Shown piece after piece: positions 1 through 64,000 of a stretch of 64,000 nt of DNA. The notes below the pieces were generated by a model that was not told the origin of the DNA, made no database searches, and saw only the letters and a program-made list of their open reading frames with translations. This DNA comes from Crossiella equi (GTDB lineage: Bacteria > Actinomycetota > Actinomycetes > Mycobacteriales > Pseudonocardiaceae): the NCBI RefSeq assembly GCF_017876755.1, contig NZ_JAGIOO010000001.1, positions 6,867,786 through 6,931,785 of the forward strand, read 5' to 3'. A program made the translations under genes and the position numbers. Each line of letters starts with the position of its first letter. Position 1 is the first letter of the stretch.

Positions 1-3043
<3,043 letters not shown>

Positions 3044-3125
3044 AAAGTTGCTACGCGTCCACTGTGTGGTTCTGAAGGAACCAACCTGCACCGACTGTGG
3101 TGTGTGTTGATGGTTTTTTCATAGT

Positions 3126-3243
3126 GTTTCGGTGGTTATGGCGGAGGGGAAACGCCCGGTCCCATTCCGAACCCGGAAGCTAAGTCCTCCAGCGCCGATG
3201 GTACTGCATGCGTGAGTGTGTGGGAGAGTAGGACGCCGCCGAA
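3126..3243 (+). rRNA. rrf: 5S ribosomal RNA
   Basis: About 118 bases with the standard 5S pattern: a 5' GTTTCGGTGGTTATGGCGGAG segment, the central CCCATTCCGAACCCGGAAGC loop and the 3' segment GGGAGAGTAGGACGCCGCC, which pairs with the 5' end. It lies about 80 bases after the 23S end, as expected for an rrn operon. No tRNA is visible in the spacer. Ends are estimated from the terminal stem. Confidence 0.96.
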
Positions 3244-3255
3244 CAATCATTCGAG

Positions 3256-3295
3256 AGGGGCTTGTCCGCCGGTTAAGGTGGGCAAGCCCCTTCTT
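3256..3295 (+). terminator. rRNA operon intrinsic terminator
   Basis: Inverted repeat AGGGGCTTGTCC / GGGCAAGCCCCT around an 11-base loop, followed by TTCTTGTGTT. It sits just after the 5S gene and before the next coding region, the usual place for the rrn terminator. Confidence 0.85.
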
Positions 3296-3322
3296 GTGTT
3301 GTTGGTTGTTCGGGAGGATTTG

Positions 3323-5902
3323 GTGGTTTCAGACAGGCGGCCCGGCGAGGACCGTGGGACTGGCAGGCCGCGTGGCGACAAGCCGCCTTACGGCCGTACT
3401 GGTCACGGTGACCGGCAGGGATACGGAGACAACCGCAGGCAAGGCGGGTACCGAGACGCGCAGTCGGGTGACCGGCGTGAGCGCGGCGGATCCGGCTATG
3501 GCCGAGGCGGAGAGCGACAGGATCGGAACTTCGGTGGGGACTCGCCTCGTGGCGGGGGCTACCGGGGTGGCGACGGCTCGCGTGGTGGCTACGGCCAGCG
3601 CGATGACCGGCCGAGGTGGAACGACCGTCGGCGTGACGACCAGGGCGGCTTCCGCGGTGACCGCGAGGACCGCGGTGGCTTCCGCAAGGACGACCGCGGT
3701 GGTGACCGGCCTGGCTACCAGAAGCGGGACGACCGGCCGCGCCGTGACGGCAAGCCCGGGTTCCGCGACGGGCGGCCCGCCGAGTCCGGCGGTGGCGGGT
3801 TCCGGCGCGATGACCAAGGTGGCCAGGGTGGTTTCCGCGGTGACCGCGAGGACCGCGGTGGCTTCCGCAGGGACGACCGCGGTGGTGACCGTGGTGGGTT
3901 CCGGCGTGACGACAGGCCTGGGTTCCGCAAGGACGACCGGGGCGGGTTCCGTCGGGACGACCGTGGTGGCCAGGGCGGCTTCCGGCGTGACGACCGCGAA
4001 GGCGGCTACCGGGGCAACCGGGACGACAACCGTGCCGGCCAGGGCTTCAAGCAGGACCGTGGGTTCCGTCGGGACGACCAGGGCGAGCGCGGGGGCTTCC
4101 GCCGCGATGACCGTGGTGGCCAGAGTGGCGACCGCGGTGGGTTCCGGCGCGATGACCGCGGCGGTGACCGTGCTGGCTTCCGCCGGGATGACCGGGGTGG
4201 CCAGGGCGGCTTCCGCAAGGACGACCGCGGCGACCGTGGTGGGTTCCGCGGCGACCGCGATGACCGTGGTGGCTTCCGCAAGGACGACCGTGGTGGCTTC
4301 CGCCGGGATGACCGCGGCGGCCAAGGCGGGTTCCGTCGGGATGACCGGGGCGGTTTCGACCGTGGCGGTGACCGCGGGGGCTTCCGGCGGGACGACCGCG
4401 GTGGCCAGGGCGGCTTCCGGGGTGACCGGGAGGAGCGCGGCGGGTTCCGGCGTGACGACAAGCCTGGGTTCCGTCGGGACGACCGGGGTGACCGTGGCGG
4501 CTTCCGCAAGGACGACCGCGGTGGCCAGGACGGGTTCCGGCGCGATGACAAGCCCGCGTTCCGCAAGGACGACCGGGACGGGCCCCGCGAGGGCGGGTTC
4601 CGGCGCGAGGACCGTGGCGACCGGGGCGGGTTCCGTCGGGACGACCGCGGTGGTGACCGTGGTGGCTTCCGCAGGGACGACCGGCCCGGGTTCCGGCGTG
4701 AGGAGCGGCCCGACCGTTCCGGTGCCGACCGGCCGCGTTACGAGAAGCCCGCATACGCCGACCGGGAAGACCGGCCCGCGCGCGAGTTCCGGCACGGGCG
4801 CACCGAGGGCGACCGGCCGCAGCGGGACCGTCCTCGTGGGCGGGATGACCGCTTCGACGCCGGTGAGCTGCGTCGCGACCAGCTCGAGGAGCTCGTCGAG
4901 CCCGAGCTGCCCGCCGACCTCGACCCAAGCGAGCTCGACGCGGGTGTGCGCTCGGACCTGAAGACGCTGTCCAAGAGCCTGTCCGAGCTGGTGTCCAAGC
5001 ACCTGATCATGGCGGGGCGCCTCATCGACGAGGAGCCCGAGCAGGCGTTGGCGCACGCGCGGTTCGCGCGGCGGAAGGCGTCGCGGATCGGGCTGGTGCG
5101 GGAGGCGACCGGGTTGGCCGCCTACCACGCCGGGGAGTGGTCCGAGGCGCTGGCCGAGCTGCGTGCCGCGCGGCGGATGACCGGCAGCTCCGGGCACCTG
5201 GCCGTCATGGCCGACTGCGAGCGGGCCCTGGGCCGTCCGGAGCGGGCCCTGGAGCTGGCCAAGTCGCCCGAGGCCGGGCGGCTGAGCCCTGACGAGGCCG
5301 TCGAGCTGCGCATCGTCGCGGCCGGGGCCCGGCGGGACCTCGGTGAGCTGGACGCCGCCGTGGTCGCGCTGCAGGGTGCCGACCTGGACCCGAAGAAGCG
5401 GGACCCGTGGAGCGCGCGCCTGTTCTACGCCTACGCGGACAACCTCGCGGCGGTCGGGCGCACCGACGAGGCCATCCAGTGGTTCATCTCGGCTGCCGAG
5501 GCGGACGACGAGGGTGAGACCGACGCCGCCGAGCGTGCCATCGAGCTCGGGGCCGGGCCCGTTGTGCCGGTCGAGGAAGACCTCGAGGGTGATGCTGACG
5601 AGGCGGGCGACGTCGAGGGTGCTGAGGCCCGGGACGACGCCGCTGAGGGTGCCGAGGACGACGACGCCGAGGACGACGACGCCGAGGACGACGACGCTGA
5701 CAAGGGCGCCGACGACAAGGGTGTCGCGGACGAGGCCGTGGTCGTGGAGGCGCCCGCGGCTGAGGTCGCTGCGGCTGAGGGCACTGGAGCCGTTGAGTCG
5801 GAGACCGAGGTCGAGGCCGCCGGTGCGGACTCGGCTGAGGGTGCCGACAAGGCCGTCGAGGACAAGGCTGCCGAGGCCAAGGACGAGGAGAAGGGCCGGT
5901 AG
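3323..5902 (+). CDS. Arg/Gly/Asp-repeat protein with TPR-like domain (Rv1691-type)
   Basis: About 859 residues in three parts. Residues 1 to ~505 are a low-complexity, probably disordered tract of degenerate GGFRRDDRGG-type units (dozens of copies), rich in Gly, Arg and Asp and resembling RGG boxes that bind RNA. Residues ~510-750 are alpha-helical, TPR-like, with Ala/Leu-rich helix pairs; this matches the size and position of mycobacterial Rv1691. Residues ~755-859 form an acidic tail with a repeated AEDDD unit. The reading frame is open upstream into the 5S gene, so the start was set at GTG 3323, which has GGAGG five bases before it (TTG 3320 is an alternative). Six bases separate it from the HAD gene. 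The molecular role is unknown; RNA or ribosome binding is an inference from composition and its place after the rRNA operon. Confidence 0.8.
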   Translation: MVSDRRPGEDRGTGRPRGDKPPYGRTGHGDRQGYGDNRRQGGYRDAQSGDRRERGGSGYGRGGERQDRNFGGDSPRGGGYRGGDGSRGGYGQRDDRPRWNDRRRDDQGGFRGDREDRGGFRKDDRGGDRPGYQKRDDRPRRDGKPGFRDGRPAESGGGGFRRDDQGGQGGFRGDREDRGGFRRDDRGGDRGGFRRDDRPGFRKDDRGGFRRDDRGGQGGFRRDDREGGYRGNRDDNRAGQGFKQDRGFRRDDQGERGGFRRDDRGGQSGDRGGFRRDDRGGDRAGFRRDDRGGQGGFRKDDRGDRGGFRGDRDDRGGFRKDDRGGFRRDDRGGQGGFRRDDRGGFDRGGDRGGFRRDDRGGQGGFRGDREERGGFRRDDKPGFRRDDRGDRGGFRKDDRGGQDGFRRDDKPAFRKDDRDGPREGGFRREDRGDRGGFRRDDRGGDRGGFRRDDRPGFRREERPDRSGADRPRYEKPAYADREDRPAREFRHGRTEGDRPQRDRPRGRDDRFDAGELRRDQLEELVEPELPADLDPSELDAGVRSDLKTLSKSLSELVSKHLIMAGRLIDEEPEQALAHARFARRKASRIGLVREATGLAAYHAGEWSEALAELRAARRMTGSSGHLAVMADCERALGRPERALELAKSPEAGRLSPDEAVELRIVAAGARRDLGELDAAVVALQGADLDPKKRDPWSARLFYAYADNLAAVGRTDEAIQWFISAAEADDEGETDAAERAIELGAGPVVPVEEDLEGDADEAGDVEGAEARDDAAEGAEDDDAEDDDAEDDDADKGADDKGVADEAVVVEAPAAEVAAAEGTGAVESETEVEAAGADSAEGADKAVEDKAAEAKDEEKGR

Positions 5903-5908
5903 TACCTG

Positions 5909-6913
5909 ATGGGGACGTTGCTGGACGCGCACGACGCGCTGTTGCTCGATCTGGACGGCACCGTGTACCGCGGCGGGACCGCGGTGCCCGGGGCGCCGGA
6001 GGCCGTGGCCGAAGCGCTGCGGCGGGAACGTGCGGTCCGGTACGTCACCAACAATGCCTCCCGTTCCCCTGCGGAGGTGGCCCAGCACTTGCGTGACCTG
6101 GGCTTCCCCGCCGGGGACGAGGAGGTGAGCACCAGCTCCCAGGCCGCCGCCGCGGTGCTGGGGGAGAAGTTCCCCGCCGGATCGCCCGTGCTCGTGGTCG
6201 GGGCCCCGGCGTTGCGGGAGGAGGTGCGCGGGGTGGGCCTGGTGCCCGTCAGCCTCGCCGCCGACGAACCCGTGGCCGTGGTCCAGGGCCACTCACCGGA
6301 GACCGGGTGGGAGCGGCTGGCCGAGGCCTGCATCGCCCTGCGCGGCGGGGCCTACTGGCTGGCCACCAACATCGACGCCACCCTGCCCACCGAGCGGGGG
6401 CTGCTGCCCGGCAACGGGTCCATGGTGGCCGCGCTGCGGCACGCCACCGGGCTCGTACCCGAGGTGGCGGGCAAGCCCGAGCGCACGCAGCTCGTGCAGG
6501 CCGCCGCGTCCGCCGGAGCCGAGACCGCGCTCGTGGTCGGGGACCGGCTCGACACCGACATCCAAGGGGCCTTCGCCGCCGAGCTGCCCGCGCTGTGCGT
6601 GCTCACCGGCGTGGCCACACCCGAGCAGCTGCTCACCGCCGTGCCCGAGCAGCGGTGCCGCTACCTGTCCGAGGACATGAGCGGTCTGCTGCTGCCCGTC
6701 GAGCAGGTCGAGGTGGCCGTGCGCGAGGGCTGGCAGGTGCGCGTGGACGGCGACGTGCTGGTGCTCGCCGGGCAGGACACCAGCGGCGAGCCGCTGTCCG
6801 CGCTGCGTTCACTGTGCGCGGTCTGGTGGGCCGACCAGGGCGGTCCGGTGACCGTGCGGCCCGAGGGCGGCGAGGCCGAGCAGGCGCTGCGCAAGCTGGG
6901 TATAGCGTGGTGA
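5909..6913 (+). CDS. HAD-superfamily phosphatase (Rv1692-type)
   Basis: 334 residues. HAD motif I is LLLDLDGTVYRGG near residue 12 (DxDGT, nucleophile Asp), and motif IV is VVGDRLDTDIQGA, giving the class IIA cap arrangement of NagD/p-nitrophenyl-phosphatase-like enzymes. Rv1692 at the same place in M. tuberculosis is described as a glycerol-3-phosphate phosphatase, so a small sugar or glycerol phosphate is the likely substrate. ATG 5909 lies six bases after the previous stop. The stop overlaps the next small gene by four bases, so translation is probably coupled. Confidence 0.88.
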   Translation: MGTLLDAHDALLLDLDGTVYRGGTAVPGAPEAVAEALRRERAVRYVTNNASRSPAEVAQHLRDLGFPAGDEEVSTSSQAAAAVLGEKFPAGSPVLVVGAPALREEVRGVGLVPVSLAADEPVAVVQGHSPETGWERLAEACIALRGGAYWLATNIDATLPTERGLLPGNGSMVAALRHATGLVPEVAGKPERTQLVQAAASAGAETALVVGDRLDTDIQGAFAAELPALCVLTGVATPEQLLTAVPEQRCRYLSEDMSGLLLPVEQVEVAVREGWQVRVDGDVLVLAGQDTSGEPLSALRSLCAVWWADQGGPVTVRPEGGEAEQALRKLGIAW

Positions 6914-7065
6914 CCATGACGCCCGAACAGCCCGTCGCGGAGATCGACTCCGCGCTCGTCGGACTGGAAAACCTAGACGAGGTGCCGTTGGCCGAGCACG
7001 TGGCCCGCTTCGACGCGGTGCACACGGCGCTCACCTCGGCGCTGTCCACCATCGACAGGGTCTGA
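6910..7065 (+). CDS. Small conserved protein (Rv1693-type)
   Basis: 51 residues, starting at GTG 6910 inside the previous stop (4-bp overlap); ATG 6916 is an in-frame alternative. The product is acidic and predicted helical, with the core ALVGLENLDEVPLAEHVARF and a C-terminal TALTSALSTID segment. A gene of similar size, Rv1693, lies between the HAD gene and tlyA in M. tuberculosis, which supports this being real. The function is unknown to me. It ends five bases before tlyA. Confidence 0.8.
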   Translation: MTMTPEQPVAEIDSALVGLENLDEVPLAEHVARFDAVHTALTSALSTIDRV

Positions 7066-7070
7066 CGGCC

Positions 7071-7886
7071 ATGCCACGGCGGGTTCGGCTGGACGCCGAA
7101 CTGGTGCGGCGCGGGCTCGCCCGCTCCCGGGAACACGCGGTCGAGCTGGTCAACGCCGGACGGGTCACCGTGCGCGGCACCGTGGCCACCAAGCCCGCGA
7201 CCTCGGTGGAGACTGACGCGCCCGTGGTCGTCCGCGAGGACGCCGACGACCCTGGCTGGGCCTCGCGCGGCGCGCACAAGCTGCTCGGCGCGCTCGAGGT
7301 CTTCGGACCCCGGGGCCTGACCGTGCAGGGCCGCCGCTGCCTGGACGCGGGCGCGTCCACCGGCGGGTTCACCGACGTGCTGCTGCGCCACGGAGCCACC
7401 GAGGTCGTCGCCGTGGACGTCGGCTACGGCCAGCTGGTGTGGAAGCTCCAGACCGACGACCGCGTGAAGGTCCACGACCGCACCAACGTTCGCAACCTCG
7501 ACGCCGAGCAGATCGGCGGGCCGGTCGACCTCGTGGTCGCCGACCTGTCCTTCATCTACCTGCGCCTGGTGCTGCCCGCGATGGCCGCCTGCATGGGGCC
7601 CGACGCCGACCTGGTGCCGATGGTGAAACCGCAGTTCGAGGTCGGCAAGGAACGCCTCGGCGCCGGTGGTGTGGTGCGCGACCCCGAGCTGCGGGTCGAG
7701 GCCGTCACCGGGGTCGTGCGCTCGGCCGCCGAGCACCGGCTGACCCTGCGCGGCGTCACCGCCAGCCCGTTGCCGGGGCCCTCCGGCAACGTCGAGTATT
7801 TTCTCTGGCTTCGCCGGGGCGAGCCGCTGCCCGAGACTGAGAGCGAGACACTCGTCCGGACCGCGGTCGCCGAAGGGCCCCAGTAG
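7071..7886 (+). CDS. tlyA: TlyA rRNA 2'-O-methyltransferase
   Basis: 271 residues. An N-terminal S4 RNA-binding domain (about residues 1-60, start PRRVRLDAELVRRGLARS) precedes a FtsJ/RrmJ-like methyltransferase domain with the SAM loop LDAGASTGGFTDVLL. Residues fitting the Lys-Asp-Lys-Glu tetrad of this fold are visible in AHKL, ADLSF, MVKPQFE and NVEYF. In mycobacteria TlyA methylates 16S C1409 and 23S C1920 and makes ribosomes sensitive to capreomycin. The order HAD - small gene - tlyA - nadK - recN is the same as in M. tuberculosis. Confidence 0.95.
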   Translation: MPRRVRLDAELVRRGLARSREHAVELVNAGRVTVRGTVATKPATSVETDAPVVVREDADDPGWASRGAHKLLGALEVFGPRGLTVQGRRCLDAGASTGGFTDVLLRHGATEVVAVDVGYGQLVWKLQTDDRVKVHDRTNVRNLDAEQIGGPVDLVVADLSFIYLRLVLPAMAACMGPDADLVPMVKPQFEVGKERLGAGGVVRDPELRVEAVTGVVRSAAEHRLTLRGVTASPLPGPSGNVEYFLWLRRGEPLPETESETLVRTAVAEGPQ

Positions 7887-7903
7887 GTGGAGGTACACCG
7901 TCC

Positions 7904-8803
7904 ATGACCCGTGAGCTGCTGCTCGTGGTGCACACCGGCCGAGAGTCGAACCGGCGCACGACCGAGTACGTGGCGGGCCAGCTGCGCAAAGCCGGGCTGC
8001 TGATCCGGGTCCTCGCCGAAGAGGCCGCCGACATCGACACCGAGTGCTTCGACACCGTCGTGGCGCACACCGACGAGGCGGCCGAGGGCACCGAGCTGGT
8101 GCTGGTGCTCGGCGGGGACGGCACCCTGCTGCGCGCCGCCGAGCTCGCCCGCCCCGCCGGGGTACCCGTGCTCGGGGTCAACCTGGGCCGCGTCGGCTTC
8201 CTCGCCGAGGCCGACTCCGAGGAGCTGCACGAGGTCGTCGCGGCCATCGTCGACCGGACCTACCACGTCGAGAAGCGCATGACCCTCGACGTGATCGTGC
8301 GCCTCAACGGCACCGTGCTCGCCCGCGGCTGGGCCCTCAACGAGGCCAGCGTGGAGAAGAGCAGCCGGGAACGCATCCTGGACGCGGTGCTGGAGGTCGA
8401 CGAGCGCCCGGTGTCCGGGTTCGGCTGCGACGGCGTGCTCGTGTCCACCCCCACCGGCTCCACCGCCTACGCCTTCTCCGCCGGTGGCCCGGTCATCTGG
8501 CCCGACGTCGAGGCGCTGCTGGTGGTGCCCAGCAACGCGCACGCGCTGTTCGCCCGGCCCCTGGTCGTCTCCCCGGAGTGCCGGGTCGCGGTCGAGGTCG
8601 CCCCCGGCGGGCACCCCGCGGTGCTGTGCTGCGACGGGCAGCGCACCGTGGAGCTGCCGCCCGGCTCGCGCGTGGAGGTCACCGCGGGCGCGCTGCCCGT
8701 GCACCTGGTGCGCCTGAAGGTCGACCCCTTCGCTGACCGGCTCGTTCGCAAGTTCTCCCTGCCCGTGCACGGCTGGCGGGGCCCGGCCATCCCGCATCGT
8801 TAG
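7904..8803 (+). CDS. nadK: NAD kinase
   Basis: 299 residues; phosphorylates NAD to NADP. The diagnostic GGDGTLLRAAE motif is near residue 64 and the second conserved segment GCDGVLVSTPTGSTAYAFS is in the C-terminal domain. ATG 7904 is preceded by a purine-rich GGTGGAGGT ribosome site. It lies 17 bases after tlyA, in the conserved Rv1694-Rv1695-Rv1696 order. Length is normal for actinobacterial PpnK. Confidence 0.96.
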   Translation: MTRELLLVVHTGRESNRRTTEYVAGQLRKAGLLIRVLAEEAADIDTECFDTVVAHTDEAAEGTELVLVLGGDGTLLRAAELARPAGVPVLGVNLGRVGFLAEADSEELHEVVAAIVDRTYHVEKRMTLDVIVRLNGTVLARGWALNEASVEKSSRERILDAVLEVDERPVSGFGCDGVLVSTPTGSTAYAFSAGGPVIWPDVEALLVVPSNAHALFARPLVVSPECRVAVEVAPGGHPAVLCCDGQRTVELPPGSRVEVTAGALPVHLVRLKVDPFADRLVRKFSLPVHGWRGPAIPHR

Positions 8804-8850
8804 CCACCTCCCCGGCGCGAATGTCGGGGCGGCCCAGTAGTGTCTGGTGC

Positions 8851-10629
8851 GTGCTGGCCGAGATGCGCATCCAGAGCCTCGGCGTGATTGCCGACGCCAC
8901 CCTTGAACTGCACCAGGGCCTCACCGTGGTCACTGGTGAGACCGGTGCGGGCAAGACGATGGTGGTCACCGGGCTCCACCTGCTCTCCGGTGGCCGCGCG
9001 GAGGCCTCCCGGGTACGGACCGGGGCCGACCGCGCCGTCGTCGAGGGGACCTTCCAACTCACCGGTGAGGACGCCCGGGCCGGGGCCGCACAGGCCCTGG
9101 AGGTGGCCACCGAGGCGGGCGCCGAGGTCGAGGACGACGGCGGCCTCATCACCGTCCGCACGGTCAACGCCGACGGGCGCTCCAAAGCCCACCTCGGCGG
9201 GCGCACCGTGCCCGTCGGGCTGCTCGCCGAGCTGGCCGAACAGCTCATCGCCGTGCACGGCCAGAACGACCAGCTGCGCCTGACCCGCCCCGGCGAGCAG
9301 CGCGCCGTGCTCGACCGGTTCGCCGGCACCTCCATGGCCGCGCCGATCAGCGAGTACCGCGAGGTCCGCGCCGAGTGGCTGGCCGTCTCCCGCGAGCTCA
9401 CCGAACGCACCGAGCGCGCCCGCGAGATGGCCCGCGAGGCCGACATGCTCCGGCACGGGCTCGCCGAGATCGAGGCCGTCGCCCCGCAGCCCGGGGAGGA
9501 CGGCCAGCTCGTCGACCGGGCCCGGCGCCTGGCCGACGCCGACCAGCTCCGAGAGACCGCCGCCGGTGCCTCGCACGCCATGTCCGGTGCCGCCGACGGC
9601 GACCCCGACCAGCCCGGCGCGCTCGGCCTGCTCGGCGAGGCCCGCCGACGGCTGGCCGCCGCCGAGGACCCGGCGCTGCGCGACCTGGAACCCCGCCTGG
9701 CCGAGGCAGAGGCACTGCTCACCGACGTCGGCACCGAGCTCACCAGTTACCTGGAGCAGCTCGACGCCGACCCGGCCGAGCTGGAGCGCGTGCTCGCGCG
9801 GCAGGCCGAGCTGAAGCAGCTCACCCGCAAGTACGCCGCCGACGTCGACGGCGTGCTCGTCTGGGCCCAGGACGCGCAGGCGCGGCTGGCCGGGCTGGAC
9901 ACCTCCGAGGAGACCCTCGCCAAGCTGGCCAAGCAGCGTGACCAGCTCGCCAAGAAGCTGGCCAAGCTCGCGGGCACGCTCACCGCGATCCGCCGCACCG
10001 CCGCCGAACAGCTGGCCAAGGCGGTCACCGAGGAGCTCGCCGGGCTGGCCATGGCGCACGCCCGCATCGAGCTGTCCGTGCGGCCCAAACCCGCCAGCGA
10101 GGGCGAGGAGACCGCGCTCAAGGTCGGCGCCGAGCTGCTCTCGGCCGGACCGGACGGTGTCGACGAGGTCGAGCTGCTGCTGGTGGCCCACCCCGGCGCG
10201 CCCGCGCTGCCCGTGCACAAGGGCGCCTCCGGCGGTGAGCTGTCCCGGGTCATGCTGGCCATCGAGGTCGTGCTCGCGCACACCGACCCGGTGCCCACCC
10301 TGGTCTTCGACGAGGTCGACGCCGGGGTCGGCGGCCGGGCCGCGGTCGAGATCGGGCGGCGGCTGGCCAAGCTCGCCCGCACCCACCAGGTCGTCGTGGT
10401 CACCCACCTCGCCCAGGTAGCCGCCTACGCCGACCGGCACCTGCTGGTGGACAAGAACATCGGCGAGGAAGGCCTCACCCGCTCCGGGGTGCGCGTGCTC
10501 AACCACAACCAGCGGGTCGTGGAACTGGCGCGCATGCTCGCCGGGCTGGAGTCCACCGAGTCCGGCCGGGCCCACGCCGAGGAGCTGCTCGCCACCGCCG
10601 AGGCGTACACGCAGAGTTTGCGCCCCTAG
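8851..10629 (+). CDS. recN: DNA repair protein RecN
   Basis: 592 residues of an SMC-like ATPase in double-strand-break repair. Walker A is GETGAGKT near residue 30, the ABC signature is KGASGGELSRVMLAIE and Walker B is LVFDEVDAGVGG, with coiled-coil between. GTG 8851 was chosen because it gives the family N-terminus LAEMRIQSLGVI; ATG 8821 would add ten atypical residues. TAGTGT at 8838-8843 sits seven bases before the GTG and could be a -10 box for a leaderless transcript, although no good -35 is visible. I see no LexA-type box upstream. Confidence 0.94.
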   Translation: MLAEMRIQSLGVIADATLELHQGLTVVTGETGAGKTMVVTGLHLLSGGRAEASRVRTGADRAVVEGTFQLTGEDARAGAAQALEVATEAGAEVEDDGGLITVRTVNADGRSKAHLGGRTVPVGLLAELAEQLIAVHGQNDQLRLTRPGEQRAVLDRFAGTSMAAPISEYREVRAEWLAVSRELTERTERAREMAREADMLRHGLAEIEAVAPQPGEDGQLVDRARRLADADQLRETAAGASHAMSGAADGDPDQPGALGLLGEARRRLAAAEDPALRDLEPRLAEAEALLTDVGTELTSYLEQLDADPAELERVLARQAELKQLTRKYAADVDGVLVWAQDAQARLAGLDTSEETLAKLAKQRDQLAKKLAKLAGTLTAIRRTAAEQLAKAVTEELAGLAMAHARIELSVRPKPASEGEETALKVGAELLSAGPDGVDEVELLLVAHPGAPALPVHKGASGGELSRVMLAIEVVLAHTDPVPTLVFDEVDAGVGGRAAVEIGRRLAKLARTHQVVVVTHLAQVAAYADRHLLVDKNIGEEGLTRSGVRVLNHNQRVVELARMLAGLESTESGRAHAEELLATAEAYTQSLRP

Positions 10630-10715
10630 CCAGGTTGTCCCCCAAGGGTTGACGTGTGGGCTTTTCCCGGCGTGCCTGACCGCGGGCGCGCCGGGGCGGG
10701 CGCACCATCGCCCGT

Positions 10716-11900
10716 ATGAAGCTCACGGGCCTGCTCAACCGCACCAGTCAGTCCCTGCCTGGAGTCCACGGGCCGGCCAGGGTGGACCGCCGTACCGGCG
10801 ACCTGCTCCGCAGGCTCGGTCCCGGTGACATCGCCGTGCTCGACCTGCTCGACCTCGACCGCAGCACCGCCGACGCCCTGGTCAAGGCCGAGGTCGCCGG
10901 AGTGGTCAACGCCTCGGCCTCCATCTCCGGGCGCTTCCCCAACCTGGGGCCGGAGATCCTGATCAGCGCGGGCATCCCGCTGCTGGACGCCACCGGGCCG
11001 GAGCTGCTGCGCAAGGTCAAGGACGGCATGCGCCTGCGCCTGTTCGAGGGCGGGATCTACCACGGCGAGACCGAGCTCGGCCGCGGCACCGAACAGACCG
11101 CGGACTCCGTCGCCGACCAGCTCATCGAGGCCAAGGCAGGCATGGCCGCCCAGCTGGAAGCCTTCTCCGCCAACACCATCGAGTTCCTGCGCCGCGAACG
11201 TTCGCTGATCCTGGACGGCGTCGGCGTGCCCGAGCTGTTCGTGCCGATCAAGGACCGGCAGGTGCTCATCGTCGCCCCCGGCTACACCCACGGCGACGAC
11301 CTGCACAAGCTGCGCCGCTACATCCGCGAGTACCGGCCGGTGATCATCGGCGTCGAGGGCGCCGCGGACACCCTGCACGAGGCCGGGTACCGCCTGGACG
11401 TCATCGTCGGCGACCCTGACGGCATCGGCACCGCCACCCTCAAGGCCGGGGCCGAGGTCGTGCTGCCCGCGCAGATGGACGGCCACGCGCCCGGCCTGGA
11501 ACGCATCCAGGACCTCGGCATCGGCGCGGTCACCTTCCCCGCCTCCGGCAACCCCGAGGACCTCGCGCTGCTGCTGGCCTCCGCGCACGGCGCCGACCTC
11601 GTGGTCACCGTCGGCTTCCAGGCCACGCTGCACGAGTTCCTCGACCGGGGCCGCTCCGGCTCCAACCCCTCCACGTTCCTCACCCGGCTGCGCCTGGGCA
11701 GCAAGGTCGTCGACGGCCACGCCGTGGTCAGCCTCTACCGCAGCCGGGTCTCCATGCTCTCGGTGTTCCTGCTCGTCTTCTCCGCGATCGCCGTGCTCGT
11801 CGCCGCCATGGCCGTGACCAGCGTCGGCAGCACCTACGTGGACATCGGCGTCGAGTACTGGAACGACCTCCTCTCCTGGCTCAAGGGGCTGTTCACGTGA
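10716..11900 (+). CDS. steA: Cell-envelope division protein SteA (Rv1697-type)
   Basis: 394 residues. The central and C-terminal part resembles the thiamine-pyrophosphokinase-like fold (segments VLIVAPGYTHGDDLHKLRRY and VIVGDPDGIGTATLKAGAEV). One transmembrane helix lies near the C-terminus (about residues 345-368), just before the end. In corynebacteria SteA and SteB act together in cell separation with the RipC-FtsEX system, and the Rv1697-Rv1698 pair is conserved downstream of recN. ATG 10716 follows an 86-base gap, so a separate promoter is possible. The stop overlaps steB by four bases. Confidence 0.88.
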   Translation: MKLTGLLNRTSQSLPGVHGPARVDRRTGDLLRRLGPGDIAVLDLLDLDRSTADALVKAEVAGVVNASASISGRFPNLGPEILISAGIPLLDATGPELLRKVKDGMRLRLFEGGIYHGETELGRGTEQTADSVADQLIEAKAGMAAQLEAFSANTIEFLRRERSLILDGVGVPELFVPIKDRQVLIVAPGYTHGDDLHKLRRYIREYRPVIIGVEGAADTLHEAGYRLDVIVGDPDGIGTATLKAGAEVVLPAQMDGHAPGLERIQDLGIGAVTFPASGNPEDLALLLASAHGADLVVTVGFQATLHEFLDRGRSGSNPSTFLTRLRLGSKVVDGHAVVSLYRSRVSMLSVFLLVFSAIAVLVAAMAVTSVGSTYVDIGVEYWNDLLSWLKGLFT

Positions 11901-12835
11901 TCACACTGCGGTACCACGTCGTGTCCATCGCGGCGGTGTTCCTCGCACTCGCGCTGGGCATCGTGCTGGGCTCGACCGTCATCAGCGACCGCCTGCTCTC
12001 CGGCCTCACCGGCGAACGCGACTCACTCGGCCAGAAGGTCTCCGACCTGCAGGGCGAGCGCAACGCGCTGAGCGCCCGCCTCAACGACGCCGACCGGTTC
12101 GGCACCCAGGTCGGCCCGCTCGCGGTGCGCGGCCAGCTGGACAAGCGCACCGTCGTGCTGGTCACCACCGCCGACGCCGCCCCCGCCGACCGGGACGCGC
12201 TCACCGAGCTGGTCAAGGGCGCGGGCGGCACCGTCACCGGCGAGCTCCAGCTCACCGGCTCCTTCACCGACCCCGGCCGCGCCGACCAGCTCCGCGACCT
12301 GGTGCCCAGGCTGGTGCCCGCCGGGGTGCAGCTGCCCACCGCGGCCACCGACCCGGGCACGCTCGCCGGAGGCCTGCTCGGGCCGCTGCTGCTGCTCAAC
12401 CAGCAGAACCGGCCCCAGGCCAGCGGGGACGAGGCCTCCGCGGCGCTGAGCGGGCTGGCCAACGGCGGGTTCGTGCGGCTGGGCCGGGGCGTGGCGCCCG
12501 CGCAGCTCGCCGTCGTGCTCACCGGTGGCTCCTCCGGCGGCGACGACCCCGGGGACCGGGCCGCGATCCTGGCCCGCTTCGCCACCCAGCTGGACCGCTC
12601 CGGGGCGGGCGTGGTGCTGGCGGGGCGCAGTGGCTCGGCCGACGGCAACGGCGCCCTGGGCATCGTGCGGGCCGACACCTCGGCCACCTCGATCCTGTCC
12701 ACCGTGGACAACGTGGACACCGCCGCCGGGCGCGTGGTCACCGTGCTCGCCCTGCGCGAACAGCTCGACGGGCGGTCCGGCCGGTACGGCATCGCGGGCA
12801 ACGCGCAGGCCCCCGCACCACCAGGCCTGGGCTGA
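11897..12835 (+). CDS. steB: SteB/MctB-type envelope protein
   Basis: 312 residues. An N-terminal hydrophobic helix (about residues 5-28) anchors an Ala/Gly/Leu-rich extracytoplasmic region with an early coiled-coil stretch (GERDSLGQKVSDLQGERNAL). GTG 11897 overlaps the steA stop, so the two are translationally coupled. The family includes Rv1698, described both as the copper-efflux-related MctB of M. tuberculosis and as SteB in corynebacterial cell separation. Partnership with SteA is the better-supported role here because the pair is retained. Confidence 0.85.
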   Translation: MITLRYHVVSIAAVFLALALGIVLGSTVISDRLLSGLTGERDSLGQKVSDLQGERNALSARLNDADRFGTQVGPLAVRGQLDKRTVVLVTTADAAPADRDALTELVKGAGGTVTGELQLTGSFTDPGRADQLRDLVPRLVPAGVQLPTAATDPGTLAGGLLGPLLLLNQQNRPQASGDEASAALSGLANGGFVRLGRGVAPAQLAVVLTGGSSGGDDPGDRAAILARFATQLDRSGAGVVLAGRSGSADGNGALGIVRADTSATSILSTVDNVDTAAGRVVTVLALREQLDGRSGRYGIAGNAQAPAPPGLG

Positions 12836-12849
12836 CCCCCACCGCCACC

Positions 12850-12877
12850 CCACACCGGTGCCGCTGGCGTGGTGTGG
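12850..12877 (+). terminator. Hairpin after steB
   Basis: CCACACC at 12850-12856 pairs with GGTGTGG at 12871-12877, with an inner GTGCC/GGCGT stem. It lies 14 bases after the steB stop. No T-tract follows, as is common in actinomycetes, so it may be a terminator or a simple 3' stabiliser. Confidence 0.5.
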
Positions 12878-12914
12878 CGCCGGAGGCGACACGCCCGCCC
12901 CCACCTGGCTGTTG

Positions 12915-13005
12915 TGTTCTCGCGTGACCTTGCCGCGTTCTCGACACGCCGACGCCTGCGTCGCGCGTGGCGAGGACGCGGCGAGGTCACCTGGGAGCGA
13001 GAACA
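12915..13005. repeat. 91-bp near-perfect inverted repeat
   Basis: Left arm 12915-12943 and right arm 12971-13005 match over 29 positions with two T/C differences (G-U pairs in RNA) and a six-base bulge in the right arm. Both outer ends are TGTTCTCGC. The 27-base centre folds again (CACGC/GCGTG and GACG/CGTC). It occupies the middle of the 359-base gap between steB and pyrG. It could be a bidirectional terminator, a structured RNA, or a palindromic mobile element; I saw no second copy in the window. Confidence 0.75.
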
Positions 13006-13082
13006 CCCGCGCGCGGAGCGCGCCAATGTGCCAGCCCATACATCACCCGTTCGGACGCGTTACCGGGAGGTGGGTGCGAGGT

Positions 13083-13106
13083 ACTGCCTCCCGGCAGTGT
13101 TACGGT
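13083..13106 (+). promoter_or_regulatory. pyrG upstream hairpin and possible -10 box
   Basis: ACTGCC-TCCC-GGCAGT forms a perfect six-pair hairpin at 13083-13098, followed at once by TACGGT (13101-13106), a plausible -10 hexamer about 90 bases before pyrG. No convincing -35 is seen. It may be part of the pyrG promoter/leader; the reiterative GGGC start known from Firmicutes is not present. Confidence 0.35.
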
Positions 13107-13194
13107 TGCCTCCCGTGGATCGAGGGGGCGCAAGCCCCGACACCACCACACCCGGCCAGCACGGCGTCGAGTTGATTCACGGGAGTACCCCTTG

Positions 13195-14891
<1,697 letters not shown>

Positions 14892-14892
<1 letters not shown>

Positions 14893-15530
14893 TGTCCACT
14901 GTGGACCGGGGTGCGCACGAGTTCACCGTCGCGGCCAGCCACGACGTCTACGCCGGGCGCGTGATGGCGCTGCGCGTGGACGAGGTGGTCATGCCCGGCG
15001 GCGGCACCGCCACCCGGGAGGTCGTCGAGCACCCGGGCGCGGTCGGTGTCCTCGCCCTGGACGAGAACGACCAGGTCGTGCTCATCCACCAGTACCGGCA
15101 CCCGGTCGGCCAGCGCCTGTGGGAGCTGCCCGCCGGTCTGCTGGACGCCGCCGGTGAGGACCCGGCCGCCACCGCCGCGCGCGAGCTGGCTGAAGAAGTC
15201 GGGCTCGCCGCCGAGGACTGGTCCGTGCTGGTCGACGTGTCCGGCTCGCCCGGTTTCATGGACGAGGTCATCCGGGTATACCTGGCCCGCGGTCTGTCCA
15301 CTGTGGAACAGCTGGCGGACACCGGCGACGAGGAGGCCGACCTCGTCGTGCGCCGGGTTCCACTCAGTGAGGCGGTGCGGATGGTGCTCTCCGGTGCCAT
15401 CATCAACGCTGCCACGGTGTCCGGGGTGCTGGCCGCGCACGCGGTGCTCTCCGGCGCGGCCCAGGCCCGACCGGTCGAGGCCCCGTGGGACAGCAGGCCG
15501 TACCGGTTCGCCCAGCGCCGGGACGGCTAG
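14892..15530 (+). CDS. Nudix hydrolase, ADP-ribose pyrophosphatase type (Rv1700-like)
   Basis: 212 residues. The Nudix box reads GLLDAAGE then seven residues, then RELAEEVGL. It has one extra residue between the first Gly and Glu compared with the textbook pattern, which I also recall for Rv1700. The HQYRHPVGQRLWELPAG segment before it is typical of ADP-ribose pyrophosphatases. It probably hydrolyses ADP-ribose to AMP and ribose 5-phosphate. ATG 14892 overlaps the pyrG stop (TGATG), indicating translational coupling. Confidence 0.9.
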
Positions 15531-15558
15531 AGAAGGTCGTTGCGGAGGAGGAGTCGGC

Positions 15559-16674
15559 GTGCGAGTCGGTGTCCCTCGTGAGATCAAGGACCACGAACAC
15601 CGCGTGGCCATCACACCCGCGGGAGTGGTCGAACTGGTGCGCCGAGGCCACCAGGTCCTGATCGAACGGGACGCCGGTGCCGGCTCCTCCTTCCCCGACA
15701 GCGACTACCTCGCCGCCGGGGCCAAGATCCTCGCGCACGCCGACGACGTGTGGGCCGAGGCCGAGCTGGTGCTCAAGGTCAAGGAGCCCGTGCCGGAGGA
15801 ATATCACCGGATGCGGCGCGGGCAGACGCTGTTCACCTACCTGCACCTGGCCGCGAGCCCGGAGTGCACGCGCGCCGTGGTCGCCTCCGGCATCGACGCG
15901 GTCGCCTACGAGACCGTGCAGCTGCCCGACGGCTCGCTGCCGCTGCTGGCGCCGATGAGCGAGGTCGCCGGGCGGATGGCGCCGCAGGTCGGCGCGCACA
16001 CCCTGGAACGCGCCGCCGGTGGCCGGGGCGTGCTGCTCGGCGGCGTCTCGGGCGTACCGGCCGGGAAGGTCGCCGTGATCGGGGCCGGGGTGTCCGGCAT
16101 GAACGCGGCCACCATCGCGCTCGGGCTCCAGGCCGAGGTGGTCGTGCTGGACAACAACATCAACCGCCTCCGGCAGATCGACTTCGTCTACCGCGGCCAC
16201 CTGCAGACCATCGCCAGCAACGCCTACGAGCTCGAACGCGCCTGCCTGTGGGCGGACCTGGTGATCGGCGCGGTGCTCGTGCCCGGCGCGCGGGCGCCCA
16301 AGCTCGTCAGCAACGACCTGGTCTCGCGGATGCGGCCCGGTTCGGTGCTGGTGGACATCGCCATCGACCAGGGCGGCTGTTTCGAGGACTCGCGGCCCAC
16401 CACCCACGGCGACCCGGTGTTCACCGTGCACGACTCGGTGTTCTACTGCGTGGCCAACATGCCCGGCGCGGTGCCGCACACCTCGACCTGGGCGCTGACC
16501 AACGTCACCCTGCCGTACGCGGTGCTGCTCGCCGACCGGGGCCTGCGGGGCGCGGTGGCGGCCGACCACAGCCTGGCGCGCGGGGTGAACGTCGTCGGCG
16601 GCCAGGTGGTGCTGGCCGAGGTTGCCGCGGCGCACGGTCTGCCGCACGTCGACCTGGCCGCGGCACTGGCATGA
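15559..16674 (+). CDS. ald: Alanine dehydrogenase
   Basis: 371 residues, the same length as the M. tuberculosis enzyme. It catalyses NAD-dependent interconversion of alanine with pyruvate and ammonia. The start [20 protein letters not shown], the KVKEP segment, the Rossmann motif [11 protein letters not shown] and the [12 protein letters not shown] segment are diagnostic. GTG 15559 has GGAGGAGG seven bases upstream. In M. tuberculosis ald is elsewhere (Rv2780), so its insertion between the Nudix gene and xerD is a lineage-specific arrangement. Confidence 0.96.
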
Positions 16675-16717
16675 TGCGCTGCTGACGGCTGCCGGGTCGG
16701 TCGGAGGGAGCGGCGCG

Positions 16718-17674
16718 CTGAGCGAGACGAGTCAACCCGTCGAGGTGCCGGTGCCCGCCGCCTTGTCCGCCGCGGTGGCCGGATACCTGGACCACCTGGT
16801 GGTGGAGCGGGGCACGGCGCGCAACACCCTGGACTCCTACGCGCGGGACCTGCGGCGCTACACCGAACACCTGGCCTGCGCCGGGGTCACCTCGCTGGCC
16901 GAGGTCACCGAACGCCACGTGGCCGGGTTCCTGGCCGGTCTCCGGGAAGGCGACGGCGCCAGGCCACCGCTGGCCGCCTCCTCGGCGGCCCGCGCGGTGG
17001 TGGCGGTCCGCAGCCTGCACCGCTTCGCCTACCGCGAGGGCCTGCTCCCGGCCGACGTGGCCAGCGCCGTCCACCCGCCCACCCCGCCCCGCCGCCTCCC
17101 CAAGGCCCTCCCGGTCGAGGAGGTGCTGCGCCTGCTGGACGGCGCGGTCGGCGACGACCCGCGCGGCCTGCGCGACCGCGCCCTGCTGGAGCTCCTGTAC
17201 TCGACCGGCGCCCGCATCTCGGAAGCCGTGGGCCTGGACATCGACGACGTGGACGCCCGGGAACGCACCGTGCTGCTGGACGGCAAGGGCGGCAAGCAGC
17301 GCCTGGTCCCCATCGGGCGGCCAGCTCTTGCGGCACTGGACGCCTACCTCGTGCGGGCCCGGCCCGCGCTGGCGGCGAAGGGGCGGGGGAGCGCGGCGGT
17401 GTTCCTCAACGCTCGCGGTGGGCGGTTGTCGCGGCAGTCGGCCTGGCAGACCTTGAAGGACTCGGCTGAGCGGGCCGGGGTGCAGGGGGACGTGTCGCCG
17501 CACACGCTGCGGCACTCGTTCGCCACGCACCTCATCGAGGGTGGGGCGGATGTGCGGGTTGTGCAGGAGCTGCTCGGGCACGCGTCGGTGACGACCACCC
17601 AGGTGTACACGCTGGTCACGGTGAACACGCTGCGGGAGGTGTTCGCCACGGCGCATCCGCGCGCCCGGGGGTGA
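16718..17674 (+). CDS. xerD: Tyrosine recombinase XerD
   Basis: About 310-318 residues; acts at dif with XerC to resolve chromosome dimers. The N-terminal SAM-like domain ([20 protein letters not shown]) precedes the catalytic domain with Arg in STGARISEA, Lys in [17 protein letters not shown], the LLGHAS His and the nucleophile Tyr in TTQVYT. The start is uncertain. GGAGGGAG at 16703-16710 is well placed only for the rare CTG 16718; GTG 16745 gives the usual family length (309 residues) but has no good ribosome site. Its place next to Rv1700/Rv1708-type genes is conserved. Confidence 0.92.
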
Positions 17675-17736
17675 TCTCCAGGGCGGGGCTTGCAGTTCTA
17701 CCAGGGGCGGTTTTCCGGGGGTGGGCGGGTTGTTAT

Positions 17737-17775
17737 ATGTTCGTAGTTCGACGAACTACGAACATCTGTTAGCGT
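17737..17775 (+). promoter_or_regulatory. ArsR operator and overlapping promoter
   Basis: Positions 17737-17765 are a perfect inverted repeat, ATGTTCGTAGTTCG-A-CGAACTACGAACAT (14-bp arms, single central base). A promoter fits over it: TTCGAC (17747-17752), 17-base spacer, TAGCGT (17770-17775). Transcription would begin at about 17782-17783, the first base of the arsR GTG, so the mRNA may be leaderless. The location and symmetry are those of an autorepression operator for the ArsR-family gene that follows. Confidence 0.8.
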
Positions 17776-17782
17776 CCGTGGG

Positions 17783-18103
17783 GTGCGTGATGTCGAGCAC
17801 CCCACGGTAGGCGAGATTCGGCTCACCGGCGTGTTGCAGGCGCTGAGTGATCCGACCCGGTTGGCCGTGGTTCGGCAGATCGCGACGCAGGGGGAGCGGA
17901 AGTGCGGGAGTCTGGATGTCGGGGTCGCCAAGTCGACGCTGTCCCAGCACCTGCGGGTTCTGCGTTCGGCCGGGGTGACCGCCACCCGGGCCGAGGGGAC
18001 GCAGCGGTGGTTGTCGCTACGGACTGGTGATCTGGACCGGCTCTTCCCGGGGTTGCTCAACACCGTCCTGGAGTGTGCCGAACGGGTCACGGAGCCTTTG
18101 TGA
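17783..18103 (+). CDS. ArsR-family transcriptional repressor
   Basis: 106 residues with a winged helix-turn-helix: LTGVLQALSDPTRLAVVRQI is the family's opening helix and STLSQHLRVLRSAGV the recognition helix. A single Cys in the RKCGSLDV segment stands where arsenic sensors carry CxC, so the classic metal site is not complete and the ligand is unknown. No transporter or enzyme gene is adjacent on the same strand. The long palindrome upstream argues for tight autoregulation. GTG 17783 probably coincides with the transcription start. Confidence 0.85.
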   Translation: MRDVEHPTVGEIRLTGVLQALSDPTRLAVVRQIATQGERKCGSLDVGVAKSTLSQHLRVLRSAGVTATRAEGTQRWLSLRTGDLDRLFPGLLNTVLECAERVTEPL

Positions 18104-18132
18104 CCAGGAACTACGGGCCTCGGCGAGGCGCG

Positions 18133-18161
18133 TTGTCAGTGGCAGCGCACCGGCCTAGGCT
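18133..18161 (+). promoter_or_regulatory. Promoter of the parA-scpAB-rluB operon
   Basis: TTGTCA (18133-18138), 17-base spacer, TAGGCT (18156-18161) is a good SigA-type match. It predicts a start near 18168, a leader of about 35 bases and a GAGGAG ribosome site at 18188-18193 before ATG 18203. Confidence 0.6.
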
Positions 18162-18202
18162 CGCCTTCAGGGTGTAGTCGCCGATACGAGGAGTCAGGTC
18201 AG

Positions 18203-19138
18203 ATGTCCACACCGCAGCCTGCCTTTGGGCGGCGTGAGGTGGGTGACCTCAGCCTGGCCCCCAAACCCGCCGACATGACCGAGGAACACGTGGCCGAGGT
18301 GCGGGTCGGGGAGATCGGTCCGACCGGGCGGCCCATGCGGCACGTGCCCGAGCCCTCCCTGCTGGCCGGGCACGGGCCCGCCAAGGTGCTGGCGCTGTGC
18401 AACCAGAAGGGCGGGGTCGGGAAGACCACCTCGGCCATCAACCTCGGGGCCGCGCTGGCCGAGTGCGGGCGGCGCGTGCTGCTCGTGGACTTCGACCCCC
18501 AGGGTGCGCTGTCGGTGGGGCTCGGGGTGCAGCCGCACCAGCTCGACCGCACGATCTACAACGTGATCATGGAGCGGTCGGCCACCATCGAGGAGACCGT
18601 GCTGCGCACCTGCGTCGAGGACATGGACCTGTTGCCCAGCAACATCGACCTGTCCGCGGCCGAGGTGCAGCTGGTGTCGGAGGTCGGCCGGGAGCACACG
18701 CTCAGCCGCGCGCTGCGGCCGGTGCTCGACCACTACGACTACATCCTCATCGACTGCCAGCCCTCGCTCGGGCTGCTCACCGTCAACGCCCTGGCCGCCG
18801 CCGACGGGATGATCATCCCGCTGGAGTGCGAGTTCTTCAGCCTGCGCGGGGTCGCGCTGCTCATCGACACCATCGAGAAGGTGCGGGAACGGCTCAACCC
18901 GAAGCTGGAGATATCCGGGATTCTCGCCACCATGTACGACCCGCGTACCCTGCACTCCCGGGAAGTGCTGGCCCGGGTTGTGGAGGCGTTCGGCGACATC
19001 GTGTACGACACCGTCATCAACCGCACCGTGCGGTTCCCCGAGACCACCGTGGCCGGTGAGCCCATCACCGTGTGGGCCCCCCGCTCCGGCGGCGCGAAGG
19101 CCTACCGGGCGCTGGCCCGCGAGGTGATCGCCAGGTGA
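18203..19138 (+). CDS. ParA-like ATPase (Rv1708/Soj type)
   Basis: 311 residues. After an N-terminal extension of about 60 residues comes the deviant Walker A KGGVGKTT, then LLVDFDPQGALSVGLG and the Walker B-like YILIDCQPSLGLLT, all standard ParA/MinD features. This is the second ParA found next to scpAB in actinobacteria, not the oriC-linked Soj gene. It heads an operon whose downstream members (scpA, scpB) belong to the condensin complex, so a role in chromosome or nucleoid positioning is likely. Its stop overlaps the next gene by four bases. Confidence 0.92.
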   Translation: MSTPQPAFGRREVGDLSLAPKPADMTEEHVAEVRVGEIGPTGRPMRHVPEPSLLAGHGPAKVLALCNQKGGVGKTTSAINLGAALAECGRRVLLVDFDPQGALSVGLGVQPHQLDRTIYNVIMERSATIEETVLRTCVEDMDLLPSNIDLSAAEVQLVSEVGREHTLSRALRPVLDHYDYILIDCQPSLGLLTVNALAAADGMIIPLECEFFSLRGVALLIDTIEKVRERLNPKLEISGILATMYDPRTLHSREVLARVVEAFGDIVYDTVINRTVRFPETTVAGEPITVWAPRSGGAKAYRALAREVIAR

Positions 19139-19470
19139 CCCGCCGAGCCCCGCTCCCCGGCGCGGCCGAGCTGTTCCGGTCCACGGGGAGCCCCCAGAAC
19201 GCCGCCGTGCCCCAGCGACGGCCCGAGCCGGACGAGTCCCGGCGCGGCAGCGGCCGCCAGCGGCACGACGCCAAGATCACCATCTACCTGTCCGCCGAGG
19301 AGCTGCTCGCGCTGGAGCAGGCCCGGCTCACGCTGCGCGCCGAGCACGGCATGGGCGTGGACCGGGGCCGCATCGTGCGTGAGGCGGTCGCGGTGCTGCT
19401 GCACGACCTGGACGCGCACGGCGCGGACTCGCTGCTGGTCCGCCGACTGCGCGCGGAGCCCGCCGAGTGA
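19135..19470 (+). CDS. Small basic RHH-like protein, possible ParA partner
   Basis: 111 residues, from GTG 19135 inside the parA stop. The N-terminal half is Pro/Arg-rich and probably disordered. The C-terminal half (KITIYLSAEELLALEQARL, then GRIVREAVAVLLHDL) has the strand-helix-helix layout of ribbon-helix-helix DNA-binding proteins such as ParG/CopG. Four-base overlaps on both sides couple it to parA and scpA. Since ParA ATPases need a DNA-binding partner, this is a reasonable candidate. The assignment rests on pattern only. Confidence 0.72.
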   Translation: MTRRAPLPGAAELFRSTGSPQNAAVPQRRPEPDESRRGSGRQRHDAKITIYLSAEELLALEQARLTLRAEHGMGVDRGRIVREAVAVLLHDLDAHGADSLLVRRLRAEPAE

Positions 19471-20333
19471 CCGAGACCGAACAGCCCGCCCCGGAGGAGC
19501 CGACGGCGGGGGCACCGGCGGCCGAGGACCACAGCGGCAAGTTCACCGTGCGGCTGGCCAACTTCACCGGGCCGTTCGACCTGCTGCTCCAGCTGATCTC
19601 CCAGCACCAGATGGACGTCACCGAGGTCGCCCTGCACCGGGTGACCGACGACTTCATCGCGCACATCCGGTCCCTGGGCGATGACTGGGACCTGGACGAG
19701 ACCACCGAGTTCCTGGTGATCGCCGCGACCCTGCTCGACCTCAAGGCCGCGCGGCTGCTGCCCGCCGCGGACGTGGAGGACGAGGACGACCTCGCGTTGC
19801 TGGAGGCCCGCGACCTGCTGTTCGCGCGGCTGTTGCAGTACCGGGCGTACAAGCAGGTGGCCGCGCTGTTCGGCGAGCTCGAGTCCACCGCGCTGCGCCG
19901 CTACCCGCGGTCGGTGGCCATGGAGGAGCGCTACGTCGAGCTCATGCCCGAGGTCATGCTCGGCATGGACGCCCAGGCCTTCGCCGAGCTGGCCGCCGCG
20001 GTGTTCCGGCCCAAGCCGCCGCCCGTGGTCGGGCTGGCCCACCTGCACATGCACCCGGTCTCGGTGCGCGAGCACGCCGGGATCCTGCGGGTGCGGCTGG
20101 CCGAGCTCGGCGAGGCCAGCTTCGCCGAGCTCACCGAGGACTGCCAGGAGACGGTGGAGGTCGTGGCGCGGTTCCTCGCGCTGCTGGAGCTCTACCGGGA
20201 GACCGTGGTGCTGTTCCAGCAGGAGGAGCCCCTCGGGGACCTGGTGGTGCGCTGGGTCGGGGGCAGCCGGGAAGACGCGGAGCAGGCCGCCGCGGCCGCG
20301 CTGGCCGTCGGTGACGAGGAGGAGTACGGGTGA
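19467..20333 (+). CDS. scpA: Segregation and condensation protein ScpA
   Basis: 288 residues; the kleisin that bridges the Smc heads. FTVRLANFTGPFDLLLQLIS near residue 25 is the conserved N-terminal kleisin motif, followed by the DDFIAHIRSL and EFLVIAATLLDLKAARLLP segments. The C-terminal winged-helix part is present. GTG 19467 overlaps the previous stop and the end overlaps scpB by four bases. Confidence 0.94.
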   Translation: MTETEQPAPEEPTAGAPAAEDHSGKFTVRLANFTGPFDLLLQLISQHQMDVTEVALHRVTDDFIAHIRSLGDDWDLDETTEFLVIAATLLDLKAARLLPAADVEDEDDLALLEARDLLFARLLQYRAYKQVAALFGELESTALRRYPRSVAMEERYVELMPEVMLGMDAQAFAELAAAVFRPKPPPVVGLAHLHMHPVSVREHAGILRVRLAELGEASFAELTEDCQETVEVVARFLALLELYRETVVLFQQEEPLGDLVVRWVGGSREDAEQAAAAALAVGDEEEYG

Positions 20334-21070
20334 CCGAGAACGACCGGGGCCTGCCGCCGGTGCCGCGCGCCGAGCCGGGCACCGAGGAGGAGACGGCGGG
20401 CGCCCCGGCCGCCGCGACCGAACCGGCACCGGAGGCCGTGCCCGAGCTCTCCGTCGCGGCCATCGACGCCGCCGACGAGGAGGAGGACGAGGACGCGGTT
20501 GTCCGCAACCCCCTGCCCGACCTCACCGAGGACTCGGCGCTGGAGTCCGCCCTGGAGGCGCTGCTGCTGGTCGTGGACGCGCCCATCGCCGAGGAGGCCC
20601 TGGCCGACGCGGTGGAGGTGCCGGTCAAGCGGGTCACCGTGACGCTGCGCCGGATGGCCGAGGAGCTCACCGAGTCCGGCAGCGGCATCGACCTGCGCCG
20701 CGTGGCCGATGGCTGGCGCTACTACACCCGCGACACCTACGCCCCGTTCGTGGAGCGCCTGCTGCTCAACGGCCAGCGCGCCAAGCTCACCCGCGCGGCC
20801 CTGGAGACCCTGGCCGTGATCGCCTACCGCCAGCCCGTCACCCGTGCCCGGGTGGCCGCCGTGCGCGGGGTGAACGTGGACGGGGTTATCCGCAGCCTGC
20901 TCGCCCGTGGTCTGATTGAGGAGACCGGTGCGGACCCGGATACCAACGGCATCCTCTACCGCACCACCGAGCTGTTCCTGGAGCGGCTGGGGCTGTCCTC
21001 GGTGAAGGAACTGCCCCCGCTCGCCCCGTTGTTGCCTGAAGTGGACGCGATCGATGAACTCGGACAATGA
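20330..21070 (+). CDS. scpB: Segregation and condensation protein ScpB
   Basis: 246 residues; a dimeric winged-helix partner of ScpA in the Smc complex. An acidic N-terminal extension of about 60 residues is followed by the conserved ESALEALLLVVDAPI start. Core segments are ETLAVIAYRQPVTRARVAAVRGVN and the C-terminal GADPDTNGILYRTTELFLERLGL. It overlaps scpA (4 bp) and rluB (17 bp). Confidence 0.94.
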   Translation: MTENDRGLPPVPRAEPGTEEETAGAPAAATEPAPEAVPELSVAAIDAADEEEDEDAVVRNPLPDLTEDSALESALEALLLVVDAPIAEEALADAVEVPVKRVTVTLRRMAEELTESGSGIDLRRVADGWRYYTRDTYAPFVERLLLNGQRAKLTRAALETLAVIAYRQPVTRARVAAVRGVNVDGVIRSLLARGLIEETGADPDTNGILYRTTELFLERLGLSSVKELPPLAPLLPEVDAIDELGQ

Positions 21071-21797
21071 GCCGCAGGGTGTGCGGTTGCAGAAGGTGCT
21101 CTCCAAGGCCGGGATCGCCTCCCGGCGCGTGGCGGAGGACATGATCGCCGAGGGCCGGGTGGCCGTCGACGGTGAAGTGGTCACCGAACAAGGCCGCCGG
21201 GTCGACCCGGAGCACGCGGTGATCCACGTGGACGGCCTGCGCGTGATGGTCACCGGCAACCTGGTGCACCTGGCCCTGAACAAGCCGCGCGGAGTGCACA
21301 CCACCATGTCCGACGACCGGGGCCGCCCCTGTGTCGGGGACTACGTGGCCGACCACGAGGAACGCCTGTTCCACGTCGGCCGCCTGGACGCCGAGACCGA
21401 GGGCCTGCTGCTGCTCACCAACGACGGCGAGCTCGCCCACCGGCTCATGCACCCCTCCTACAACGTCTACAAGACCTACCTGGTCGAGGTCGAGGGCCCG
21501 GTGCACCGCGACCTGGGCAAGCGCCTGCTGAACGGCGTGGAGCTCGACGACGGCCCGGTGAAGCTGGACAAGTACCTGGTCAAGGACAGCAACTCCGGCC
21601 GCGTGCTGATCGAGGTCGTGCTGCACGAGGGCCGCAACCGCATCGTGCGCCGCCTGTTCGACTCCGTCGGGCACCCGGTGCTGCGCCTGGTGCGCACCGC
21701 CGTCGGCGAGGTCCGGCTGGCCGGGCAGCGGCCCGGCGCGCTGCGCCCGCTGACCAGGGCCGAGGTCGGCGCGCTGTACAAGAACGTGGGGCTCTGA
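21054..21797 (+). CDS. rluB: Ribosomal large subunit pseudouridine synthase (RluB type)
   Basis: 247 residues; probably converts a 23S uridine (helix 90 region) to pseudouridine. The N-terminal S4 domain (RLQKVLSKAGIASRR) precedes the RsuA/RluB catalytic domain with the catalytic Asp in HVGRLDAETEGLLLLTNDGEL and the RQIRRL-like NRIVRRLFDSVGH. ATG 21054 lies within scpB. It is the last gene of the housekeeping block, and the scpA-scpB-rluB order is widespread. Confidence 0.94.
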   Translation: MNSDNEPQGVRLQKVLSKAGIASRRVAEDMIAEGRVAVDGEVVTEQGRRVDPEHAVIHVDGLRVMVTGNLVHLALNKPRGVHTTMSDDRGRPCVGDYVADHEERLFHVGRLDAETEGLLLLTNDGELAHRLMHPSYNVYKTYLVEVEGPVHRDLGKRLLNGVELDDGPVKLDKYLVKDSNSGRVLIEVVLHEGRNRIVRRLFDSVGHPVLRLVRTAVGEVRLAGQRPGALRPLTRAEVGALYKNVGL

Positions 21798-21809
21798 GAC
21801 CCGGGCGGC

Positions 21810-22454
21810 TCAGGCCTCCAGGTACCGGAGCACGGCGAGCACCCGGCGGTGGTCGTTGCCCGCGATGGGCAGGCCCAGCTTGGTGAAGATGCTGCCCACG
21901 TACTTCTCCACCGCCCGCTCGGTGATCGTCAGCGCCTCGGCGATCCCGGCGTTGGACCGTCCCTCGGCCATCAGCCCCAGCACCTCGCGCTCGCGCGGGG
22001 TCAGGGTGGCCAGGGGGTCCTGGCGGCGGGACCGGGCCAGGATCTGGGCCACCACGTCCGGATCGAACACCGTGCCCCCGGCCGCGACCCTGGTCAGGGC
22101 CTGGGTGAACTCCTCGACGTCGGCCACCCGGTCCTTGAGCAGGTAGCCGATGCCGCTGAGCTCGCCGGTGATCAGATCGGCGGCGTAGCGCTCCTCCACG
22201 TACTGGCTGAGCACCAGGATCTTGGTCTCCGGCCAGGTCCGGCGGATCACCAGCGCCGCCCGCAGGCCCTCGTCGCGGTGCGTGGGCGGCATCCGCACGT
22301 CCACCACCGCCGCGTCCGGCCGGTGCCGCTCCACCGCGCGCAGCAACGCCTCCGCGTCGCCGACCGCCTCCAGGACCTCGTGCCCGCTCTCGGCCAGCAG
22401 CAGGGTCAGGCCCTGGCGCAGCAGCACGGCGTCCTCGGCGATCACGACTCGCAT
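21810..22454 (-). CDS. NarL/LuxR-family response regulator
   Basis: 214 residues. The receiver domain opens VVIAEDAVLLRQGL with the phospho-acceptor Asp in AVVDVRMPP (near residue 53) and Lys in GYLLKDRV. A LuxR-type helix-turn-helix (LTPREREVLGLMAEGRSNAGIAEAL) ends the protein. ATG 22454 overlaps the end of the kinase gene by 13 bp, so the two form an operon. Its stop lies 12 bases from the rluB stop, convergent. Confidence 0.93.
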   Translation of the reverse strand: MRVVIAEDAVLLRQGLTLLLAESGHEVLEAVGDAEALLRAVERHRPDAAVVDVRMPPTHRDEGLRAALVIRRTWPETKILVLSQYVEERYAADLITGELSGIGYLLKDRVADVEEFTQALTRVAAGGTVFDPDVVAQILARSRRQDPLATLTPREREVLGLMAEGRSNAGIAEALTITERAVEKYVGSIFTKLGLPIAGNDHRRVLAVLRYLEA

Positions 22455-23824
22455 GGCAGCTCCACGGTCACGGCGGTCGGGCCCCCGGCGGGGCTGGAGA
22501 TCGACAGCCTGCCATCCACACCCCCGGCCCGGTCGGCCAGACCCGCCAGGCCGGAGCCCGGCGTGGCCGCGGCCCCGCCCACGCCGTCGTCGGTCACCCT
22601 GATCACCAGGCGGTCCTCCTCGCGGCGGACCTCGACCCCGGCGCGGCTGGCGCGGGCGTGCTTGGCGATGTTGGTCAGCGCCTCGGCCACCACGAAGTAG
22701 CCGATGGCCTCGATGGTCTGCGTGGGGCGCGGGCTGACGTCGTAGCTGATGCGCACCGGCACCGGGCAGTGCGCGGCCAGCGCCGACAGGGCGGCGTCCA
22801 GGCCCCGGTCCTCCAGCACCGGCGGGTGCAGGCCCCGGGTCAGGCTGCGCAGCATCTCGATGGCGTCCTTGGCCTCCTGGTGGGCCTCCGCCACCAGCGT
22901 CATCGCGCCGTCCGGGTCGTTGCCGTGCCGGGCCCGGGCGCGGCCCAGCTTCATCGCCAGCGCCACCAGCTGCTGCTGCGCGCCGTCGTGCAGGTCCCGT
23001 TCGATGCGCCGCCGCTCCGCCTCCGCGGCCCGCATCGCCACCGACCGGCGCTCCTCCACCTCCCGCACCCGCGCGGCCAGGTCGGCAGCGGACTTCGGCT
23101 CCAGCACCGTGCGGGTCAGCGCCACGTGCACGATGGACATGCCGCGCACCAGCACCGGGGCCAGGAACAACAGCACCATGCCGACCACCAGGAACACCAC
23201 CACCCAGAACAGCCAGTCCCCGCCCCGGAAGGGCGCCAGGCCGGTGGCGGTGGCCTGGTAGCGGCTGACGGCGTCGCGCAGCTCCGGCGGGTGCAGGCTC
23301 TCCAGCACCGCCACCCCGATCAGGTAGACCGGGCCGAACCAGGCGAAGAAGGTGAGCAGGCCGCTCGGCACGGCCAGCGCCGCGCGGGCCAGGTAGTAGC
23401 CGATCGTGCGCCACAGGGTTGGGTTGACGATCAGGCCCAGGGACTTGCCGAGCACGCCCTTGCGGTCGGGCAGGCGCAGCGCCGGGGTGACCTCGGCGTC
23501 GTGCAGCACCCGGAACTGCCCGGCCTCGACCCGGTTGGCCCAGGTCAGCAGGCGGCTGCCGAGCAGTACGACCAGGGGGCTGAGCAGCACCGTCGGCAGG
23601 AAGGCGAACACCAGCGGCAGCGGCGCGCCGACGAGCAGCAGGACCAGCGGCCACAGCGCGCCGGTGAAGGCCAGCAGGATCAGCCCGACCGGGACGACCA
23701 GCCAGAACGGGGCGAGCAGCAGACCGAGGGTGTTCCGCCAGGTGCGGGCGGACACGATGTCCCAGGCCAGCCGGTTGCCCAGGCCGGACCAGCTGATCGA
23801 CACTCCTCTTCGGACAGTGGCCAT
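22442..23824 (-). CDS. Sensor histidine kinase, HisKA_3 type
   Basis: 460 residues. The N-terminal half is membrane-embedded, with several hydrophobic segments in two groups (roughly residues 35-100 and 150-230) resembling the putative Sensor domain of actinobacterial kinases. The dimerisation/phosphoacceptor helix has RRRIERDLHDGAQQQL with His279. The ATPase domain ends with DDGVGGAAATPGSGLAGLADR. ATG 23824 was preferred over upstream codons that only extend the frame. It pairs with the overlapping response regulator. The signal sensed is unknown. Confidence 0.9.
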   Translation of the reverse strand: MATVRRGVSISWSGLGNRLAWDIVSARTWRNTLGLLLAPFWLVVPVGLILLAFTGALWPLVLLLVGAPLPLVFAFLPTVLLSPLVVLLGSRLLTWANRVEAGQFRVLHDAEVTPALRLPDRKGVLGKSLGLIVNPTLWRTIGYYLARAALAVPSGLLTFFAWFGPVYLIGVAVLESLHPPELRDAVSRYQATATGLAPFRGGDWLFWVVVFLVVGMVLLFLAPVLVRGMSIVHVALTRTVLEPKSAADLAARVREVEERRSVAMRAAEAERRRIERDLHDGAQQQLVALAMKLGRARARHGNDPDGAMTLVAEAHQEAKDAIEMLRSLTRGLHPPVLEDRGLDAALSALAAHCPVPVRISYDVSPRPTQTIEAIGYFVVAEALTNIAKHARASRAGVEVRREEDRLVIRVTDDGVGGAAATPGSGLAGLADRAGGVDGRLSISSPAGGPTAVTVELPCES

Positions 23825-23893
23825 ACCGGGCAGCCTAGGAGCGCCACCCCTAGGGGACCACCGTGCGGGCCAGGGGATCCACTGACGTGGTAG

Positions 23894-23923
23894 CACCCTG
23901 GTGTTCTGGGGTGTTCACCCTGG
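23894..23923. promoter_or_regulatory. Direct repeats between the kinase and acyltransferase genes
   Basis: CACCCTGG occurs at 23894-23901 and 23916-23923, 22 bp apart (two helical turns), with TGTTC also repeated between. This spacing is typical of dimeric response-regulator sites, and it lies in the divergent gap between the two-component operon and the OlsB-type gene. Regulation of either operon is inference. Confidence 0.3.
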
Positions 23924-23958
23924 AGACGCGGGCGCCTCCGCGCGGCAGGCTCAGCCGC

Positions 23959-24729
23959 ATGATCGCCGCACCCACCGGGCCCCTGCCGAAACTGCTGGCC
24001 AGCACCGCGGCCGCCGGGCAGGGCATGTACAGCATGGTCGTGGCCGACACGGACGCGGAAGTCCGTGCCGCGCAACGGCTGCGGCACCGCGTCTTCGCCG
24101 AGGAGCTCGGCGCGCGCCTGGCCGGACCGTCCGGAGTGGACGTCGACGGGCTGGACGGGCACTGTGACCACCTGCTGATCAAGTCCGAGCCGAGTGGCGA
24201 GGTGGTCGGCACCTACCGCATCCTGTCGCCCTGGGCCGCGCGCCGCCGGGGCGGGCTCTACGCGGACGGCGAGTTCCGGCTGGGGGCCTTGGATGATCTT
24301 CGACCGTCGCTGGTGGAGCTCGGCCGGTCCTGTGTGGCCCCCGAGCACCGCAACGGCAGCGTCATCGGCCTCATGTGGGCCGGGATCTTCAGGTACGTCG
24401 CCCTGGTCGGGGCCCGCTGGGTGGCCGGTTGCGCCTCGATCCCGCTGGTCGACGGGGGTCTGCGCGCCGCCGGGGTGCGCGATGTCGTCCTGTCCCGCTC
24501 GCCCGCGCCCGCCGAGTACCGCGTCACACCCCGGAACCCGTGGCGGCACAAGGACGTTGTCCGGGGTAGAGAGGGGATCGCGTTGCCACCACTGATGCGG
24601 GGCTACCTGAGGCTGGGGGCGTGGGCGTGTGGGGAGCCCGCCCTGGACCCGGAGTTCGGCTGCGCGGACTTCTTCCTGTTGCTGGCCGTGGACCGGATGG
24701 ATCCACGCTACTCGAGGAGGTTCCAGTGA
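23959..24729 (+). CDS. OlsB-type ornithine N-acyltransferase (GNAT fold)
   Basis: About 256 residues. The segments EVRAAQRLRHRVFAEELGAR, CDHLLIK, GTYRIL and VELGRSCVAPEHRN belong to the hemolysin/OlsB acyltransferase family, which joins a 3-hydroxyacyl-ACP chain to ornithine in the first step of ornithine-lipid synthesis. ATG 23959 puts the conserved core about 35 residues in; the frame is open upstream to 23863, so an earlier GTG is possible. It overlaps the next acyltransferase by four bases. The specific substrate is inferred from this pairing. Confidence 0.82.
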   Translation: MIAAPTGPLPKLLASTAAAGQGMYSMVVADTDAEVRAAQRLRHRVFAEELGARLAGPSGVDVDGLDGHCDHLLIKSEPSGEVVGTYRILSPWAARRRGGLYADGEFRLGALDDLRPSLVELGRSCVAPEHRNGSVIGLMWAGIFRYVALVGARWVAGCASIPLVDGGLRAAGVRDVVLSRSPAPAEYRVTPRNPWRHKDVVRGREGIALPPLMRGYLRLGAWACGEPALDPEFGCADFFLLLAVDRMDPRYSRRFQ

Positions 24730-25667
24730 CCGCGAGGCGGCGCAAGCCCTTCAAGTGGACGCCGTTCACCCCGTGCGACCCGAGCTGCATCCCCAGCCGG
24801 GACGGCGAGCCCGTGGTGTCCCGGCTGGAACGGGCCCGCAGGCTGCTGCGCCTGGCCGGGTTCCTCGCCGTGGCCGTGCCGGTGTCCTGGTTCTTCGGCC
24901 GCATGTCACCGCGAAGACGCGGCCGGCTGGTGCAGGCCGGGGCGCGGGCCATGCTGCGCGCCCTGGACATCCGGCTGACCGTGCGCGGCACGCTGCCCAG
25001 CACGCCCACGCTGATCGTGGCCAACCACCTGTCCTGGGTGGACGGGCTGGTCATGCTCGCCACCCAGCCGCTCTACCAGGTCGCCAAGGCCGAGATCCGC
25101 TACATCCCGCTCTTCGGCGGTCTCGGCACCCGCGCGGGCACGGTGTGGATCAAGCGCGACAAGATGTCCCAGCTGCCGGGCGTGGTGGAGAAGATGCGCG
25201 TCCGGCTGGCCGAGGGCGCCCACGTCGCGGTCTTCCCCGAGGGGACCACGCGCTGCACCCCCGACGGCGCGGTGATGCGCCGGGCCAGCTTCCAGGCAGC
25301 CCTGGACGCGGGCGCCGCGGTGCAGCCCGCCCGGGTGGAGTTCTTCGGGCGGGAGGGGCGGCCGAGCACCATGCCCACCTTCATCGGCCGCGACGACCTG
25401 CTGCCCTCGATCGGGCGGGTGCTGCGGGCCCGGGGGCTGCACGCGACGGTGACCTTCGGCCAGGCCATCCCGGCCGGGACGGCGGGCACGCGCAAGGAGC
25501 TCGCGGCCCTGGCCAAGGACGGTTTCGACCGGCTCGGCGGGGAGGTGGCGGCGCGGGTGCCGGAGGAGGCGTTGGCCGCGACCGAGCCCACCGGCGCCGA
25601 GGGGGCCGGAGCCACCGGACGGCCCGGCCCGGCCGTCGAACGCGAGCGGGAGCTGGACGCCGCCTGA
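24726..25667 (+). CDS. 1-acyl-glycerol-3-phosphate acyltransferase-like (OlsA type)
   Basis: 313 residues. The acyltransferase block I motif is NHLSWVDGL (HX4D) and block III is FPEGTTRCTPDG. One N-terminal membrane helix is at about residues 38-60. A CDPSCIP segment near residue 15 adds two Cys. GTG 24726 is coupled to the OlsB-type gene, and OlsB+OlsA together make ornithine lipid. A housekeeping PlsC role is the alternative. The C-terminal ~50 residues are Ala/Glu-rich and probably flexible. Confidence 0.85.
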   Translation: MTARRRKPFKWTPFTPCDPSCIPSRDGEPVVSRLERARRLLRLAGFLAVAVPVSWFFGRMSPRRRGRLVQAGARAMLRALDIRLTVRGTLPSTPTLIVANHLSWVDGLVMLATQPLYQVAKAEIRYIPLFGGLGTRAGTVWIKRDKMSQLPGVVEKMRVRLAEGAHVAVFPEGTTRCTPDGAVMRRASFQAALDAGAAVQPARVEFFGREGRPSTMPTFIGRDDLLPSIGRVLRARGLHATVTFGQAIPAGTAGTRKELAALAKDGFDRLGGEVAARVPEEALAATEPTGAEGAGATGRPGPAVERERELDAA

Positions 25668-25678
25668 GACGGCAACCC

Positions 25679-25710
25679 CGTGGCCGCTCCGAACACCCGG
25701 AGCGGCCACG
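25679..25710 (+). terminator. Terminator of the acyltransferase operon
   Basis: A perfect 13-bp stem, CGTGGCCGCTCCG / CGGAGCGGCCACG, with a six-base loop lies 11 bases after the stop codon. Its last base begins the repeat array. Confidence 0.85.
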
Positions 25711-25888
25711 GTGTACTGGGCCGGCCAACACGGTGTACTGGGCCGGCCAACACGAGGTACGGGACCGGCCAACACGGGGTACCGGATTGGCCAACACGGG
25801 GTACGAAACCGGCAAACACGCCGGTGGGGGTGGTCTTGGTCGGCGTGTTTGCCGATCTCGTACCTCGTGTTTGCCGATCTCGTACGCC
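25710..25888. repeat. Array of 22-bp repeats, five direct and two inverted
   Basis: Five head-to-tail 22-bp units start at 25710, 25732, 25754, 25776 and 25798, with the shared pattern GGGGTACN4CCGGCCAACAC. The first two are identical and later ones diverge. After a 25-base spacer (25820-25844) two units in opposite orientation follow (25845-25866 and 25867-25888). Unit 5 and the first inverted unit form a hairpin of about 23 bp, of which CGGCAAACACGCCG/CGGCGTGTTTGCCG is perfect. The period of 22 is not a multiple of three, and the array lies between convergent genes flanked by two other hairpins, so it is non-coding. Function unknown. Confidence 0.92.
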
Positions 25889-25903
25889 TCGGCGCCTGGA
25901 GGC

Positions 25904-25941
25904 GACGGTGGGCCGCCGGGAGATCCCAGCGGCCCACCGTC
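25904..25941. terminator. Terminator of the amidase gene (possibly bidirectional)
   Basis: A perfect 13-bp stem, GACGGTGGGCCGC / GCGGCCCACCGTC, with a 12-base loop lies 25 bases downstream of the amidase stop on the minus strand. Confidence 0.8.
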
Positions 25942-25966
25942 TTCTCGGAGTGGTCCGGACGAGCGC

Positions 25967-27058
25967 TCAGCGGAGCAGGTGCTGCCAGGTGAGGTGGTCC
26001 AGCTGGCCGGTGGCGGGCAGGCGGTAGGCCGTCTGCGCGTCCCGGACCGCCTGCTCTGTCGGCCCGTCGTACTCGCCGGTGGCCGGGCCGCGCATGCCCG
26101 CCGCGACCAGCAGCAGCTGGGCGGCGTGCACCGCCTCGCCCCGGTCGCCCCGGCGCAGCGCGCCCGGTACCAGCACCGGCCAGGTCTCCGCGCCGAACAG
26201 GCCCGTCTCGGGCAGCCCGGTGGCGGCCTCCACACGTTTGCCCGCGGCCTCGGTGCGCGGGTCGAACATGCCGTCCACCGGGACCTCGGCGTACCCGGCG
26301 TTGCGCAGCAGGCGCTGGGCCACCACGACCTTCTCGCTCCGGTCACCCGGTTGCAGCAGCGGCCAGACCACCGGGTCCAGGACCTTCTCCCGGCTGCCCA
26401 TCGCCGTGGCCACCGCGCGGCGCAGCTCCGGCAGGCGCCCGTACAGGACGTTGCCCGGGCAGGCCGTGTTGTTGAAGTCGCGGTGGCCGAAGATCTGGCT
26501 GGTCGCGATGCCGTACTGCTGGCACATGTACTTGCACAGCGCCACCAGCGAGTTCCACTGGGCCGTGGTCGGGCCGACGCTGGTGTAGAGGCCCTCGTTC
26601 TCGATGCCCAGCGCCACGTTGTTCTGGCCCGAGGCGTGCGCGCTGACCACGTGCCGGGCACCGGCGCGCAGCACCTCCAGGCTGCGGTGGCGGCCCTCGG
26701 TGATGTGCCCGCCGCGGCTGTTGGTGAAGTGCTGGCCGGTGTCGATCCAGCCGTTGGAGTCCATGTGGTAGTTCTGGATGGACCGGGACAGCGCGAAGGC
26801 GTGCGCGAGGCTGTAGTCGGTGCTGTTCGCGGTGGCCGTGTGGTGCACGATGATCTTGACCGGCTTGCTGGCCAGCAGCGAGATCGCGCCGCTGGCGGGC
26901 CGGGCGTTCCAGGCCGCGGTGCCGTGGATGGTGGGCGCCAGCTCGCTCGCTCCGGCGAACAGGGGATCGGCTAGGCCGAGTGCCCCGGCCGCGGTCACGG
27001 TGAGTCCGCCGCGTAAGAACGCGCGGCGGCCGAACGGGTGGGGTGCAGGGTTCGACAT
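25967..27058 (-). CDS. Tat-exported N-acetylmuramoyl-L-alanine amidase with two PG-binding domains
   Basis: 363 residues; cleaves the lactyl-alanine bond of peptidoglycan outside the cell. The N-terminus has a twin-arginine signal (GRRAFLRGG then a hydrophobic stretch). The Amidase_2/PGRP domain (residues ~60-235) carries the zinc ligands His72 or 73 in VHHTATA, His in FGHRDFN and Cys in TACPGN, with GIENEG typical of the fold. Two peptidoglycan-binding type-1 repeats follow (each with a VxxAQxLL-type helix). ATG 27058 has GAGGGAG eight bases upstream. Confidence 0.92.
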   Translation of the reverse strand: MSNPAPHPFGRRAFLRGGLTVTAAGALGLADPLFAGASELAPTIHGTAAWNARPASGAISLLASKPVKIIVHHTATANSTDYSLAHAFALSRSIQNYHMDSNGWIDTGQHFTNSRGGHITEGRHRSLEVLRAGARHVVSAHASGQNNVALGIENEGLYTSVGPTTAQWNSLVALCKYMCQQYGIATSQIFGHRDFNNTACPGNVLYGRLPELRRAVATAMGSREKVLDPVVWPLLQPGDRSEKVVVAQRLLRNAGYAEVPVDGMFDPRTEAAGKRVEAATGLPETGLFGAETWPVLVPGALRRGDRGEAVHAAQLLLVAAGMRGPATGEYDGPTEQAVRDAQTAYRLPATGQLDHLTWQHLLR

Positions 27059-27232
27059 GAGGACGACTCCCTCGTCTTGGGGGCAGGGAACCCCAGAGAA
27101 GTGGGTCGTTTGACGGTAAGAGCTGGTTCCGTATCCGGTAAGGGCCAAATGGGTTGGGAACTTTCGAGATCCTGTATCAACGTGTCGCTGTCTAACGTTC
27201 GGTGGCGTATGTGCTAGGGCCCCCGACCCACG

Positions 27233-27270
27233 GGAAGGGCCCCGGACCTTGAACGGTCCGGGGCCCTTCC
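27233..27270 (-). terminator. Terminator after the hexosaminidase gene
   Basis: A perfect 16-bp stem, GGAAGGGCCCCGGACC / GGTCCGGGGCCCTTCC, with a six-base loop lies 13 bases past the GH20 stop on the minus strand. Confidence 0.88.
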
Positions 27271-27283
27271 GGGGTTCAGGAGA

Positions 27284-29098
27284 TCAGCAGGCGCCGTTGT
27301 CCTGCCAGACGCCCCACTGGCCGGTGGTGCCGGGCTCCTCGCCCTGCGTCCACCACTTCGCGGTGTAGGAGCGGCCCTTGTGCGAGACCTGGTTGTCCTT
27401 GACGTAGGTCTTGCCCCGGTCCCACGGCGCCGCGTTGCAGGCGTTGTTCGACGTGGTCGTCGTGGTGGTCGGGTTGGTCGAGCCCCAGGGCACCTGGGTG
27501 GAGCGGTAGAAGTTGATGCCCATGGTCTCCCAGCGCGGGCCCTGCGCGGCCAGGCGGTTCTTGAACGCGTCCCAGTTGTGCGTGCTGCGCGGGGACCAGC
27601 CCAGCTCGGCGACCGCGGGCAGGCGTGGGAAGGCCATGAACTCGATGTCGGCGGTCTTGGTGATGGTCTCCGACCACAGCGGCGCCTCGACGCCGAACAC
27701 CGCGTTCTCCCCGACGCCGGACAGGTAGCCGCCCGGGTTCCAGTTGTAGGCGTCCTGCACCTCGATGAAGCCCGCCCAGCTCAGGCCCAGCGGCGTGCTC
27801 GCGTTGTACTTCATGTCCAGGTAGGACTTGTTCGCCGGGGACAGCAGCACCTTGCCGCCGCGCGCCGCGTGGTTGGCCACGTTGGTGTCGCTGGTGGTGG
27901 TGCCCCAGTACTGCGGCACGGCCGAGGTCGGCGCGGGCGGGTTGACCTTGGCGAACTCGTGCCAGCCGATGATCTTCTTGCCGTACTTGCCCACCAGCGG
28001 CATCACCTTCTGCATGAAGGTGTTGTAGTCGGCGTCGGAGGTCGCGTGCGCCTCGTCGCCGCCCAGGTGGAAGTACTCGCCGGGGGTGATCGCGGCCAGC
28101 TCGCGGATGACGTCCTCGACGAAGCGGTAGGTGATGTCCTTGTTGATGCACAGCGAGGAGTAGCCGACCTCGGTGTCGGTGCGCATCGGCGGGGCCACGT
28201 TGTTGCAGTTGAGCTCCGCGTAGGAGGACAGCGCCGCGTTGGTGTGCCCGGGCATGTCGACCTCGGGGACCACCGTGATGTGGCGTTCCTTGGCGTAGTT
28301 GACGACCTCGGTGTACTGCGCCTTGGTGAAGAAGCCGCCGGGGCCGCCGCCGACCTGGGTGCTCGCGCCGTGCTTGGTCAGGTTCGGCCAGCTGTCGATC
28401 TGGATCCGCCAGCCCTGGTCGTCGGTCAGGTGCCAGTGGAAGTTGTTGATCTTGTACAGGGCGAGCTGGTCGATGTAGCGCTTGACCGCGTTGATGTCGA
28501 GGAAGTGGCGGGCCACGTCCAGGTGCGCACCGCGGTAGCCGAAGCGCGGCTGGTCCACGATCTTGGCGCCGGGCACGGTCCACGGGCCGGGCTTGACCGA
28601 GCTGGACTCCACCGCGGCGGGCAGCAGCTGGCGCAGCGTCTGCACGCCGTTGAACAGGCCCGCGGCCTTGTTCGCGCGCACGGTGACCGCACCGGCGGTG
28701 ACGTCGAGCTGGTAGCCCTCCTCGCCCACGCTGGCCGGGGCGCCGGAGAGCAGCAGCGCGATGCCGTCGGCGGGGGTGCCGGAGGCGGCCGAGACGGGCA
28801 GCGGGTAGCCGGTGGAGCGGCGGAGGATGCCCGCCAGGTAGTTGCCGACGCCGGTGGCCTCGGCCGAGCCGGCCTGGGTCTGGATGCGCGTGGCCGCGCT
28901 GAGCGTGTGCGTGACGCCGGCGCTGGGCGTGACCGAGGCGGGTGCGGGCACGACCGACTGGAGCGTGGTCGCGGCCTCCGCCGCCGAGGCGTCGTGCTGC
29001 ACGGAGGCGAAGCCGAGCCCGGCCCCGCCGAGCACGACGAGGGCGGCCAGGCCGCCGGCCAACCGCGACCGCAGTGGCCGCGAGTCGAGGGATGTCAC
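27284..29098 (-). CDS. Secreted beta-N-acetylhexosaminidase (GH20) with C-terminal chitin-binding module
   Basis: 604 residues; releases GlcNAc from chito-oligosaccharides outside the cell. A signal peptide (LAGGLAALVVLGGAGLGFA) is followed by the GH20b domain and the GH20 barrel with FHWHLTDDQGWRIQI and the catalytic Asp-Glu pair in HLGGDEAHA near residue 346. After a Thr-rich linker the last ~50 residues (CNAAPWDRGKTYVKDNQVSH...WWTQGEEPG...NGAC) are a CBM5/12-type module. GTG 29098 has GGGAGGA six bases upstream; the frame is open far upstream, but that part is not GH20. A DasR-type operator precedes it. Confidence 0.93.
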   Translation of the reverse strand: MTSLDSRPLRSRLAGGLAALVVLGGAGLGFASVQHDASAAEAATTLQSVVPAPASVTPSAGVTHTLSAATRIQTQAGSAEATGVGNYLAGILRRSTGYPLPVSAASGTPADGIALLLSGAPASVGEEGYQLDVTAGAVTVRANKAAGLFNGVQTLRQLLPAAVESSSVKPGPWTVPGAKIVDQPRFGYRGAHLDVARHFLDINAVKRYIDQLALYKINNFHWHLTDDQGWRIQIDSWPNLTKHGASTQVGGGPGGFFTKAQYTEVVNYAKERHITVVPEVDMPGHTNAALSSYAELNCNNVAPPMRTDTEVGYSSLCINKDITYRFVEDVIRELAAITPGEYFHLGGDEAHATSDADYNTFMQKVMPLVGKYGKKIIGWHEFAKVNPPAPTSAVPQYWGTTTSDTNVANHAARGGKVLLSPANKSYLDMKYNASTPLGLSWAGFIEVQDAYNWNPGGYLSGVGENAVFGVEAPLWSETITKTADIEFMAFPRLPAVAELGWSPRSTHNWDAFKNRLAAQGPRWETMGINFYRSTQVPWGSTNPTTTTTTSNNACNAAPWDRGKTYVKDNQVSHKGRSYTAKWWTQGEEPGTTGQWGVWQDNGAC

Positions 29099-29185
29099 GG
29101 GGTCGTCCTCCCGGTGAGTGCGGACAGGCGTACACGGGCGGCGGCGGAGACCGGTATCGGACATACCGGAAGACAGTGCGCAGCC

Positions 29186-29227
29186 ATCGAATCCCCGACC
29201 GCCGCGCCTGTCAAGGTCTAGACCACT
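29186..29227 (-). promoter_or_regulatory. GH20 promoter with DasR-type operator
   Basis: On the minus strand AGTGGTCTAGACC (29227-29215) is followed directly by a perfect -35 TTGACA (29214-29209), a 17-base spacer and TTCGAT (29191-29186). The GGTCTAGACC core is a perfect palindrome and fits the dre consensus A(C/G)TGGTCTAGACCA(C/G)T bound by the GlcNAc-responsive GntR regulator DasR. The predicted start is near 29179. A CCGGTAT-N5-ATACCGG dyad (29151-29169) lies in the leader. Confidence 0.8.
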
Positions 29228-29316
29228 GCGTTCATCCGCGCAGTCCACCGGTCCGCCGCGTGCCTGCTCCCTCCGGGATCGGTTCAGCCTCGTGTTTCCG
29301 GTACTTCCGGGCCGGA

Positions 29317-30312
29317 TCAGCCTGCCGGGATTGACAGCAGGCCGATCCCGTCCATGGTGCGCACCTCGAACCGGGCGATGTCCCCGCGGGAGAGCGCCAC
29401 GGTGCCGCCGGTGCGCAGCGGTTCCGGCGAGCCCGCCACGCCGTAGCCCTTCTCCGGCACGATCCAGCTGTTCACCGGGAAGGTCTGCCCGGCCTTGCCG
29501 ACCGCGACCAGCTGGCACAGCCGTGGCCCGGAGATGCCCTTCAGCTCCAGGTCCACCGCCACCCCGGAGCCGCGTTCGGCCAGGGCGAGCCTGGCCGAGA
29601 CGTTGTTCGCCGGGTTCTCCCCGGTCAGCGTCTCGGTGGCGGGCGGGCCCGGTTCGCCGCTCGGTCCCGGACCGGGCGGCGGCGCGGTGGTGGTCACCGT
29701 GGGCCGCCCCGGGTCGTCCAGGATCGTGCTGGGCAGGGCCGTCCCGCCGCCGGTGCCGCCCGAGGTGGCCGAGATGACCAGCGGGGTGCCCACCAGCAGC
29801 ACCGCCGCCGCGCCCGCCAGCAACCACACCGAGGTGCGCCTGCGGCGTTTGCGCTCTTCCACCTGGCCGAGCAGCTGCGTGAGCACGCGGTCCTCCGGTG
29901 GCCCGGCCGCGGGTGCCGGTACCGGCTGCGCCCTCGGCGGCTGGGCCGAGGGTGGCGGGACCGGTGCCGGCTGGACCGGTCGTGGCGGTGCCCCCTGGGG
30001 CGGCAGCGCCCTCGGCGGTCCGCCCGGTCGTGGTGGTGCCGCCCGCGGTGGCACCTGCTGGGGGCCGCCGGGCGGTGGTACCGCGCGCAGGGGACGTCCC
30101 CGCGGTGGCGGTGTGCCCGGGGCGTGGCCGTTGCGCTGCCTGTCCAGCGCTCGGGCCGCGTCCAGCAGGTCCGGCAGGTCCAGCATCTCCTGCAGTTCCT
30201 CCTGGCAGCGCGGACACTGCGCGAGGTGCTCCTCGAAGGCGATGGTGTCCGCCTCGTTGAGCACGCCGAGCAGGTACGCACCGACGTCGGAGTGGTCAGG
30301 TGGGGACGGCAT
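29317..30312 (-). CDS. Zinc-finger anti-sigma factor (RslA-like)
   Basis: 331 residues. The N-terminal zf-HC2 motif (EEHLAQCPRCQEEL, HxxxCxxC, residues ~29-36) is the anti-sigma zinc site. Residues ~60-145 are an extreme Pro/Arg-rich linker. One transmembrane helix is at about 160-182, and a C-terminal domain of ~150 residues lies outside the membrane. It starts six bases after the sigma gene stop, so the two are one operon. Release of the sigma factor by a redox or envelope signal is inferred from the zinc-finger family. Confidence 0.88.
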   Translation of the reverse strand: MPSPPDHSDVGAYLLGVLNEADTIAFEEHLAQCPRCQEELQEMLDLPDLLDAARALDRQRNGHAPGTPPPRGRPLRAVPPPGGPQQVPPRAAPPRPGGPPRALPPQGAPPRPVQPAPVPPPSAQPPRAQPVPAPAAGPPEDRVLTQLLGQVEERKRRRRTSVWLLAGAAAVLLVGTPLVISATSGGTGGGTALPSTILDDPGRPTVTTTAPPPGPGPSGEPGPPATETLTGENPANNVSARLALAERGSGVAVDLELKGISGPRLCQLVAVGKAGQTFPVNSWIVPEKGYGVAGSPEPLRTGGTVALSRGDIARFEVRTMDGIGLLSIPAG

Positions 30313-30318
30313 CCCCGC

Positions 30319-30879
30319 TCACCCCCGATCCGTGAGTGACCGTCGCAGGGCGCGCAGCGCGTAGTACACCCTGGACTTGACGGTACCCGGTGGCACGCCG
30401 AGCACCGCTGCCGCTTCGTTGATGGTGCGGTCCCGCAGGTAGGTCTGGGTGATGGCCTCCCGGTGCTCCTCGCTCAGCTGCTGCAACGCCTCGGTGACCA
30501 CGATCGCGGACAGGGTCGCGTCGGCGCTGTCGGCGATCGGCAGCGCCTCCAGCGGGCTCGCCTCGACCTCGTGCGGGCGCGCGCTCCTGCTGCGCCTGCC
30601 GTCGATGACGATCCGCCGGGCGACGGTGAACAGCCAGGCCCGCATGAGGCCGGGCTCCCGGTCCAGTTTCGCGGCGTTGCGCCAGGCCCGGAACAAGGTT
30701 TCCTGCACGACGTCCTCAGCCCACTGGCGGTCGTTGCCGGTCAGCTTCAACGCGTGCCCGAACAGCGCCCCACCGAACTCGTGGTAGAGCGCCCTGACCA
30801 GATCGTCGTCCCGGCCGGAAACCTCGGCGGTGCCGGTTGACTCTGCTCTGGTGACCCGATGTCGGCCCACGGCGGACAT
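30319..30879 (-). CDS. ECF sigma factor (SigL-like)
   Basis: 186 residues. Sigma-2 is visible as ALYHEFGGALFGHALKLTGNDRQWAEDVVQETLFRAWRN with RAWLFTVARRIVIDGRRSR, and sigma-4 as LQQLSEEHREAITQTYLRDRTINEAAAVLGVPPGTVKSRVYYALRALRR. The sequence is close in character to mycobacterial SigL (with its partner RslA). ATG 30879 gives the usual length; an in-frame ATG at 30972 would add about 31 atypical residues. It is divergent from a ferric-reductase-like gene whose upstream region carries a SigL-type promoter. Confidence 0.88.
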   Translation of the reverse strand: MSAVGRHRVTRAESTGTAEVSGRDDDLVRALYHEFGGALFGHALKLTGNDRQWAEDVVQETLFRAWRNAAKLDREPGLMRAWLFTVARRIVIDGRRSRSARPHEVEASPLEALPIADSADATLSAIVVTEALQQLSEEHREAITQTYLRDRTINEAAAVLGVPPGTVKSRVYYALRALRRSLTDRG

Positions 30880-30964
30880 CCTGTCCGTCGCAACGGGTTT
30901 CGGGAAGGCCTGCGGCCGATCTTTTTGTCTCTGCGACGGATTTCGACCGAATTCGGGGATGGCT

Positions 30965-30992
30965 TGAACCACCCGTGCCGGGGATCCGTAAT
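30965..30992 (+). promoter_or_regulatory. ECF (SigL-type) promoter
   Basis: TGAACC (30965-30970), 16-base spacer, CGTAAT (30987-30992). This fits the published mycobacterial SigL pattern TGAACC with CGT at -10. It points toward the ferric-reductase-like gene (leader about 165 bases) in the divergent gap next to the sigma gene. I did not find an equally good site for the sigma gene itself. Confidence 0.6.
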
Positions 30993-31158
30993 CGTTGGCG
31001 CGTCGTCACGAAAGGACCGTCCACTATGGACTGATGCGGAAAGCCGCAGCACTTCCGGTGTTCCCTTGTGGCACACCGGAAACACCCGGGCGGGCCGGGT
31101 CGCACCCCCTGGTCCGCCCGGGTTCCTCCGTCGCCAGATCCTCACCCCGGAGGCGCTC

Positions 31159-31752
31159 GTGTCGCACCATCCGGTACTGCTCGCCGCCGCCGTGGCCGAC
31201 GAGGGCGTGGCGGCGGCGTCCGCGCTGTCCGGGCGGATCGCCTACGTGCTGATGTGCCTGACCCTGTGCTGGGGGGTGTTCACCAGCTCGGGCTGGGTGC
31301 GGCGGGCCACCGGCAGGCAGGTGGTGCGCTCCGGGCACCTGGTCCTGGCCACGGTCACCCTGGCCTTCGTGGTCAGCCACGGGTTGACGCTGTTGTTCTT
31401 GCGGGAGCAACGATTCGGGCTGCTGTCCCTGGTGCTGCCGGTCGCGGCCGGGGCCCCGTTCCGCCAGGTGCTGGGCGCCCTGGCCGTGGAGCTCATGCTC
31501 GTGGTCGCGCTCTCCGCCTTGGTGCGCAAGGTCATCGGCTACCGGCGGTGGCTGTGGTTGCACCGCTTGGCCTATCCGGCCGCGGCGATCGGCGTCCTGC
31601 ACGCCGTGCTCAGCGCCCTGGCCGCGGGCAGCCTCCAGGTCGTCGGGCTGGCCGGGCTGACCGCGCTGGTCCCGGTGCTGGTCCTGACGCTGCTGCGCTT
31701 CCTGCCCGCGCGCGTGCTGGTCGCGGCGCGCATCATCGAGGAGGCGCCGTGA
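31159..31752 (+). CDS. Ferric-reductase-like transmembrane protein
   Basis: 197 residues with five or six hydrophobic helices and conserved His residues in helices (RSGHLVLATVTLAFVVSHGL and LWLHRLAYPAAAIGVLHAV) that could bind two haems, as in the ferric reductase/YedZ transmembrane domain. GTG 31159 has CCGGAGG five bases upstream. It is followed one base later by a flavoprotein gene; together they look like a membrane electron-transfer unit. The physiological acceptor is unknown. Confidence 0.82.
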   Translation: MSHHPVLLAAAVADEGVAAASALSGRIAYVLMCLTLCWGVFTSSGWVRRATGRQVVRSGHLVLATVTLAFVVSHGLTLLFLREQRFGLLSLVLPVAAGAPFRQVLGALAVELMLVVALSALVRKVIGYRRWLWLHRLAYPAAAIGVLHAVLSALAAGSLQVVGLAGLTALVPVLVLTLLRFLPARVLVAARIIEEAP

Positions 31753-31753
31753 G

Positions 31754-33022
31754 ATGGGCCTGACCGAGCGGATCGTGGTCGTCGGCGCGGGTCCCGCCGG
31801 GCTCAACGCCGCCGAACGGCTGCGCGAGCTCGGCTTCGGCGGCGAGGTCGTGGTGGTCGGCGAGGAGGTCCGGCCGCCCTACCACCGGCCCGGTCTGGTC
31901 CAGCAGCTGATCACCGGCCACGCCGGTCCCGAGGAGCTGGCCCTGCCCGGGGCGCCCGCGCTGGACGCGATCTGGCGCCTGGGCTCGCGGGCGGCGGCCC
32001 TGGACACCGACCGGCGGCTGTTGCTGCTGCCGCACGGCGAGGAGATGCGCTACGACGGGCTGGTGCTGGCCACCGGTTCGCAGGCGCGGCACCTGCCCGG
32101 CGCGCCCCGCCACGACCACCGGGTCACCGTGCTGCGCACCATGGCCGACGCCGTTGCCCTGCAAGGCAACCTGCTGCACGGCCGGGGCCCGGTGGTGATC
32201 GTCGGCGGCGGCTTCCTGGGCTGCGAGCTGGCCGCGAGCCTGCGCGCGGCCGACATCCCGGTGGTGCTGGTCGACCGCGGCGCCACCCTGCTGGGCGATG
32301 TCCTCGGCGACCGCTTCGGCGAGGCGGTCACCACCCTGCACCGCGAGGCCGGTGTCCAGCTGGCCCTCGGTGCCACGGTCTGGCGGTTCGCCCCGTACCA
32401 GGGCGGCGTGGCGGTGCGCCTGACCGACGGCCAGATCTTCGGCGCGCGCTGCGTGGTGCTGACCGTGGGCGCGGTCCCCGCGAGCTTCTGGCTGCGCGGC
32501 TCGGGCCTGGTGCTGGAGGACGGCGTGCTCTGCGACGCCACCTGCCACGCGCTGGGCGCCCAGGACGTGGTGGTGGCCGGTGACCTGGCCCGCTGGCCGA
32601 ACCTGCGCTTCGACGAGGTCCCGCGCCGGGTGGAGCACTGGATCACCGCGGTGGAGATGGGCCGCGCGGCGGCGGAGAGCCTGCTGGCGGGCACGGCCGC
32701 ACGCCCGTTCACCCCGCTGCCGCACTTCTGGTCGGCCCAGCACGGCGTCCGCATCCAGGCCGCCGGGGCCCCCGCGCTGGCCGGGGACACCATCGCGCTG
32801 GCCGGGTCGCGCTCGCTGGGGCACCAGGTCCGCGGGTACGTGCGCAACGGCTGGCTGGTCGGGGTCGCGGCCTGGGACAGCCCGCGCGGGATGCGGCAGT
32901 GGACGGCGGAGCTGGACCGGCAGTCCGCGATCGGGCCCCGGCCCTCCCCGGGGGAGACGGCGGCACCGCAGGGCATGCCCCGGGCGCGGAGGCGACGGGC
33001 GGCCCGGCCGGGGACGGAGTGA
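31754..33022 (+). CDS. FAD/NAD(P)-dependent oxidoreductase
   Basis: 422 residues of the pyridine-nucleotide-disulphide/ferredoxin-reductase type. FAD is bound by VVVGAGPAGLNAAERLREL, NAD(P)H by VVIVGGGFLGCELAASLRAA, and the ATG motif is LVLATGSQARHLPG. There is no CxxC redox pair near the FAD loop, so it is not a thioredoxin or lipoamide reductase. It follows the membrane haem protein with a one-base gap and probably feeds electrons to it. The last ~20 residues are basic. Confidence 0.85.
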   Translation: MGLTERIVVVGAGPAGLNAAERLRELGFGGEVVVVGEEVRPPYHRPGLVQQLITGHAGPEELALPGAPALDAIWRLGSRAAALDTDRRLLLLPHGEEMRYDGLVLATGSQARHLPGAPRHDHRVTVLRTMADAVALQGNLLHGRGPVVIVGGGFLGCELAASLRAADIPVVLVDRGATLLGDVLGDRFGEAVTTLHREAGVQLALGATVWRFAPYQGGVAVRLTDGQIFGARCVVLTVGAVPASFWLRGSGLVLEDGVLCDATCHALGAQDVVVAGDLARWPNLRFDEVPRRVEHWITAVEMGRAAAESLLAGTAARPFTPLPHFWSAQHGVRIQAAGAPALAGDTIALAGSRSLGHQVRGYVRNGWLVGVAAWDSPRGMRQWTAELDRQSAIGPRPSPGETAAPQGMPRARRRRAARPGTE

Positions 33023-33111
33023 ACGTCCGGTCAGGTGGGTGGCCGTGCCGCTCGTCCGGCCGGGGTTCCGGGGCAACGTGAGGTTCCGCCCGCACCCGAC
33101 CCGCCGACGCC

Positions 33112-33924
33112 CTACCCCCGCCCATTCGTGTTGTGCACCGAGGTCGTCTCGTCCCGCAGCGCGATCAGCTGCGCGACCAGCTGGCGGCTGCCGCCCGGCA
33201 GCACCGTCACCCACGACGAGCCGCCGTCCACACGCCGCAGCACCAGGTAGCGGCCTCGGCCCGGGACGTCGTGGAAGGCCACCACCCGGGCGGCGCGGCG
33301 GGTCGAGCCCAGGCGGTCGCGGACCGTGCAGCCGAACTGGCCCCACCAGCCCGCGCCCGCGCAGCGCCGCGCCAGCTCGCGGGCCACCGCCGGGGTCTCG
33401 CCGAAGCCGGTGAGGACCTCGGCGAAGGCCGCCGGGTCCGCGCCCGCCTGGCGTGCGGCCGCGTCCAGGGCCTCCGCCCGCACACTGATCGCCTCGCCCG
33501 GGCCGCTCGGCGTGCCCCCGGCCAGGGTGGCCAGGTCCGTGGGCAGCAGGTAGTCCGGCAGGCGGGACAGGTGCACGGTGTCGCCGATGCGCACGGCCAG
33601 CGTGCCGCCCTCGCCCCGGGCCGCGCCGAAGGCCCGCAGCAGCTCGCCCGCCCACATCCGGGCATCCAGCGACCAGGTGTACTCGGCCAGGCTCAGGCAG
33701 GCGTCGGTCAGCCAGGAAGTCGGGCCGACCCGGTCGGCCAGGCCCCGTTCGCGCAGGGCGTCCATGGCCATCGTGGTGAGCACGCGGCGCTCGGCGTCGG
33801 TGGCCCCGAAGCTCGGCAGCTCCAGTGCCAGGGGTGGCTCGCCCAGTGCCAGCCTCGCCCACACGACCTCGAACTCGGCCGCGGTGAGCACCATCGTGGT
33901 CATCGCGTGTGGTTCGCCGCTCAT
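33112..33924 (-). CDS. EspG-family (ESX secretion-associated) protein
   Basis: 270 residues. LTAAEFEVVWARLALGEPPLAL at the N-terminus, the repeated Ala/Leu helices and the WVTVLPGGSRQLVAQLIALRDET ending resemble EspG chaperones, which bind PE/PPE-type substrates of type VII secretion. No esx, ecc or PE/PPE-like gene is visible in this window, so it is an orphan here. ATG 33924 has GGAGGGGG upstream. The call rests on remembered family pattern. Confidence 0.72.
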   Translation of the reverse strand: MSGEPHAMTTMVLTAAEFEVVWARLALGEPPLALELPSFGATDAERRVLTTMAMDALRERGLADRVGPTSWLTDACLSLAEYTWSLDARMWAGELLRAFGAARGEGGTLAVRIGDTVHLSRLPDYLLPTDLATLAGGTPSGPGEAISVRAEALDAAARQAGADPAAFAEVLTGFGETPAVARELARRCAGAGWWGQFGCTVRDRLGSTRRAARVVAFHDVPGRGRYLVLRRVDGGSSWVTVLPGGSRQLVAQLIALRDETTSVHNTNGRG

Positions 33925-34043
33925 GGTGCAGCCCCCTCCGGCCGGCAGGCGGCCTGATAGCGATTGGGGGCGAACCTAACGCGGGGTCGTGACGGCGGGT
34001 GTAAACCACGTCACATTCAGTGGGGTGGTTTCCGCTGGGTCGC

Positions 34044-34084
34044 GGCCGGGCCGGTGGGACGCCGCCCTCTCCACCGGCCCGGCC
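34044..34084 (-). terminator. Terminator after the GH16 gene
   Basis: A perfect 14-bp stem, GGCCGGGCCGGTGG / CCACCGGCCCGGCC, with a 13-base loop lies ten bases past the glucanase stop. It also fills part of the 170-base gap upstream of the EspG-like gene. Confidence 0.85.
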
Positions 34085-34094
34085 ACGAGTCCGG

Positions 34095-35501
34095 TCAGGT
34101 CGTGCTGAAGGTGAACCAGTTGACGTTGACGAAGTCGGCGGGCTGGCCGCTGCTGAACGTCAGGTACACGTCGTGCACGCCCGTGGTCGGCGAGGTGTTG
34201 GCCGGGATGGTGCGCCAGCTCTGCCAGCCGCCGGTGTTGCCGACGGCGAACGAGCCGATGACCGGGCCGGTCCGGCTGTCCAGCCGCACCTCGACCAGGC
34301 CGCTGACCCCGCCGCCCGCGCCGGAGGCCACCCGCGCCTGGAACTGCCGCGCCGGGGTCGAGCCGAAGTCCACGCCCCGGTACTGCACCCAGTCGCCGTT
34401 GGCCACCGCGCCGATGTTGCCGCCACCGCCGCTGTCGTTGGTGTCCTCGGTGATCACGCCCTGCTGCGCGGCGAAGCGCTCGGCCTCCCAGCGCCCGTAC
34501 GCGCTGCCGCCCGCGGGCGGGGGAGAGGTCGTGGTGGTCGGCGTGCCGCCCCCACCGCGGCTGTACACCGCGACGTAGTCCACCAGCATCGGGTGGCCGG
34601 GCACGGTGGCCGCGGTGGGCGTGCTGTGACCGGCCACGCCGTTGGGGAACGCGCCGCCGATGGCCAGGTTGAGGATGACGAAGTAGCCGTGGTTGGTCAT
34701 GTTGGTCCAGGTCGTGGCGTCGAACTGGTCCTGGCGCAGCGTGTGGAACTGCTGGCCGTCGACGTACCACCGCAGCTGGTTCGGGCTGACCGAGCGGTCC
34801 CACTCGAAGCGGTAGGTGTGGAAGGCGGACTGGCAGCTCGCCCCCGGGCACGGGCGGCTGGCGCCCAGGCCGTTGGTCTCGTTGCACGGGCCGCCGGGGT
34901 TCACGCCGCAGTGCAGCACGCCCCACACGGAGTTGATCCCGTTGACGTTCTCCATGATGTCGAACTCGCCGATGGCGGGCCAGTTCCAGTAGTTGCCCCG
35001 GTAGGGCGTGCCCAGGGCCCAGAACGCGGGCCAGTAGCCGAGCGCGGCCGGGCCGGTGACGTTGGGCATCTGGAGGCGGCTCTCGATGGCCAGCACCCCG
35101 TTCGCCGGGGCCTGGAAGTCGCCGCGCTGGGTCTCGATGCGGGCCGAGGTCCAGTTGCCCGCGCCGTCCCGCAGCGGCGTGATGCGCAGGTTGCCGCCGC
35201 CGTCCAGGCTCACGTTGGCCGGGTTGTTGGTGTGGTACGCGATCTCGCCGGTGCCCCAGTTGGCCGGGCCGCCCGGATAGCCGTGGCCGATGTCGAAGAT
35301 CCAGTTGCTGCCCGAGGGCAACTGGCCCGCGGGGCCGGTGAAGTCATCCGCGAAGACCGTCGTCCAGCCCGGCGGGGGAGGCGGCACGGCGGCGGTGGCG
35401 GGGGTGAGCAGGGACAGCGGCACCACCACGGCGGCGGCCGCGACAGCGGACCCGAGCGCCCACAGGCGGTTGCGACGTGGCAGGGGTGGAGTCGTGGTCA
35501 T
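34095..35501 (-). CDS. Secreted GH16 beta-glucanase with C-terminal CBM6-type module
   Basis: 468 residues. A signal peptide is followed by the GH16 domain with the catalytic motif GEFDIMENV (Glu179, Asp181, Glu184) and the WYVDG segment, as in laminarinases that cut beta-1,3-glucans. A GGGGTPTTTTSPPP linker (~residue 315) leads to a CBM6-like domain beginning YGRWEAERFAAQQGV with ANGDWVQYRGVDFG. ATG 35501 has GAGGAGG eight bases upstream. A LacI-type operator lies in its promoter region. Confidence 0.92.
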   Translation of the reverse strand: MTTTPPLPRRNRLWALGSAVAAAAVVVPLSLLTPATAAVPPPPPGWTTVFADDFTGPAGQLPSGSNWIFDIGHGYPGGPANWGTGEIAYHTNNPANVSLDGGGNLRITPLRDGAGNWTSARIETQRGDFQAPANGVLAIESRLQMPNVTGPAALGYWPAFWALGTPYRGNYWNWPAIGEFDIMENVNGINSVWGVLHCGVNPGGPCNETNGLGASRPCPGASCQSAFHTYRFEWDRSVSPNQLRWYVDGQQFHTLRQDQFDATTWTNMTNHGYFVILNLAIGGAFPNGVAGHSTPTAATVPGHPMLVDYVAVYSRGGGGTPTTTTSPPPAGGSAYGRWEAERFAAQQGVITEDTNDSGGGGNIGAVANGDWVQYRGVDFGSTPARQFQARVASGAGGGVSGLVEVRLDSRTGPVIGSFAVGNTGGWQSWRTIPANTSPTTGVHDVYLTFSSGQPADFVNVNWFTFSTT

Positions 35502-35656
35502 GGACGAGCGCCTCCTCGGTCGGTGGCGGCGGGCTCTGCGAAGGGCTGGGGAAGGATCGCAGGGCTTGCCCACGGCCGCGGTGTCCAGGACCGGGAACGG
35601 TCACGACCTGGGCGGTGACCAGGTCCGACGGGTCCTCGGCGCCGTTGCCGTGCCGG

Positions 35657-35687
35657 TTATGAGAGCGCTCTCGTCGACGGAAGTCAA
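35657..35687 (-). promoter_or_regulatory. GH16 promoter with LacI-type operator
   Basis: GAGAGCGCTCTC (35661-35672) is a perfect 12-bp palindrome with the AGCGCT centre of LacI-family operators such as the CebR box. On the minus strand it lies between TTGACT (35687-35682) and a TCATAA-like -10 (35662-35657). A repressor bound here would block the glucanase promoter. The leader is about 150 bases. No LacI-family gene is present in the window. Confidence 0.65.
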
Positions 35688-35725
35688 TGATTCCGCCCGG
35701 ATTGGCCGCACCGGCAACAAATCGC

Positions 35726-35763
35726 CCGGGGCGGCCGGACCCGCGCGGGCCCGGCCGCCCCGG
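35726..35763 (-). terminator. Terminator after the lipase-like gene
   Basis: A perfect 13-bp stem, CCGGGGCGGCCGG / CCGGCCGCCCCGG, with a GC-rich 12-base loop lies six bases past the stop of the minus-strand hydrolase. Confidence 0.82.
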
Positions 35764-35768
35764 GGGGC

Positions 35769-36920
35769 TCAGGGCCGGGACCAGCGCTGGGTCTGCTCCG
35801 GGAAGGCCGCGCTCGGGCCGTCCAGCAGCGGCCGGGGCAGCCCCCACAGGTGGTGCTCCAGGAAGGCCCGCACGTAGGCCCGGGTCACCTCGGTGGCCCG
35901 GCCGGTCCGGAGCTCGCCGAAGACCGCCGTGAACTCCTCGGGCCGGTCGGCCAGCAGGGCGCGCAGGCCGCTGACGTCGGGCAGCACGTCGAAGTCGCCG
36001 AAACTGCCGTGCGCGGCCCCGGCGGTGGCGAAGTGCCTGCCCCAGTGGGTGTGCGCGGCCTTGAAGCCGGTCCAGCTGCCGTGGTCGGGCAGCCCGGTGG
36101 TGAGCAGCAGGAACGGCCCGGTGGTGCCCTGGGTGGCGGCCGGTCCCCAGAAGGCGCCGTCCATGTTCGCGCCGACGCGGATCCGCGGGTCCAGGCGCAT
36201 GACCTCGGCCGCGGTGTCGCCGCCGATGGAGTGGCCCACCGCCGCGACCCGGCCCAGGTCCAGGCGGCCTCGCAGCGGGGTGTTCCCGGTGCTCACGTGG
36301 TCCAGCACGCCGCGCAGGTCCGCCGCCCGCACCTGGACCTCGGCGGCCAGCTCGGCCTCGGTCGGCTGCTCCGGGCGGTTCAGCTTGGCCACCCGGCCGT
36401 CCGGGAAGCGCACCGCGCCCGCGTCGTAGGTGTGGTCGACCGAGAGCACCACGAAGCCGTGGCTGGCCAGCTCCTCGCCGAGGGTGGCGGAGAAGGTCTT
36501 GCCGGAGCCCCGGCCGTGGCTGTACAGCACCACCGGCCACCGCGCGCCGAACACCGGCGCGTCCTGGCGGGCGTTCGGCCGGACCCGGTGCAGGAACGGC
36601 TGGACCCCGCCGCCGGTGAGGCGGTTGAACCACATCGCGGTGTCCTCGCTGACCGCCTCGTCGCCGTAGCGGGCCCTCGGGGTCACCGGCAGCGCCGGGT
36701 ACCAGGCCTGCGCCATCAGCTCGCGCGGCCCGGGTGTGGGCGCCCACGGGTCCGGGCGGTTCCGGTCCACCACGTGCAGCGCGGTGGTGCCGACGGCGAG
36801 CCGCCCGGTCGGCGCGGGCAGGTCGAGGCGGTCCGGCGGCGCGGCCAGCGCGGGCGCGGCGGTCAGCAGCAGCCCGCTGAGGGCGGCCAGGAGCACGGCG
36901 AGCAGCCGTGGAGAGCGCAT
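35769..36920 (-). CDS. Secreted alpha/beta hydrolase, PAF-acetylhydrolase-like
   Basis: 383 residues with a clear signal peptide (LLAVLLAALSGLLLTAAPALA). The nucleophile elbow is GHSIGG (Ser231), the oxyanion region PVVLYSHGRGSG, and a His in GAAHGSFGD is the probable catalytic base. The RELMAQAWYPA segment near residue 70 and overall layout fit the platelet-activating-factor acetylhydrolase/lipase family. ATG 36920 has AGGGGGA upstream; the frame is open beyond it but lacks a plausible start signal. It is separate from the glucanase operon. Confidence 0.85.
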   Translation of the reverse strand: MRSPRLLAVLLAALSGLLLTAAPALAAPPDRLDLPAPTGRLAVGTTALHVVDRNRPDPWAPTPGPRELMAQAWYPALPVTPRARYGDEAVSEDTAMWFNRLTGGGVQPFLHRVRPNARQDAPVFGARWPVVLYSHGRGSGKTFSATLGEELASHGFVVLSVDHTYDAGAVRFPDGRVAKLNRPEQPTEAELAAEVQVRAADLRGVLDHVSTGNTPLRGRLDLGRVAAVGHSIGGDTAAEVMRLDPRIRVGANMDGAFWGPAATQGTTGPFLLLTTGLPDHGSWTGFKAAHTHWGRHFATAGAAHGSFGDFDVLPDVSGLRALLADRPEEFTAVFGELRTGRATEVTRAYVRAFLEHHLWGLPRPLLDGPSAAFPEQTQRWSRP

Positions 36921-37112
36921 CGAAGTTCCCCCTGAAGTGTCGATCGGGCACTCCTGCTCACCCTGGCAGGGGATTCCGCGCGGGCGCACGCGGATTCGGC
37001 CCCGCCCGCCAAGACCTGCGCCAAGGGGAGATCCCGTCACCCGACCGGCCCAGCACTGCCGGAGATCACTCGATGGTGTTCCGTGGCCGATCCGTGTTTT
37101 CCGCCGCACACA

Positions 37113-37838
37113 ATGAGAACCGTGACAGCCACTCCCCGGGACGCGGCACGGCCGCCGGTGCGCGCGCACCTGAACTACCTCGCGCAGGCCGACCGGCTCT
37201 CCGGACTGGCCACCAGCGAGGTGTTCGCGCAGATCTACCGCAGCAACATGTGGGGCAGCGACGACTCGGTCTCCGGTGACGGCTCCGCCCTGGACCAGAC
37301 CGCGGTGCTGCGCGAGGAGCTGCCGAAGCTGTTGCGCCGCTTCGGGGTGCGCAGCCTGCTGGACATCCCGTGCGGGGACTTCGGCTGGCTGGCCACCTGC
37401 GAGCTGGAGCTGGACACCTACCTGGGCGCGGACATCGTCGAGGAGCTGATCGCGGCCAACCTCGCCAAGTACTACCGGCACGGCGGCAACCGCCGCTTCT
37501 ACACCCTGGACCTGACCCGGGACCCGCTGCCGCGCACCGACGCCGTGCTGTGCCGGGACTGCCTGGTGCACCTGAGCTTCGAGCAGATCTGGCAGGCGCT
37601 GGACAACCTGCGCCGCAGCGGCTCCCGTTACCTGCTCGCCACCACGTTCCTGGAGCTCGCGCACAACGAGGACATCAGCACCGGCGACTGGCGCCCGCTC
37701 AACCTCGAGCGCCCGCCGTTCAACCTGCGCGAGCCGGTGGCGGTGCTGGTGGAGAACTGCACCGAGGGCGGCGGCGCGTTCGCCGACAAGGCGCTGGGCG
37801 TGTGGGAGATCGACCAGTTACCGCTGCGCAGGCCGTGA
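37113..37838 (+). CDS. SAM-dependent methyltransferase-like protein
   Basis: About 241 residues. LLDIPCGDFGWLATCELELDTYLGADIVEELI has the layout of a class I SAM-binding loop with the acidic residue at the end of strand 2, and DAVLCRDCLVHLSFEQIWQALDNL is the motif IV/post-I region. The substrate is unknown. The start is uncertain: GTG 37083, ATG 37113 and GTG 37122 are in frame and none has a strong ribosome site. The last codons overlap the convergent ROK gene by 21 bp and include a TTA codon (37818-37820). Confidence 0.75.
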   Translation: MRTVTATPRDAARPPVRAHLNYLAQADRLSGLATSEVFAQIYRSNMWGSDDSVSGDGSALDQTAVLREELPKLLRRFGVRSLLDIPCGDFGWLATCELELDTYLGADIVEELIAANLAKYYRHGGNRRFYTLDLTRDPLPRTDAVLCRDCLVHLSFEQIWQALDNLRRSGSRYLLATTFLELAHNEDISTGDWRPLNLERPPFNLREPVAVLVENCTEGGGAFADKALGVWEIDQLPLRRP

Positions 37839-39023
37839 GGTCTTCATGAACTCCGAGGCGGGCAGCCCGAAGACCTCCTCGCGCGCGATCGCGTAGGCGG
37901 CGTGCAGGGCCCCCGCCCGCACCGCGTTGCCGGTCACCGACGCCAGCTCCACCGGCGTGCGCGGCACCACCAGCTCGTGCAGCTCGTCGCGCACCAGGTC
38001 GCACAGCAGCTGGCCGCCCGCGGCCGCGGTCTCGCCGGAGAGCAGCACCAGCTCGGGGTCGAGCACCGAGACCAGGTTGGCCACGCCGGTGGCGATGCGC
38101 CGGGCCAGGTCGGTGAGGAAGGGCAGCCCGTCCGCGCCCGAGGCCACCGCCGCGCGCACCGCGCCGATGCCGTCCCGGGCGGCGAGCCCGTGCGCCTTGG
38201 CCAGGCCGGTGATGGAGTCGGAGCTGACCAGGTCGCCGAACCGGATGCCCTCGCGGCCGACCTCGTCCACCGCCTGCGCCCGGTCCGGCACCCGCATCCA
38301 GTCGATCTCGCCCGCGCCGCCGGTGGCACCGCGCAGCAGCACCCGGTTGACCACGACCGCGCTGCCCACCGCGTCGGCGGGCCAGACCAGTACCATGTCG
38401 CGCACCCCGACCGCCCGGCCGGAGACCATCTCCTCCAGCGCGACCAGGTTGACGTCGTTCTCCACCGTGACCGAGGCGCCGGTCAGCTCGCCCAGTCGCC
38501 CGGGCATGTCGAAGCCCTCCCAGCCTGGCAGGTGCGGGGCGAAGCCGAGCTGGCCGGTGGCCTTGTCCACCGCGCCGGGGCTGCCGATGACCACGTGCCG
38601 CAGCGCGCCCGGGGACAGCCCGGCCAGCCGGGTCGCGGTGGCCAGCGCGTCGCAGAAGGCGGCCAGCACCTCCTCGGTCGGTCCGGCGGGCATGGTCTCG
38701 CGGTGCTCGGCCAGCACCCGGCCGGAGATGTCGGCGACGGCCACGTCCACCGAGACCGCGGTCAGGTCGACCGCCGCCACGTGGCACTGCGCGCCGTTGA
38801 CCGCCCACAGCTGGGCCCGGGGCCCGCGCGCGCCGCCCCGCAGACCCTCGCGGCGCACCACGTCCTCCTCCTCGAGGCGGGCCAGCAGCTGCGCGGTCGC
38901 CGGTTTGGACAGCCCGATGGCGGTCTCCAGCTCGGACCGGGTCATCGGTCCGCTGGCCAGCAGGATCTCGATCGCCGCCCGGTCGTTGATCTCCCGCAGC
39001 AGCCGTGGACTACCCGCTCTCAC
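37818..39023 (-). CDS. ROK-family transcriptional regulator (NagC/XylR type)
   Basis: 401 residues. The N-terminal winged helix (SPRLLREINDRAAIEILLASGPMTRSELETAIGLSKPATAQLL) is followed by a ROK sugar-kinase-like domain. The kinase DxGxT signature is replaced by VDLTAVSVDV, and the zinc motif CxCGxxGCxE is absent (GATGGAGEIDW), so it should be a sugar-responsive regulator and not a kinase. GTG 39023 has AGGGGGG five bases upstream; GTG 39026 is also possible. The target and ligand are unknown. The TAA stop overlaps the methyltransferase gene on the other strand. Confidence 0.88.
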   Translation of the reverse strand: MRAGSPRLLREINDRAAIEILLASGPMTRSELETAIGLSKPATAQLLARLEEEDVVRREGLRGGARGPRAQLWAVNGAQCHVAAVDLTAVSVDVAVADISGRVLAEHRETMPAGPTEEVLAAFCDALATATRLAGLSPGALRHVVIGSPGAVDKATGQLGFAPHLPGWEGFDMPGRLGELTGASVTVENDVNLVALEEMVSGRAVGVRDMVLVWPADAVGSAVVVNRVLLRGATGGAGEIDWMRVPDRAQAVDEVGREGIRFGDLVSSDSITGLAKAHGLAARDGIGAVRAAVASGADGLPFLTDLARRIATGVANLVSVLDPELVLLSGETAAAGGQLLCDLVRDELHELVVPRTPVELASVTGNAVRAGALHAAYAIAREEVFGLPASEFMKTSRPAQR

Positions 39024-39263
39024 CACCGCCCCCCTTCGTGTCTGCGTAGGCCGTCCAGGTGTCACCCGGGTGCCTGCCGAATGGTAGGACCTGTCGCGGC
39101 TCCGGGCGCACGACGTGCCCAACGAGTGAGCGGGCGAAGGGGTACTCGGTCGGTCGCGGGCGGCCCTCCAGAGATGTCATCCGATCGAGTGGTAGCGCGG
39201 ATTGGTGCTGGTGGCGGAGGGTGATGCCCCGGCCGGTCGAAGATCCGGACCGGGGGACGCGGC

Positions 39264-39293
39264 TCGACCGCGCGGGGCCGTGACTGGTAGATC
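39264..39293 (+). promoter_or_regulatory. Possible promoter of the tandem methyltransferase genes
   Basis: TCGACC (39264-39269), 18-base spacer, TAGATC (39288-39293) lies 31 bases before the first gene. The rest of the 300-base divergent gap contains only a CACCCGGGTG palindrome (39063-39072) near the ROK gene start. Confidence 0.4.
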
Positions 39294-39324
39294 TGCCCTC
39301 TCTGCTCCCCGGAAGGACGGCGTA

Positions 39325-40134
39325 GTGGTGTCGAACGAGCCCGCCTGGGTGCCTGACGGCGTCAACACGGAGCTGCCCAGCTCGGCGCGCGTCTACGACT
39401 ACCTGCTCGGCGGCGGCCACAACTTCGAGATGGACCGCGACACCGCCGAGCGGCTGGAGACGGTCATGCCCGCCCGGCACATGGCCCGCAACAACCGGGC
39501 CTTCCTGGGCCGGGCCGTGCAGTTCCTGGTCGAGTCGGGCATCCGGCAGTTCCTCGACCTGGGCTCGGGCGTGCCGACGGTGGGCAACGTGCACGAGGTC
39601 GCCCAGCGCGCCGCGCCGGAGTCGCGCGTGGTCTACGTCGACATCGAGCCGGTCGCGGTCGCGCACAGCAAGCTGTGGCTGGCGGGCAACGACCGCGCGA
39701 CGATCATCCAGGGCGACCTGCGCGACCCCGAGCACGTGCTCACCCATCCCGACACCGCCCGCCTGCTCGACTTCCGCGAGCCGATCGCGCTGCTCATGGT
39801 GGCCGTGTTGCAGTTCATCCCGGACGCCGACGACCCCTGGGCGATCATCCGGCGCTACCGCGACCACCTGCCCCCGGGCAGCTACTTCGCCTTCTCCGCC
39901 TTCACCTGGGACGGCAACCCCGAGGCCATGGCCAGGGCGGTGGAGGTCTTCAGCCAGACGCAGGAGCCCCTCCACCCGCGCACCGGTGAGCAGATCCGGC
40001 GCTTCGCCGACGGGTTCGAGCTGGTCGAGCCCGGTCTGGTGCCCACCCCCAACTGGCGGCCGAGCAGCGAGGTCGTCGACGAGGAGGGCGGGCGCCAGTC
40101 CAACCTGTACGCCGGGGTCGGGCGGAAGGTCTAG
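39325..40134 (+). CDS. S-adenosyl methyltransferase, DUF574/PF04672 family (copy 1)
   Basis: 269 residues. The family signature is seen as NTELPSSARVYDYLLGGGHNFEMDR near the N-terminus and the SAM site FLDLGSGVPTVGNVHEVAQ, then VYVDIEPVAVAHS. This family is expanded in actinomycetes and its substrates are mostly unknown. GTG 39325 has GGAAGGA seven bases upstream. It is followed 40 bases later by a close paralogue. Confidence 0.88.
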   Translation: MVSNEPAWVPDGVNTELPSSARVYDYLLGGGHNFEMDRDTAERLETVMPARHMARNNRAFLGRAVQFLVESGIRQFLDLGSGVPTVGNVHEVAQRAAPESRVVYVDIEPVAVAHSKLWLAGNDRATIIQGDLRDPEHVLTHPDTARLLDFREPIALLMVAVLQFIPDADDPWAIIRRYRDHLPPGSYFAFSAFTWDGNPEAMARAVEVFSQTQEPLHPRTGEQIRRFADGFELVEPGLVPTPNWRPSSEVVDEEGGRQSNLYAGVGRKV

Positions 40135-40174
40135 CGCTATCCCTCCACTCCCCGGTCGAAAGGACTGCCCTCCC

Positions 40175-40981
40175 GTGCCGAACGAGCTCAACTGGGTCCC
40201 CGACAGCGTGAACATGGAGCTGCCCAGCTCCGCCCGCATCTACGACTACCTGCTTGGCGGCGGCCACAACTTCGAGATGGACCGCGCCGCCGCGGACCGC
40301 CTGCTCACCGTGGTGCCCGCCCGGGACATGGCCCGCCTGAACCGCGCGTTCCTGGGCCGGGCGGTGCAGTTCCTCGCCGAGTCGGGCATCCGGCAGTACC
40401 TGGACCTGGGCTCGGGCGTGCCGACGGTGGGCAACGTGCACGAGGTCGCCCAGAGCGCCGCCCCGGAGTCGCGCGTGGTCTACGTCGACATCGAGGCGGT
40501 CGCGGTCGCGCACAGCGAGCTGCTGCTGCGGGACAACGCCAACGCCGGGGTGATCCAGGCCGACCTGCGCGACCCGGAGGCCATCCTGGGCCACCCGGAG
40601 ACCAGGCGTTTGCTCGACTTCGGCCAGCCGGTCGCCCTGCTCCTGGTCGGCGTGTTGCAGTTCATCCCGGACGCCGACGACCCGTGGGCGATCATCCGCC
40701 GCTACCGCGACCACCTGCCCGCGGGCAGCTACCTGGCCTTCTCCGCCTTCACCTGGGACGGCGACCGCGAGGCCATGGCCAAGGCGGTCGAGGTCTTCAG
40801 CCACACCCAGGAGCCCGTGCACCCGCGCACCCGGGCCGACATCCTGCGCTTCGCCGACGGCTTCGAGCTGGTCGAGCCCGGCCTGGTCTACACACCGGCC
40901 TGGCGGCCGGACACCGGGACCGTGGACGAGGAGGACGTGCGCCACGCCAACCTGTTCGCCGCCGTGGCCCGCAAGGTCTAG
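40175..40981 (+). CDS. S-adenosyl methyltransferase, DUF574/PF04672 family (copy 2)
   Basis: 268 residues, sharing long identical stretches with copy 1 (ELPSSAR.YDYLLGGGHNFEMDR, LDLGSGVPTVGNVHEVAQ, VLQFIPDADDPWAIIRRYRDHLP), so the pair is a tandem duplication. Differences cluster in the substrate-facing middle (residues ~165-185) and C-terminus. GTG 40175 has GAAAGGA ten bases upstream. It is probably co-transcribed with copy 1. Confidence 0.88.
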   Translation: MPNELNWVPDSVNMELPSSARIYDYLLGGGHNFEMDRAAADRLLTVVPARDMARLNRAFLGRAVQFLAESGIRQYLDLGSGVPTVGNVHEVAQSAAPESRVVYVDIEAVAVAHSELLLRDNANAGVIQADLRDPEAILGHPETRRLLDFGQPVALLLVGVLQFIPDADDPWAIIRRYRDHLPAGSYLAFSAFTWDGDREAMAKAVEVFSHTQEPVHPRTRADILRFADGFELVEPGLVYTPAWRPDTGTVDEEDVRHANLFAAVARKV

Positions 40982-41195
40982 AGAACTTTCGCTCGGCTGG
41001 CCCAGTCGGGTACCGATCGGGCGACGATCGCCCTGTGCGCTGGTGCGGGTGTCCACCACCGGAGTGCCCGGCGCAATATGGTGGTGGGGCATCCGCCCTC
41101 GCCCGCCACCCTGTTCTCCGCCAGACCGAGGTGCCTCCCGTGCCGCTGCCCGCCCCTCGTCCCCGCCGGGGCACCACTGAGGGTGAGGTGCGGCC

Positions 41196-43310
41196 ATGAC
41201 CCGGTCGGGGCAGTGGGTGGCACTGGTCGAGCGGTGGCGGACCGAGATCTCGCGCGCGGTCTACGTGCCGATGACGCGCCCGGAGATGCACGGCTTCCTC
41301 AGCGAGCTGCTCGCCGAGCTGGTCGAGGAGGTGCGGGCCGGGCACGGCGAGCCGACGGTGGCCTCGCAGGTCGGCGAACGGCTCGTGGACGGGCAGTTCA
41401 TCCGGTCGGCCTGCCTGCACCGCACGATGCGGGTGCTCGGCGAGGGCCTGCCCCTGCTGCCCGAGGTGGCGGAGCTGCCCGACCTGGCGCAGCGCGTCAT
41501 CCTCGTGCTCGGCGCGGTCTCGGCCGGGTTCGCCGAGGCCATGCGGCGGCGCACGTTCGAGCAGCAGGAGGACGTCAAGCACGCCCTGCTGCGCGCCAAG
41601 GACAACGCCGAACGCGCGATGCGCAGCAGCGAGGCCCGGCTGCGCGAGGTGTTCACCAGCTCGGTCGTGGGCATCGCGATCACCGAGCTGGACGGCACGT
41701 TCGTCAACGTCAACCAGGCGCTGTGCGACATCCTGGGCCACTCCTCGGCCGGGATCCGCGAGCGCCGCATCACCGACTTCGTGCACCCGGACACCGCGGG
41801 CGAGGTCGCGCGGGCCTACGAGAGCCTGTTCGCCGGGCGCACCGAGCGGTTCCGGGTGATGGCCAAGCTGGCCAAGGCCGAGGACGAGACCGGGTTCGCC
41901 TACCTGGCGGTGTCGCTGCTGCGCGACGAGCAGGGCGAGCCCACCGGCTGCGTGACCATGGTCGAGGACGTCACCGAGCTGAAGCTGGTGCAGGACCGGC
42001 TGCACCACCAGGCCCTGCACGACCGCCTCACCGGCCTGGCCAACCGCCAGTTCTTCCTCACCCGCCTGGAGAGCGTGCTCGGCCGCACCGACCCGGACAC
42101 CGTGATGTCCATGTACCACCTGGACATCGACGGCTTCGGCATGATCAACAGCGGTCTGGGGCACGAGGTCGGCGACCAGGTGCTGCGCATGGTGGCCGAC
42201 AAGCTGCGCGCGGTGGTGGCCGGTGAGCAGGCCCTGGTCGCGCGCTTCGGCGGTGACGAGTTCGCGATCCTGGTGCGGCACGCGCCCACCACCCCCGACG
42301 TGGCCACCCTGGCCGCGCGGGTCAACGAGGAGCTGGGCGAGCCGGTCTACCTCACCGACCGGGGCGTGGCGGTCTCGGCCAGCATCGGCGTGGTGCAGAC
42401 GACCGTGGGCCGCATCCGCCCGCCCGAGCTGCTCCGCTCGGCGGCGGCCACGCTGCGCCGGGTGAAGTCCTCGGGCCGCCGCCAGTGGGGCCTTTCCGAC
42501 CCGGACGCCGACCGCCGCGACCGCGAGCGCTTCGCCCTGGCGGCCACGATGCCGGGCGCGTGGGAGAACGGCGAGCTGCGCCTGCTGTACCAGCCGGTGC
42601 GGCACCTGGCCCAGGAACGGCTGGCGGGTGTGGAGGTGCTGCTGCACTGGCAGCACCCGGAGGCGGGCGAGATCAACCACGACGACTGCGTGCGCCTGGC
42701 CGAGGAGACCGGCCTGACCATCCTGATCGGCCAGTGGATGCTGCGCACGGCCTGCGAACAGCTCGCGCGCTGGCAGCAGGAGTTCCAGGCCGAGATGCCC
42801 CCGATCGGCCTGCGTCTGGGCCGCAGCCAGGCCGCCGACCCGGACCTGGTCGGCGATGTGCGCAAGGTCCTGGACGGCGTGGGCCTGTCCCCGGCCCAGC
42901 TGTGGCTGGGCGTCCCGGCCACGGCCCTGCTCACGGGCTTCGGCGAGGTCGAGGACAACGTCGAGACCCTCTCCTCGATGGGTGTGCCCCTGCTGCTGGA
43001 CGAGTTCTGCTGCGGCACCGACGAGCTCACCCTGGTCGACGAGATCGGCGTGACCTCGGTCCGCCTCTCCGCCCGCCTGGTCCACCGCCTTTCCCAGCCT
43101 GCCCCCTCCGAACTGCTCACCAAGGCCATCCAGACCATGGTCCCGATGGTCCACCGCCTGGAAGCGGCCGTGCTGATGGACGGCGTCGCCACGGCCGAAC
43201 ACGCCCGTCGCTGCGAAGCCCTGGGCGCGGACCTGGTCCAGGGCAGCTACTACGGCCCACCGGGCCCACCGGCGGAGATGACCGCGGTGCTGGCCAGGGC
43301 CTTCGCGTGA
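41196..43310 (+). CDS. PAS-GGDEF-EAL protein, EAL domain degenerate
   Basis: 704 residues. A helical N-terminal region of ~145 residues is followed by a PAS domain (LREVFTSSVVGIAITELDGTFVNVNQALCDILG), a GGDEF domain with intact GGDEF at 352-356, and an EAL domain. The EAL motif reads EVL (480-482), the DDFGTGYSSL motif reads DEFCCGTDEL (from Asp602) and the KID motif is missing. It can therefore probably make c-di-GMP but not hydrolyse it; the EAL part may bind it or be regulatory. ATG 41196 has GGTGAGGTG upstream. The NYN-like gene follows after 13 bases. Confidence 0.9.
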   Translation: MTRSGQWVALVERWRTEISRAVYVPMTRPEMHGFLSELLAELVEEVRAGHGEPTVASQVGERLVDGQFIRSACLHRTMRVLGEGLPLLPEVAELPDLAQRVILVLGAVSAGFAEAMRRRTFEQQEDVKHALLRAKDNAERAMRSSEARLREVFTSSVVGIAITELDGTFVNVNQALCDILGHSSAGIRERRITDFVHPDTAGEVARAYESLFAGRTERFRVMAKLAKAEDETGFAYLAVSLLRDEQGEPTGCVTMVEDVTELKLVQDRLHHQALHDRLTGLANRQFFLTRLESVLGRTDPDTVMSMYHLDIDGFGMINSGLGHEVGDQVLRMVADKLRAVVAGEQALVARFGGDEFAILVRHAPTTPDVATLAARVNEELGEPVYLTDRGVAVSASIGVVQTTVGRIRPPELLRSAAATLRRVKSSGRRQWGLSDPDADRRDRERFALAATMPGAWENGELRLLYQPVRHLAQERLAGVEVLLHWQHPEAGEINHDDCVRLAEETGLTILIGQWMLRTACEQLARWQQEFQAEMPPIGLRLGRSQAADPDLVGDVRKVLDGVGLSPAQLWLGVPATALLTGFGEVEDNVETLSSMGVPLLLDEFCCGTDELTLVDEIGVTSVRLSARLVHRLSQPAPSELLTKAIQTMVPMVHRLEAAVLMDGVATAEHARRCEALGADLVQGSYYGPPGPPAEMTAVLARAFA

Positions 43311-43323
43311 CCGGGACGCGCAC

Positions 43324-43719
43324 ATGACCGGCGGCGTGGTCATCGTCGACGCGGCCAACGTGGTGGGCAGCGTCCCGGACGGCTGGTGGCGTGACCGGGC
43401 CGGTGCCACGGCAAGACTGCTGGAGACCCTGAACCCGTTGCCCGCCAAGGGCTTGGCCGCACCCGGGCTCCCACCGTGGGCCGCCGAGCCGCCGCTGACC
43501 ATGATCCTGGTGGTCGAGGGCCGGGCGGGCGGTACCCAGGCCACCGGCGCGGTGCGGGTGCACCGGGCGGCCGGGTCGGGTGATGAGGCCATCGTGGAGC
43601 TCGTGCGCGGGCTGCCCGGGCCGACGCTGGTGGTCACCGCGGATCGTGGGCTGCGGGAGCGGGTCCGGGAGCTCGGGGCGGAGGTCGCCGGGCCGAGCAC
43701 GGTGCGGCCGCGGGCCTGA
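43324..43719 (+). CDS. NYN/PIN-like domain protein
   Basis: 131 residues. VVIVDAANVVGSVPDGWWRDR at the start and LVVTADRGLRERVRELGAEV near the end place acidic residues as in NYN (YacP-like) PIN-fold nucleases. Actinomycete homologues are often labelled NTP pyrophosphohydrolase without support. RNase activity is an inference. It lies 13 bases after the GGDEF gene and is followed by hairpins. Confidence 0.75.
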   Translation: MTGGVVIVDAANVVGSVPDGWWRDRAGATARLLETLNPLPAKGLAAPGLPPWAAEPPLTMILVVEGRAGGTQATGAVRVHRAAGSGDEAIVELVRGLPGPTLVVTADRGLRERVRELGAEVAGPSTVRPRA

Positions 43720-43804
43720 GCAGAACCACGCGCCTGGGCAGCGCCGCGGGCTCGGGCGGTGCTGCCCGCCAGCCGTTCCCCACGCACGCGTGCCTCGCCA
43801 GGGC

Positions 43805-43829
43805 CCTGCCCGCTCCGGTTGCGGGCAGG
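43805..43829. terminator. Hairpin between convergent genes
   Basis: A perfect 9-bp stem, CCTGCCCGC / GCGGGCAGG, with a seven-base loop lies in the 232-base gap between the NYN-like gene and the tricorn gene. A second, less regular dyad (GGGCAGC / GCTGCCC) is at about 43737-43768. Confidence 0.6.
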
Positions 43830-43951
43830 CTGACTCGACCCGGTCAGGTGCGCCGGGCTCCATCGTGACCAGCGCTGCCCCAGCTTTCCCGCAGCCGCCG
43901 GTCCCCGCGCCAGCCTCCCCGTGGCCGCCGGTCTCCCGCGCCCGGCCGGGG

Positions 43952-46900
43952 TCAGTCCTCCTCCGGCGCGAGCTGGGCCAGTGCCAGCCGGATGGCCTCA
44001 GTCAGCTGCGGGTCGCCCGGTGCGCCCGGTGGGATCTCCACCTCGACGTCCGGCCGCACGCCGTCGTTCTCCAGGGCCGGGCCGATGCCCGGGGCGTGGA
44101 AGGCGTCCTCCGGTTGCATGGCCAGGGTGCCGTCGGCCAGGACGCAGCGCGGGCGGTTGCCGACCACACCGCCCCAGGTCCGTTTGCCCACCAGGGGACC
44201 CAGGCCAGCCACCCGGACCGAGTTGCCCATGATCTCGGCGTTGGAGCCGGTCTCCTCGTTGACCAGGAACACGCACGAGCCGAACAGCGTGTCGAAGGGG
44301 TAGCGCACCGGTTCGCCCCACCGCACCTGGAACTCGCCGTAGGCCGGGCGCGCCAGCTTCTCCAGCAGCAGGTGGCCGATGCCGCCACCCAGGTCGAAGC
44401 GCAGGTCGACCACCAGACCGTCCTTTTCGGACTCGGTCAGCCAGGCCCGGTGGAACTCGGCGAAGCCCCGCCCGAAGTTCTCCGGCACGTGGATGTACCC
44501 GATGCGCCCCCCGGTCGCCTCGTGCACCGACCGCCGGTTCGCCCGCACCCACTCCCGGTACCGCAGCGCGCGCTCATCCGCCAGCGGTCGCACCCACACC
44601 GTGCGCCGCTGCCCGTCCCGGTCCACCGTCAGCTGGACCCGTTGCCCCGCCTTGCCTTCCAGTAGCGCGCCGAGCGGCGGACCTGCCGGATGACCGTCCA
44701 CCTCGGACAGCAGGTCGCCCGGGGCCAGGTTCAGGCCAGGTGCGGTCAGCGGCCCGGCCGCCGTGGTGTCCCACGAGTCGCCGCGGGGCAGCCCGAGCAG
44801 GCGGTAGCCCCCCGCCTCGGTGTCCAGGCGCAGGTCGGCGCCCAGCAGGCCCACGTCCGGCCCGCCGCCGTCGGCCGGGACCGGGGAGACACGGGCGTGT
44901 GAGGTCCGCGCCTCGCTCTGCAGCTCCCGCAACAGGTCGGTGAACTCCGAGGCGGTGTGCACCAGCTCCAGCAGCGGCTGGTACCGCTCCCGCATCGACT
45001 CCCACGCCACCCCGGCGAGGTCGGCCGTCCAGAAGTGCTCGCGCATGAACCGCCAGGTCTCGTCCAGCATCTGCCGCCGCTCGGCCCGCAGGTCGATCGT
45101 CAGCTCCGCCGACAGGTCCAGCCAGTCCTCGCCCGTGAACGGCTTGCCTGTGGCCACCAGGCCCACGCGGTTGCCCGCGCGCACCAGCGTGGTGCCACCG
45201 TCGCCGCTCACCTGCACGCTGGACACGTGCTCGCCCAGTGCCCGGAACCCGCCCGCCAGGTCGGCGTGCCACACCGTGGCCTTGGGCGAGACCGTGCCGC
45301 CCAGGATCTCCCGCAGCGCGGGCGCCGAGTACTCGCTCAGCGCGCCCTCAAGAGGCCGGGACAACACCAGCACGCCGTCAGTGGTCGCCACCAGCTGGGC
45401 GTAGCGGTCTTCGGGAACGGGGAACGCCACCACACGATCCGCCAGTCCGTCACCGTCCACCCGGAACGGTGCGTCGGGAGTCAGGGTAGCACCGTCGAAA
45501 GGTGAGAACTCCTCGCGCCGCAACGGGATCAGGTACGGCCGCACGGTGCGCGGGAAGGACATCTCGAACAGCATCAGGTTGTCCCGCACCGGGTCGAACA
45601 CGCGGTGCGACAGGAAGTACAGGAACCGTCCGGACGGGTCGAAGGCGGGGGAGAAGTCGCGGAACTCCGGCCGCGTGGCCGCCACCGTGCGCCCGGTGGC
45701 CACCTCGCACAGCACGATCGTCCGCCCGGCGAAGCTGCTCGGCTTGCTGTAGGCCAGCCAGGACCCGTCCGGCGACCAGGCGAGCCCGGTGATGCCGCCG
45801 CCGTTCATGCCGATCGTGTAGGTCTCCCAGCGCGCGCGGTCCAGTCGCCGCACCTCGCCCGTGCCGCAGTGCACCACCAGCAGCTCCAGCCGGTGGTTGG
45901 TCAGCGCCACCAGCTCGCCCGCCGGGGCGGCCACCAGCTCGGCCGGGCGGCCCAGGTCGGCGTCGAAGCGGCGCAGCAGCGCGCCGGAGTCCACGTCGTG
46001 CAGCTCCAGCCGGTCCTCGCCGGGCGCGTCGCCCACCACCGCGATCCGCCGCCCGTCCGCCAGCCAGCGCGGCCGCCGGTACCGCACGCCGTTGGCCTGG
46101 CCCAGGTGCCGCGCCCCGCCGGGGCCGCCCACCACCGCGACCCGGCCCCGCGTCTCCAGCACCACCCGCCGCCCGTCCGGGGACGGGCTGGCGTCGCTGA
46201 GCCGCTGCGCCAGGTCGACCACCACGCGCTGCGGCGGCGCGGCGGGCAGCTCGACCCGGATGGGCCGCACCGTGCCGTCACGCAGGTCGAGCAGCCGCAG
46301 CCGTCCGCCCTGCTGGTACACCGTCCGCGTGCCGTCGCTGCGGGCGGCACGCACGTAGTACTCGTCCGGCTCGGTGTGCCCGCGCAGGTCCGAGCCGTCC
46401 GGCGCGCAGGAGTACAGGCCGCCCTGCCCCTCGTGGTCGGACAGGAAGTACACCCGCCCACCGGCCCAGTGCGGGCTGTGCAGGCTCGCGGGCAGGTCCA
46501 GCAATGGCCGGAACCCGGACCCCTCGGCGCCGTCGGCGACCCACAACTGGCCCTTGCGGCCGCCCCGGTAGCCCTTGAACCCGGCCGTGACCGGGTCGTA
46601 CCAGGTGTGCCTGCCCAGCAGGACCCCGTGCTCGGGGTCGACCGCGGCGTCCCAGGCCCAGCCCCAGGGCAGCGCCTCGGGCTCCCCGCCGTCGACGGGG
46701 ACGGCGTGGATGTGGGTGTAGTCGGGTGCGGCGAAGGGGAGCGCGCTGTCGCTGGCGAACAGCACCCGGCCGTCCGGGGCCCAGCCGCACACCCGGCTGG
46801 CGGCGCCGAGCCAGGTCAGCCGTCGCACCTCACCGGAGTGGACGGACACGGTGTGCACCTCGCCGCCCCGAGCATAGGCCACCAGCGAGCCGTCCGGGGA

Positions 46901-47053
46901 CAGCACCGGACCGTCCGCGGCCCCGGCCAGCACCCGCCGCGCCGCGCCGCCGGTGGCCGCGACCGCCCACAACTCGTCCCGGCTGCGGAAGACCACGGTA
47001 TCCCCGGCGATGCTCGGGCTCGTCAGATATCCAGCACCACCCATGTGGACCAT
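43952..47053 (-). CDS. Tricorn-type protease (S41 family)
   Basis: About 1033 residues; a large cytoplasmic peptidase that trims peptides. The N-terminal two-thirds are beta-propeller repeats (many SPDG/GGxxR units). A PDZ-like region and the S41 core follow. Catalytic candidates are Ser718-His719 (TSHAR), nucleophile Ser937 (GSNAE) and Glu995 (LENDG), and GLGPLVGKRTWGGVVG is the family signature. The residue after the nucleophile is Asn938 where archaeal Tricorn has Asp. The start is uncertain: ATG 47053, ATG 47044 or GTG 47080. It is divergent from the peptide transporter operon, whose imported peptides it may digest. Confidence 0.9.
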   Translation of the reverse strand: MVHMGGAGYLTSPSIAGDTVVFRSRDELWAVAATGGAARRVLAGAADGPVLSPDGSLVAYARGGEVHTVSVHSGEVRRLTWLGAASRVCGWAPDGRVLFASDSALPFAAPDYTHIHAVPVDGGEPEALPWGWAWDAAVDPEHGVLLGRHTWYDPVTAGFKGYRGGRKGQLWVADGAEGSGFRPLLDLPASLHSPHWAGGRVYFLSDHEGQGGLYSCAPDGSDLRGHTEPDEYYVRAARSDGTRTVYQQGGRLRLLDLRDGTVRPIRVELPAAPPQRVVVDLAQRLSDASPSPDGRRVVLETRGRVAVVGGPGGARHLGQANGVRYRRPRWLADGRRIAVVGDAPGEDRLELHDVDSGALLRRFDADLGRPAELVAAPAGELVALTNHRLELLVVHCGTGEVRRLDRARWETYTIGMNGGGITGLAWSPDGSWLAYSKPSSFAGRTIVLCEVATGRTVAATRPEFRDFSPAFDPSGRFLYFLSHRVFDPVRDNLMLFEMSFPRTVRPYLIPLRREEFSPFDGATLTPDAPFRVDGDGLADRVVAFPVPEDRYAQLVATTDGVLVLSRPLEGALSEYSAPALREILGGTVSPKATVWHADLAGGFRALGEHVSSVQVSGDGGTTLVRAGNRVGLVATGKPFTGEDWLDLSAELTIDLRAERRQMLDETWRFMREHFWTADLAGVAWESMRERYQPLLELVHTASEFTDLLRELQSEARTSHARVSPVPADGGGPDVGLLGADLRLDTEAGGYRLLGLPRGDSWDTTAAGPLTAPGLNLAPGDLLSEVDGHPAGPPLGALLEGKAGQRVQLTVDRDGQRRTVWVRPLADERALRYREWVRANRRSVHEATGGRIGYIHVPENFGRGFAEFHRAWLTESEKDGLVVDLRFDLGGGIGHLLLEKLARPAYGEFQVRWGEPVRYPFDTLFGSCVFLVNEETGSNAEIMGNSVRVAGLGPLVGKRTWGGVVGNRPRCVLADGTLAMQPEDAFHAPGIGPALENDGVRPDVEVEIPPGAPGDPQLTEAIRLALAQLAPEED

Positions 47054-47157
47054 GGTGCAACCCGGATCACCGAATCCCACTTGTGGGTGACGTCAAACCG
47101 ATTGCCTTCAGTTGTTCTGATGCTCAATGCGAGGCGCTTTCCTCCGGCCCTACGGTG

Positions 47158-47182
47158 TCCCTCACGCCACCGACGTGAGGGA
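47158..47182 (+). promoter_or_regulatory. Hairpin covering the ribosome site of the peptide-binding gene
   Basis: TCCCTCACG / CGTGAGGGA is a perfect 9-bp inverted repeat with a seven-base loop. Its right arm covers most of the GAGGGAG ribosome site (47177-47183) of the next gene. It could act in RNA as a translation switch or in DNA as an operator; TACGGT at 47151-47156 may be the -10 box. Confidence 0.4.
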
Positions 47183-47189
47183 GTGGATC

Positions 47190-48779
47190 ATGCTCGCTGC
47201 CCGACGGCGCACGCGCGCGACGCTCGTGCTGCCGATCACCGCGCTGCTGCTCGCCGCGTGCGGTGGGGGAGGGGGACAGCAGCCCGGTGCCCTGGTCAGC
47301 AATGGTTCGGCCACCGCGATGCTGCTGGGTGACTGGGCCACGCTCGACCCGGCCAAGGCCACCAACACGCTGGCCTTCCAGATGGTGCAGTCGGTCTACG
47401 ACCGGCTCGTGGACATCGGTCCGGACGGCAAGGTCCGCCCGTACCTGGCCGAGCAGTGGACGGTGCAGCCGGACTCGGTGACCTTCCAGCTGCGCAAGGG
47501 CGTGACCTGTGCCGACGGCGCGGCGCTGACGCCGACCGCGGTCGCGGAGTCGCTGCGCCGCACGGCCGCGGGCAAGACCGCGGGCATCGTGGGCACCTTC
47601 GGCACCGCGGGCACCGAGGTCACCGCCGACGAGGCGAAGTCCGAGGTCGCGGTGCGCCTGAAGGCGCCCAACTCCGACCTGCTCGCGGGCCTGGCCATGC
47701 CCTGGTCCTCCATCGTCTGCCCGAGCGGCCTGGCCAACGCCGAGGAGCTCAACACCAAGCCCTCGGGCAGCGGCCCGTTCACCCTGGCCGAGTCCGTGCG
47801 CGGCGACCACTACACGCTCAAGGCGCGCCAGGGCTACACCTGGGGCGCGGGCAACGTCAGCACGGCCACCCCGGGCTTCCCCGGCACGCTGACCTACAAG
47901 GTCGTGTCCAACCCGAGCACCGCGGCGAACCTGATCCTGACCGGCGGCCTGAACATGGCCTTCATCACCGGTACCGACTTCAACCGCGTCTCGGCCGACC
48001 AGCGCCTGTTCCAGGCCACCAAGAACGGCCTGGGCCCGGAGGGCCTGCTGTTCCACCAGGCGCCCGGCCTGCCCGGCGCGGACCCGGCGGTGCGGCGCGC
48101 GCTGGCCATGATGGTCGAGCGCGAGGCGTTCGGGCGCGCGGTGAACTTCGGCCGCGGCGAGCCCGCGACCTCCTTGTACACCAAGGACACCCCGTGCCCC
48201 GGCCCGAACGCCGACCTGGTGCCCAAGACCGACCCGGCGGGGGCGCAGCGCGTGCTCACCGAGGCCGGGTACGCCAAGGGCCCGGACGGTGTGTTCGCCA
48301 AGGACGGCAAGAAGCTCACCATCCGCCTGATCGCCTACAGCCAGCAGGCCACCGGCGCGGAGTACCTGCTCGACCAGTTCAAGCAGGGCGGCATCGACGT
48401 GCAGCTCAAGACCATGGAGGCCGGGGCCTGGAGTGACACCCTGTCCACCAAGGGGCAGTGGGACGTCTCCAACTACCCGTTCACCGCGACCTGGCCCTCG
48501 GCCGCGACGCTGACCCGCGCCTTCAACGGCACGGTCGCCGACGGCAACGTCGGGCAGGTGCAGAACGAGGAGTACCGCAAGGCCCGCGAGGTCGCGCTGG
48601 CCGCGCCGCTGGAGACCCGCTGCGGCGAGTGGCACAAGGCCGAGGCCGCGCTGCTGCGCAACGTGGACCTGGTGCCGCTCCAGGTGCCCAAGACCACGTG
48701 GTTCGGCAACAAGGCGGAGTTCGCCCTGCAGGGCAGCGGCGGCAACATCGACCCGCTGTCCATCCGGCTGAAGGGCTGA
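47190..48779 (+). CDS. Peptide ABC transporter substrate-binding lipoprotein
   Basis: 529 residues of the DppA/OppA (SBP_bac_5) family. The signal peptide ends in the lipobox LLLAACGG, so the mature protein is lipid-anchored outside the membrane. LLGDWATLDPAKATNTLAFQM and VYDRLVDIGPDGKVRPYLAEQW are the family's N-terminal blocks. ATG 47190 follows GAGGGAG at five bases. It is the first gene of a compact operon: binding protein, permease, permease-ATPase fusion, ATPase, PucR regulator. Confidence 0.92.
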   Translation: MLAARRRTRATLVLPITALLLAACGGGGGQQPGALVSNGSATAMLLGDWATLDPAKATNTLAFQMVQSVYDRLVDIGPDGKVRPYLAEQWTVQPDSVTFQLRKGVTCADGAALTPTAVAESLRRTAAGKTAGIVGTFGTAGTEVTADEAKSEVAVRLKAPNSDLLAGLAMPWSSIVCPSGLANAEELNTKPSGSGPFTLAESVRGDHYTLKARQGYTWGAGNVSTATPGFPGTLTYKVVSNPSTAANLILTGGLNMAFITGTDFNRVSADQRLFQATKNGLGPEGLLFHQAPGLPGADPAVRRALAMMVEREAFGRAVNFGRGEPATSLYTKDTPCPGPNADLVPKTDPAGAQRVLTEAGYAKGPDGVFAKDGKKLTIRLIAYSQQATGAEYLLDQFKQGGIDVQLKTMEAGAWSDTLSTKGQWDVSNYPFTATWPSAATLTRAFNGTVADGNVGQVQNEEYRKAREVALAAPLETRCGEWHKAEAALLRNVDLVPLQVPKTTWFGNKAEFALQGSGGNIDPLSIRLKG

Positions 48780-48781
48780 GC

Positions 48782-49750
48782 ATGGCCGAGGAGCGGGCCC
48801 GGCTCGGGCCGTGGACCAGGTTCCTGCTGCGCCGCGCCCTCGCGCTGGCGGTGACCGCCGCGGTGCTGGTGGTCGTCACCTTCGCGATGGTGCGGTTCAT
48901 CCCCGGTGACCCGGCGCGCCGGGTGGCCGGGCCGGAGGCCGACAGCACCGTGGTCGAGGCCGTGCGGGCACAGCTGGGCCTGGACCAGCCGGTGTGGCAG
49001 CAGTTCACCGACTACGTCACCGGCCTGTTCACCCTGGACCTCGGCAACTCCTTCGTCTCGGCCGAACCGGTGGCCAAGGTGATCGCCGACCGGCTGCCCG
49101 CCACGCTCGAGCTCACCGCGGTCTCGCTCGTGGTGATCATGCTGTTCAGCCTCGCCGTGGGCATCGGGTTCGGCGCGCTCACCCGCGAGCACCGCAGGCC
49201 CCGGCTGGAGGCCGCGTTCACCGCGGTCACCAGCCTGGGCGGCGCGCTGCCGCACTACCTGGTCGCCACCTTCCTGGTGTTCTTCTTCGCGGTGCTGCTG
49301 CGCGTGCTGCCGGTCTCCGGCAGCGAGGGACCGGCCGCGCTGGTGCTGCCGGTGCTCGCGGTCAGCATCGGGCCCGGTGCCACGCTGGCCCGCCTGGTGC
49401 GGCTGGAGACGCTGGGCGTGCTGTCCCAGGACTACGTGCGCACCGCGCGCAGCAAGCGCCTGCGCACGCCCACCGTGTACCTGCGGCACGTGCTGCCCAA
49501 CGTGCTCACCGCGGCGCTCACCATCGGCGGCCTGCTCTTCGCCGGGCTGATCGGCGGCGCGCTGGTCACCGAGAACGTGTTCACCCGGCCCGGCCTGGGC
49601 ACCGCGCTCGTGCAGGCGGTGCTGGTGCAGGACTACCGGGTCATCCAAGGGATCGTGCTGCTGTTGGGAGTGACCGTCGTGGTGGTCAACACCGTGGTGG
49701 ACATCGTGCTGGGCCTGGTGGACCGGCGTTCGCTGGTGGCCGCCGCATGA
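48782..49750 (+). CDS. Peptide ABC transporter permease (DppB type)
   Basis: 322 residues with six predicted membrane helices. The first helix is followed by FIPGDPARR, and the EAA loop reads ARLVRLETLGVLSQDYVRTARSKRL, both typical of DppB/OppB. ATG 48782 lies two bases after the binding-protein stop. Its end overlaps the next gene by four bases. Confidence 0.93.
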   Translation: MAEERARLGPWTRFLLRRALALAVTAAVLVVVTFAMVRFIPGDPARRVAGPEADSTVVEAVRAQLGLDQPVWQQFTDYVTGLFTLDLGNSFVSAEPVAKVIADRLPATLELTAVSLVVIMLFSLAVGIGFGALTREHRRPRLEAAFTAVTSLGGALPHYLVATFLVFFFAVLLRVLPVSGSEGPAALVLPVLAVSIGPGATLARLVRLETLGVLSQDYVRTARSKRLRTPTVYLRHVLPNVLTAALTIGGLLFAGLIGGALVTENVFTRPGLGTALVQAVLVQDYRVIQGIVLLLGVTVVVVNTVVDIVLGLVDRRSLVAAA

Positions 49751-51606
49751 GCCGCGCGGTGCGGGCCTTCCTGCGCGCGCCCAGCGGCGTCGCCGCCGTG
49801 GTCGGCGTGCTGCTGCTGGTGGCGGTGGCCGTGCTCGGCCCGGTCATCTGGGGCGAGGCCGCCGAGCGCACCAACCTCGCCGAGTCCGTGCAGGGCGTCT
49901 CCGGCGCCCACCTGCTCGGCACCGACGCCCTCGGCCGCGACGTGCTCGCCCGGACCCTGGCCGCCGCCCGCCTCTCGCTGGTGCTGGCCGTGGTCTCGGT
50001 GGCCATCGGCGCCTCCATCGGCCTGGTCTTCGGCGCGGTGCTGGCCGTGCTCGGGCAGCGGCTGCGCGGGTTCGGCATGCGCGTCATCGACGTGCTGCTC
50101 GGCCTGCCGGACCTGCTGCTCGGCGTCATCGTCATCACCATCGTCGGACCGGGCGTGGAGGGCGCCGTGGCCGCGGTGGCGGTGGCGTTCATCCCCGGTT
50201 TCGCGCGCATGGCGGCGACCCTGGCCGCCTCGGTCGGCGGTCAGGACTACCTCGCCGCGGCCCGGGTGCTCGGCGTGGGCCGCCTCCGGTTGCTGACGCG
50301 GTACATCCTGCCGAACATCGCCGAGACCGTGACCGTGTCGGTGTTCGCCGCGGTCGGCTCGGCGCTGATCGCGGTGTCCTCGCTGAGCTTCCTCGGCCTC
50401 GGCGTGCAGGCCCCGGACTTCGACTGGGGCCGCATGCTGACCGACGGCATCGGCCAGTTCTACACCACTCCCTCCGTCGCGCTGGCCCCCGCGATCATGA
50501 TCGCCGGGACCGGCCTGGTCATGGGCTGGGCCGGTGAGGCCATCGCCCGCGCGCTCAACCCGCGGCTGTGGACCGCCAACGGCGGCGACGGCCGCAAGGT
50601 CGCCGCACAGTCCACTGTGGACGCGCCCGAGCCCGACGAGAGCGCGCTGCTGGCCGTGGGCGACCTGCACGTGCGCATCCCGGTGGAGGGCGGCGAGGTC
50701 GTCCCGGTCAACGGCGTCAGCTTCAGCCAGCGGCCCGGCGAGATCACCGGCATCGTCGGCGAGTCCGGCTCCGGCAAGTCGCTGACCGCGCTGAGCATCG
50801 CCCAGCTCACCCCATATCCCGGCCGGATCGGCGCGCACACGCTCACCCTGGGCGGTGACGACCTGCGCACGCTCACGCGCAAGGGCCTGGGCACCCGGAT
50901 GGCCATGGTGTTCCAGGACCCCATGTCCTCGCTCAACCCGGCGCTGCGGATCGGCACGCAGCTCACCGAGGCCGTGCGGGAGCACGGGATCATGGACAAG
51001 GCCGCCGCGCGGGAACGGGCACTGGAACTGCTGGCCGAGGTCAACATCCCCGAGCCCGCGAAGACCATGGACCGGTTCCCCCACGAGCTGTCCGGGGGGA
51101 TGCGGCAGAGGGTGATGATCGCCATGGGCCTGATGACCAGGCCGGGGTTGATCATCGCGGATGAGCCGACCACCGCGTTGGACGTCACCACGCAGGCCCA
51201 GGTCGTCACACTGCTGCGCTCGGTCAACGAGCACCACGGCAGCGCGATCCTGTTGATCTCGCACAACATCGGCGTGGTCGCCGAGATCTGCGAGCGGGTG
51301 CTGGTGATGTACGCGGGCCGCGTGGTCGAGGACATCTCCGCGCAGGAGCTGGCCCAGGGCCCGCACCACCCGTACACCCAGGCGCTCATGGCCGCGGTGC
51401 CCACGCTGGACACCTCCCGCGACGAGCCGCTGGCCGCGATCCCCGGCCGTCCGCCCGAGCCCGGCAGCCCGCTGCCCGGCTGCCCGTTCGCGCCCCGCTG
51501 CGAACGCGCCGAGGACCGGTGCAGTGTCGAGGAACCGCCGCTGATCCAGATCACCGACCGGGCCAGCGCGGCCTGCTGGCTCGTGGAGGAGGCGAGGGTC
51601 CCGTGA
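49747..51606 (+). CDS. Fused peptide ABC permease (DppC) and ATPase (DppD)
   Basis: 619 residues. Residues 1 to ~275 are a DppC-type permease (GTDALGRDVLARTL, and an EAA loop with AAARVLGVGRLRLLTRYILPN). Residues ~295-619 are a DppD-type ATPase with Walker A GESGSGKS, Q-loop VFQDPMSSLNPALR, signature LSGGMRQRV, Walker B LIIADEPTTALD and the Cys-rich oligopeptide-transporter tail (GCPFAPRCERAEDRC). There is no stop or start between the two halves, so it is a genuine gene fusion. ATG 49747 overlaps the DppB stop. Confidence 0.92.
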   Translation: MSRAVRAFLRAPSGVAAVVGVLLLVAVAVLGPVIWGEAAERTNLAESVQGVSGAHLLGTDALGRDVLARTLAAARLSLVLAVVSVAIGASIGLVFGAVLAVLGQRLRGFGMRVIDVLLGLPDLLLGVIVITIVGPGVEGAVAAVAVAFIPGFARMAATLAASVGGQDYLAAARVLGVGRLRLLTRYILPNIAETVTVSVFAAVGSALIAVSSLSFLGLGVQAPDFDWGRMLTDGIGQFYTTPSVALAPAIMIAGTGLVMGWAGEAIARALNPRLWTANGGDGRKVAAQSTVDAPEPDESALLAVGDLHVRIPVEGGEVVPVNGVSFSQRPGEITGIVGESGSGKSLTALSIAQLTPYPGRIGAHTLTLGGDDLRTLTRKGLGTRMAMVFQDPMSSLNPALRIGTQLTEAVREHGIMDKAAARERALELLAEVNIPEPAKTMDRFPHELSGGMRQRVMIAMGLMTRPGLIIADEPTTALDVTTQAQVVTLLRSVNEHHGSAILLISHNIGVVAEICERVLVMYAGRVVEDISAQELAQGPHHPYTQALMAAVPTLDTSRDEPLAAIPGRPPEPGSPLPGCPFAPRCERAEDRCSVEEPPLIQITDRASAACWLVEEARVP

Positions 51607-52370
51607 TCGACCTGCGCGTCGAGGCGCTGACCGTCCACTACGGACACGGCGCCAACCGCACCCACGCGCTCCGGGAGGTGGACCTGCACCTGCCCGCGGG
51701 CCACTCCCTGGGCCTGGTGGGCGAGTCCGGGTCCGGCAAGAGCACCCTGGCCAAGGCCGTGCTCGGACTGGCCAAGGTCGCCGGGGGTAGGATCCTGCTC
51801 GGTGGCAAGGACATCACCAACGCGCGGGGCGCCGCCGCGCGGCACCGGGGCGACCACGTCCAGCTGGTGTTCCAGGACCCGTACTCCTCGTTGAACCCCC
51901 GGCTCACCATCGGCGAGTCGGTGCGCGAGGTGCTGGCCGCGCACGGCGTGGCCAAGCCGCTGCGGGAGGCCGAGACGGCCGCACTGCTGGAACGCGTCGG
52001 CCTGGACGGCTCGGCCGGGCCCCGGTACCCGCACCAGTTCTCCGGCGGGCAGCGGCAGCGCATCGCCATCGCCCGTGCCCTGGCCGCCAAGCCAAGCCTG
52101 CTGGTGCTGGACGAGGTCACCTCCGCGCTGGACGTGTCGGTGCAGGCCCAGATCCTGAACCTGCTGCGCGAGCTGCGCGCCGCCAGCGGGCTCACCTACC
52201 TGCTGATCTCCCACGACCTGTCGGTGATCCGGTACCTGTGCGAGGACATCGCCGTGCTGCGGCGCGGTGAGCTGGTGGAGGCCGCGCCCGCGCGGGAGCT
52301 GTTCACCGCGCCCGGGCACGAGTACACCCGCGCCCTGCTGGACAGCGTGCCCCGGTTGATCCGGGGCTGA
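51603..52370 (+). CDS. Peptide ABC transporter ATPase (DppF/OppF type)
   Basis: 255 residues. Walker A is GESGSGKSTLAK, Q-loop VFQDPYSSLNPRLT, signature FSGGQRQRIAIARAL, Walker B LLVLDEVTSALD and H-loop SHDLSV. It lacks the long Cys-rich tail present in the DppD half. GTG 51603 overlaps the previous stop. It forms the second ATPase of the heterodimer with the fused protein. Confidence 0.93.
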   Translation: MIDLRVEALTVHYGHGANRTHALREVDLHLPAGHSLGLVGESGSGKSTLAKAVLGLAKVAGGRILLGGKDITNARGAAARHRGDHVQLVFQDPYSSLNPRLTIGESVREVLAAHGVAKPLREAETAALLERVGLDGSAGPRYPHQFSGGQRQRIAIARALAAKPSLLVLDEVTSALDVSVQAQILNLLRELRAASGLTYLLISHDLSVIRYLCEDIAVLRRGELVEAAPARELFTAPGHEYTRALLDSVPRLIRG

Positions 52371-52374
52371 GCCA

Positions 52375-53973
52375 ATGCACGGCCGCCGGAAGGTCCGCCC
52401 GGTGTGCTGGAATGGTGCGGTGGGCACCCCTGCCGGCTCGGACCGCACGCTGGGCCAGGTGCTGCACACGCTCGGCGCGCCGCTGCTGCGCGTGCTCGCC
52501 GCGCCCCGGGGCCTGGGCCTGCCCGTCACCGAGCCGGTGCTGCACGACCCGGTGGGACCGGTGGCCGCCGAGGCGGGCGCGATCCTGTTCGCCGTCGGTG
52601 TGGCGCCGGAGGCCGCGCGGCCGCTGCTGCGTGCCGCCGCCCGCTGCGAGGTCGCCGCGGTGGTGGTGCGCGGGACCGAGGAGCACGTGCCGGTGCTGAC
52701 CGCGGCCGCCGAGGCCGAGGGCGTCGCGGTGCTGCTGGTGCACCCGCAGGTGCCGTGGCGCCAGCTGGACTCGGTGCTGACCGCCGCGCTGACCAGCCGG
52801 GACGACACCCTGGCCACACTCGACCTGTTCACCCTGGCCAACGCGCTGGCCGAGCTGCTGGGCGGCGCGGTGGCCATCCAGGACTTCACCCGGGGCGTGC
52901 TCGCGCACTCCACCGTGCCCGGCCAGCCCATCGACGAGCTGCGCCAGCAGCGCATCCTGGGGCAGCCGCAGGGTGGCGGCCCGGAGTCCGACGACCCGAG
53001 GGTCACCCGCCGCCTGATGAACGCGGTGTCGCTGTGCCGCTTCCCGGGCCGCCCGCCCACCCGCCTGCCCAGGGCGGCGGTCGCGGTGCGCGCGGGCACC
53101 GAGGCGCTGGGCGCGATCTGGGTGATCGAGGCGGACGGCCCGCTGCCCCCGGCGGCCGAGCGCACCCTGCTGGACGCCGCCCGCACCGCCGCCCTGCACC
53201 TGGTGCGTGCCCGGGGCGCGGCCGACCTGGAACGCCGCATCCGGGGCGAGCAGCTGTGGGCGCTGCTGGACGGCCGGGGCGCGGACGGTCCCGGCACCGA
53301 CGGTTTCACCACACCCGCGGCGGTGCTGGCCTTCGAGCCCGCCGACCCGGACCCGCCCCCGGCCACCCTCACCCGCCTCGCCGACCTGGTCACCGTGTTC
53401 TGTGCCGGGGTGCACCCGCGGGCGGCCAGCGTCCCGGTCGGCCGGGTGGTCTACACCCTGCTGCCGTTGGCGGGCACCGGTTCCGGCCCGGTGGTGGCCC
53501 TGGCCGAGGAGATCATCCGCCGCACCCGGGACGCCCTGGGCCTGCGGGTGCGCGCGGCGATCGGCGCCCCGGCCCCCACCCCGGCCGGGCTGGCCCGCTC
53601 CCGGGCCGAGGCCGACCGGGTGCTGGCGGCCCTGCGCGGCGGTCCGCGACAGGTCGGCACGATCGACGACCTGCGCGCGGAGACCCTGCTGCTGGCCCTG
53701 CGCGAGGAACACGTGGCCGGTCACCCGGACCTGCGGGTGCGCGCGCTGACCGCGATCACCGAGCAGGACGCGCAGCGCGGCACCCAGTACGTGCCCACAC
53801 TGCGCGCCTACCTGGAGTCGCTCGGGGACATCGCGGTCACCGCCGAACGCCTCGGCGTGCACCAGAACACCCTGCGCTACCGCCTGCGCACCCTCACCGA
53901 CTCCTTCGGCCTGGACCTCGGCGACCCGGACGAGCTCCTGGTGCTCTGGCTCCAGCTCCGCCTGGCGGACTAG
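52375..53973 (+). CDS. PucR-family transcriptional regulator (copy 1)
   Basis: About 532 residues (517 if GTG 52420 is used). The N-terminal PucR-like sensory region and a GAF-like middle (FTLANALAELLGGAVAIQDFTRGVLAHSTVPGQPIDELRQQRIL) precede the C-terminal HTH_30 helix-turn-helix (YLESLGDIAVTAERLGVHQNTLRYRLRTL). It starts four bases after the peptide-transporter ATPase, so it is probably part of that operon and regulates it. A paralogue lies at 55571-57151. Confidence 0.87.
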   Translation: MHGRRKVRPVCWNGAVGTPAGSDRTLGQVLHTLGAPLLRVLAAPRGLGLPVTEPVLHDPVGPVAAEAGAILFAVGVAPEAARPLLRAAARCEVAAVVVRGTEEHVPVLTAAAEAEGVAVLLVHPQVPWRQLDSVLTAALTSRDDTLATLDLFTLANALAELLGGAVAIQDFTRGVLAHSTVPGQPIDELRQQRILGQPQGGGPESDDPRVTRRLMNAVSLCRFPGRPPTRLPRAAVAVRAGTEALGAIWVIEADGPLPPAAERTLLDAARTAALHLVRARGAADLERRIRGEQLWALLDGRGADGPGTDGFTTPAAVLAFEPADPDPPPATLTRLADLVTVFCAGVHPRAASVPVGRVVYTLLPLAGTGSGPVVALAEEIIRRTRDALGLRVRAAIGAPAPTPAGLARSRAEADRVLAALRGGPRQVGTIDDLRAETLLLALREEHVAGHPDLRVRALTAITEQDAQRGTQYVPTLRAYLESLGDIAVTAERLGVHQNTLRYRLRTLTDSFGLDLGDPDELLVLWLQLRLAD

Positions 53974-53986
53974 CCGCCGCAGGGGT

Positions 53987-54325
53987 CTAGCCCGCCGCGC
54001 GACCCTGGCCCTCCGGGATGTCCTCGGCCAGCAGCGCGAGCACCTGTGCCTTCGGTCGGGCGCCGACCACCGAGCGCACCAGCTTCCCGCCCCGGTACAC
54101 CTGGATCGTGGGCGCGGCCATGATGCCCAGGTCCCGGGCCAGGCCGGGGTTCTCGTCGGTGTTCACCTTCACCACGCTCACCCCGGGCCGTTCGGCCTCG
54201 ATCTCGGCCAGCACCGGGGTGACCATGCGGCACGGACCGCACCAGGGCGCCCAGAACTCGACCAGCACGGTGCCCCCGGTGGTGCGGATGTGTTCGGCGA
54301 ACAGGTCTTCGGACAGGTCGATCAT
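53987..54325 (-). CDS. trxA: Thioredoxin
   Basis: 112 residues; a dithiol-disulphide reductant. The active site is FWAPWCGPCRM near residue 28-34, the cis-Pro loop is MAAPTIQVYRGG, and the length is standard. Its ATG directly abuts the MerR stop (no gap), so it is the second gene of a MerR-controlled operon and probably not the housekeeping thioredoxin usually paired with trxB near the origin. Confidence 0.95.
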   Translation of the reverse strand: MIDLSEDLFAEHIRTTGGTVLVEFWAPWCGPCRMVTPVLAEIEAERPGVSVVKVNTDENPGLARDLGIMAAPTIQVYRGGKLVRSVVGARPKAQVLALLAEDIPEGQGRAAG

Positions 54326-54736
54326 TCAGCTCTCCTCGGCCGTCACGGGTCGCGTGACCGAGAAGGCGCAGGCCGGTTCGGTGGCGGGAGCGGTGGCCTT
54401 GGCGAGCTGAGTGACCAGCCGTTCCCGGACCGCCGCGAGCCGCGCCATCCGGTCCTCCAGCTCGGCCAGCTTGACCCGGTACACCGCCACCGACGCGGGA
54501 CAGGAGTCCCCGGCCTCATTGCCCGCCCGCAGGCAGTCCACGAACGGCCGGGTCTCCTCCAGCGAGAACCCGATGTCCAGCAGCGACCTGATCTCCCTGA
54601 CCAGTCGGAGGTCGTGCTCGGTGTACTTCCGGTGCCCGTTGGCGCCACGCCGCGCGGGCAGCAGCCCCTGCTCCTCGTAGTACCGCAGCGCCCGCGTGCT
54701 GGCGCCGACCAGGTCCGCGAGCTCACCGATCCGCAT
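54326..54736 (-). CDS. MerR-family regulator, probably redox-responsive
   Basis: 136 residues. The N-terminal MerR helix-turn-helix (MRIGELADLVGASTRALRYYEEQGLL) is followed by the dimerisation helix. Cys68 and Cys79 (DCLRAGNEAGDSC) flank its start and a third Cys lies near the C-terminus. This is not the SoxR iron-sulphur motif. With thioredoxin encoded directly downstream, thiol or disulphide sensing is a fair inference. ATG 54736 has GAGGAGG upstream. Confidence 0.9.
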   Translation of the reverse strand: MRIGELADLVGASTRALRYYEEQGLLPARRGANGHRKYTEHDLRLVREIRSLLDIGFSLEETRPFVDCLRAGNEAGDSCPASVAVYRVKLAELEDRMARLAAVRERLVTQLAKATAPATEPACAFSVTRPVTAEES

Positions 54737-54756
54737 CCCGACCTCCTCGCCCCGTG

Positions 54757-54787
54757 ACGCTAGGCCTTGACGTCGACGTGAAGTCCA
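54757..54787 (-). promoter_or_regulatory. MerR-type promoter with 19-bp spacer and operator dyad
   Basis: On the minus strand TGGACT (54787-54782), a 19-base spacer, then TAGCGT (54762-54757). The over-long spacer contains the near-perfect dyad CTTCACGTCGACGTCAAG (54783-54766), the hallmark of promoters untwisted by MerR activators. The predicted start is near 54750, 14 bases before the merR ATG. Confidence 0.75.
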
Positions 54788-54818
54788 GCCCGGACCGCGA
54801 AGCCGGGCCGGGCCCGGG

Positions 54819-55529
54819 TCAGGCCGCCTGGCCCGGCTGGGGCAGCCCGGGCGGGGTCTCCCCGCGCAGCACGCCCAGCAGCTCCTGCAACCGCAGCAGC
54901 ATCAGGTCGGTGACCTCCTGCAGCAGCTCCCGGTCCACCGGGCGATCGCGGAAGGCGGACAGGTCCAGCGGTTCGCCGATGAGGAACTCCACCGTCTTGC
55001 GCGGCAGCGGCCGGAACCGCCCCCGCTTGCGCTTCAGGTCCAGGATGGCCTTGGTGCCCCAGCGCACGACCGGGATGATCGGCACGTCGTGCGCGAGCGC
55101 GAGCCGGGCCGCGCCGGTGCGCCCGACCACGGGCCAGCCGTCCGGGTCGTGGGTGAGCGTGCCCTCCGGGTAGATCACCACGATCTTGTCCTCGTCGAGC
55201 GCGTCGTCCCCGGCCCGCAGGCTGTCCCCGGCCGCGGAGGTGCCGCGGAAGACCGGGATCTGGCCGGTGGCGCGGAACGCGCTGCCCACCAGCGCCACGC
55301 TCCACAGGCTGTGCTTGGCGAAGAACCGCGGCACCCGGCGCTGCTTGTGCACGAACACCGCGTCGAAGACCGGGTCCAGGTGCGTCGGGTGGTTCATCAC
55401 CAGCAGCGCGGGCCCCTCGGCGGGGAGCGGCCCGCCGCGCACCGAACGCCGGGCCAGCAACCACGTCACCGGGTACAGCACCGCCGCGGTCAGGCCCACC
55501 CAGAAGCCACCGCGTTCCCTACGCCTCAT
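54819..55529 (-). CDS. PlsC-type lysophospholipid acyltransferase
   Basis: 236 residues. Block I is MNHPTHLDPV (HX4D), block III is IYPEGTLTHDPDG and block IV is DVPIIPVVRWG, the pattern of 1-acyl-glycerol-3-phosphate acyltransferases. A membrane helix is near the N-terminus (WVGLTAAVLYPVTWLLA). ATG 55529 is preceded on the minus strand by CATAAT (55544-55539), seven bases from a start near 55532, so the mRNA may be almost leaderless. It is a different subfamily from the OlsA-type protein at 24726. Confidence 0.88.
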   Translation of the reverse strand: MRRRERGGFWVGLTAAVLYPVTWLLARRSVRGGPLPAEGPALLVMNHPTHLDPVFDAVFVHKQRRVPRFFAKHSLWSVALVGSAFRATGQIPVFRGTSAAGDSLRAGDDALDEDKIVVIYPEGTLTHDPDGWPVVGRTGAARLALAHDVPIIPVVRWGTKAILDLKRKRGRFRPLPRKTVEFLIGEPLDLSAFRDRPVDRELLQEVTDLMLLRLQELLGVLRGETPPGLPQPGQAA

Positions 55530-55570
55530 GGTGTCCACATTATGTGGTTCGCGCAGTTCAGGGATGTGGT

Positions 55571-57151
55571 TCACGTCTCGGCCAGCAGACGCAGCTGCAA
55601 CCACAGCACCAGCCGCGCGTCCGGGTCGTCCAGGGGCAGCCGGAACTGCTCCCGGATGCGCCGCAGCTGGTACCGCAGCGTGTTCTGCGGCATGCCCAGC
55701 GCCCGGGCCGCGGCGGGCACGTCGCCGACGGCGTCCAGGTACGCGCGCAGGGCGGGCACGTACCCGGTGCCGCGCGCGGCGTCGTGGTCCAGGAGCTCGG
55801 CCAGCACCACCAGCCGCTCGGCGGGCTGGGCCGCCAAGCCGCGCCGCAGCCTGCGCAGCACGATCCGCCCCCGCAGTTCCTCCACCAGCCCCAACCGGCG
55901 ACGGGGGTCACCGTCGAGGGCACGCAGCACCTCGTCGGCCTCGTCCCGCGACCGCGGCAGCGCCCGCAGACCGTCCACGGTGGAGCCGACCCCCGCCCGC
56001 AGCGTCACGCCCAGCGCGGTCTCGGCCTGCCGCACCAGCTCCCGGGCCAGGTTCGCCAGCCAGTCCCGGGCAGCGTGCGACTCCACCGGCACGGCCACGT
56101 AGGTGACCCGCCCGGCCGACACGCAGCTCGACCGGTGCCGGAACGCCTCGCAGTACACCGCCACCAGCCCGGCCAGCCGCGAACCGAGCAGCTCGTCGGC
56201 CCCGCCGCCGCCCACCACCTCGAGCGCGATCACCGCGATCGGCGCGCTCCACCCCAGCCCGAGCCGCTGCGCGGCGGCCTCGGTGGGCAGGCGTCCGTCC
56301 AGCAGCCCCTGCAACATCTCGCTGCGCGCGTGCCGCTCCAGGTCCCGTTCCTCCCGGGCCCGCAACAGGTGCAGCGCCGCCGCCCGCGCCGCCCCGGCCA
56401 GCGCTGTGCGCGCGCCCTCGGTGAACGGCTGGTGCCCCTCGACCACCCAGATCGAGCCCAGCACCTCCTCCTCGGCGCGCACCACCACACCCAGCCGGTT
56501 GCGGAAGACGGGCCCGCCGGGGATCTCCTTGACCCCGTCGGTCTCCACCAGTTCCCGGTACAGCCCGCGCATCTTCGCCCGGTCGGCCACCCGCCTGCCC
56601 AGGATCGACCGCTGGCGCAGCTCGTCCACCGGTTGCCCGGGCACGCTGGAGTACGCGATGACCCGCTGGTTCTGCTCCTCGATCGCGGTGGCCCCGCCGG
56701 TCAGCACGGCCACGGCGTTGGCCAGCGCGAACAGGTCGCCGACGGCCACTGAGGACAGCGAGGCGTCCCCGCTGCCGCCGGTGCTGCCGATGGCCCCACC
56801 GGCCAGGTCGGCCAGCTGCCGCCAGCCCATGCTGTCGTCCACCACGAGCAAGGCCACCCCGGCCGCCTCGGCGAGCGGTACCAGCGGTTCGACCGCCCGG
56901 CCGTGCGCCTTGACCACCACGGCGGCCAGCCCGTGCCGCCCGGCCTCGGCGAGCAGGGCGGGTAGCCCGGCGGTCTCCGGGTGGCAGCCGACCGCGAGCA
57001 GCACCCCGCCCGGTTCCCTCGGCACGGGCTCGGTCGGGTCGTGGATCACCGGCTGGCTCAGCGGCACGGTCCGCCCGCGCGGCAGTGCCAGCGGGGTGAG
57101 CGCGGGCGGGCGGAGCAGGGTGAGCAGCTGTGCCAGCGTCGCTTGGCGCAC
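55571..57151 (-). CDS. PucR-family transcriptional regulator (copy 2)
   Basis: 526 residues, paralogous to the gene at 52375. It shares FALANAVAVLTGGATAIEEQ, SSVPGQPVDELRQRSILG and the C-terminal HTH_30 segment VGDVPAAARALGMPQNTLRYQLRRI. GTG 57151 has AAGGGGG about seven bases upstream; GTG 57154 is possible. It is divergent from the SHMT-like gene (94-base gap), which is its most likely target; PucR proteins commonly control amino-acid or purine catabolism next to their own gene. Confidence 0.87.
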   Translation of the reverse strand: MRQATLAQLLTLLRPPALTPLALPRGRTVPLSQPVIHDPTEPVPREPGGVLLAVGCHPETAGLPALLAEAGRHGLAAVVVKAHGRAVEPLVPLAEAAGVALLVVDDSMGWRQLADLAGGAIGSTGGSGDASLSSVAVGDLFALANAVAVLTGGATAIEEQNQRVIAYSSVPGQPVDELRQRSILGRRVADRAKMRGLYRELVETDGVKEIPGGPVFRNRLGVVVRAEEEVLGSIWVVEGHQPFTEGARTALAGAARAAALHLLRAREERDLERHARSEMLQGLLDGRLPTEAAAQRLGLGWSAPIAVIALEVVGGGGADELLGSRLAGLVAVYCEAFRHRSSCVSAGRVTYVAVPVESHAARDWLANLARELVRQAETALGVTLRAGVGSTVDGLRALPRSRDEADEVLRALDGDPRRRLGLVEELRGRIVLRRLRRGLAAQPAERLVVLAELLDHDAARGTGYVPALRAYLDAVGDVPAAARALGMPQNTLRYQLRRIREQFRLPLDDPDARLVLWLQLRLLAET

Positions 57152-57245
57152 CACGCCACCCCCTTGTCCGGATCCTCGAAAACCAAGCACCGATTGGGGT
57201 CCGTGCACAAGGTCTGACCGGTACCGGCCTGCTTACGCTCCGTTG

Positions 57246-58538
57246 ATGAGCATCCCGCCGGAGCACGTGGCCTACGTCGACGCCCTCGCCTCGGAGCTGG
57301 ACACGACCTCCCCGAGGGAGATCGCCGCCCGGGTGGCGGGCCTGGTCGCCGAACACGACCAGTGGCGCCGGGGCCGCTGCCTGAACCTGCTCGCCTCCGA
57401 CAACACCATGACGCCCGGCGCCCGCAGGCTGCTGGACTGCGACCTGGCGATCCGGGTCTCCGAGGGCCTGCCCGGCGCGAAGATCTACCCGAAGGGCAAG
57501 GGCAACACCTACATCGACCAGATCGAGGGCATCCTCATCAGCCTGGCCAAGAAGCTCTTCCGCGCCGACTACGTGGAGCACCGCGCGACGAGCAACAGCA
57601 TGGCCAACGCGATGGCGATGTCGGTGCTGACCAAGCCGGGGGACACGATCATCGTCCAGACCCCGGAGGGTGGCGGCAACATGAGCTACCAGCCGGAGGG
57701 CTCGCCCGGGCTGCTGGGCCTGCGGGTGCTGCCCATGCCCGCCGACGACTTCTTCAACATCGACGTACCGGCCCTGGCGGCCATGGTCCGCCAGGAACGG
57801 CCGTCGCTGTTGGTGATCGGTGGTGGCAAGGTGCTTTTTCCTTATCCAGTAACCGAGATTGCCTCCCTTGCGGTCGAGGTGGGTGCCCGCGTCCTCTACG
57901 ACGCCGCCCACGTGGGCGGTCTCATCGCGGCGGGCCGCTTCCAGGACCCGCTGCGCGAGGGCGCGGACGTGCTGACCACCGGCACCCACAAACTCCAGGG
58001 CGGCCCGGTCGGCGGCCTGTTGCTGACCAACGACCGGGAGATCGCCGGGAAGGTCTACGAGCAGACCTACCCGACGTACCTCCAGACCAGGGACGGCAAC
58101 AAGTACGCTGCCGCCGCGTACGCACTGGCGGAATCCCTGGAGTTCATGGGTTCCTACGCCACCCAGTCCGTCACCAACGCCCGAGCCCTGGCCATCGCGG
58201 CCACGGCCGAGGGGTTCGGAGCGGTTGGTGCGGACCGGGGGTTCACCGAGACCCACCACGTTCTCCTGGACGCCAGCCGCTGGGGCGCCTGGGAGGTCGA
58301 GCACGGATGCGAACGGGCCAACATCTTCCTGCACGCCACCCGGCTGCCCGGGGACACGCTCGCCGACCTGCGCGGACTGCGAGTGGGAGTGCAGGAGGTG
58401 ACCCGGCTCGGCATGCGCGAGCCGGAGATGGCGGAAATCGCCGTGCTCTTGCGGAGGGCCGCCGAGAACGACCCGACGGTGACGGAGGACGTGGAGAAGC
58501 TGTTGAGCCGCTTCCCCGAGGTGGCCTACGCCTTCTGA
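57246..58538 (+). CDS. SHMT-fold PLP enzyme (possible serine/threonine transaldolase-like)
   Basis: 430 residues with the serine hydroxymethyltransferase fold: LLASDNTMTPGARRLL (first block), YDAAHVGGLI with the PLP-binding Asp, and TTGTHKLQGGPVGG with the Schiff-base Lys249. It differs from housekeeping GlyA in the substrate and folate regions (SEGLPGAKIYPKGKGNTYIDQ instead of the usual EGYPGxRYYGG). The C-terminal features (TETHHVLLDAS, RVGVQEVTRLGMREPEM, FPEVAYAF) recall SHMT-like transaldolases such as ObiH. The reaction is not established. It is divergent from a PucR regulator. The start ATG 57246 lacks a strong ribosome site. Codons at 57831-57880 are unusually AT-rich. Confidence 0.83.
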   Translation: MSIPPEHVAYVDALASELDTTSPREIAARVAGLVAEHDQWRRGRCLNLLASDNTMTPGARRLLDCDLAIRVSEGLPGAKIYPKGKGNTYIDQIEGILISLAKKLFRADYVEHRATSNSMANAMAMSVLTKPGDTIIVQTPEGGGNMSYQPEGSPGLLGLRVLPMPADDFFNIDVPALAAMVRQERPSLLVIGGGKVLFPYPVTEIASLAVEVGARVLYDAAHVGGLIAAGRFQDPLREGADVLTTGTHKLQGGPVGGLLLTNDREIAGKVYEQTYPTYLQTRDGNKYAAAAYALAESLEFMGSYATQSVTNARALAIAATAEGFGAVGADRGFTETHHVLLDASRWGAWEVEHGCERANIFLHATRLPGDTLADLRGLRVGVQEVTRLGMREPEMAEIAVLLRRAAENDPTVTEDVEKLLSRFPEVAYAF

Positions 58539-58804
58539 ACGGTCAGGCGCCTAACTGCCTGGGTCCTGGGGCGCTGGTGGTGGGTGTTCGCATGGCTTCA
58601 GCGTGCCACTGGTGGGGCGGGGAAATGGCCGGGAAGGTAGGCAAGGTTGTCCTGGTCTGGTTCGGGCCGGTCGCGGCGGTGGGGTGACCAGGTGGTTCGC
58701 CGGTTCGTATCACCCGATCGAGAACCGCCGAATGTCGTCTGGCCGGAGCACCGACTGCCCGATTAGCGTCATATGTTCGGATCTTCGGACGATTGGGGCT
58801 CGGT
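58539..58804. other. Intergenic region without a recognised gene
   Basis: 266 bases between the SHMT-like gene and the small secreted peptide gene. Only short dyads are seen (CAGGC/GCCTG just after the stop; GGTTC and GAACC around 58692-58725). The segment TTAGCGTCATATGTT at 58762-58776 is AT-richer and probably holds the promoter of the peptide gene, but no clear -35/-10 pair stands out. Confidence 0.4.
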
Positions 58805-59011
58805 ATGCGCAAGGCGGTCCTGAGCGGTCTTCTGGTCGCCGCGGCGGTCGCGGGCGGTCAGGCGCATGCCGCGCCACTGGTCTCCGTCGGCGACGTGACC
58901 GTGGCGCCGAGCGTGCGGACCGGCGACGTGGACGTCTTCGAGGACGTGCTGGAGTACGTCAACATCGGCGTGCTCTGGGGCCGGGCGTCCTCGGTCGTCA
59001 CGGACGGGTGA
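58805..59011 (+). CDS. Small secreted peptide of unknown function
   Basis: 68 residues. A textbook signal peptide (MRKAVLSGLLVAAAVAGGQAHA, cleavage after AHA) is followed by a ~46-residue mature part with alternating Val/Asp pattern (VSVGDVTVAP, TGDVDVFEDVLEYVNIGVLWG) and no Cys. This is probably exported by Sec. I do not recognise the family; the alternation could form beta strands. It lies alone before the broken ABC transporter. Codon use fits its neighbours. Confidence 0.65.
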   Translation: MRKAVLSGLLVAAAVAGGQAHAAPLVSVGDVTVAPSVRTGDVDVFEDVLEYVNIGVLWGRASSVVTDG

Positions 59012-59073
59012 GGGCGGCTCTTGACGCGTTTCGTACGTTCGCAAGTTTGTGAAGCAAGTGTTGCTTCGGTTCC

Positions 59074-59541
59074 GTGAACGCGGTCATCGAGGTGTCCGGC
59101 CTGGTCAAGCGCTACGGCCGCACCCGGGCCCTGGATGGGCTCGACCTCACCGTGCGGCCGGGTGAGGTGCACGGCTTCCTCGGGCCCAACGGCGCGGGCA
59201 AGTCGACCACCATCCGCGTGCTGCTCGGCCTGATCCGCGCGGACGGCGGGCGGGCCCGGCTGCCCGGCGGCGACCCGTGGCGGGAGGCCGCCGGGCTGTA
59301 CCGGCGCCTGGCCTACGTGCCCGGCGAGGTCACCCTGTGGCCCGGTCTCACCGGCGGCGAGGCCATCGACCTGCTCGGCAGGCTGCGCGGCGGCCTGGAC
59401 CCGGCCCGGCGCGCCGAGCTCCTGGACCGGTTCGAGCTGGACCCGCGCGTGCGCGGCCGCGCCTACTCCAAGGGCAACCGGCAGAAGGTCGCCCTGGTCG
59501 CCGCGTTCGCCGCCGACGTCGAGCTGCTCGTGCTGGACGGC
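59074..59541 (+). pseudogene. ABC transporter ATP-binding subunit, truncated after Walker B
   Basis: It begins as a normal ABC-2-type (tetronasin/daunorubicin-like) ATPase: GTG 59074, Walker [12 protein letters not shown]-loop region [22 protein letters not shown], signature [16 protein letters not shown], Walker B VELLVLD. Immediately after LLVLD the expected EPTSGLDP is missing and the DNA continues, in another frame, with the interior of a permease gene. The ATPase therefore lacks the catalytic Glu, D-loop, H-loop and ~100 C-terminal residues. The frame stays open to 60243 but the added residues are an out-of-frame Arg/Gly-rich translation. Confidence 0.85.
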
Positions 59542-60253
59542 GGGGTTCGCGGTCGCGGGTGCGGCCACGGCCGCGGTGGCCACCGGCATGCCGGAGATCG
59601 CCGGGCGCGGTGGCCCGGCGGTGCGGGAGTTCCTCCGGCGCTACGCGGCGACCCCGGACACGGGCATCGCGGACACCTACCTGTGGCTGATCATGCTCAG
59701 CCTGGGCGGGGTGGCCGCGCTGTACCCCGTGCTGGTCGCGCTGCGGCTGCGTGCCGAGGAGACGGGCGGCCTGGCCGAGCTCACCCTGGCCACACCGCTC
59801 GGCCGGACGCGGTGGGCGCTCAGCCGCCTGGTGGTCGCGCTGGCGGGCACCGCGGTGGTGCTGTGCGCCGGTGGCCTGGCCGCGGGTGCGGCGTACGCGC
59901 TGTCCACTTCGGATGGAGCGCAGGTGGGCCGGGTGCTGGTGGGCGCGCTCGTGCAGGTCCCGGCCGCGTGGACGATCGGCGCGGTGGCGGTGCTGGCCGT
60001 CGGTGTGCTGCCCAGGGTCGCGGCGGCGATCGCGTGGACGGTGTGGTTGCTCGCCAACCTCGTCGGGGAACAGCTCGGCCCGGTGCTCGGCGTGGACTAC
60101 TGGCTGGCCAACCGGATCGTGCCGTTCCACCACATACCGAAGGTGCTCTCCGGCGGCGAGTTCGCCACAGCGCCGCTGCTCGCCCTGACCGGGGTCGCCG
60201 TGGTACTGGCCGGTGCGGGCCTGCTCGGGCTCCGGCGGCGTGATCTTGGCTGA
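59542..60253 (+). pseudogene. ABC-2 transporter permease, N-terminally truncated
   Basis: In the +2 frame relative to the ATPase, residues [29 protein letters not shown] onward form the C-terminal half of an ABC-2 permease of the TnrB3/tetronasin type: [50 protein letters not shown], then four or five membrane helices to [10 protein letters not shown]. The N-terminal half and start codon are absent. ATG 59576 could give a 225-residue protein, but it lacks the first helices. The junction near 59540 marks a deletion that joined the two genes. Confidence 0.82.
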
Positions 60254-60327
60254 ATGTGGCCAATCAGGTGAACCCGTCACCTGCCTGGCGGCTACAGGCG
60301 CTGCGCCAACCCGGTGATACTCCGGCG

Positions 60328-63300
60328 GTGCTCTGGAAAGTTGACCGCCGACCGGGTGTCGCCCATTTCGTCCGATTGGCCGCCGCGGCCCTGGTAGTCG
60401 GCCTGTTGCCGGTGGGGGAACCCGCCGCGGCCGCACCCGCGCCGCGGCCGGTGGCCACAAAGGACGGACGGACGGTGACCCTGGTCACCGGTGACCGGGT
60501 GCGGCTGGACCGCGCGCCCGACGGGTCGGCGACCGTGCTGGTCGAACCGGCCGCCGGACGGGAGCACCTCGGGTTCGCCCGCGAGACCACCACCGGCCGC
60601 GACGGCACGCACCACCGGGTGGTGCCCGCGGACGCGGTGCCGCTGCTGGCCGAGGGCCGCCTGGATCCCCGGCTGTTCGACGTCACCGAGCTGGCCCGGC
60701 AGGACACCTCGGCGGAGGTGCCGCTCATCCTCACCTACACCGGCGCACGGGAGGCCGCCCCCGCCGGGACCCGGCCGGTGCGTTCGTTGTCCGCGATCAA
60801 CGGTGCGGCGGTGCGCGGCGGCGGGGTGCGGTTCTGGGACTGGGTGCGGAGCAAGCCCGCTGGGCTGGGCAAGGTGTGGCTGGACGGTGCGGCCAAGCCC
60901 GCGCTGGCCACGAGTGCGCCGCAGGTCGGTGCGCCAGCCGCCTGGCAGTCCGGGCTGACCGGAGCCGGGGTCACCGTGGGCGTGCTCGACTCCGGTGTGG
61001 ACGGCACACATCCCGACCTGGCCGGGAAGCTGGTGGCGCAGCGGGACTTCACCGGAACGCTGCCGCGGGGCGGCGACGACCTGGGACACGGCACGCACGT
61101 GGCCGGGATCATCGCGGGCAGCGGCGCGGCCTCCGCCGGGCGCTACCGGGGCGTGGCGCCGGAGGCGAAGCTGGTCAGCGGCAAGGTGTGCCTGTCCTTC
61201 GGCTGCCCCGACTCCATGGTCATCGCGGGCATGGAGTGGATCGCGCCGCAGGCCAAGGTCGTCAACCTGAGCCTCGGCGGTGACACCACCGACGGCACCG
61301 ACCCGGTGTCGCAGGCGCTGAACGCGTTGAGCGCCCAGCACGGCACGCTGTTCGTGGTGTCGGCGGGCAACGACAAGTCCCTCGACCCGCCCGACCCGCT
61401 GGCCGGGATCACCGCGCCCGCCTCGGCCGACGCGGCGCTCGCGGTCGGCAGCGTGACCGCGCAGGACACCACCAGCCCGTTCTCCCACCTCGGGCCGCGG
61501 CTGAACGACCTGGCGGTCAAACCCGACCTGGCCGCGCCCGGCAGCGGCATCGTCTCCGCCCGCGTGCCCGGCACGTCCACCGGGGACACCGAACCCGTGG
61601 CCGAGCACTACGCGCGCGCCAGCGGCACCTCGATGGCTGCCCCGCACGTCGCGGGCGCGGCCGCACTGCTCGTGCAGCAGCACCCGGCCTGGACGGTGAA
61701 CCGGCTCAAGCCACAGCTGATGAGCAGCGCGCGGCCCACCGCCGGGGTGTTCGAGCAGGGGGCGGGGCGCCTGGACGCGGCACGGGCGGTCAGCCAGACC
61801 GTCTCGGCCGACGGCAGCGTCAGCTTCGGCTTCCTGCCCTACCAGCGCGGCGCCACCAGCAGCCGCACCGTGCGCTACCACAACGACGGCGGCGCACCTG
61901 TCACGCTGAGCCTGGCGCTCGACCAGACCGGCGTGTTCTCCTTGTCCACCAACCAGGTCACCGTACCACCGGGCGGCGACGCCCAGGTCCAGGTCACCGC
62001 GCGGTCCGGCGGCGCGGCCGGGCAGCAGAGCACCCGGCTCACCGCCACCGCGCCCGGGGTCAGCGCGCGCACCGCGATCGGCGCGGTGGTCGAACCGGAG
62101 AGCTACACCCTCACCGTGCGCCTGCGCGCCCGCGCCGCCTCGTTCGCGGTCGGCCTCGGCCAGGCGGTGGACACCACCACGGGGGCCGCGACAGGGCTGC
62201 GCTTCACCCCGGCCGGGCGCACCGGCGTGGCCACCGTCCGCCTGCCCAAGGGCCGCTACGACCTCAACGCCCTCGACCTGGCCGCGGACTCCACCGCCGT
62301 CACGATGCTGTCCAAACCCGGCCTCGTGCTCGACCGCGACACCGAGCTCAGCCTCGACGCGGCCGCGGGCAAGCCGGTGCGGGCGACGGTCGACCGGGCG
62401 GACGCACGGCACCAGTACGGGGAGTACGGTGTGGTGTCCGGTGGCAAGGACGGCATCCGCACGTCCACCCTGTCCTGGACCTCCGGTCCCGGCCAGCAGC
62501 TGTTCGCCGTGCCCACGCAGGGCACGGTCGGCGACCACACCTACGCCTACTTCCAGCGCGCCACCCTCGGCCCGGCACACCCGGCCACCGGCCCGGTGCC
62601 GTACCTGTACCACCTGGCGTTCCTGGAACGGGGACGGATCCCGGCCATGCTGGACCGGCGGGTCCGCGACCACGAGCTGGCCGAGGTGCACAGCCGCTAC
62701 CGCGACCAGGGCTCGCCGGAGACGGGGTTGCGCGCGGACTACGCGCTGCTGCCCGTGGCGGGCTCGACCAGCGGGATGCTGGTGTCCTACCCGTTCCGCT
62801 TCCCCGCGCGGCGCACCGAGTACTTCACCGCGAGCCCGGACGTCACCTGGCAGCACCTGCTCGCGGTGCAGCGCGACGGGGTGCCCGACATCGAGCTGCA
62901 CTGGGCGGTCCGCTCGTTCCGGCCCGGGCGCGGGGAGATGGCGTGGAACCGTGCCCCGCTCGGACCGGCCTTCGGCGACCCGGGCCGGGGCTGGGGCGCG
63001 CACCGCACCGGCGACCAGCTGACGGTCGGGGTGCCACTGCTGTCCGGCAACGACCCGGTGCTGGTCACCGAGCCGCCGCCGGTCGGGATGACCGGTCGCA
63101 CCGTGCTGTCCCGGGACGGGCAACAGCTCGGCGCCGCGGACACCCCGGGCTCGGGCGTGTTCACCGTGCCCGCCGCGGCCGGGCGGTACACGCTGCACGC
63201 CACCGCGACCCGCGAGGTGCCGTGGTCGGTCATCGGCACCCGGGCGGACGTGCGGTGGACCTACCGCGACTCCGGAGTGGACGGCGCACCGCTGCCGCTG

Positions 63301-63612
63301 CTCGTGGTCCGCGCCACCGGACAGGTCGACGACCACAACCAGGCCCGCGCCGGGCTGCCGCACCTGCTCAACCTCACCGTGCTGCGACAGCCGGGCGCAC
63401 CGGCGGCACGGCTGACCGGGCTGACCGCCGAGGTGTCCTACGACGACGGCACCACCTGGGCCAAGACCCCGGTGCTCTCGTTCGGGAACAGCGGGTACAC
63501 GCTGCTCCAGCACCCCAAGGGCACCGGGTTCGCCTCACTGCGCCTGGGCGCGACGGACGCGGACGGCAACGCGGTCACTCAAACCGTGTACCGGGCCTAC
63601 CGGATCGGCTGA
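60328..63612 (+). CDS. Secreted subtilisin-family (S8) serine protease with large C-terminal region
   Basis: About 1094 residues. A signal peptide (HFVRLAAAALVVGLLPVGEPAAA) and a propeptide-like segment precede the S8 domain with Asp221 (VLDSGVDGTHPDL), His254 (GHGTHVAGI) and Ser435 (SGTSMAAPHVAG). The remaining ~600 residues contain a beta-rich Fn3-like region and further repeats of unknown fold, as in large Streptomyces subtilisins. GTG 60328 puts the signal peptide at the N-terminus and follows a GATACT -10-like box by six bases (possible leaderless mRNA); GTG 60256 would add 24 residues. Confidence 0.88.
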   Translation: MLWKVDRRPGVAHFVRLAAAALVVGLLPVGEPAAAAPAPRPVATKDGRTVTLVTGDRVRLDRAPDGSATVLVEPAAGREHLGFARETTTGRDGTHHRVVPADAVPLLAEGRLDPRLFDVTELARQDTSAEVPLILTYTGAREAAPAGTRPVRSLSAINGAAVRGGGVRFWDWVRSKPAGLGKVWLDGAAKPALATSAPQVGAPAAWQSGLTGAGVTVGVLDSGVDGTHPDLAGKLVAQRDFTGTLPRGGDDLGHGTHVAGIIAGSGAASAGRYRGVAPEAKLVSGKVCLSFGCPDSMVIAGMEWIAPQAKVVNLSLGGDTTDGTDPVSQALNALSAQHGTLFVVSAGNDKSLDPPDPLAGITAPASADAALAVGSVTAQDTTSPFSHLGPRLNDLAVKPDLAAPGSGIVSARVPGTSTGDTEPVAEHYARASGTSMAAPHVAGAAALLVQQHPAWTVNRLKPQLMSSARPTAGVFEQGAGRLDAARAVSQTVSADGSVSFGFLPYQRGATSSRTVRYHNDGGAPVTLSLALDQTGVFSLSTNQVTVPPGGDAQVQVTARSGGAAGQQSTRLTATAPGVSARTAIGAVVEPESYTLTVRLRARAASFAVGLGQAVDTTTGAATGLRFTPAGRTGVATVRLPKGRYDLNALDLAADSTAVTMLSKPGLVLDRDTELSLDAAAGKPVRATVDRADARHQYGEYGVVSGGKDGIRTSTLSWTSGPGQQLFAVPTQGTVGDHTYAYFQRATLGPAHPATGPVPYLYHLAFLERGRIPAMLDRRVRDHELAEVHSRYRDQGSPETGLRADYALLPVAGSTSGMLVSYPFRFPARRTEYFTASPDVTWQHLLAVQRDGVPDIELHWAVRSFRPGRGEMAWNRAPLGPAFGDPGRGWGAHRTGDQLTVGVPLLSGNDPVLVTEPPPVGMTGRTVLSRDGQQLGAADTPGSGVFTVPAAAGRYTLHATATREVPWSVIGTRADVRWTYRDSGVDGAPLPLLVVRATGQVDDHNQARAGLPHLLNLTVLRQPGAPAARLTGLTAEVSYDDGTTWAKTPVLSFGNSGYTLLQHPKGTGFASLRLGATDADGNAVTQTVYRAYRIG

Positions 63613-63620
63613 ACCCCGGG

Positions 63621-64000
63621 TCAGACCGGAGCGCGGCAGATCGTCAGGTAGGTCTGCCCGCTCTGGCCGGGGCCCCAGAAGGTGGAGTAGCCGTCGGAGC
63701 AGCGGTACACCTTTCCGTCCGGGGTGGTCCACTTCCACGCGTTCTTCGTGGTCGAGGTGCCGCACGAGGTGGAGATCGGCACGTGCTGGCTCTGCACGGC
63801 GCCATTCTGGTACGTGCCGTACTTGTGCCAGCCCGCCTCGCAGTACGTCGAACCCCGCCAGGTGCCGGACAGGCAGGCGGCGTAGGTGTTGACGTAGGCG
63901 CCCGTGGTGTCGCCGACCTCGTCGTAGCCGTTCGGGTAGGCGTCCCGGCAGTCGTTGCGGTCCCAGCCGGACAGCCCGAACGGGCCGGTCTCCGCCGAGG
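63621..64000 (-). CDS. C-terminal part of a Cys-containing secreted protein, cut by the window edge
   Basis: The minus-strand frame ending at TGA 63623-63621 is open to the window end (126 codons). The visible part reads ...GLSGWDRNDCRDAYPNGYDE... to ...QTYLTICRAPV. It has six Cys, many Trp, Tyr, Gly and Thr, and no membrane helix, which suggests a secreted disulphide-bonded domain. The start lies beyond the window. It converges on the protease gene with eight bases between stops. I do not recognise the family. Confidence 0.68.
   Translation of the reverse strand, partial: SAETGPFGLSGWDRNDCRDAYPNGYDEVGDTTGAYVNTYAACLSGTWRGSTYCEAGWHKYGTYQNGAVQSQHVPISTSCGTSTTKNAWKWTTPDGKVYRCSDGYSTFWGPGQSGQTYLTICRAPV

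Follow-up and report, generated by a model that had tools for sequence, protein, structure and literature searches.

Arrays of an oriented 22-bp repeat stand at gene ends in Crossiella

Genomes of Crossiella, a genus of soil bacteria, carry a family of oriented 22-bp repeats that sits just behind stop codons, is enriched between convergent genes, and is laid out in same-strand blocks whose facing arms meet at a preferred distance. Covariation between the arms is nearly lacking, the units are constrained at one slot shared between species, and whole arrays are present in one sister species and absent from the other. What could such arrays do at gene ends? The best reading, which we put forward tentatively and which may well prove wrong, is that they are phased sites for a putative DNA-binding protein that would create a two-way boundary there. 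The array described first lies in a window of 64,000 nucleotides from the Crossiella equi genome (G000; 9,440,186 bp, one contig). The congeners compared with it are G001 to G004, of which G002 is Crossiella sp. S99.2, a draft assembly. The window array and its immediate surroundings are as follows.

24726..25667, + strand: acyltransferase gene, stop codon toward the array (gene call; PF01553, E 1.7e-20)
25678..25711, no strand: left terminator-like hairpin, perfect 14-bp stem, 6-nt loop, no T-run
25713..25822, + strand: five direct 22-bp units, GTAC-N5-CGGC(C/A)AACACG-N2; unit 4 has one core mismatch
25823..25841, no strand: array centre between the arms; the spacer between cores is 25820-25844, 25 bases
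25842..25885, − strand: two inverted 22-bp units, cores 25845-25863 and 25867-25885
25899..25946, no strand: right terminator-like hairpin, perfect 13-bp core 25904-25916/25929-25941
25967..27148, − strand: N-acetylmuramoyl-L-alanine amidase gene with peptidoglycan-binding domain (PF01510/PF01471)

A sequence-only reading of this DNA had described five direct 22-bp units, a 25-base spacer and two inverted units between convergent genes. Our coordinates (25713-25885) agree, as does Tandem Repeats Finder (period 22, 5.2 copies, then period 22, 1.9 copies), and the acyltransferase and amidase genes do face each other; the amidase start codon is uncertain, and our codon-based caller places it at 26998. 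The + strand cores begin at 25713, 25735, 25757, 25779 (the one with the mismatch) and 25801, and the spacing from + to − unit start is 41 bp, inside the family's modal range of 40-43. The first two units, said to be identical, are so in the CACGGTGTACTGGGCCGGCCAA register; in the GTAC register they share 20 of 22 bases. Similarly, the two flanking hairpins had been called perfect 13-bp terminators. This describes the right-hand stem, which is set within a longer imperfect one; the left stem has 14 bp (25678-25691/25698-25711, its 3' arm continuing into the repeat), and neither hairpin has a T-run. A scan for a stem plus T-run, as in an intrinsic terminator, found none at window positions 25500-26100. 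Folded as either strand, the 281-nt array region is much more stable than its shuffles (z -10.8 and -11.4). Because an ordinary GC-rich hairpin stands on either side, the window array is not needed there as a terminator, and this counts against the boundary reading. At up to three mismatches the window holds 25 unit matches, seven of which are the window array, a total that was not attained in any of 100 shuffles.

In the relatives the gene next after the amidase gene is of the DedA/VTT type. It is missing in G000 (window 25667-25967 compared with loci L175-L178), appears by eye to be shortened in G004 and, in G001, where the copy was assigned with Pfam, overlaps the amidase end by 26 bp. Elsewhere in the window, positions 3549-4683 hold dense tandem repeats of period 24-36 inside an ORF called at 3323-5902, and repeats that look similar run in L189, L193, L195 and L197.

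L numbers denote fetched loci; the samples from G000 and G001 were selected for carrying the motif. The G000 sample comprises 60 stretches out of about 65 loci compiled among the matches listed, and omits two compiled loci near 8.96 and 9.00 Mb together with unlisted ones; the G001 sample comprises 40 stretches, about 70 loci being found among the matches listed. Fetched loci were scanned with a position matrix, with reversed sequence as control. In the G000 loci plus the window the scan gave 314 units (control, 10); in the G001 loci it gave 335 (control, 3). These form 139 clusters, 128 of them with at least two units; the arrays analysed number 43 in G000, where 20 composite elements were set apart, and 65 in G001. 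Genes were called with our own codon-based caller, so gene start positions are rough.

The oriented unit is GTAC-N5-CGGC(C/A)AACAC-N3, 22 bp long. In middle units, whose own detection was not required, 97% of 15 core positions are kept in G000 (89 units) and 95% in G001 (97 units), base 20 being free; the N5 stretch of these units differs pairwise by 0.52 and 0.39, respectively. Neighbours on the same strand are spaced by 22 bp in 151 of 151 cases in G000 and 204 of 213 in G001. Units are organized in same-strand blocks, with zero to two direction changes per array. Facing arms stand 40-43 bp apart in 38 of 57 cases (13/20 in G000, 25/37 in G001), and outward-facing arms vary in distance, falling in that range in 1 of 11 (G000) and 1 of 14 (G001). 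The core match falls outward from the centre: the nearest unit scores 14.5 of 15 in G000, the third 11.8 and the fourth 8.0, and the corresponding values in G001 are 14.6, 10.6 and 6.2. A 10.5-bp periodicity of arm spacings was sought in sets outside the 40-43 peak, with P between 0.06 and 0.52, and among outward arms, with P 0.04 and 0.25; helical periodicity of arm spacings other than 40-43 was set aside as too weak, and this weakness counts against the boundary reading.

CRISPR, already dismissed in the sequence-only reading, does not apply: units abut at 22 bp, their variable stretches are 5 bases and 2-3 bases long, and there are no unique spacers between the repeats. Expansion by unit duplication, suggested there too, does take place, as a minority process. 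Adjacent units have identical N5 in 17 of 151 pairs in G000, against 2.4% between loci, and in 31 of 204 in G001, against 10.7%, with identical adjacent pairs in excess in G000. The mean N5 match of adjacent units is 2.49 of 5 in G000 and 3.37 in G001, and between loci 2.36 and 3.29. Thus, local duplication occurs and does not dominate.

Could the window array be an accident of this one spot? Chance or purely local duplication draws support from the orthologous slot, where by eye, over about 620 bp, none of the four congeners has an array beside the amidase gene. Against it stand hundreds of copies in the same genome and in three congeners, with controls near zero, and we regard it as exceedingly improbable. 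The own-genome search at up to two mismatches returned 176 and 180 matches (reversed control, 45 and 42). A looser pattern gave 293 in G000, 721 in G001, 212 in G002, 300 in G004 and 6 in G003, with 0-1 per strand in the control; the G002 count depends on the pattern because that genome also uses a variant unit. The sequence-only reading had named as its refutation a motif confined to this place and missing in close relatives, and the searches decided in its favour. The exact tandem pattern is present in four of five Crossiella genomes and, once, in one of 385 other genomes of the family (G291), a search that would miss diverged versions in other genera. Across wider genome contigs it hit seven stretches, four of them from Crossiella sp. 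S99.2 and each identical to a G002 locus over 120 nt, and in viral contigs none. Outside Crossiella, each match (Mycobacterium, Myxococcales, Hymenobacter, G291) stands alone and comprises one or two units. By the exact pattern, then, the family is restricted to Crossiella but for one isolated match in its family, a narrower clade than the sequence-only reading had guessed when it proposed a clade-specific intergenic repeat. The near-absence from G003 is unlikely to be an assembly artefact, since its contigs cross the slots, where the gene ends are intact, and arrays are recovered from the draft G002. Among the best matches in the open-licence literature there was no description of a Crossiella 22-bp array family, and no paper on intergenic repeats in Pseudonocardiaceae; the RepRanger paper (PMC12306157) nowhere names Crossiella or Pseudonocardia in its main text.

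The arrays are tied to gene ends. All 128 multi-unit clusters lie outside called genes or reach into them by no more than 15 bp, in keeping with the noncoding character assigned to the window array from its sequence; six of 11 single-unit hits overlap a called gene, which may be chance. The array edge lies a median of 17 bp from a stop codon (n = 127; at most 30 bp in 87) and a median of 139 bp from a start codon (n = 55). Array-bearing spaces are 17 convergent, 23 co-directional and 3 divergent in G000 (n = 43), against a background of 101, 333 and 183 (n = 617); in G001 they are 25, 20 and 3 (n = 48), against 60, 197 and 103 (n = 360). The background consists of intergenic spaces of at least 40 bp in the same loci, array-bearing ones included. 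Convergent spaces are enriched (Fisher, 1.3e-4 in G000 and 5.9e-10 in G001) and divergent ones depleted (3.9e-4 and 1.1e-4). The tabulation of copy number and gene-end position that the sequence-only reading had called for thus gives a high-copy, convergent-enriched family. Stop codon usage beside arrays is altered: in G001, TAA accounts for 26 of 54, against 11 of 175 at other convergent ends, and in G000, TAG accounts for 3 of 45, against 108 of 353. Autoregulation of a binding protein from the divergent arrays was considered and rejected; by eye, the flanking genes had nothing obvious in common.

Where an array lies within 60 bp of a gene end, the two are separated by less than 30 nt in 52 of 54 cases in G001 and 34 of 46 in G000, which leaves little room for another terminator. 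At two slots, by eye, an array in G001 corresponds to an ordinary hairpin in the G000 ortholog. We count two further observations against the boundary reading: among the 12 longer gaps between stop codon and array in G000, seven also contain a hairpin, and array-free gene pairs exist in G003 and at other orthologous slots.

Do the arrays act as RNA? Once transcribed, the two arms could pair into one long hairpin, which would end transcription or shield 3' ends, the spacing in DNA being incidental. Folding favours this: relative to shuffles, gene ends with arrays have a median z of -4.5 in G000 and -5.1 in G001, array-free convergent ends only -2.1 and -2.4. By eye, many G001 centres are themselves small palindromes, and at one gene end with an ordinary terminator in G000 the G001 array closes with a hairpin and a T-run. 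On folding one unit at a time, six of the seven in the window array reach -1.6 to -4.6 kcal/mol, like shuffles (z +0.5 to -0.9); the seventh (25735-25756) has the same core and N5 as a folded neighbour.

A conserved RNA stem should leave its mark in compensating changes; in the covariation check proposed in the sequence-only reading, one of eight tests gave a low P. For mirror units of facing arms, compared with permuted loci, covariation of N5 gave P 0.54 (G000) and 0.94 (G001), and that of N2 0.96 and 0.97. For outward arms the N2 values were 0.14 and 0.92 and the N5 values 0.45 and 0.016; the last, from G001, reflects a mirror similarity of 0.75 against 0.65 (17 pairs, 8 loci, uncorrected) and stands on the side of the RNA reading. 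The absence of covariation in the other seven tests speaks against a conserved stem. So do the G000 centres, of near-constant length and with sequences that differ between loci (19 centres, by eye), and the one-arm arrays (12 of 43 in G000, 24 of 65 in G001), some of which in G001 have their partner farther away, beyond an inserted element. Window positions 25500-26100 lack a stem plus T-run, and none of ten Rfam matches (E up to 1) attained its gathering score. On the covariation and Rfam results we rejected structured RNA, a possibility raised in the sequence-only reading, as the conserved feature, and we consider an RNA-level element unlikely.

Comparison between species reveals both turnover and constraint. 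G003 and G004 are sisters (97.3% identity over 18 kb), as are G001 and G002 (95.5%). Identity between the pairs is 88.5-88.9%, with G000 as outgroup (80-84%, from two genes). When seven G004 array slots were compared with G003, six (site 1 and slots A to E) were empty, with no units found in the G003 loci of these six, and at the seventh, site 8, both genomes carry the same decayed remnant. In G003 hardly any arrays are left. The slot A arrays of G001 and G004 match unit by unit; this array is therefore older than the split of these lineages and was lost in G003. Between the two copies, 2 of 70 core positions and 1 of 25 N5 positions have changed (3 of 95 together), against 26 of 77 in N3 and other bases (Fisher, 5.8e-8). 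The basis for constraint in place is mainly this one slot, and other comparisons are more changed: between G001 and G002, 14 of 98 core and 12 of 35 N5 positions at site 8 and 15 of 57 core positions at slot A, and between G004 and G002, 16 of 84 core positions at slot C. In less clean comparisons, some outer units are shared and the centres are replaced by lineage-specific DNA. Among G000 genes that have reciprocal best hits in the fetched G001 loci, 7 of 18 array-adjacent genes are array-adjacent in G001 too, compared with 19 of 132 other genes, in a G001 sample that is array-rich by choice.

Such turnover is equally well explained by a close rival: the arrays may be selfish, REP- or MITE-like elements, nonautonomous hairpins moved in trans by a putative transposase that recognizes the 22-bp units. 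Gene ends would then be the places where insertions are tolerated and where such an element survives best, perhaps helped by a TA/CTAG or stop-codon target preference. The six empty slots, the counts of 300 and 6 at 97.3% identity, the altered stop codon usage and the lineage-specific repeats in or between array arms (G000, G001, G002) all point this way, as does site 1. There G003 reads AACTAGAG and G004 reads AAC-TA-ACCCCACCC...GGGTGGGGT-TA-CAG, so that CTAG in the one corresponds to TA-ACCCC...GGGGT-TA in the other, which looks like a 2-bp TA duplication with inverted ends. However, the duplication is clean at only one of the six empty slots, the other five junctions differing and their gene tails being altered. 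Apart from these slots, there is a possible 2-bp duplication at L109 compared with L137. Moreover, we found no autonomous copy, the units are not simple copies of a master, given that N5 matches about as well between loci as between adjacent units, and they are constrained in place at slot A, which this rival explains less well. We take it as a serious possibility that nonetheless falls short of probable.

Attempts to name a mover were negative. The Y1 transposase of RAYT (Y1_Tnp, PF01797) has no match in G000, G003 or G004, one in G001 and three in G002, and a RAYT-driven REPIN was rejected on its absence from those three genomes. An IS630 MITE, which the TA duplication at one site had suggested, was rejected likewise: the IS630-type DDE_3 domain is absent from G001 and G002, and no 22-bp unit occurs within 1.5 kb on each side of the 16 DDE_3 loci. 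Genes between arrays were considered as an autonomous element; there are three (L126, L167, L170), and none is obviously a transposase by eye. The other period-19/20 repeats of G003 (L205, L206) had the look of degenerate repeats with no sequence relation to the family.

Slot C (L250, L251, L252, L253) has its own peculiarity. Where it carries no array (G001, G003), the convergent gene ends overlap and the last codons of the + gene come from the antisense of its neighbour; the resulting C-terminal peptide, translated by eye, is nearly identical to that of the array-bearing G004. A recent insertion that duplicated the gene-end overlap was rejected, as the tail of the G004 + gene differs by eye from the G003 overlap at 6 of 21 bases. 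This is too many for a duplicate younger than a 2.7% split, and deletion in G003 and G001 fits better. We also note that CTAG stands at the gene junction of several empty slots (L094, L194, L235, L251, L253), including three of six in G003, and that it is about eightfold rarer than expected in the G003 stretches (29 in 88 kb, expected 221).

Several lineages have further repeats of their own. G001 has a noncoding element of several hundred bp, with nested stem-loops, between 22-bp arrays at gene ends (L137, L138, L149, L154, L159, L165, L172 and others); in a comparison of 15 stretches (502-1131 bp), L137 had 284-461 bases in common with at least 11 others, at 77-90% identity. G000 has a composite repeat, mostly 350-395 bp (L075, L079, L092, L105, L110, L128 and others), with units paired about 102 bp apart. 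The fetched loci contain 20 clusters of it, in convergent spaces for 14 of the 19 that were classified, and the four copies inspected look nearly alike. Finally, a palindrome of about 64 bp occupies the centre of several G002 arrays (L192, L226, L236, L244, and more loosely L202); it was seen here in G002 only and by eye looks recently spread.

How would the boundary that we propose work? Each 22-bp unit would be the recognition site of one putative sequence-specific DNA-binding protein encoded elsewhere. The exact 22-bp step, about two helical turns, would place the sites on one face of the DNA, and the two opposed arms, about four turns apart, would face each other across a centre of about 20 bp. 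Directly after the stop codons, the resulting nucleoprotein would act as a two-way boundary that stops or slows RNA polymerase arriving from either side and so insulates convergent neighbours. We infer the protein, its binding and its effect on transcription. A protein that reads duplex DNA, as opposed to an RNA stem, is suggested because the 14-base two-block core is constrained and the 5-base gap less so, because the step is exactly 22 bp and the arm distance is held with free sequence, and because covariation is near absent. Similarly, a boundary met from either side is suggested by the position after stop codons, the short gaps and the arrays that replace ordinary hairpins, and the putative transcription-collision barrier raised in the sequence-only reading would fit the position and spacing of the arrays. 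The empty slots and the lineage-specific inserts in array centres make it probable that arrays first come in by insertion, and the wholesale loss in G003 would fit the loss of their putative reader or mover.

Extended to the genus, the proposal becomes a Crossiella genome-wide gene-boundary system, in which one putative DNA-binding protein and two-armed arrays would stop transcription from both sides at convergent ends, and which could be lost within one short branch, as in G003. We hold this extended form to be something of a long shot. Convergent genes must be kept apart, and the array is often the nearest strong feature after the stop codon; the near-total loss in one of two sisters that are 97% alike would make a natural experiment on termination and convergent interference. 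If the arrays are instead selfish, they would constitute a REP-like system with no palindromic unit and, in three of five genomes, no RAYT, and the question would be what moves them.

How do the arrays compare with known systems? As described in PMC2817692 and PMC1525189, REP/BIME elements of Enterobacteria, Pseudomonas and Stenotrophomonas are high-copy and extragenic, prefer gene ends and convergent spaces, have oriented units and lineage-specific sequences, differ from strain to strain, and have proposed roles in termination and protein binding; the REP unit is a 20-40 bp palindrome that folds alone, and BIMEs alternate its orientation at regular spacing. The Crossiella arrays are likewise high-copy, extragenic, oriented and lineage-specific, with a bias to gene ends and convergent spaces and with differences even between close relatives. 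In contrast to these accounts, a 22-bp unit by itself does not fold, units follow one another in the same orientation at an exact 22-bp step where BIMEs alternate, the arms meet at a preferred distance, and the RAYT/Y1 transposase is absent from G000, G003 and G004.

MITEs are nonautonomous transposable hairpins with inverted ends, intergenic and present or absent at orthologous sites. The Crossiella arrays share the intergenic location and the empty orthologous sites (six of seven G004 slots in G003); inverted ends with what looks like a target duplication are seen at site 1, and the other five empty slots give no clean case. They differ in that no parental transposase was found and that the units, constrained at slot A, do not descend as plain copies from one master. 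The BOX elements of Streptococcus pneumoniae are modular and intergenic, and have stem-loop potential and internal units that vary in number. Modularity, intergenic location, variable unit number and stem-loop potential recur in Crossiella, whereas here the tandem units themselves form the arms, and sequence and host are unrelated. From an intrinsic terminator the window array region (25500-26100) differs in having no GC-rich hairpin followed by a T-run. Finally, TTF-I/Sal-box arrays are oriented, repeated protein sites just after rRNA genes that can block polymerase. The Crossiella arrays resemble them in how they might work, as oriented, repeated candidate sites just after genes; they differ in being bacterial, in following many different genes and not rDNA, and in having two opposed arms. 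As the Crossiella binding protein is putative, we draw the parallel as an analogy and not as membership.
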